A stretch of DNA of 25,407 nucleotides from a virus. Location: positions 1-25,407 of IMG/VR virus record IMGVR_UViG_3300027733_000187, one strand, 5' to 3'. The notes under the pieces were generated by a model. The model saw only the letters and a list, made by a program, of their open reading frames with translations, searched no databases and was not told the DNA's origin. The position numbers and the translations under genes were made by a program. Shown here in pieces: positions 1 through 25,407 of this stretch (position 1 is the stretch's first letter; the number at the start of each line of letters is the position of its first letter).

Positions 1-119
1 TTAGCAGGAATCTGAACACTTGATAGTGCAGGATTCATTACTAACTGTTTTAACTGCTCATCGGCAGCATCGATTTGTACTCTGTCTGATAATTCTTGAA
101 TAAATTCAGCTAATGTCAT
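1..119 (-). CDS. Partial hypothetical protein (N-terminal 39 residues), probably virion-related
   Basis: An open frame starts with ATG at 119 and runs off the window edge without a stop. It begins MTLAEFIQELSDRVQ and looks helical and amphipathic. It is the next gene after the portal and minor head genes, so a scaffold, head-associated or capsid-operon protein would fit, but nothing in these residues identifies a family. The 48-base gap upstream holds a perfect TAnnTTTG promoter element, which suggests that this gene may open a separate transcription unit. The existence of the gene is well supported by the reading frame and position; its function is unknown. Confidence 0.6.
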   Translation of the reverse strand, partial: MTLAEFIQELSDRVQIDAADEQLKQLVMNPALSSVQIPA

Positions 120-151
120 AGTGTTTTTCCTTGCGGACTTTTATGTTTATG

Positions 152-159
152 CAAATATA
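152..159 (-). promoter_or_regulatory. Candidate Bacteroidota-type -7 promoter element
   Basis: On the minus strand this reads TATATTTG followed by C, a perfect match to the Bacteroidota -7 consensus TAnnTTTG. It lies in the gap between the minor head gene and the partial gene starting at 119, leaving a leader of roughly 25-30 bases. I see no clear -33 TTG/TTTG element at the usual distance, so the call is tentative. Confidence 0.45.
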
Positions 160-167
160 AGATATTG

Positions 168-1088
168 CTAAGCATTTTTAAACTTATCTCTCAATTCTTT
201 AGGCACTACTGCAGCACTAACAGGATAAAGCTGATGGTTACAATTGTAACCTCCGCGATTTATGCGGAAGTTAGAAGCATTTGTGCCCGCAATCATACCT
301 TGAGGCAGACCTGTTTTTTCATAGATGGGAACTTGCTCTCCGCAAATATTACCACTTACAATCTCTTCAAGTTGACTTTGATGTATGTAAGGCATACAAG
401 TTTTCTTTGCTGCTATTAGTGCATCGCAAAACGGCCTTGAGGTATCCTTCAGTGAGCCATCATACTTATACCATACTAATCCTAAATCATCAGTTAGCGT
501 TGCATTGTAGTTAGCACTAAACTGATTCAAGCTATCTGTTACAATCTGCTTTGTATATCTCACTAATCTTCCATCACCAGTATCAGTGTTAAGCATGAAC
601 TCACGAGCTTGCTCGATAAAGTCTGCTCTACTTCCGCCTGTTGTTACATTCTTAACTAAGATGTCTTTGATTGGTCCTGTAAAGTTAGCTGCTATTGCAT
701 CCTGACCTAACTGCTCAATCACGCTATCCTGTGCAAGCTGTTGTATCTGCTCAAGCACTGATGGCACTTTATATTTGCCTACCGTTGCAGTAAAATAATC
801 ACGCTGTAATGCTGAGATAGTTTTATAATCTTCAATAATTGCATCGAGATCATCTTGATATTCCTTGCTGAAGATAGTCTTATCAAGTTCTGCCTTAATC
901 TTTGCAATAGTCTTGATGTTTTTAACCGAAGGCTTGATTTGTCCGTTGGATGTTTCCAATTCAGCAGATAATTCTAATACGACCTTATAGGCATCTTCTT
1001 GAAGCTTTGGCATCTTAGTATTCCAAGCATCAATTCGAGCTTCTATAAGGTCTGTAATCTGCCTTATTATTGCATCTGCTTTAGCCAT
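168..1088 (-). CDS. Phage minor head protein (Mu gpF/SPP1 gp7-like head morphogenesis)
   Basis: This 306-residue protein follows the portal gene by 3 bases, the usual place for a minor head or head-morphogenesis protein. The N-terminal half is helical. The C-terminal part carries the family-like pattern of a Ser-Arg-Pro-Phe-Cys stretch (about residues 218-222) followed near the end by INRGGYNCNHQLYPVS (about 278-293), resembling the conserved terminal block of Mu-F-like proteins, where a Gly/Cys/His motif closes the domain. Such proteins sit inside the procapsid at the portal vertex and help DNA packaging or ejection. The length is typical of the shorter members. No toxin or ADP-ribosyltransferase extension is visible. 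The family call rests on motif memory and context, not on a search. Confidence 0.75.
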   Translation of the reverse strand: MAKADAIIRQITDLIEARIDAWNTKMPKLQEDAYKVVLELSAELETSNGQIKPSVKNIKTIAKIKAELDKTIFSKEYQDDLDAIIEDYKTISALQRDYFTATVGKYKVPSVLEQIQQLAQDSVIEQLGQDAIAANFTGPIKDILVKNVTTGGSRADFIEQAREFMLNTDTGDGRLVRYTKQIVTDSLNQFSANYNATLTDDLGLVWYKYDGSLKDTSRPFCDALIAAKKTCMPYIHQSQLEEIVSGNICGEQVPIYEKTGLPQGMIAGTNASNFRINRGGYNCNHQLYPVSAAVVPKELRDKFKNA

Positions 1089-1091
1089 CTA

Positions 1092-2798
1092 TTATGCTAA
1101 TGGAGTTGGAGGTAATGGTTTCTTGAATTCAGCAGCGTATTTCTGCATGATTTGTTCCTGCTCAGTATATGCTAAATCTGCAAAGCCTTCCACTTCTGAT
1201 AAAGCTCTTGTTACAAATTTGCTGATATTTGCATGGATAACTAAATCTGCCTGGTCTACTGCTCCAAATGTTCTTTGCAAGCTAATGTTCTCTTCAGGTA
1301 CTCCTGCGAAAGGATCAAGTTTAAGTTTTAATATCACTAAGTCTTTTACTTTAGATTCGTTAAATTTCTTGTCTGCTAATTCAATCTGTGCTGCGTTGAT
1401 AATTGCAGGATCAACTTTTGCTTGTACCATAGATGTTAATTCATCTACTAATACTTTTCCACTAAGCATATCATAACGCTCAGGAACTGGGATATAAGGA
1501 AGCAATTCATTGATATCTATGTTCTGTGCGTAGTGCCTCCAAGCTAAGATATCATAGCAAACTTCATCCATGATTCTTACTATGTCCTCTGCAATAGAAT
1601 GCACGAAGCTGTAAAGCTCTTCTCTATCTACTTGCTTAGCAACTCCTGATTGAGCTATCGGTGTTTCAGCTAAGAACTCCATACTGATAGCACTTAATGC
1701 ATCGTAAATATGCTGTCTGATTCTTTCTTCTTGTAGTCGAGCAATCTCAGTTTGCTTCTGAACGTAGCCAATTGGAGGAGTAATAGCGTTATTCTCTCCA
1801 GCTTTTGGCATTGGCATAACTACATGCTCGAATGGATTCAATGGAAGCAATCCTTTGCCTGAACAGCTCGGACATGATATAGGTGCTGAGTTCTCTCGTG
1901 GAATCTCTCCCACTCCTTTACATCTTCCGCACTGCTGAGGCTGGATAGCCCACATAGTTGAGTGAATGTGCTGCACAATCTCAGCTTGCAAATCACTGTA
2001 CTCACGCACTGCTTCATTAAGCATTGGCACGATTCCACTGATACGAGATTCATATAGTGTGCAATGGTTGCCTTGTTGGACTACCATTCCGTTCATGTGG
2101 CGAACAGGTATGTAACCTAACACATTTGGAAACTGAAACACTTCACTTATCTTACCATTCTTCTCTTCAAATACTTGGAAGATATCAGGCTGAATCAAGA
2201 AGAATCTTCTACCATTAGTAAAGTAGTAATCATCTTCTTCATAGCTGAACATCTCTGCATCTTGTAACAGATAGAACTCGTTGATACGATAATCTAATAC
2301 CTGTGCTGATGTAAAGATTCGAGGATATGGTTTGAAGTATTCATTCTCTTGTATCTCATAATTAATAGGCATAGTTAATACCACAGCATTAGCATCTATC
2401 AAGTATGGTTTAAATGCCACGCTGAACATCCAATTAGTGATGCTACTGTTGCGAGGCAAGTCTTTCATTATGTACTTCTCAGGAGCTTCATCCTCCGCAA
2501 TAAATGCAGGAATATTAGTTGGGAAGCTTATCATCCAATCAGAAGACTTACGGATCTTCATCAAGCTGTTGTACACTTTCGTGAAAACTGGCTTAGTGAT
2601 TGGAGTGAATATCTTTTTACGATAGTTTTTAATTTCTTCACTCTCCGCTGGTCTGCGTTCTGATATCAGATCATCAGGAAATTCTCCATCAGCATGGATA
2701 GCTAACTCTTCAGCTAATTCTACTGCATCATGGTAGTATGAATGTCTGTATTTAGAACTTAAATACGGCTCAAGGAATGCTGGTGTTACTGCTGCCAT
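1092..2798 (-). CDS. Portal protein with a DnaJ-like zinc-finger insertion
   Basis: This 568-residue protein has the length of a siphovirus portal and lies directly before a Mu-F-like minor head gene. Portals form the dodecameric ring through which DNA enters and leaves the capsid. The central region (about 250-400) and the long helical C-terminus with phrases such as EIARLQEERIRQHIYDALSA fit a portal stem and crown. An unusual feature is a pair of CxxCxGxG knuckles at residues 290-297 (Cys290, Cys293) and 309-316 (Cys309, Cys312), the signature of the DnaJ central zinc finger. The start ATG overlaps the stop of the preceding glycosyltransferase gene as TAATG. The portal call depends on context plus general sequence character; an SPP1/HK97-type fold search would settle it. 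Confidence 0.75.
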   Translation of the reverse strand: MAAVTPAFLEPYLSSKYRHSYYHDAVELAEELAIHADGEFPDDLISERRPAESEEIKNYRKKIFTPITKPVFTKVYNSLMKIRKSSDWMISFPTNIPAFIAEDEAPEKYIMKDLPRNSSITNWMFSVAFKPYLIDANAVVLTMPINYEIQENEYFKPYPRIFTSAQVLDYRINEFYLLQDAEMFSYEEDDYYFTNGRRFFLIQPDIFQVFEEKNGKISEVFQFPNVLGYIPVRHMNGMVVQQGNHCTLYESRISGIVPMLNEAVREYSDLQAEIVQHIHSTMWAIQPQQCGRCKGVGEIPRENSAPISCPSCSGKGLLPLNPFEHVVMPMPKAGENNAITPPIGYVQKQTEIARLQEERIRQHIYDALSAISMEFLAETPIAQSGVAKQVDREELYSFVHSIAEDIVRIMDEVCYDILAWRHYAQNIDINELLPYIPVPERYDMLSGKVLVDELTSMVQAKVDPAIINAAQIELADKKFNESKVKDLVILKLKLDPFAGVPEENISLQRTFGAVDQADLVIHANISKFVTRALSEVEGFADLAYTEQEQIMQKYAAEFKKPLPPTPLA

Positions 2799-3625
2799 TA
2801 AATTACTTTTCTTTCACTTAGTTGGTTAAATTTTTGAGCAATTTTCATGCTCGGCATGTTCATCCTGAAGGATGCGTTTTTCGCAAGCTCATCATAAACT
2901 TGCATTTGTTGTTGAGGAATAAATTTACCTCCTACACTGAAAGCCATCCAACCTTTCTTAATAGCCATTGCTCCCGGAAATCCTTTCATCGCAGGCTGCC
3001 AATAGGTTGGCTGATATGGTGCTTGATGTGGCTGATGATTCACGCTAATCAGTGATAAATTAAAGTAAGGCTCATCAGGTCTATCTCCAGCGAATTCTCT
3101 TACCTTTAACTTGTTATCATCGTAGTACATCTCAGCATTAGCAAAGATAGTATAAGTTAAGTCATTTTTCTTGAAGTAAATCCATTCAGATGATAAATCA
3201 TACCACTGCTCTACTTCTCCATAAGCCTCTGCAATATCTTCTTTTGTGGTCCATTCGCTAATTCCTTTCACTATATCATCCTTGCCACGATTAGCCATAG
3301 TCCATTGGACCGTACTCATAGACCTCCAAAACTCGTTGAAGTTTGCCATCGGACTGAATATCATGTCTGCATCTACAAATAATGTTTCCTCGAAAGGACT
3401 CAACTCTGCAAGATGAAACTTATTCACTAATGGTTTCTCCACAGCAGGCTCGATGATGTGATCAAATATCATCCTTTGTCCAGGATGCAAATGTCTTAAT
3501 CCTTCTTCATCAGCAATCACTGCTACCTGAACATTCATATCCGCTGACTTAGCTGACAAAGCAAGATTGTAGGCATATCTGCCATACAATGGATGCTTCA
3601 TTGCTATTGTTACTATTCCTCTCAT
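2798..3625 (-). CDS. Glycosyltransferase-like protein (GT-A fold, DxD motif)
   Basis: The protein is 275 residues from the ATG at 3625. A TTG six bases further upstream is possible, but the ATG overlaps the preceding stop as ATGA and is preferred. Residues 1-90 look like a nucleotide-sugar-binding Rossmann-like half ending in the metal-binding motif FVDADM (Asp85, Asp87), as in GT8-type and related retaining transferases. The later part is rich in Trp/Tyr/Pro and has no motif I can place. The gene sits between a tail gene and the portal gene and is coupled to both, so it is expressed with virion genes. Likely targets are virion proteins or host surface sugars, but no substrate can be read from the sequence. 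It is one of three transferase-like genes in the window. Confidence 0.7.
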   Translation of the reverse strand: MRGIVTIAMKHPLYGRYAYNLALSAKSADMNVQVAVIADEEGLRHLHPGQRMIFDHIIEPAVEKPLVNKFHLAELSPFEETLFVDADMIFSPMANFNEFWRSMSTVQWTMANRGKDDIVKGISEWTTKEDIAEAYGEVEQWYDLSSEWIYFKKNDLTYTIFANAEMYYDDNKLKVREFAGDRPDEPYFNLSLISVNHQPHQAPYQPTYWQPAMKGFPGAMAIKKGWMAFSVGGKFIPQQQMQVYDELAKNASFRMNMPSMKIAQKFNQLSERKVI

Positions 3626-5256
3626 ATACAATTTTTGTTATACAATGTAGGCTCATTCTGTGCCATTAGAGCCACTTTCGATTGAGCAAGGTTATATTTA
3701 CCATTCTCACCCCATTCAGGCTCGTAATCCTCTGCAATGCAGAAGAACTGATTATTTTCTATTAGTAATGTATCTGATAATAATTGAAGTCTAATGACAT
3801 CATGAGTAGGCTCATCTACATAGTCAAACCATGCAGTTCTAACTTTTCCACTCTGAGCAAATGGTCTGCTCATTGTTCCATCTGAATACAAGTATTGTTC
3901 AGTTTTAACAGGATACATCGGATTGAATTGAAGCAATCTCAATCGCTGTCTTAATCTAAAGAATACATTTGATCCTGAAGCATTAAAGAAGAAACCAAAA
4001 GCATAGCCTTGATTAGTACCTTGTACCATTACTGAGCAGTCATGAGATCCTGTTGCCTTATAATTTACAATCGTATAAGATTGCGTAGTGATTCCTGCAC
4101 ACTCATCATCAATACTGATAGTGTAGCAATCAGAAGTAAGACTACCACCTGGCACATCACATGATTCTATACTATTCCAATCAAAGCACCATATCATTCT
4201 ATCTTTGTAGTAAGTAATTGGATTAGTAACACTACTTGAATCATACCAAATTGAAGCACAAGAGCCATCAGGATAAGTAACTGATATACGCTGATCGTAG
4301 CACATCTCTTCAAACTTGATGTCATAAATAACTCCATTCTGTGCTTCAGGATTAGCTAATATAAAAGGCTGTGCTGTTGCTCCTGAATATGTGAAGAACT
4401 CTGCAAACTCTCCATTCAAATAAGTCTTTGATAGTGTAGCATTCGCACTATCTTGAATCTCCATATAAGCAATGGTATCTTCAGGCATATTCATTACTTT
4501 GTAACTCAACTTATAGTCAGTTCCATTGATAATACTATTGAATATTGTCAAAGGATATGCAGTAGCTACTGATCCATCAATCTTTTGCCATCCATTTACT
4601 GACTCGACATAAGTCCAATGTGCATTCACGCTACTATTAGGTACTACGCATACTCCTGATGTAATATTTCTAATCTCTAAATTCTTAATCGTAACTGCTG
4701 AAGTATTGCAATAAAAAGCAAAATCTAAATTGATATAAGAACTAACTATCAAACATCTTCTTCCATCAATATTAGTTTCAAAGTTGTTTAATAAATTAAC
4801 GAAGTTCCAACTATTTGTAATAGCATTACCTAAACCAATTTTGAAATCTCCTCCATTATCATAAGTAAATTCAAAGCTGATTAAAAATACATCTCCAACT
4901 GCTCCTGGTAATGTTTGTCCTAAACCTATTTGAGATGCAGTAGGATCTGATGTTGCTCCATCAACAGTCCAAGTCCATGTAGTAGGTGCTCCTATTACAG
5001 TTCCTGTTGCAAAATTATACTCATTCCAATTGCTTAAGTCATTTGCAAAGCTTCCATTATTTACTACATCATTAAATGTAGTAATATCACAAGCATAAGT
5101 TGTTCCTACAGGCTCATTCATAAACTGAATGCAAGTAGTATCTCCAGCTTGTGCAAGTTGTGCATATGCTCTTGTATCATTATTTAAACAAGGCTGACCT
5201 GCGAATAAAGGATCTTCAAATAATATTGGTTGGTTAGGTATAAAACTAATTGCCAT
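3622..5256 (-). CDS. Distal tail/structural protein with carbohydrate-binding-like beta-sandwich domains
   Basis: This 544-residue protein lies downstream of the tape measure in the tail block. The N-terminus (1-55) is a Bacteroidota-phage-type leader with several cysteines. Residues about 64-200 begin with a phrase of the NGSFxxxLxxWxxY type and continue with alternating beta segments, typical of CBM4/9-like galactose-binding domains. A second similar domain spans about 210-320. The rest is beta-rich with scattered cysteines. Such domains at a tail tip would contact host capsule or outer-membrane glycans. It overlaps the preceding gene by 11 bases. No enzymatic motif is visible, so a binding rather than a cleaving role is inferred. 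Structural role is likely; the domain names are from pattern recognition. Confidence 0.6.
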   Translation of the reverse strand: MAISFIPNQPILFEDPLFAGQPCLNNDTRAYAQLAQAGDTTCIQFMNEPVGTTYACDITTFNDVVNNGSFANDLSNWNEYNFATGTVIGAPTTWTWTVDGATSDPTASQIGLGQTLPGAVGDVFLISFEFTYDNGGDFKIGLGNAITNSWNFVNLLNNFETNIDGRRCLIVSSYINLDFAFYCNTSAVTIKNLEIRNITSGVCVVPNSSVNAHWTYVESVNGWQKIDGSVATAYPLTIFNSIINGTDYKLSYKVMNMPEDTIAYMEIQDSANATLSKTYLNGEFAEFFTYSGATAQPFILANPEAQNGVIYDIKFEEMCYDQRISVTYPDGSCASIWYDSSSVTNPITYYKDRMIWCFDWNSIESCDVPGGSLTSDCYTISIDDECAGITTQSYTIVNYKATGSHDCSVMVQGTNQGYAFGFFFNASGSNVFFRLRQRLRLLQFNPMYPVKTEQYLYSDGTMSRPFAQSGKVRTAWFDYVDEPTHDVIRLQLLSDTLLIENNQFFCIAEDYEPEWGENGKYNLAQSKVALMAQNEPTLYNKNCI

Positions 5257-7177
5257 TATTCTTACTTATTAATTTGATAGTAGCCATTCCTCTTGTATGG
5301 TTATAGGTTAGTTCCGATATCCATCCTCTGCGATAAGGCTGACCATTCATGTTAAATTGCACTGTTCCGACTGTGTTTGCCATGATGATATCGAAATCAT
5401 CTTGACACATTGGATATTCCATCTCATAAAGATATAACGGAATATCAGTATTATCTACTGTTACAAAGATACCTCCACCGATTGAATTATCCACGCATTC
5501 TAATGATGAATTAGCCTCAAATTGAGCAGTAATTGCAAGCGTTGAAGCAGTCTTTTGAGCCTTAAATATTACATACCAGCCATCATTCAGGATCAATGGC
5601 CCAGTGAAATTATATCCTTGATTAGGATTAGCCTGACTCATTGTGATTAAGTTTCCAAATTGGTTATTGCTTTGCAATGTACCTCCAGCATCATAAATGA
5701 ATGCATAAATTCCAACCGTACAACTTTGCGTGCTTGTAGTGTATCCTGTGCTCGTTGCAGTTAATGCTATATTGAAATTGAATACTCCTGCAATAGGTGC
5801 TGTGAACTTATTCGCTCCATCAAAATGACTTCCATTATTGAAGATAACATTAGTGAAGTTCATCGTAGTTAACGCTCCAACAGCATAAGCAGTTAACTCA
5901 GTAGCTTGGAATTCGCCTTCTCCTTTCACTCCTGTGTACTGAGCTAAATCTCCTGGCAGTCCTCCACGATATCGGTTAAGAATGTAGCTATTAGTTAAGT
6001 TAGTATTGAAGTAATAATATATTGGCGGATTAATTAAACCTAAGTTGTTATAGTTCCATGTTTGGCCTGATGTAGGAGAGAAGTATTCGGTTTCAACTAA
6101 GAATAAATTACTATCATAATCTTGAGATCCATTTAAACTTTCAGCAATCACATTGCTGGATGTAGCCCAATCAGTGCCTAACTCAAGTGCTGTGTCGATG
6201 TTACATTCTCCTTGCACAATATACTCTTCAGGACCAAAGCCAAAGAAGTGTATCTGCTCAGGAAACAATCCTTGATCAGTTACTACACTACTTCCTACAT
6301 TAACTTTAGCGTATATACTTTTAGTATCTACTTTGCTGATGATTTCATATACATCCGATGCAGTAAAGATATTTGCATTGGTATATTGGTAATCTCTATT
6401 CTCAATTCTGATAGTCGGATATTCTCCATATGGATTCTCAACAATTAGTACTAATGGAATTCTGCGATTAATCTCATTGAATAAATCATCAAAGCTAAAC
6501 TGCGATTGACTAAAGTCATTAGTTCCGCTACCATTTCTAATATTGATACCTGTTGTAATGCATAGACCTTTCCATCCAAATCCCAATAGTGAGCCTTCCA
6601 TTTCATCAGTGAATGAAGTTGTCTGTAAGTAATCAGATGTAAACTGAAGTCTTCCATCACTCATAAACTTAATCAGGTATTCAAATGCATCATAAACTCG
6701 ATAGCAATTGACATCTGCTCGTGCAACACCTAAAGTAGAAATATCTAAAAAGTCCACTTGATATACTGGAGGAGTTGTTATGGTTACTCCATTCTTACTC
6801 TTACCTGAATCTAATGTAGTGCTGATGCTCTTATTGTTATTAATCATTGCAAAGTATGAGTTATCCTCAATCTTCACTGTTGCAGTGCAAGTCCTCTCAT
6901 TAAATTGGATATCTGACATAAATAAGTTACCACGCAATAATGTGCGGTAAGTGATTCCATCAGCACTTATTCTCACTTCAAATTTAATCTTAGTGCAATA
7001 GCCATCAGTACGAAGCTTTGTATATAAATAATCATAAGCTTCTCCAGTGAAATCGACATCAGTATCTTGATTAGCAAGTACTGAATTATACTCATAATCT
7101 CGCTTGATAGTTGTTTCGATTTCTTCCCATCCTTTGGGAGCATCAAATATTATATCATCTAAAAGAAACTGCATCAT
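5246..7177 (-). CDS. Distal tail/baseplate-like protein with an inserted C1q/TNF-like domain
   Basis: This 643-residue protein follows the tape measure directly, sharing ATGA with its stop (a second ATG at 7174 would give TGATG). The start MMQFLLDDIIFDAPKGWEEI and the region to about 120 look like a tail hub or Dit/Tal-like beta domain. Residues about 425-555 hold a phrase of the form FDGANKFTAPIAGVFNFNI, characteristic of a C1q/TNF-like jelly roll, which phages use for receptor or glycan binding. The frame resumes afterwards with a conserved-looking C-terminal domain that ends in a block resembling the N-terminal region in style, so the jelly roll seems inserted into the body of a baseplate protein. 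No catalytic residues are apparent. Position and size support a tail-tip role. Confidence 0.6.
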   Translation of the reverse strand: MMQFLLDDIIFDAPKGWEEIETTIKRDYEYNSVLANQDTDVDFTGEAYDYLYTKLRTDGYCTKIKFEVRISADGITYRTLLRGNLFMSDIQFNERTCTATVKIEDNSYFAMINNNKSISTTLDSGKSKNGVTITTPPVYQVDFLDISTLGVARADVNCYRVYDAFEYLIKFMSDGRLQFTSDYLQTTSFTDEMEGSLLGFGWKGLCITTGINIRNGSGTNDFSQSQFSFDDLFNEINRRIPLVLIVENPYGEYPTIRIENRDYQYTNANIFTASDVYEIISKVDTKSIYAKVNVGSSVVTDQGLFPEQIHFFGFGPEEYIVQGECNIDTALELGTDWATSSNVIAESLNGSQDYDSNLFLVETEYFSPTSGQTWNYNNLGLINPPIYYYFNTNLTNSYILNRYRGGLPGDLAQYTGVKGEGEFQATELTAYAVGALTTMNFTNVIFNNGSHFDGANKFTAPIAGVFNFNIALTATSTGYTTSTQSCTVGIYAFIYDAGGTLQSNNQFGNLITMSQANPNQGYNFTGPLILNDGWYVIFKAQKTASTLAITAQFEANSSLECVDNSIGGGIFVTVDNTDIPLYLYEMEYPMCQDDFDIIMANTVGTVQFNMNGQPYRRGWISELTYNHTRGMATIKLISKNNGN

Positions 7178-9519
7178 GATCTTCTAAGGTTTTGACCTCT
7201 TAATAATTCTTTAGCCATCGCTCTACCTATCATCCCAGCATTACCTACTTCAACTGTCTTATTCTTTCCAAGTGCTCTGCTCAATGCATAAGTATCAACG
7301 GAAGCAGTTACTGATTGTCTGCCACCTGATGAAGTTCTGCTCATCACGAAGTTATTAATCTCGGATGGACTAATCTTCTTCTCGTAGATGGCTTTGATAG
7401 TAGGATGATATGCTCTGTTAGTCTTAGTTGGAATCACTGCCTCACCTGGCTGAAGTATTGCATGAACTGAATCTCGGCCCATATCAATACCAGGTACTGA
7501 TAGAGTTCCTTTAGCAAATTGTGGAGGTCTTTGTGCTATGATTGTAGCTAAGTTTAATGCTCCTACTGTTGCCGCTAATCCGATTGCATATGGTACTAAG
7601 TTTGGAGGCTGAACTCCTAAAGCATTAATAATACCTTGAGCAATACCAATAGTTGCTGCTGAAATTTGAGCACGTTTATCAGCTTCCCATTGCTTTCGTT
7701 TTAGCTCTCTTAATTTTGCATTGTAAGTCTTTTCATTGACTAACTTCTTATCATATTGAGCTTGTAATTCACTAATCTCCTGATCAGTTTGTGCTCTTTG
7801 TAATGCAGCTAAGTTTTGAGAAATAGAAGAGATTGAATCAGCAACAAATTTAGCCGTAGCAATTCTATCTTGAGCGGCTTTTTCATCTGCTTTTTTCTGG
7901 TCATCTGCTTGTTTTTCTTTAGCTTTTAATTGCTTATCACCTTCTTCTACAACTGCTTCGGTTATTTGTTGGTTTAATGCTATTTGATCATTAGCATATT
8001 GAGCCTTAATTGCAGAGGTATCTTTTCCTGTTACTTCAGCATAATATACTTCTCGTGCATATTGCTCATCAAGAATATCCATCTGAACTTGTAACTCTGC
8101 AATCTTATTACCTTTAACTAATAATAATCTAGCACGATTCAATTCATCTTGAAGTTTTTTCTCAAGTGCAATTCTTTCTTTATTACGCTCTTGAACTCTA
8201 TCAGCTTCAAGCTTTCCTTCAGCATCCATTTCAGCAAATATTCTCTCCCATTGTTGCTGTCTTTCTTTCTCTGCTCTTTCACGTTCAGCTTTATTTTTTG
8301 CACTCTTTACTTTATTTTGTTCAGTTAACTTTTCATTTTTAGCTTTATTATCATTTATTTCATCAATATTTTGTTGCTGTATTTCATTTGCCGCAGTTTT
8401 ATTAATAACATTTAATTGCTCTTGAAGTGCCTGATTTGATTCTTTTATCTTAGCATTTTTTTCTTTTTCAGTTCTAAGTTGAGATTCAGCAGCAGTAGCA
8501 TTTGCTTGTAGTGCTTTTCTCAATTCGGGATCTCTTTCCTTAGCAGCATCAGCTCTTAATTCTCTAGCATCTTTTTCTAATTGAATAATTTTTTGATTGC
8601 TTTTTATTTGATCATCTGTTAAGCTTTTAGTTTTTTTACTTAACTCATCAGTATCTTCAAGTCTTTTAAGTTCTATTTTTTCTCTCTCTCCAGCTTGTTT
8701 AGATAATTCTCCGTTTGCAACTCGTAAATCAATAGCTGTTTGTTTTTCCTTATTTTTTAATTCAACAGTTTTTTTCTTTAAATCTGCTAATTCTTTTTCA
8801 TTTAATATAGCTTTATTCTGTTCTTGATTTAATAAAATATATGCACCAACAAGAGCACCAATGGCAGCTACTGCTAAGAATATTGGATTAGTAGCTAATG
8901 ATGCAGTAAATCCTTTTTGAGCTACTGTTGCTTCAGTAGTAGCTATTGCTTCAGCTTCTGTTGCTACAGTTAATGATTCCTGTGCTGCAGTGGTAAATCC
9001 AAGCACTATTTTTACATCCTGAAGTGATTCCTTTAAAGCACCAAATGAAGCAATTCCTTGCGTTATATTCAACGCACCTTGCAACTTCATAGCAAGCTCC
9101 TCCACTTCCTTGTTCTTCACTCCAAAGGCTTGTAATGCACCTGTAGCTACAGCGAAAGCACCTACTACTCCTTGAGCAAGGTTGCTAAATGCTTTTGCCT
9201 TAGCTTCAGGATTTAATAAGTTAACCTGGCGATTCAAATCGCCCATCTGATCAGCAAGTGCTCCAGCTTTAACTCTCGCTGCATTGGCTTCCTTACTGAA
9301 TTCTCCGTACTTCTCCGCTGCTTTCTGAGCCTCTTCTTTGGCTTGCTTAACTTGTGTACGTAAACTAACAAAGCCATCTCCAGCATCTTCTGCTGATTGA
9401 GATAGCTTGTCGAGTGAAGCTACTTCTTCATTAGTAACTTTATTTAGAGCTTTTAACTCATCGGTTGTAGTTTTGACATCCTTACTATCAATGTCAAATA
9501 CTATCTTGACTGTTTCCAT
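7174..9519 (-). CDS. Tail tape measure protein
   Basis: This 781-residue protein has the standard tape-measure layout. It has a short N-terminal domain, hydrophobic segments near 112-132 and 208-231, a very long charged coiled coil rich in Lys, Glu, Ala and Gln from about 235 to 600, and another hydrophobic stretch near 620-665. The C-terminal tail holds FAKGTLSVPGIDMGRDSVHA (668 onward) and PGEAVIPTKTNRA (from about 691), a closing block seen in many tape measures. The protein sets tail length and is ejected into the host envelope. At about 0.15 nm per residue it would correspond to a tail near 115 nm long. The start is TAATG-coupled to the small basic gene upstream. It has no lysozyme or peptidase domain. 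Confidence 0.9.
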   Translation of the reverse strand: METVKIVFDIDSKDVKTTTDELKALNKVTNEEVASLDKLSQSAEDAGDGFVSLRTQVKQAKEEAQKAAEKYGEFSKEANAARVKAGALADQMGDLNRQVNLLNPEAKAKAFSNLAQGVVGAFAVATGALQAFGVKNKEVEELAMKLQGALNITQGIASFGALKESLQDVKIVLGFTTAAQESLTVATEAEAIATTEATVAQKGFTASLATNPIFLAVAAIGALVGAYILLNQEQNKAILNEKELADLKKKTVELKNKEKQTAIDLRVANGELSKQAGEREKIELKRLEDTDELSKKTKSLTDDQIKSNQKIIQLEKDARELRADAAKERDPELRKALQANATAAESQLRTEKEKNAKIKESNQALQEQLNVINKTAANEIQQQNIDEINDNKAKNEKLTEQNKVKSAKNKAERERAEKERQQQWERIFAEMDAEGKLEADRVQERNKERIALEKKLQDELNRARLLLVKGNKIAELQVQMDILDEQYAREVYYAEVTGKDTSAIKAQYANDQIALNQQITEAVVEEGDKQLKAKEKQADDQKKADEKAAQDRIATAKFVADSISSISQNLAALQRAQTDQEISELQAQYDKKLVNEKTYNAKLRELKRKQWEADKRAQISAATIGIAQGIINALGVQPPNLVPYAIGLAATVGALNLATIIAQRPPQFAKGTLSVPGIDMGRDSVHAILQPGEAVIPTKTNRAYHPTIKAIYEKKISPSEINNFVMSRTSSGGRQSVTASVDTYALSRALGKNKTVEVGNAGMIGRAMAKELLRGQNLRRS

Positions 9520-9656
9520 TAACCTTGACCTCTTGAGAGTTTCACATAATGCTTGCTTGTCTTGAGCTTACTGCTCCTTTTTTTGGAATGCTTTCCTGGT
9601 CTGCTTACCTTTCCTTTTTTCCTGTATAAAGATACAACCTTAATCGCCTTTGCCAT
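9519..9656 (-). CDS. Small basic phage protein (45 residues)
   Basis: A complete short gene fits exactly between its neighbours: its ATG (9656) overlaps the stop of the upstream secreted-protein gene as TAATG, and its stop overlaps the tape-measure ATG as TAATG. The product is rich in Lys, Arg and Ser, with a centre reading KKGKVSRPGKHSKKRSSKLK. I recall similar short 'RPG-H-K-S-K' proteins next to structural genes in Bacteroidota phages, often without a name. The charge suggests binding to DNA, RNA or a packaged acidic partner. Function is unknown. Perfect coupling on both sides is the main support for a real gene. Confidence 0.8.
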   Translation of the reverse strand: MAKAIKVVSLYRKKGKVSRPGKHSKKRSSKLKTSKHYVKLSRGQG

Positions 9657-10840
9657 TATCTCTCAATCACTTTTTTAACTGATCCATCAGAGTATTGATA
9701 TATCTTTAAATTGCCTATTACAGTAATTTTAATCAAGTCAGGTACTTGAATGGATGGAGCAGTAGTCGTTGAATAGATAGTGCTGTAAACACTTCCGTAA
9801 GTGCCTGTGCTATTACACTCTCTTCTATATCTCCATTCATAGTTAGTATTCGCCTTTAAATTGGTAGCAATCCAATTATCAGTTGTATCTCCCACAATTT
9901 TAGTTGTCCAAAATGTTACTCCTGCCTTGCGATATTGTATCTTATATCTTACTCCACAGCTATCATCTACCCATAAGAACTTCAATGCTGTACTTCCAAC
10001 GCTATCCACTACCATAATTGGAAGATCACACTGGCATAAAGTAGTAAAGTATTTTGTTGTACTATATGCTGAAAGTGTAGTTCCATTGATGGAAGCAATT
10101 GCATACTCATAGTCTGTTGATGTAGTCAAAGCATAGATTATCTTGCTTGCCGTATCAGGCAAAGTGATGTACTTCCAAGTTGCTGCACCTACTGCACGAT
10201 ACATGATTTTGTATCCATTAGCACAGGTATTCTTGGTCCATGATAATGTTACTGATGTACCTTTCGGAACTCCTACTATATTGGTAGGAGATTTAAAGCA
10301 CTCATTAATGATAGTTGAAACCTTATAAACTGAATCGCCTGATGTGCCTCCATTATTATTAGCAGCCATCAACGCTCCACTCATCTTTACTTGTCCTGAT
10401 CCAAGAGCAGGTGCAACCCAATTCCATGACCATGATGATTGACTATTCCCACTTTGAGTATGTGTGATGTACTTCGTTCCTGTAATCTTAGTCTTAGTAG
10501 TATTAGTAACTATCATCGTGCCTTTATAGTTACCTAAGCTATCTTGAGGTGAAGCTTGAAATCCAAATCTCACATAAGTAGGCTTATTAACTGTAGCAGT
10601 GAATGTGTAAGTTTGTCCAGGTACATATCCAGTGCTTGGAATGTTACTCGTGATCTTCGCAATAGATGTATCTGCAAAGACTGCCGTTCCTGAATGACAT
10701 CCTGAATAAGCACATGATCGATAGTTAGATGCCTTATCATATGCATAGCCTGAAGGTGCTCCATCAGGAGAGCTGATGATGTTTTGTGTTAATCCTGCAA
10801 CAAGCAAGATGATTGCGATAAATGTAATTGTGTTTTTCAT
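9656..10840 (-). CDS. Secreted Reeler-like (choice-of-anchor V) protein with two fibronectin type III domains
   Basis: The product is 394 residues from the ATG at 10840; a TTG three codons further upstream is less likely. Residues 1-22 form a clear signal peptide (MKNTITFIAIILLVAGLTQ). A segment with Ser-Pro-Asp-Gly and a CAYSGCHSG motif (Cys43, Cys48, His49) and a beta domain to about 180 match the pattern of choice-of-anchor V/Reeler-like domains of Bacteroidota surface proteins, where a CxxCH-type motif is common; here the spacing is CX4CH. Two fibronectin III-like domains follow (about 184-268 and 272-360), then a short basic tail. It lies between tail fibre and tape-measure genes and is coupled to them, so it may be a virion decoration or a secreted adhesin. 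A signal peptide on a virion protein is unusual. Confidence 0.65.
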   Translation of the reverse strand: MKNTITFIAIILLVAGLTQNIISSPDGAPSGYAYDKASNYRSCAYSGCHSGTAVFADTSIAKITSNIPSTGYVPGQTYTFTATVNKPTYVRFGFQASPQDSLGNYKGTMIVTNTTKTKITGTKYITHTQSGNSQSSWSWNWVAPALGSGQVKMSGALMAANNNGGTSGDSVYKVSTIINECFKSPTNIVGVPKGTSVTLSWTKNTCANGYKIMYRAVGAATWKYITLPDTASKIIYALTTSTDYEYAIASINGTTLSAYSTTKYFTTLCQCDLPIMVVDSVGSTALKFLWVDDSCGVRYKIQYRKAGVTFWTTKIVGDTTDNWIATNLKANTNYEWRYRRECNSTGTYGSVYSTIYSTTTAPSIQVPDLIKITVIGNLKIYQYSDGSVKKVIER

Positions 10841-10841
10841 G

Positions 10842-11141
10842 TTATTCAACTATTTGCCAGTAAACTGTGCCGTTATCATTTATGTTAGTGCTTCTAATCT
10901 CGAAGCTAACTTGATTAATTGTGTTCGGTGCATAGATGTAAACATTGCCTATGGCCGTAGTGTTATCCTGATTCCTTGTTAAGATTACAGCCTTGCCAGC
11001 ATTGAAGTTAGTAACAGTTACTCTGCCTGCTGTCAGGTCTGCAAAGCCTGATGTTTCATAATTCACATCTGGAGTATCAGTGGATGAAATCTCTTGATTC
11101 ACTCCATCTTCTATCCATTCGTAAATGATATCCTTTCCCAT
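10842..11141 (-). CDS. Small structural-type protein of unknown function (99 residues)
   Basis: The ATG at 11141 follows the fibre gene stop after a single base (TAATATG), which favours it over a start 36 bases further upstream inside the fibre gene. The protein begins MGKDIIYEWIEDG and continues as a compact beta-rich sequence with many Thr, Asn and Val, ending VYWQIVE. It looks like a small fibre accessory or capping domain rather than an enzyme. It lies between the receptor-binding-type fibre gene and the secreted Reeler-like gene and is almost certainly co-transcribed with both. I do not recognise a family. Confidence 0.65.
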   Translation of the reverse strand: MGKDIIYEWIEDGVNQEISSTDTPDVNYETSGFADLTAGRVTVTNFNAGKAVILTRNQDNTTAIGNVYIYAPNTINQVSFEIRSTNINDNGTVYWQIVE

Positions 11142-11142
11142 A

Positions 11143-12972
11143 TTAGTAGTAATAATAAAATGCGATAGTTCCTCCACTATTGACTTCGGTAAGTGTTCCT
11201 GCTGTTGCAGGCAGTGTAGTGAATGCTAATGATTGACTAAAGGCTGCAAAGCCTACTGGTCCTATATTAGCCTGACCTTTGATGTCAAAGATAGATGCAC
11301 TTGATTGGCCTGTGATAGTTCCTGATGCTGCATTACTAAAGTAAGCAAACCAGTATAAACCTTTTGTCAAGGCCACTGATAATCCTGTAATAGACCTTTG
11401 TCCTGTTGAGCCATCTAAGGCAACAGTTCCAGCATCTAATAATCTAGTCAATGGTTGAGTAGTGGTAGGATCATTAGTATAAATACCAAGTCTGCAAAGT
11501 GAAGCAGCAGGTCCTAATGTATTAACATTGATTCCTAATCGAGTTATAGTTATATCATTGTCAAGTAGGAAAGGCACATATCTTATAGCTCCATTAACAT
11601 TACCAAACGATGCATTACCTAAAGGAAGCATTCCATTTGTGTACCATCTTGAAGCTTTACGAAACTGACCATATCCCACTTGCTTATTGTTGAATGTACT
11701 CCAATCAGTTGTATTCAATGCACCTCTGTTAGTTGCTGATGCCGTTGGAAGATTGAAGGTATGAGTAGTACCTGTCGATGCAATATTAAAATCAGTTCCG
11801 CTTCCATTAGTAGCTAATGTCTGAGCAGCTCCTGTTAATGAATTGATAGCAGTGATACCTGTGCCTGCCATAATACCACTCTGCTGTGTTATAGTGAGTA
11901 TAGTAGATTGTATAGCAGGATGTGGATATGGACTTGTTTGAATAGATTCAGAGTATATAGACATATTAGCATCAGCACTTGCCCAATATAATTCTATAAT
12001 ATCTCCTGCTACCAATTGAATAACATAATTCCAAGCAGCCATCATATATGCTGGTGAATTACCTTGTAAAGATAAATTACCTGCACTACTTGGGATATCA
12101 GTTCCATTTCTTCTTAACCAAAAGTTTGCAATATCAACACCTGAATCACTCTTATCTAATTGAGAAGAGAACTGTAAATTATAAATTCCTGTATTAGCAA
12201 CAACAATCTCAGAAGTCATTGTTCCTGTATATGTAGCAGATGTCCTAAGTTGAGAAACTGATACTACATAAGTACCTATTCCTCCTGTACCACTTGTAAA
12301 TGCAGATATAAAAGTTCCTGCTGTTATACTACCTCCTGTTAATACCATGCCCACCTTTAATGTTCCAGATGTAACACTTGTAACATTTAATATAGTTCCT
12401 GCTCCTGCACCACCATTATTTATAGTTCCTGTAAATACAGCAGTTTGTGTTTGTAATGAAAATCCATTAGCTAAATCAGTAGTATCAAATTTTACTGCTC
12501 TTGGAGTATTTGCAGTTGGATTATCTTGTGTTGTAGAATCTGAAATTGCTAAGTAGTAACCTGTCGGAGTTGCAGCAGGTTGAGCTGTCCACTTTAATCC
12601 TGTTGCAGTAGAACTATCTGCTACTAACATCTGCGTATCTAATCCTACTGGAAGCCTTGCATCAGCACTTGCATCATGAGTATAAATATCTCCTTTCGTA
12701 GTTAACGGAGATGAGCCTCCTCCTGCATAGCTATCAATGATTGCTTGAATTGCTGCAAGTACTGTAGCCGCTGATCCTGTTGGAGTAGTGAAGTCAGTGT
12801 ATGCTATGGTCCATGATTGGCGGTAAGCATTGTTCTCAACTCGATGAGATGTGAATACAATGTACTCACCTTGCAACTCTACTGAGCAATAGCATTTCTT
12901 GTAATAATAACTACGCAAGCCATCATTCAATTCTACTTCCGTAGCACTATAGTCAGTTAGTGAGTAGCTCAT
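11143..12972 (-). CDS. Tail fibre/receptor-binding protein built from mobile phage modules
   Basis: This 609-residue protein is a mosaic. Residues 1-85 form an attachment domain. Residues 89-129 carry [10 protein letters not shown]...RLPVG...GLKWTA, a module found in fibres of many unrelated phages. Residues about 150-362 form a jelly-roll-like domain (with WLRRNG and AAWNYVIQL) interrupted at 177-252 by a Gly/Thr-rich beta-repeat module ([32 protein letters not shown]). Residues 405-431 hold [19 protein letters not shown], another widely shared fibre motif that often marks a trimerisation boundary. The C-terminal 170 residues form a second beta domain ending in a run of tyrosines, a probable receptor-binding head. 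It would sit on the tail tip and bind the host surface. No catalytic site is visible. Confidence 0.8.
12217..12444 (-). other. Inserted beta-repeat module inside the fibre gene (codons 177-252)
   Basis: This in-frame block encodes a Gly/Thr/Val-rich unit of about 76 residues, from [10 protein letters not shown] to TYTGTM, between two halves that read as one jelly-roll domain when it is removed. The unit matches a pattern I recall in many viral fibre and structural proteins (short strand, VTSV-SGT-L-VGM, GTGG-GTY-VS-SQ). It is annotated separately because it appears to be a mobile protein module. Confidence 0.55.
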
Positions 12973-12973
12973 A

Positions 12974-13309
12974 TTAGATACTTAATGCTCCTACGATTAA
13001 TGTATAAACTGCTCCTACATCTAATGTAGTTCCATTCATGATATCAAAATATTCTCCTGCTGAAAATGATATCTGTACATTCTGATATGATAATTCAAAT
13101 AATTCTGCAGAGCCTGAAACTTGATTATTGATTAAAGTTAAGCTAACTGCATTTGCTGGAAGATAATAACTATATGCAGTAGTACTATCTCCTGTTGATG
13201 TATCAGTGTTATAATTATCTACTACTTCATAACTAAAATTTAAAAATCCGTTTGCTACTGTTGCTGCAAAGTTTTGAGCTCCTTTTGCGTATGTTATTGA
13301 TGCTGGCAT
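12974..13309 (-). CDS. Small structural-type protein of unknown function (111 residues)
   Basis: The protein starts [20 protein letters not shown] and is beta-rich with many Thr, Ser, Asn and Tyr, ending in a hydrophobic strand [11 protein letters not shown]. The composition fits a small virion beta-sandwich such as a tail or fibre-attachment protein. It lies directly between the tail assembly chaperone and the fibre gene, whose ATG follows its stop after one base (TAATATG). It has no signal peptide or coiled coil. I do not recognise a named family. Confidence 0.7.
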
Positions 13310-13326
13310 TGTGTTGTTTTTTATTT

Positions 13327-14081
13327 TTATTTGTCTTGTTTATATGTGTGTTCTAAGAGAAGCATATACTCCCACAGCGTTAATTTGTTACAATTTACTC
13401 CATACCTCTGATTCAGTATGGTCCTTTGAATGAATCCATTCTCCGCATTCTTTGCCATCACATATCCTGCAGCTTCATCAATTGATGCCCCGCCACCTTG
13501 TCTATCACTGACAAACATATCGCTAAATCTTGCTCTGATAGCGTTGGCAACGGTACTATATCCTTTAGCTGCATCACGATAAAAAAATCATTGACATCTC
13601 CTGCCTCCTTCCAGCGTTTGATTTTCTCTTTCGCATACTCAGGATCATAACTGTATGGACTCTCATTCTTATCGAAGAATGCAACCGATGCAAACTTATA
13701 AATGAGGTCCGTAGTAGGTACTACGAAATCCAATCTCTCTTTAAGCATCGATACTATCTTCCACAACTCACTAACCTTAATCTGCTTCGGATCATTTACA
13801 ATCTCATCGAATCGCTCAATGAATGTCTGTAAGTGTTCCTTCTGAAGCCTCATGTTCCACTCTTCGTACACCTGGAGTGCTGTCAGTCCTCGACTTGAGA
13901 AGGTATTAAAGTAATCCTTCAATCGATAGTACTGAACTCCGTTACTAATAAAGGCAGGCTCAATCACATGTCCTTCTTCTAACTGCCAAACTGTTTTGCC
14001 TGTTACCTTAGTAGATAACTTAAGCCATGCGTTTTTCGTAGTAATCTTTAACTTCTTGAATCGCTGTTTCAATCTTTCCAT
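13327..14081 (-). CDS. Tail assembly chaperone, -1 frameshift fusion product (G-T type)
   Basis: Joined reading: codons 1-167 of the frame starting at 14081, then a -1 slip on T_TTT_TTT (13587-13581), then 84 codons from TAT at 13581-13579 to the stop at 13327, giving 251 residues. The -1 frame is open from the slip site and reads YRDAAKGYSTVANAIRARFS before reaching the overlapping ATG at 13518. That upstream 21-codon stretch is protein-like and would be wasted without frameshifting. The C-terminal part continues with GFIQRTILNQRYG and ends LWEYMLLLEHTYKQDK. In lambda and most long-tailed phages, gpG and gpG-T made by a -1 slip chaperone the tape measure during tail assembly, and the two-frame layout here matches. 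It is encoded upstream of the tape measure, though fibre genes intervene. An independent 63-residue protein from 13518 is the alternative. Confidence 0.75.
13458..14081 (-). CDS. Tail assembly chaperone, unshifted product (G type)
   Basis: This is the zero-frame product of 207 residues, ending QLMKLQDM. The N-terminus is basic (KQRFKKLKITTKNAWLKLS), followed by a helical middle. Near 136-170 is a block reading FFDKNESPYSYDPEYAKEKI and then WKEAGDVNDFF, which I associate with a conserved Bacteroidota-phage protein encoded near tail genes. The slippery heptamer lies at codons 165-167 (Asp-Phe-Phe). As in lambda gpG, the short form should be made in excess over the frameshifted form. Its first 62 bases overlap the end of the preceding small gene; no later ATG before codon 77 gives a better start. 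The role is inferred from the frameshift architecture and location. Confidence 0.75.
   Translation of the reverse strand: MERLKQRFKKLKITTKNAWLKLSTKVTGKTVWQLEEGHVIEPAFISNGVQYYRLKDYFNTFSSRGLTALQVYEEWNMRLQKEHLQTFIERFDEIVNDPKQIKVSELWKIVSMLKERLDFVVPTTDLIYKFASVAFFDKNESPYSYDPEYAKEKIKRWKEAGDVNDFFIVMQLKDIVPLPTLSEQDLAICLSVIDKVAGHQLMKLQDM
13581..13587 (-). promoter_or_regulatory. Programmed -1 ribosomal frameshift site, T_TTT_TTT
   Basis: Seven consecutive T residues on the coding strand lie in the exact phase X_XXY_YYZ relative to the zero frame (GAT TTT TTT ATC). Both frames are open across the site, and the -1 frame runs on for 84 codons. Downstream there is only a weak inverted repeat (CGTT-GCC-AACG about 33 bases later), so a strong stimulatory hairpin or pseudoknot is not evident. 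Confidence 0.75.
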
Positions 14082-14241
14082 ATCTTTTTATTCCATTGTA
14101 AATCAATTCCCATCTATTCCACTTGTCAAGCTTGAACTCATGCCCATCAGGATGCTTCCATCTGTAAGCCTTGCTCATACAAGCACATCTGCCTCGTGCT
14201 CTATAACCTATGCTTAATAGGTAATCATTAATATCCGTCAT
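14020..14241 (-). CDS. Hypothetical protein (73 residues)
   Basis: The ATG at 14241 is chosen over an adjacent upstream TTG. The protein reads MTDINDYLLSIGYRARGRCA and then has an aromatic/basic core (YRWKHPDGHEFKLDKWNRWE) and a helical C-terminus. The even spread of Trp, Tyr, His and charged residues looks like a folded protein rather than a chance frame. It overlaps the membrane-protein gene upstream by 14 bases and the chaperone gene downstream by 62 bases, a larger overlap than elsewhere in the window. No family is recognised. A small cytoplasmic accessory protein is all that can be said. Confidence 0.65.
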   Translation of the reverse strand: MTDINDYLLSIGYRARGRCACMSKAYRWKHPDGHEFKLDKWNRWELIYNGIKRYGKIETAIQEVKDYYEKRMA

Positions 14242-14533
14242 CAATTAGCTTCTTATATATGATTGTGTTCACTGCTGCCAATGCACAAATATAAAGAACT
14301 GCCTGAATTATAGCAGGAACTAAATCACTCCAATCAATGAATCCTATCAGATATGGCCAGCTATGAACGGAAGCCATGCAAGTTACACAACCTGCAATTG
14401 GCATCCACATCTTGCCCATGTATTCCTCGCCTAAATCATTCAACTTCTCGAAGATCATTCCTTCTTCAAAGGCTAATCTCAATCCGTTAATGTAAAGAGA
14501 ATTGAGTAATAAGAATAATAGTGTCTGTTCCAT
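14228..14533 (-). CDS. Small integral membrane protein
   Basis: This 101-residue protein has a hydrophobic N-terminus (MEQTLLFLLLNSLYINGL), a middle motif GCVTCMASVHSWPYLIGF (about 48-65) that may pack a pair of cysteines at a membrane face, and a long hydrophobic segment at about 71-93 (VPAIIQAVLYICALAAVN). The CxxC-MAS pattern recalls small membrane proteins with a conserved cysteine pair, such as DUF1360-type proteins, but I cannot make that assignment firmly. It is TAATG-coupled to the structural gene upstream. A holin or superinfection-exclusion role is possible; its location among tail genes rather than by the endolysin argues for caution. Confidence 0.65.
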   Translation of the reverse strand: MEQTLLFLLLNSLYINGLRLAFEEGMIFEKLNDLGEEYMGKMWMPIAGCVTCMASVHSWPYLIGFIDWSDLVPAIIQAVLYICALAAVNTIIYKKLIDDGY

Positions 14534-15201
14534 TAGTCAGTTACATTTACAGTTGTTCTGAATGTTAGCGTTGCACAGGTATATTCAACTCCATCTACTA
14601 CCCAACTCACAGCATCTCCATTAGTATCTTTAATAGTCATTGTATAGAAGCTATACTGGTTAAACATGCCAGCCGTAGCAAACCATTGATAAACGGATAA
14701 GCCACCTTGAGCAGTATCACTATAAGTGCCTTGCTCCCAAATCACTCCTGAAGTGTTATCAGTGTAGTAAGCTGTATAACTGCCATCAGCCAAACCAAGA
14801 TCAAGATAAAAGCTATCAGTACCACACTGAGTAAGCTGAATAAATTGGCAAGTGTTGCACAATGTGGGTACGGCAGATCCTGTAGCAAAAGCAGCAGGAT
14901 AATAATTATCTTCAGTTTGGATTACAATCATTACAGGAACATCAACAGGATTAATAACATTAAATGTTATAACGGAATCAGTGCCTGTATTCAAAGTAGT
15001 TGGTCCACTAATTGAATAAGTTATTGTTGCTCCAAATAATAATAAGCCATCAGCTATTATCTGATCGCCCCAATTTATCAACGATGCATTAGCAGTTAGG
15101 TTTGCACCATTGCCATTTATTGCAGTAGTGTACATAAACCAATAAGGCAGATTGCCTAGCTCATTTCCTTTGATTGTGATTGATGTCGTATAGTTTGCCA
15201 T
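14533..15201 (-). CDS. Virion structural protein, possibly the major tail protein
   Basis: This 222-residue protein begins MANYTTSITIKGNELGNLPY and is beta-rich throughout with many Thr, Asn, Gly and Tyr, plus two cysteine clusters (LCNTCQF near 118-124). It is the first gene after the large terminase and lies upstream of the tail chaperone, a place where a major tail tube protein would often be found, but the sequence shows no motif that proves it. A perfect TAnnTTTG element ends only four bases before the ATG, so it may start its own leaderless transcript, as expected for an abundant late protein. A fibre or decoration protein is the main alternative. Confidence 0.6.
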   Translation of the reverse strand: MANYTTSITIKGNELGNLPYWFMYTTAINGNGANLTANASLINWGDQIIADGLLLFGATITYSISGPTTLNTGTDSVITFNVINPVDVPVMIVIQTEDNYYPAAFATGSAVPTLCNTCQFIQLTQCGTDSFYLDLGLADGSYTAYYTDNTSGVIWEQGTYSDTAQGGLSVYQWFATAGMFNQYSFYTMTIKDTNGDAVSWVVDGVEYTCATLTFRTTVNVTD

Positions 15202-15205
15202 GTTA

Positions 15206-15213
15206 CAAATATA
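15206..15213 (-). promoter_or_regulatory. Candidate -7 promoter element giving a leaderless transcript
   Basis: The minus strand reads TATATTTG, then TAAC, then the ATG at 15201. This is a perfect TAnnTTTG match so close to the start codon that transcription would begin at or within a base or two of the ATG. A -33 element is not obvious in the terminase coding sequence upstream. Confidence 0.45.
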
Positions 15214-16437
15214 CTAATTAAAAAAGCGAATCCAATCTCTATGGAAAGAATTGCAGTAATACCTGAAGCAGTCCAATAAATCGGCCTTCCTCAAGTCTGT
15301 TCTTCTATCCTTGATGATATCGCCTTCGTTATCAACCTCCACATACTTCAAGTCCTTGATAAGCCACTCACATGAAGGATCTATCTTGATGCAATAGTTC
15401 TGAAGCAAACTATTCACGAGCACTCGCGTATCTCTGATGGATGGATTGACTGATGGCTGTTTCATCTGTGCTCTGCCTAACCTCAACTTCGTAGCCACTA
15501 CATCATAGTAGCCTAAGTTACCTTGAGTCAAGGCTGACCTGTTAGCTCCAGTGCTATCACCAGTAATGATGAAGGAAGCTTTAGGAAAGGCCACTATTAT
15601 CTGATCACATAGCTGATAGATGTCAGAGTTCTTCAGATAGAACTCCTTAACTACATTAATACAACCGTTAATCTGTTGGACCGCTATGCATGTGATAGGA
15701 TCAACATTGAAGTCAAAAGATAAGTATAGATGCTGGCTTGAATCGTACTCCACAGGATGGATATGCTTAGTGTCAAAAGCATAAGCAAAAGGATTATTCG
15801 TAACATCGACATCCTCCGCAAGTATCTCACATCGGAAAGTAAGCTCATCCAACTGCTCACGCAAGTGATCCACTTCCACTGGATCAATGTGAGGATTATC
15901 ATAAGTGCTCAGGTTAAAGGCTGACCAGGACTCATCCTCTTTATTGAATAACTCTTTAAAGTAAGTCTGCCCGAACTTCGGAGTAGATAGAATCCATGCA
16001 TCTCCTTTGAAGTCGAGTAGTGTAGCCATGATAGTTTGATTCCACGCCTCTCTAAACTTCTTAGCCTTCTCAGCTTCATCAATCACTACTCTCGCATACT
16101 TCCTTCCTCTCCCACTATCAGGCTCATCCATACTCCAGAAGTCAATCACTCCGCCTGTTATCAATCGCATCTGCTTTGTCTGCTCATTCTTGGATTCAAT
16201 CACGCTCTTAAGTGCTGTCTTGAGTTCAATCCATACATCATTCAAGTCCTTATATGTCGGTGCATAATAAGCACAAGGTAAGCCATCAAGAGCAACCTGC
16301 GGAAGCAGTTCGTTTACTGCCAGCGTAGTCTTACCCCATCTCCGACCAATCTTAAGAACATTGTACCTGGACTTATCGCCAAGTACTTTAGTCTGTCCTG
16401 AATGAAGCTCTTTAAGAGTTACTGTTATCTCACTCAC
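15214..16437 (-). CDS. terL: Terminase large subunit
   Basis: This 407-residue protein has both terminase domains. The ATPase has Walker A GRRWGKTT (31-38), Walker B RVVIDEAEK (Asp120, Glu121) and a coupling motif STPKF (151-155). The RNase H-like nuclease has its acidic residues in LSFDFN (Asp242), ITGDSTG (Asp294) and the C-terminal RKADLLDC (Asp386/Asp389). The enzyme pumps DNA into the prohead through the portal and cuts concatemers. No ATG precedes Walker A, so the GTG at 16437 is taken as the start; it overlaps the small upstream gene by 8 bases. The length is at the shorter end for terminases but complete. Headful versus cohesive-end packaging cannot be judged from sequence alone. Confidence 0.95.
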   Translation of the reverse strand: MSEITVTLKELHSGQTKVLGDKSRYNVLKIGRRWGKTTLAVNELLPQVALDGLPCAYYAPTYKDLNDVWIELKTALKSVIESKNEQTKQMRLITGGVIDFWSMDEPDSGRGRKYARVVIDEAEKAKKFREAWNQTIMATLLDFKGDAWILSTPKFGQTYFKELFNKEDESWSAFNLSTYDNPHIDPVEVDHLREQLDELTFRCEILAEDVDVTNNPFAYAFDTKHIHPVEYDSSQHLYLSFDFNVDPITCIAVQQINGCINVVKEFYLKNSDIYQLCDQIIVAFPKASFIITGDSTGANRSALTQGNLGYYDVVATKLRLGRAQMKQPSVNPSIRDTRVLVNSLLQNYCIKIDPSCEWLIKDLKYVEVDNEGDIIKDRRTDLRKADLLDCFRYYCNSFHRDWIRFFN

Positions 16438-16642
16438 GCACTACTCTGATTGTAATGTTATTATCATCGGTCTTAATCTCTTGACTGCTCATCTTCGGAT
16501 GCAGATAAGGCAAGATATCAGTAATGGCCTTGAGCCTATCCTTAGGCTGCAAAGCATTCATATCAGCAGCGAACTTGTATAAGTCGTACTCATCAAGGTA
16601 ATCCTTGAATACATCCTTAATCCAGTTCTTATCTCCTATCAT
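16430..16642 (-). CDS. Candidate terminase small subunit (70 residues)
   Basis: This short helical protein begins MIGDKNWIKDVFKDYLDEYD and contains LQPKDRLKAITDILPYLHPK, followed by a tail rich in Thr, Asp and Val. The 'KDRL-K-I-DILPY--PK' pattern is reminiscent of the C-terminal portion of small terminase subunits in Bacteroidota phages, and the gene lies immediately before terL with an 8-base overlap. Its length is about half of a typical small terminase, and no N-terminal helix-turn-helix DNA-binding domain is present. It may be a minimal or truncated version, or an unrelated packaging accessory protein. Confidence 0.55.
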   Translation of the reverse strand: MIGDKNWIKDVFKDYLDEYDLYKFAADMNALQPKDRLKAITDILPYLHPKMSSQEIKTDDNNITIRVVRE

Positions 16643-16643
16643 A

Positions 16644-16781
16644 TTATTTTCCTTTACTCTTCTTTACTTTGTTAGGCATCTTCTTCCACGCTGCCTTGCT
16701 TGTCTTTTTAGACATCTCTTTAGCAATCTTCGGATGCGTTGCATACATTAGACCTGCTTGTGCTTTTGATTTGAATGGCAT
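16644..16781 (-). CDS. Small basic conserved phage protein (45 residues)
   Basis: A complete short gene lies in the gap before the candidate small terminase, ending one base before that gene's ATG (TAATATG). The product starts MPFKSKAQAGLMYATHPKIA and ends in a very lysine-rich tail. The 'MPFKSKAQ---M-A-HP-IAKE' start is a pattern I recall from short proteins widespread in phages and often unannotated. It probably contacts nucleic acid or an acidic virion partner; no function is established. A perfect TAnnTTTG element lies 25 bases upstream. Confidence 0.8.
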   Translation of the reverse strand: MPFKSKAQAGLMYATHPKIAKEMSKKTSKAAWKKMPNKVKKSKGK

Positions 16782-16806
16782 ATGATTTTAGTTTTATGTG
16801 TTTATA

Positions 16807-16814
16807 CAAAGATA
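16807..16814 (-). promoter_or_regulatory. Candidate -7 promoter element for the packaging/late genes
   Basis: The minus strand reads TATCTTTG, a perfect TAnnTTTG match, 25 bases upstream of the ATG at 16781 in a 33-base gap. No convincing -33 TTG is seen. If active, it would begin the transcript for the small basic gene, both terminase genes and onward. Confidence 0.5.
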
Positions 16815-17387
16815 CTACACTTTTACATTTTTACTCCTATACTGATAGAAGTATAAGAATTCATCTATGAATACATCATCAGTAATCAAGCCACTCTCAG
16901 CCAATCGCACTGCATAATCTTTATCCTCTTCATGATTACTATCAGCATATCCTATCTGCCTTGCAATCTCTACCTTAACAGGATTCAAGTGATTCAATGG
17001 CCGATGGAAGATGTAACAGTCAGAGGACCTAAATACTTTATCGATGTACTTAAGGCCAGCACGATGTACGAACTCAACTGGCTTGATGTTATTGCTCGTG
17101 ATGATACCTCTAAAGCCAATGCCATCAGGCAGATACTTCATCTTACTCAAGATAGCGTTCACATAATGTGAAGGTACTAAGTCATCATCATCAATAAAGC
17201 TGATGTATGTAGTCTTACAATCATTGAGTGCTCGTTGCCTCTTGTTGCCGATGCTATCCGTTGGATGCTCGAATACTTCTACTTGGACCTGATCATTAAG
17301 CTGTGGTTTCAACCTTGCCATTAACCTATCCAGGAATGGCTTCCTACTTGGTATAGTTAATACTGCAATGGTCCACAGTTTCTTCAT
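16815..17387 (-). CDS. Family 2-like glycosyltransferase
   Basis: This 190-residue protein has the core of a GT-A family 2 enzyme: N-terminal strand WTIAVLTIPSRK, a helix, then the acidic metal-binding stretch ISFIDDDDLVPSHY (Asp66-Asp69) and a later EEDKDYAVRLAESG segment (about 153-166), which corresponds to the conserved ED-D-L region holding the catalytic base. The short length covers the catalytic domain only and shows no membrane helices, so the protein is cytoplasmic. Its ATG shares ATGA with the stop of a second transferase-like gene, so both are made together. The target could be a virion protein, modified DNA or a host glycan; the sequence does not say. Confidence 0.8.
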   Translation of the reverse strand: MKKLWTIAVLTIPSRKPFLDRLMARLKPQLNDQVQVEVFEHPTDSIGNKRQRALNDCKTTYISFIDDDDLVPSHYVNAILSKMKYLPDGIGFRGIITSNNIKPVEFVHRAGLKYIDKVFRSSDCYIFHRPLNHLNPVKVEIARQIGYADSNHEEDKDYAVRLAESGLITDDVFIDEFLYFYQYRSKNVKV

Positions 17388-18031
17388 ATCGGGAACTTAT
17401 GTTTTGCTCGTTCAAAGAATATCTTCTCACCTATCCTCCACGCTGTTCTGCTGTTCTCCGATTGGTAGGTCTTATCGTATTGCGATTTGCCAACACTAAA
17501 ATGCCTGTGCTCAATCAGGATATCAGTTCCGTTGTAGTACATGCCATGACTCAAGGCCGTTGCTCGCAAATCATCATCAGCAAACATACTAATGTAATCA
17601 GGATGATACATGTATCCTAACTTCGCATAAGCTTCTCGATTCATAATCGGAATGGTCATCTTCTTGGAAGTTATTCCATCATCTACCTGCAGCAATCCTG
17701 GTCCATCTATCATCTCGAACTTGTGGAGGATTCTATCATCCCACAATTCAGGACTCCACATATCATCCGACACCAGGATCAATATCTGCCCAGCACTAAC
17801 TTTAGCAGCTTCATTCGTTGCCTCAACCATATTCCTTGAGTTAGCCGTAATAAGCACAGCATCTGAATTAGTAAAGGTCTGATGGTACTGCTCAAGCGAT
17901 GCATCCTTTATCGATAAGCTCACTATCCACTCATACTGATGTTCTCCTGAGGCCGTTGCCATCCAGTGGTCGTAACACTTCCGAGCCTGAACAGCTCTGC
18001 CCAAGCTCGGATGAATTAGTGAAATAAGCAT
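17384..18031 (-). CDS. Glycosyltransferase-like protein (family 2 related)
   Basis: This 215-residue protein begins MLISLIHPSLGRAVQARKC, a typical first strand and helix of family 2 transferases, followed by an NSRNMVEATNEAAKVSAG segment (about 64-81) and the acidic motif ILILVSDDMWSPELW (Asp89, Asp90). Later blocks FADDDLRATAL (about 149-159) and IEHRH resemble the catalytic-base and acceptor-side motifs. It is coupled to the shorter transferase downstream. Two adjacent, diverged transferases may act in sequence on the same acceptor. A short palindrome CGTTT-T-AAACG lies in the 26-base gap upstream. Confidence 0.75.
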   Translation of the reverse strand: MLISLIHPSLGRAVQARKCYDHWMATASGEHQYEWIVSLSIKDASLEQYHQTFTNSDAVLITANSRNMVEATNEAAKVSAGQILILVSDDMWSPELWDDRILHKFEMIDGPGLLQVDDGITSKKMTIPIMNREAYAKLGYMYHPDYISMFADDDLRATALSHGMYYNGTDILIEHRHFSVGKSQYDKTYQSENSRTAWRIGEKIFFERAKHKFPI

Positions 18032-18057
18032 TTAAAGCGTTTTAAACGATTAACTTC

Positions 18058-18306
18058 TTAAAAAGGTAGGTCAGTGCCACCTTTCGCTCCAAAGTCGTTT
18101 GTAGCGTTTGTATTGCCGTTGGGCATAGCTTCCTTAGCCTTTATGTTCAGGTACGTTTCACCTGCTTTAGTTTTAGCAACCCAAGCACTAAGCTGGAGTT
18201 CCACGCCATTTACTTTCAACTTCCCAGTGTAATCAGGATGAAGTTCTGTTGTCTTCTTGTTGTTCTTGAACAACGAGCCTTGCATTTCTTTTAGTTCGTA
18301 AGCCAT
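18058..18306 (-). CDS. Single-stranded DNA-binding-like protein (82 residues)
   Basis: The protein reads MAYELKEMQGSLFKNNKKTT, then HPDYTGKLKVNGVELQLSAW, then a disordered Asn/Gly/Ala-rich linker and ends GGTDLPF. The C-terminal D-L-P-F tip mirrors the acidic D-D-I-P-F tail by which SSB proteins recruit partners, and the beta-rich body is the size of a minimal OB-like domain. It is the first gene after the replication gap and lies downstream of the primase-helicase. I recall similar short 'SLFKN--K---HPDY-G' proteins in many phages and mobile elements. The SSB role is inferred from the tail and location; no nucleic-acid contact residues are proven. Confidence 0.6.
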   Translation of the reverse strand: MAYELKEMQGSLFKNNKKTTELHPDYTGKLKVNGVELQLSAWVAKTKAGETYLNIKAKEAMPNGNTNATNDFGAKGGTDLPF

Positions 18307-18561
18307 TTTTTAGAATTTTGATTGTTTATGTAAAGTTAAGAATTTAAGTTGAATTTTGTGAAGATTTATTTACTGATTATTAGTTACTTATCTCTTTTTG
18401 TGATGAATTTCATTATAGAATCATATAAAAAGAGAGTATATAAAAAAAATAGGTAAGAATAAATACTAATTTTTTTGAGGTTTTTTTTTCGCAATTCATC
18501 ACACATTCTACAGAATCAATTAGTTATGCATCACACTTGCGTGATGATATTTTTGACTTCA
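18307..18561. repeat. Repeat-rich intergenic region: candidate replication origin or operator
   Basis: This 255-base gap is the longest in the window. CATCAC elements start at 18497, 18529 and 18560 (spacing 32 and 31 bases, three helical turns), with a related TATCAC at 18580 just inside the primase gene. GTGATG occurs in the opposite orientation at 18400-18405 and 18541-18546. An 11-base inverted repeat, TGTGATGAATT (18399-18409) and AATTCATCACA (18493-18503), brackets a very AT-rich stretch with A8 (18442-18449), T7 (18470-18476) and T9 (18481-18489) tracts. Phased sites next to an AT-rich segment between primase and SSB-like genes resemble an iteron origin; a repressor operator is the alternative. 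No convincing gene is present. Confidence 0.6.
18331..18338 (-). promoter_or_regulatory. Weak candidate -7 promoter element upstream of the SSB-like gene
   Basis: The minus strand reads TAACTTTA, seven of eight positions of TAnnTTTG, 25 bases before the ATG at 18306. There is no clear -33 element. It is listed because a promoter is expected after the repeat-rich gap. Confidence 0.3.
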
Positions 18562-18567
18562 TCACGC
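18529..18567. repeat. Two mutually exclusive hairpins over the primase stop codon
   Basis: CATCAC (18529-18534) pairs with GTGATG (18541-18546) around a 6-base loop. Alternatively GCGTGATGA (18539-18547) pairs with TCATCACGC (18559-18567) around an 11-base loop, a perfect 9-base stem. Both use the central GTGATG, so only one can form at a time. The primase-helicase stop (18564-18562) lies in the outer stem. No U tract follows in the direction of transcription, so this is not a standard terminator. Confidence 0.6.
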
Positions 18568-20976
18568 TTTTCCGGGATTTATCACGAAGTGAGCACCTGT
18601 TCTCGTAGTTTTGGTTAAGTATTCCCAATGCCAATAATCGCAGTAAGCCTTAATCCAACCACTAATCTTGCGATTTGTAACCTTGATTGAATCATGATCA
18701 ATGGCTCTAAACTCATTGCATAACTGTCCAAGTTCGTAATATTCGCCATGAATAATCTCCTTAAGTCTAAACCATTCAATAAATGCTTCAGGCACTGAGT
18801 TCTTGAGTTTCTTTAGGCTTAAGTTCTTATTTTCAGGCTTTGCCACTCCATGCACCAGGTACTGATGCACGCACCACATCATGAAGTTGTCGAATAGATT
18901 CCACTCAGCTTCTGACCAATCATCGTATAGGTTGTGGCCAAACTCATCACGAGGCGAGAAGTTAGGCTTGTAGTATTGTTTCAGTTCTATCTCGATTCTT
19001 CTGCGTTCATGCGATGCACCAGTGCCTTGAATCACATAGTTGGAAGTGATAAGGAGTTTTGGCGATTCTTCATAAGGTATGTAGAAGGAATCCTTGTTCT
19101 TCTTCTCGACTTCAATACCTTCAGTGATCATGGAGAACTGCTTCTCGAAGTCAAAGAATCTGCTCACATCTTCCAGTGCTATGATTTGCGTTGACAGTGT
19201 TACTCGCTGCCAAAGGAAGGATTTTGATGCGTTGAATGACTTTCCATCCATAGTTACCATGTTCTTGATCTTGGATAGTCCTTTAAGGAATACTCCTTTA
19301 CCTACTCCTCCTTCAGGATGATCTGAGATTACTTCATCAGTAAGGATAACAGCACGAGGATTCGCAGGATCTTTGAAGTTGTGGAGGATGTATCCAATAG
19401 TTCTGCACATATGATGAAAGCGGTCTAATAGTGGAGTCTTGACTTCATCAGGTATGGTTTGGAACTTCTCGGTGCTGATACCTGTTGTGATGTTCCAAAT
19501 GAATAGAGCAAACTCTGAATGCCCGAACTCATCGGAATTTCCGATTAGTTGGATATCTCGGTTAATGATTTGGTCCTTCCATATGTATCCTCCAACCTTA
19601 TCATTAGCTTCTATGCATCGCACTCCTTGATTATCTATCTCTATCCAAGTGTTCTTGTAGAAGAAGTAGGCAGTTGAGCGTGAATCACGAAGCCAATCGA
19701 TATCGTGAGGCTTGAGCCATTCGAGCATATCATCACGGAGGTATTCTTTGTTGAGTTTACGCATTACCTGAGATTTGATTACATCATCGCAGTGCTTTGC
19801 ATTAGCAGACATATACTCTCGAACATAGCCTTTTATTTCAGCTGATGAGATTTCGGATATTTGACACTTGTTATCCTTGATCATTATCCAATCCTTCTCG
19901 TTGATCATATATCGGAATATCTTATTGTCCTTATACCAATTGGTCAGGATATCATTATCGATTAGGACATGTCCGAGCTTGTTCTTCTTCCAGAACAGTG
20001 AAGCGTTGATCTTCTCTTGAGCTGCCTTGATTGCTTCCTCTCCAATATCGGATGATATCTTATCTTCTTCTTTGAGTGCGTCAATGATTTGCTCAGGAGT
20101 ATAATCGTGGCGAATAAGATTCTCAACCTTATTAACTATGGTTGAATCAGTAAAGGATTTGGTCTTGAACTCATGAGCATTCGCTGCATATGCTGACTTG
20201 ACAGTCCTGCGGATTTCGGATTCATTGAAGCCTTCATCTGCGAACTGGAGCGTTTGATATACTGCCTGAGATTCTCCTATTCCGAATCGATTGAACTCAC
20301 ATGCTAAGATGTAGCAAGCATTGTTACGGTTACCTTTAGAGAACTCTGCAGAGTGTTGCTTAAGTAATCGCTCGATGATCTTATCTTCTGAATTGACATA
20401 ATACGGATTGCGTGCCTGTTGCTTCTCATACTTGACTTCCTTCTTTGGAAGAAGCTTATAGAAGATTGGAGCATCAGGATTGAAGTACATGTTAGGATCA
20501 TAGGATAGGTAGCATCCACGAGATATGTTCTTACACTTCTCATCAATGGTTTCAAGTCCGAAGTAATCGGATAATGAAAGGTAATACTCGCCATGATCCT
20601 TGATGTTCTCAGGAATACGGACAAGGACCTTAACTCCTGTTGCTGTTGGAGATATGAATGCAGCGTAGATGTATTCTTTCTTCTGCATGATACTATCAAA
20701 TGATTCATCATCGAAATCCAAGCAGATTAGTCCTGAATGCTTGATGCAGTCCTTATCAGTACGCTTTAGGAATGTACCTGACCAGCATATAAGTGGTAGG
20801 TGCTTCTTAAGTTCTTTCTCTTCAACTTCAGTAGGTAGGTTTCGCAGTTTGGATATGATATCAAGATGCTTATTATGCTCTTGATTCTTGATGCGATTGA
20901 GCATATCCTCCACAGACATAGTCCATCCATGCTCAACTTCATAATGAGTTTTATAAACACTTACTTCCATTGCCAT
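18562..20976 (-). CDS. Primase-helicase (VirE-N/BT4734-type N-terminus, SF3-like helicase)
   Basis: This 804-residue replication protein has three parts. The N-terminus (about 60-180) carries SGLICLDFDDE (82-91 region) and FISPTATGVKVLVRI followed by SRGCYLSYD, the pattern of VirE-N/BT4734-like primase-type domains of Bacteroidota. The middle (about 195-265) resembles a primase C-terminal helical domain (NRNNACYILACEFNRFGI). The C-terminus is an SF3/DUF5906-like ATPase with Walker A EGGVGKG (555-561), Walker B QIIALEDV (597-604), motif C LLITSNY (641-647) and an arginine-rich HERRR (656-660). It should prime and unwind phage DNA at the origin. The start ATG at 20976 overlaps the preceding short gene by 16 bases; an in-frame ATG two codons later is also possible. 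Confidence 0.85.
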   Translation of the reverse strand: MAMEVSVYKTHYEVEHGWTMSVEDMLNRIKNQEHNKHLDIISKLRNLPTEVEEKELKKHLPLICWSGTFLKRTDKDCIKHSGLICLDFDDESFDSIMQKKEYIYAAFISPTATGVKVLVRIPENIKDHGEYYLSLSDYFGLETIDEKCKNISRGCYLSYDPNMYFNPDAPIFYKLLPKKEVKYEKQQARNPYYVNSEDKIIERLLKQHSAEFSKGNRNNACYILACEFNRFGIGESQAVYQTLQFADEGFNESEIRRTVKSAYAANAHEFKTKSFTDSTIVNKVENLIRHDYTPEQIIDALKEEDKISSDIGEEAIKAAQEKINASLFWKKNKLGHVLIDNDILTNWYKDNKIFRYMINEKDWIMIKDNKCQISEISSAEIKGYVREYMSANAKHCDDVIKSQVMRKLNKEYLRDDMLEWLKPHDIDWLRDSRSTAYFFYKNTWIEIDNQGVRCIEANDKVGGYIWKDQIINRDIQLIGNSDEFGHSEFALFIWNITTGISTEKFQTIPDEVKTPLLDRFHHMCRTIGYILHNFKDPANPRAVILTDEVISDHPEGGVGKGVFLKGLSKIKNMVTMDGKSFNASKSFLWQRVTLSTQIIALEDVSRFFDFEKQFSMITEGIEVEKKNKDSFYIPYEESPKLLITSNYVIQGTGASHERRRIEIELKQYYKPNFSPRDEFGHNLYDDWSEAEWNLFDNFMMWCVHQYLVHGVAKPENKNLSLKKLKNSVPEAFIEWFRLKEIIHGEYYELGQLCNEFRAIDHDSIKVTNRKISGWIKAYCDYWHWEYLTKTTRTGAHFVINPGKA

Positions 20977-21107
20977 CCTTCAGGTAGATAGGTACGAGTT
21001 TTAGTACGTTGCACTGATGAAAGGATATCGATGTGAGTAGGTATGCCGAGTATGGTCCTTCTGCGGAGGAACTCGCATAGTAGGTTATAGTTGATTCTGA
21101 TTTTCAT
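20961..21107 (-). CDS. Short conserved-looking protein (48 residues)
   Basis: A complete open frame from ATG at 21107 fills the gap between two longer genes, overlapping the upstream gene by 23 bases and the primase-helicase by 16. It starts MKIRINYNLLCEFLRRRTIL and ends TRTYLPEGWQWK. The aromatic C-terminus and helical N-terminus look like a real small protein, and without it this would be the only sizeable gap inside the replication block. No family is recognised. A role in loading or regulating the primase is possible only on grounds of location. Confidence 0.6.
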   Translation of the reverse strand: MKIRINYNLLCEFLRRRTILGIPTHIDILSSVQRTKTRTYLPEGWQWK

Positions 21108-21336
21108 TGTCAAGTAAGTTTTGATTAAGGAATTCAGTTTGATAGGAAGTGCGTCTTACTCCATCAGTGGCTCTGATGTAGTCGGTTTCAAGCTTGCCTG
21201 TGTTGATAATTACCTGTGCTACTTGAGCAATTGTTTCAGCCTTCTCTATAGTCATTGAGTTAGGCTCTTCATCCTTGAGCATTTCGATTACTTCAAACAG
21301 ATGATTCCTTAGGTCGTTGATCTTGTTTCTTGCCAT
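21085..21336 (-). CDS. Conserved phage protein of unknown function (83 residues)
   Basis: The protein begins MARNKINDLRNHLFEVIEML and continues IEKAETIAQVAQVIINTGKL, then an acidic, Asn/Gln-rich tail. This helical pattern (MARNKINDLR-HLF--IE-L, then E-A--IA-VAQ--IN--K) is one I recall from a widespread family of short phage proteins, often beside HNH endonuclease genes, as here. It is probably a small helical DNA- or protein-binding factor. Its first 44 bases overlap the end of the HNH gene. Family recognition is good; function is not established. Confidence 0.75.
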   Translation of the reverse strand: MARNKINDLRNHLFEVIEMLKDEEPNSMTIEKAETIAQVAQVIINTGKLETDYIRATDGVRRTSYQTEFLNQNLLDNENQNQL

Positions 21337-21964
21337 TTTTGATAGTTTTTTTAAGTTTGGTTAGTACTCTAATGGTTTGTTTTATTTCAGGAGCAAGTCT
21401 ATGCAAGGTATTACGAAGCATATTTTCTTTCCTGGAGATACACTCAAGATTTTCGAGTGTTACATTTAATGTGTTGCGATCCTTAAATACAATGATATGA
21501 TTTTTTGCAATAGGACCATATGCATCTTGATAAATTTTTACATGAAGTGGCATCCATTTGGCTTTAGACAGTCTGATGTAGTAGTAATTTTTCTTTGACT
21601 TATCATGTCGAAGTGTGATTGCTCCATCGTGTTTAGTGTTTGGAGGTAGTCCACCTTTCTTGAATTGGGTACTTTCCATCTTTGCATAATTCTCAGGACT
21701 GATGTAATCCTTTGGACTTTTGTCTTTATTCCAAGACTTATGTCCTTTCGTGAATCGATGAGCCTTGCCAGCTTCAATCATCCTACCTCTACCTGATAGC
21801 TTCCAATTGTCAAGATATTCTTTAGTCTTTTTGACATTGAATCGAGATACTATACGATATACAATCTCAACAGTTGTGTTTAAATCGGCAGCTATTATCT
21901 TGGTATCTTCGGTAGGATATCTTCTTATGACTTCATCAATAAGGCTTGTAGTGTACCTTCCCAT
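21293..21964 (-). CDS. HNH endonuclease with an N-terminal helix-turn-helix
   Basis: This 223-residue protein starts with a helix-turn-helix-like region (about 8-45: IDEVIRRYPTEDTKIIAADL), followed by a basic linker with NUMOD-like phrases (FTKGHKSWNKDKSP, FKKGGLPPNTKHDG). The nuclease motif spans about 137-181 with His141 (MPLHVKIYQDAYGP), Asn155-His156 and a closing NVTLENLECISRKENM, where the Asn-Leu-Glu pattern is typical of HNH_3 nucleases. The C-terminus is Lys/Arg rich. Such genes may be mobile (homing-type) or serve phage DNA processing. It overlaps the endolysin upstream by 29 bases and is integrated into the coupled gene chain, which suggests long residence. Confidence 0.85.
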   Translation of the reverse strand: MGRYTTSLIDEVIRRYPTEDTKIIAADLNTTVEIVYRIVSRFNVKKTKEYLDNWKLSGRGRMIEAGKAHRFTKGHKSWNKDKSPKDYISPENYAKMESTQFKKGGLPPNTKHDGAITLRHDKSKKNYYYIRLSKAKWMPLHVKIYQDAYGPIAKNHIIVFKDRNTLNVTLENLECISRKENMLRNTLHRLAPEIKQTIRVLTKLKKTIKNGKKQDQRPKESSV

Positions 21965-22403
21965 TTACTCTGAATCCTTTAAAAACATTCTTACGATTCT
22001 TACCAGCTACATCATAACTAACATGTACCCAATCAGGATTCGAGTCAGTTCCGAACTCCCATATTAACTGATCAAAGTTAATGTGCTGTTTAATGTAGTT
22101 AAACAATTGAGCATTGGTTACTCCATTCATTGTGCCATCAAGGTCCAAGTCGAATGCTTCGCCTCGCATATGTTGAGAGCTTCCTGATGAGCCTGAAATG
22201 GCATCATTGAGAGCTTTACTTCTGAATCCTGATGTAACAGGAATCTTCAGTAGGAACTTCTCACATACTTTATCATATACATTAGTTGCTAAGGCCTGCA
22301 GTGCGATTATCTGCTGTTGGTTAGGCCTGTTATCAATGCCAAGTCTTATGGCTGTTGCTGACTTGCAGCATTCTTCGAGTGTTAGATATTTTCCGATTAA
22401 CAT
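21936..22403 (-). CDS. Endolysin, peptidase M15 family
   Basis: This 155-residue protein is a single M15 D,D-/L,D-carboxypeptidase-type domain. It carries SGFRSKALNDAISGS (58-72), the zinc-binding SSQHMRGEAFDLD (His78, Asp85), and the closing WEFG and DWVHVSYD (Glu116, His127). These enzymes cleave peptide bonds in peptidoglycan. There is no signal peptide, so export would need a holin; membrane proteins at 22786-23762 are candidates. The domain covers the whole length with no wall-binding domain, as is common for phages of Gram-negative hosts. Finding it between a nuclease gene and replication genes instead of after the tail genes is notable but common in compact phages. Confidence 0.9.
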   Translation of the reverse strand: MLIGKYLTLEECCKSATAIRLGIDNRPNQQQIIALQALATNVYDKVCEKFLLKIPVTSGFRSKALNDAISGSSGSSQHMRGEAFDLDLDGTMNGVTNAQLFNYIKQHINFDQLIWEFGTDSNPDWVHVSYDVAGKNRKNVFKGFRVNGKVHYKPY

Positions 22404-22405
22404 GG

Positions 22406-22786
22406 TTAGATTGAAAGTTTTAGGATTAATTCTTGTTCAGTTATTTCTTGCATTGAATGACTATTACCGAAGTAGCATTTGCCATCATACAAAGTTTTGT
22501 TTTCAAAAGATATTAGATGATATCCTAAGTATTCCCAATCAGGTTTACTTTTGATTCCTTCAATAATCACTTGATGTAAGAAATTAAAAACTTCTCCTTG
22601 TGTTGCATTAACTGTTTTGCCATGCACTTTTTCTTCAAGTAACATAAACTTTTTAGTAGTTTTATTAAAGATGATCCAATCAATATCATATACTCTGAAG
22701 CCAGTGTTAGAATCAGGTAAATTTTGTTTAAACCATTCACTTAGAAAGGTTGGTCTGCGATAAGTAAATTCGAGTTTTGTTGACAT
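22406..22786 (-). CDS. PD-(D/E)XK nuclease-like protein
   Basis: This 126-residue protein contains YDIDWIIFN (Asp34, Asp36), about 14 residues, then FMLLEEKVHG (Glu51, Glu52, Lys53), the D-x(n)-E-x-K arrangement of the PD-(D/E)XK nuclease fold. An amphipathic helix follows (GEVFNFLHQVIIEGI) and then two beta strands, consistent with the fold's remaining core. It may be a DNA-processing or recombination nuclease. Start and stop are coupled to the membrane peptide (TAATG) and sit three bases before the endolysin start. The motif could arise by chance in a protein of this size, so the call is provisional, though I recall similar phage proteins with the LEEK strand. Confidence 0.55.
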   Translation of the reverse strand: MSTKLEFTYRRPTFLSEWFKQNLPDSNTGFRVYDIDWIIFNKTTKKFMLLEEKVHGKTVNATQGEVFNFLHQVIIEGIKSKPDWEYLGYHLISFENKTLYDGKCYFGNSHSMQEITEQELILKLSI

Positions 22787-22857
22787 TAGAGTTTAGGTTT
22801 TTTATGTTCGTACCAAGCCAGCACTAAAAATATTAGCACTAAAAAGGCAACATACAT
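22786..22857 (-). CDS. Tiny single-pass membrane peptide (23 residues)
   Basis: A 23-codon frame starts at ATG 22857, six bases after the preceding stop, and its TAA overlaps the next ATG (TAATG). The product is MYVAFLVLIFLVLAWYEHKK plus PKL: one hydrophobic helix and a short basic tail, the classic design of a minimal phage membrane peptide. It fills an otherwise empty 76-base gap. It could aid holin function or envelope remodelling. Coupling on both sides makes it more likely than chance, but the length is at the limit of what sequence can support. Confidence 0.6.
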   Translation of the reverse strand: MYVAFLVLIFLVLAWYEHKKPKL

Positions 22858-22862
22858 ATTGG

Positions 22863-23069
22863 TTAGTATAAATAAGTAGCACATGTGATTATGAGTGATG
22901 AAATGTAAATAACTTTTGCGATTGTTTCGTATCGGTTAATCTGTTTATACATTCTGCCAAGTGCGTAAGAGTTAGGTGCTTGCCATTGTTTTCTGCGAAG
23001 CCTTTTAGCCTGCCACTGGAAATAGAATCCAATGGCTAAGCTAAATAGTGGTATGAGTATCTTGATCAT
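22863..23069 (-). CDS. Two-helix membrane protein, holin candidate (68 residues)
   Basis: Helix one spans about residues 2-18 (MIKILIPLFSLAIGFYF), followed by a strongly basic loop (WQAKRLRRKQWQ) and a second helix at about 50-67 (IAKVIYISSLIITCATYL). A small protein with two membrane helices and a charged loop fits a class II-type holin, and it lies in the block with the M15 endolysin and spanin-like genes. The ATG shares ATGA with the stop of the gene upstream. No sequence motif proves holin function; the alternative is another small membrane accessory protein. Confidence 0.65.
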   Translation of the reverse strand: MIKILIPLFSLAIGFYFQWQAKRLRRKQWQAPNSYALGRMYKQINRYETIAKVIYISSLIITCATYLY

Positions 23070-23509
23070 TGCTTACCTCCGTATTTCCATGCATAGTGAT
23101 TCACAACGAGTCCGACTAAGAGGCCTGCTGCTGCTGACTTCCAAAAGATATTACCTTGCTTCTTCTTATTTAGGTCCGCCTTAAGCTTATCCATTGCAAT
23201 GGTCATATCCTTTTCATTACTCTCGTACTCATTGATGAGGTCATTCTTTGCCTTCATTGATGCATCGTGTCTGCTGATGATATCATCCTTCTGTGCGATG
23301 ATTCCATCCTTGAAAGTCAAGTTTTGCTCAAGCAAAGTGATGGCTTGTTTATCAGCATCGGACTTGATTAGGTCCTCAATCATGTAGCCTACAAGCTTCT
23401 TGCTCATAACTACGGTACTATCTTGATCATTTACGATCTTTGTAGCGGTCTGAGAGATACTCATTGTACTGAGCAGAACTCCAGGTACTAACAGTAGAAG
23501 CTTTTTCAT
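23066..23509 (-). CDS. Signal-peptide, coiled-coil, membrane-anchored protein (spanin-like)
   Basis: This 147-residue protein has an N-terminal signal peptide (MKKLLLLVPGVLLSTMSISQ), a coiled coil from about 48 to 116 with heptad-like Lys/Asp/Ile/Leu spacing, and a C-terminal hydrophobic segment at about 121-140 (IFWKSAAAGLLVGLVVNHYA). A periplasmic coiled coil tethered to the inner membrane next to an endolysin is the layout of a spanin. A unimolecular spanin would need a lipobox cysteine at the signal-peptide end, but the site reads SISQ with no cysteine, so outer-membrane anchoring is unexplained. Its first 83 bases overlap the next upstream gene in another frame. Confidence 0.65.
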   Translation of the reverse strand: MKKLLLLVPGVLLSTMSISQTATKIVNDQDSTVVMSKKLVGYMIEDLIKSDADKQAITLLEQNLTFKDGIIAQKDDIISRHDASMKAKNDLINEYESNEKDMTIAMDKLKADLNKKKQGNIFWKSAAAGLLVGLVVNHYAWKYGGKQ

Positions 23510-23762
23510 TTGATTTTACTTTTATGTATTTAACTTTTTGAACATTATTTTGAATCATATTATTCAATATTTCAATTGAATCTTTTGCTCTTTCAAGTGC
23601 TATGCTATCAAGTGTATTGCGTTTTGCTACTTCAATAGTCTGCTCTTTTTTAGGCTGGTAATCATCCTTGATGACTACCTCTGCATCCTGATTGCACTTT
23701 GCTATGATAAGCACAGTGAATAGGAATGCGAAAGCCAATCCGATGTATATCCACTTTCTCAT
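23427..23762 (-). CDS. Membrane-anchored coiled-coil protein, i-spanin (Rz-like) candidate
   Basis: This 111-residue protein has one N-terminal membrane helix (about 4-21: WIYIGLAFAFLFTVLIIA), then Cys23, an acidic/basic periplasmic region and a helical segment at about 45-80 with heptad character (LDSIALERAKDSIEILNNMI). This topology is that of an inner-membrane spanin. As with lambda Rz and Rz1, its 3' end overlaps the next gene (which begins with a signal peptide) in a different frame, here by 83 bases. LIIAKC is not a good lipobox. The ATG shares ATGA with the preceding stop. The role is inferred from topology, overlap and the neighbouring endolysin. Confidence 0.65.
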   Translation of the reverse strand: MRKWIYIGLAFAFLFTVLIIAKCNQDAEVVIKDDYQPKKEQTIEVAKRNTLDSIALERAKDSIEILNNMIQNNVQKVKYIKVKSNEKASTVSTWSSAQYNEYLSDRYKDRK

Positions 23763-24115
23763 TTAATAACTGAATTGATATTTTCTAAGAATTGGATTGC
23801 TTGAATAATCTGAGCCTTATCAGCATAAGGAATTATCTCATACAACTCGACATTAACAGTCTTGTTGAAGTTAGCTGTTATCTTGCTGACTGCATCACGC
23901 TTGTTCTTTAAGTACTTGCTGGTAGGCATATCGACTATACCTGTAGTATCAGACATCGTGAATGATGAGTAAGGCACAGCCAATGCAAGCTGTTGCACTT
24001 GTTCAAGATAAATTTTAGTGAGTTGCATTTTACTCATTTGTTCGTAGGATTGCTCCTGCTGTGCACTGGCCTTCATCCCGAAAGCGAGTAGCACAATCAT
24101 TAATGGTTTTTTCAT
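23759..24115 (-). CDS. Small secreted protein of unknown function (118 residues)
   Basis: The ATG at 24115 is chosen because it overlaps the preceding stop as ATGA and puts a good signal peptide at the N-terminus (MKKPLMIVLLAFGMKASAQQ, with an A-x-A cleavage site before Gln19). A start 33 bases upstream is open but would bury the signal. The mature part is helical with scattered aromatic residues and no cysteines (for example KLTKIYLEQVQQ-like and KAQIIQAIQFLENINS). It is probably periplasmic and belongs with the lysis genes downstream. I do not recognise a family; a partner of the spanin-like proteins is possible. Confidence 0.65.
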   Translation of the reverse strand: MKKPLMIVLLAFGMKASAQQEQSYEQMSKMQLTKIYLEQVQQLALAVPYSSFTMSDTTGIVDMPTSKYLKNKRDAVSKITANFNKTVNVELYEIIPYADKAQIIQAIQFLENINSVIK

Positions 24116-24552
24116 ATTTGATTCCAATCGTTTATAAATTGATCCCAAGTGCGAGCCACAAGGTAGATTCCGCCTGCCTTCTCAATATCATCCTTCATTC
24201 TTAGTTGAAATTCGGAGAGCTTGTCGTTACCATACTTAATCTCTATTGCTACTGTTATTGCAAAGAATTTACCTTGATGCTCCACTCGTTTGCTTGCCAT
24301 AATATCAGCAATGCCTCTACGAGTATTTGACTTCCTAAAGCGTTTTAATTTCGTATCGTAAATACCTGTATTATTAATGCGATCAGCATAGTTGCCAGTA
24401 TATCTAATGAAAGCTTCAATAGACCTGGTAAGCTCATTAGCTCCTTTCTCTGTGAAAGGTCGAGTTGGAAAGAGGTTTTTACGAGCCTCGCAATTAGGCA
24501 TATCTTTGAACTTGGCTTCATGTATTGCTTCGGTAAGTTGTAGTAGAGTCAT
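24112..24552 (-). CDS. VRR-NUC-type nuclease (PD-(D/E)XK superfamily)
   Basis: This 146-residue protein has the order of motifs expected of a VRR-NUC domain. An N-terminal helix and linker are followed by TRRGIADIMASKRV (Gly80, Asp83), a strand with AIEIKYGNDKLSEFQ (Glu104-x-Lys106, Gln116), a helix, and the closing GGIYLVARTWDQF. VRR-NUC proteins cut branched DNA and in phages often replace a Holliday-junction resolvase, which would fit processing of replication intermediates before packaging. It is the second nuclease in the row of early genes and shares ATGA with the next gene. Confidence 0.8.
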   Translation of the reverse strand: MTLLQLTEAIHEAKFKDMPNCEARKNLFPTRPFTEKGANELTRSIEAFIRYTGNYADRINNTGIYDTKLKRFRKSNTRRGIADIMASKRVEHQGKFFAITVAIEIKYGNDKLSEFQLRMKDDIEKAGGIYLVARTWDQFINDWNQI

Positions 24553-24561
24553 TGTGTAAAA

Positions 24562-25071
24562 TTACTCAATTATAAGGTTATGATTTAGCTCTTCTTGAGT
24601 TTTAACATATGACTTTCCTTGTGGAAGTTCTACTATGTTTTGTTGTTTAATAATATCATCATAAGATATCCATCCTTTAAATGTATATTTTGGGAACTCT
24701 CCAACCATTAATGCGTACAAGTCAACTTTCTTATCTTCCTTACCATATCTAATCATTAACTTACCAGTTTTATAAACAGTTGTTTTAACATCAACTGTCC
24801 TTCCATCTCGAAGCACTGCATCATCTTTTAAAAAGTGATTTTCATCAGGATTAGTTGTATTATCAAATTTAGAATTTGTCAATATGCAGAAAGCTAATTC
24901 TGCTCCAAATCCATTAATATTCATAATGGCTAAATCCATAGACTTATCTTTTTTAAAATTAAGTTCAAAATAACTTCTATCTTGTTTTGCAATCTCATCA
25001 GCCATATTAAGTATAATTTGCTGTTGTTTGAAATTCAATTCATATGAATCTCCGTAGTTTAATTCTTTCAT
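24562..25071 (-). CDS. PD-(D/E)XK nuclease-like phage protein
   Basis: This 169-residue protein contains NGFGAELAFCI (Glu58), an acidic strand LKDDAVLRDG (Asp83/Asp84) and VDVKTTVYKTGKLMI (Asp94-x-Lys96), then a strand-helix pattern ending KVDLYALMVGEFPKYTFKGW, where the Asp-Leu-Tyr-Ala strand and Gly-Trp corner recur in phage members of this superfamily. It resembles a restriction-endonuclease-like or single-strand nuclease protein. It has no partner methylase nearby. The 15 bases before its ATG are A-rich on the coding strand, a typical Bacteroidota start region without a Shine-Dalgarno motif. Confidence 0.7.
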   Translation of the reverse strand: MKELNYGDSYELNFKQQQIILNMADEIAKQDRSYFELNFKKDKSMDLAIMNINGFGAELAFCILTNSKFDNTTNPDENHFLKDDAVLRDGRTVDVKTTVYKTGKLMIRYGKEDKKVDLYALMVGEFPKYTFKGWISYDDIIKQQNIVELPQGKSYVKTQEELNHNLIIE

Positions 25072-25086
25072 TTTATTTTTTTTTAG

Positions 25087-25311
25087 TTACATTATTTCAT
25101 CTATGTTAACATTATGATTGTCGAAGTGTTCGAGTATCTTATCCATCACTGTTTCTGATGTTAGTTCTCCTTGCTCCTCCATCCATTCAAGTTCCTTGCG
25201 GATATTTCTTAGTTCCCACAGCACACAAGCCATGTCTAGTGATTTGATGCATCGTAGATGTGAGCATGCTTCATCAGGATCAGTAAGGTTGAATTCTAGT
25301 GTTGCTTTCAT
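25087..25311 (-). CDS. Small conserved phage protein of unknown function (74 residues)
   Basis: The protein reads MKATLEFNLTDPDEACSHLR, then CIKSLDMACVLWELRNIRKE and an acidic helical tail. This form (an 'MKA-LEF-L' strand, then a helix with 'LWEL---IR--L') recalls a short phage protein common in early gene clusters of many phages, often annotated as hypothetical. The fold is probably a small alpha/beta unit. It is the first gene of the transcribed chain in the window. No enzymatic motif is present. Confidence 0.7.
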   Translation of the reverse strand: MKATLEFNLTDPDEACSHLRCIKSLDMACVLWELRNIRKELEWMEEQGELTSETVMDKILEHFDNHNVNIDEIM

Positions 25312-25407
25312 AAGTGTATTATATTGCTCTTTGGTTTGTAATTATTATTATTTAGGTATTATTAGTACAAATATGTGCTTTATATTGCACTTTATACTAA
25401 TTGGTAT
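25312..25407 (-). promoter_or_regulatory. Upstream edge with operator-like repeats and a possible promoter
   Basis: No reading frame crosses these 96 bases. They hold a 7-base inverted repeat ATTAGTA (25361-25367) and TACTAAT (25395-25401), an inner GTGC/GCAC pair (25375-25378 and 25387-25390), and a direct repeat CTTTATA (25378-25384 and 25390-25396). On the minus strand CATATTTG (25375-25368) matches seven of eight positions of TAnnTTTG. This could be the promoter and operator of the early genes, but the window ends inside it. Confidence 0.4.

Follow-up and report, generated by a model that had tools for sequence, protein, structure and literature searches.

Do two overlapping reading frames in a stretch of viral DNA encode two unrelated proteins, or are they joined by programmed -1 frameshifting into the products of a tail-assembly chaperone gene? 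The question arose from IMG/VR record IMGVR_UViG_3300027733_000187 (positions 1-25,407; the whole 25,407-nt stretch of virus DNA is referred to as the window), for which a first-pass annotation had proposed that a slippery T_TTT_TTT heptamer fuses the two frames. The G-T frameshift is conserved in long-tailed phages despite low sequence similarity, and a -1 G/GT layout combined with a position before the tape-measure gene is considered a hallmark of tail-assembly chaperones (reviewed in PMC5009743). Based on the comparisons below, we regard it as very probable that the window carries a real -1 programmed frameshift and that the gene concerned, in a tailed phage with a probable Bacteroidota host, encodes a tail-assembly chaperone of the gpG/gpGT type.

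Table 1. Features of the frameshift gene and its neighbourhood in the window.
Feature	Coordinates	Strand	Remarks
Zero-frame ORF (gpG-like product), 207 aa	13458..14081	-	Start codon by prediction; in 42 close and 39 distant relatives
Slippery heptamer T_TTT_TTT (Asp-Phe-Phe)	13581..13587	-	In-phase GAT TTT TTT ATC; conserved in relatives
T-like domain added by the -1 frame, 84 codons and a stop codon	13327..13581	-	Begins at the re-read last T
Dual-coding overlap, 40 codons, alternative zero-frame C-terminus and -1 frame	13461..13580	-	Both frames conserved, wobble variation reduced
TGGAAGGAGG, Shine-Dalgarno-like, possible stimulator	13604..13613	-	Invariant in close clade, 16 nt before heptamer
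74-aa gene (family F23), conserved, overlaps frameshift-gene start	14020..14244	-	Directly 5' of frameshift gene
Gene for the tape-measure protein (781 aa), first core tail gene downstream	7174..9519	-	Weak PHROG matches; conserved position
Decoration/fibre genes, clade-specific insertion between frameshift and tape-measure genes	9519..13309	-	Tail/fibre, K1-lyase C-terminal and Fn3 matches

Re-reading of the ORFs confirmed all coordinates of the first-pass annotation (Table 1), including the heptamer at 13587-13581 in its slippery phase, the 84 open codons of the -1 frame and the lengths of the unshifted (207 residues) and fused (251 aa) products, the latter being read in the zero frame up to the heptamer and then in the -1 frame to 13327. 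In the -1 frame, a TGA lies immediately 5' of the T run, after which no stop occurs as far as 13327.

Both the slip site and the frame behind it are conserved. Of 45 close IMG/VR relatives (63-100% identity), 42 reach the slip site, and all 42 possess an in-phase TTTTTTT followed by A together with an open -1 frame, complete fusions measuring 238-256 aa. In each of the 24 sequences compared, TTT encodes both Phe residues and the codon before them ends in T, even where Ser (AGT) replaces Asp; elsewhere in the gene, TTC is common. More distant phages (~40% portal identity) were reached through a portal-based search, and a profile search located the gene in six of their records (G010-G014, G016), all of which have T9 at the position homologous to the window's T7. 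The alignment built from these six genes retrieved 114 IMG/VR relatives in one scan, 80 of which were kept. The 39 distant loci examined (roughly 26-43% identity, some near-identical to each other) all have an in-phase T_TTT_TTN at the corresponding codons (31 with T9, one with T10, one with T8, six with T_TTT_TTC), and in each the -1 frame stays open over 86-113 codons. The -1 domain was alignable over 48 sequences and has a conserved end, T/S-[hydrophobic]-x-[E/D]-[YF], while F166, F167 and P177 are invariant in 52 zero-frame sequences, P177 lying past the slip site. The expectation that homologues would keep heptamer and frame was thus borne out at both distances (42/42 and 39/39). The first-pass annotation had named two patterns that would speak against a fusion, namely homologues with two separate genes and no slip site, and a lack of conservation in the 21 codons that lead from the slip site to the ATG. 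The former was found in none of the 42 close and 39 distant relatives examined, and the 21 codons, which had been described as protein-like, proved to be conserved, unlike the ATG.

Codon statistics point the same way. By our own arithmetic, the chance of 84 open codons at a stop rate of ~11% per codon is ~6e-5, with conservation not yet counted. Across ten related genomes, -1 extensions behind other in-phase T7 runs within genes span 0-17 codons, as compared to always 83-89 at the site in the frameshift gene. Summed over 24 close relatives, the 100 codons before the slip site hold 261 -1-frame stops, the overlap and the -1-only part none. The pN/pS ratio is 0.26 for the zero frame in the 100 codons upstream of the slip site and 0.30 for the -1 frame in the -1-only part. 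Upstream, variation among the close relatives is highest at zero-frame position 3; it is reduced in the overlap, and after the zero-frame tail it is highest at the -1 wobble position. Since the zero-frame tail (IVMQLKDMLPLPTLSEEDL..CL.VID) is likewise conserved among close relatives, ~28 codons are under double constraint, from the zero and the -1 frame. These figures show purifying selection on the zero frame upstream, on the -1 frame downstream and on both in the overlap.

What, then, is the gene's likely role? Gene order was compared over nine related records and runs from terminase, F3, F6 (membrane) and F23 (74 aa) via the frameshift gene and variable fibre/decoration genes to the tape measure, followed by F9, F10, F11, portal, a MuF-like gene, F14, the presumed major capsid protein, F26, F15, F16, F17 and the lysis genes. 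The tape-measure gene directly follows the frameshift gene in G010-G014, G016 and most distant loci, and a single small gene lies between them in G005 and G006. The first-pass annotation had found it unusual that fibre genes separate the two. This is true of the window, yet the intervening fibre/decoration genes are clade-specific insertions, and the HK97 moron gene gp15, placed between frameshift gene and tape measure, provides a precedent. F17 is presumed to be the major tail protein, the head genes having likewise been named from their order and our reading of the sequences; none of these names comes from a family match. With this candidate, a guess from position, located in the head module, the order major tail protein-G/GT-tape measure is not contiguous. 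The possibility of another G/GT pair behind F17 was considered and rejected, as lysis genes are found there.

The proposed gpG/gpGT arrangement gains support from the tape-measure gene directly downstream in distant relatives and from comparative evidence for a zero-frame product and a -1 fusion with a common N-terminus; the chaperone role itself we assign from position and architecture. In common with lambda gpG/gpGT, the locus has two products, one start, a late -1 frameshift and an adjoining tape-measure gene, and HK97 gp13 and its frameshift product likewise involve a -1 join upstream of the tape-measure gene. However, there is no detectable sequence similarity to the lambda proteins, and the slip site is a T run. 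Moreover, lambda G and T, as annotated, share only 19 bases, whereas in the window 40 codons are dual-coding and the alternative G tail is conserved, and, in contrast to lambda, the major tail protein gene is apparently not adjacent.

Searches with the frameshift product gave no significant match in Pfam, PHROGs, NCBIfam or PDB sequences, and no similarity to lambda gpG (hhalign probability 0.1%). Six chaperone queries had no tblastn match in INPHARED, nor did one query among plasmids; in INPHARED, the portal was also without a match and the terminase had distant matches only. The profile search suggested by the first-pass annotation returned no significant family match, and its companion expectation, a conserved slip site and frame, was found in the relatives. 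An initial AlphaFold model from a shallow alignment was set aside (pLDDT 47), and a 52-sequence alignment yielded a model (pLDDT 75, pTM 0.61) with a predicted N-terminal helix, a beta hairpin and a helical core. Foldseek found no match to the latter at E <= 0.001. The HK97 chaperone 2OB9, ranked second in the PDB (E = 3.7, TM 0.18), and four named tail assembly chaperones among the viral top 15 (E 0.3-1.8, query-normalised TM < 0.3) were not significant, and the appearance of such proteins among the top matches of a predicted structure may be read as a hint only.

The frameshift could be real and its products nonetheless virion components or some other assembly factor rather than tape-measure chaperones. 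This would fit the absence of homology or fold matches to known chaperones, as well as the separation of the tail module from the head module, but it sits poorly with the position directly before the tape-measure gene and with the -1 G/GT layout across relatives, and we deem it decidedly unlikely. Most likely, we are dealing with a new family of G/GT-type tail-assembly chaperones. By analogy with lambda we infer the protein partners of the G-like and fusion products: the N-terminal part common to both products would coat the tape-measure protein, with recruitment of the major tail protein falling to the -1 domain.

As to how the chaperone fusion might arise, most ribosomes would read T_TTT_TTT in frame and produce the G-like protein, whose 207 aa include a 40-residue tail that the fusion lacks. 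In a minority, the tRNA-Phe in both the P and the A site would shift back by one base and again pair with UUU UUU, and the product would be the 251-aa fusion, which includes the T-like domain. The slip site, the selection on both frames and the tape-measure linkage are shown by the sequence comparisons, and the ribosomal mechanism and the frequency of the event we infer. Sequence comparison places the heptamer in the X_XXY_YYZ form, in phase and conserved, that marks -1 programmed ribosomal frameshifts. The U_UUU_UUC-type tandem slippery heptamer of bacterial insertion sequences is among the listed natural motifs (PMC4066793); the T-run sites of these elements are alike in heptamer type and differ in gene, product and role.

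Alternatively, RNA polymerase might add one U (or drop two) at the T run, and ribosomes would not slip at all. Programmed transcriptional realignment usually involves homopolymers of eight or longer (PMC3711429). Such lengths are found in most distant relatives (T9, plus one T10 and one T8), and no conserved RNA structure that could act as a stimulator was found downstream of the heptamer. However, only the T8-T10 relatives have ~eight or more A/T at the junction: T7 is kept in 42/42 members of the window clade that reach the site, the six distant T_TTT_TTC (T6C) loci retain a long -1 frame, and the run is invariably in X_XXY_YYZ phase, which makes purely transcriptional slippage improbable. 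Given that six members have six T's and the window clade seven, both below eight, the sequences argue for ribosomal slippage as the simplest common mechanism, with transcriptional slippage possible in T8-T10 members. A mixed arrangement, one family with two recoding modes, ribosomal at T7 and T_TTT_TTC and mainly transcriptional at T9/T10, in which the conserved zero-frame tail would have a separate job and not be a mere prefix, also appears unlikely.

A candidate stimulator of ribosomal slippage lies upstream. In the close clade, CGC TGG AAG GAG is synonymously invariant, with two members encoding Lys for Arg, and AAGGAGG (within TGGAAGGAGG) is part of an invariant-column run (shuffle P = 0.016). 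The element resembles a Shine-Dalgarno stimulator, albeit at a slightly too large distance from the heptamer, and was not kept in distant relatives. As Shine-Dalgarno-like elements are, in addition, little used by Bacteroidota, we treat it only as a lead.

That the -1 ORF is instead an independent gene starting at an internal ATG (13327-13518) with no fusion, as its entry as a 63-aa ORF in a mechanical ORF list might suggest, is hardly credible and was rejected. Many relatives have CTG or TTG in place of the ATG, and no ATG occurs in the -1 ORF of the L010 group or of many distant relatives (some of which have no GTG or TTG either), so that separate initiation cannot explain the -1 ORF. In addition, conservation in the -1 frame extends 5' of the ATG as far as the slip site.

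With respect to the host, the window encodes a primase-like protein that matches BT4734-like_N, and Phage_int_SAM_5 integrases are present in two prophage-like relatives. We take both to be typical of Bacteroidota, and it is on this ground that Bacteroidota are the probable hosts. When GTDB genomes were scanned twice with narrow peptide patterns, no relatives emerged, so the hosts can be deduced only indirectly. A Bacteroidota-type promoter pattern had 0 matches against 1.2 expected, a difference too small to be informative, and our literature search on this chaperone family in Bacteroidetes, Bacteroides or Flavobacterium phages returned nothing relevant.

Position and recoding thus identify a widespread candidate chaperone family, with 114 IMG/VR matches in one scan. 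As searches of Pfam, PHROGs, NCBIfam and the INPHARED phage records yielded no match, annotations probably list such genes as two unrelated hypothetical ORFs, or miss the -1 part where it lacks a start codon. An FF-encoding T run ahead of the tape-measure gene offers a searchable signature for annotating these phages. Besides, the family supplies a long dual-coding overlap and a natural slip-site series (T6C, T7, T8, T9, T10) at one homologous junction, with which ribosomal and transcriptional slippage could be tested against each other.

Some further observations concern the frameshift gene and its neighbours. The first 62 nt of the frameshift gene (14020-14081) are also read, in another frame, as part of the F23 gene, so that the frameshift gene is overlapped at both ends. 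In L007, L008 and L041-L043, no similarity was detected to the first 12-13 residues of the frameshift gene, whose start codon is uncertain. L018 carries a mosaic version (5001-5666), L038-like in its N-terminal and L010-like in its C-terminal part, which suggests recombination inside the gene, 5' of the slip site. Also 5' of the frameshift gene, at 14228-14533 of the window, both close and distant relatives share a gene for a small membrane-like protein with a conserved C-x-x-C-M motif (GCVTCMAS in the window). A 111-aa ORF at 10842-11177 matches the K1 capsule lyase C-terminal domain (PF24146, 1.1e-12) and overlaps the end of a 609-aa fibre gene by 35 nt, the equivalent pair in G009 overlapping by only 4 nt. 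Finally, a conserved protein of ~280 aa, encoded between the baseplate genes and the portal (2798-3631) and also present in distant relatives (e.g. G011, G013, G016), resembles, on our reading, a nucleotide-sugar transferase.
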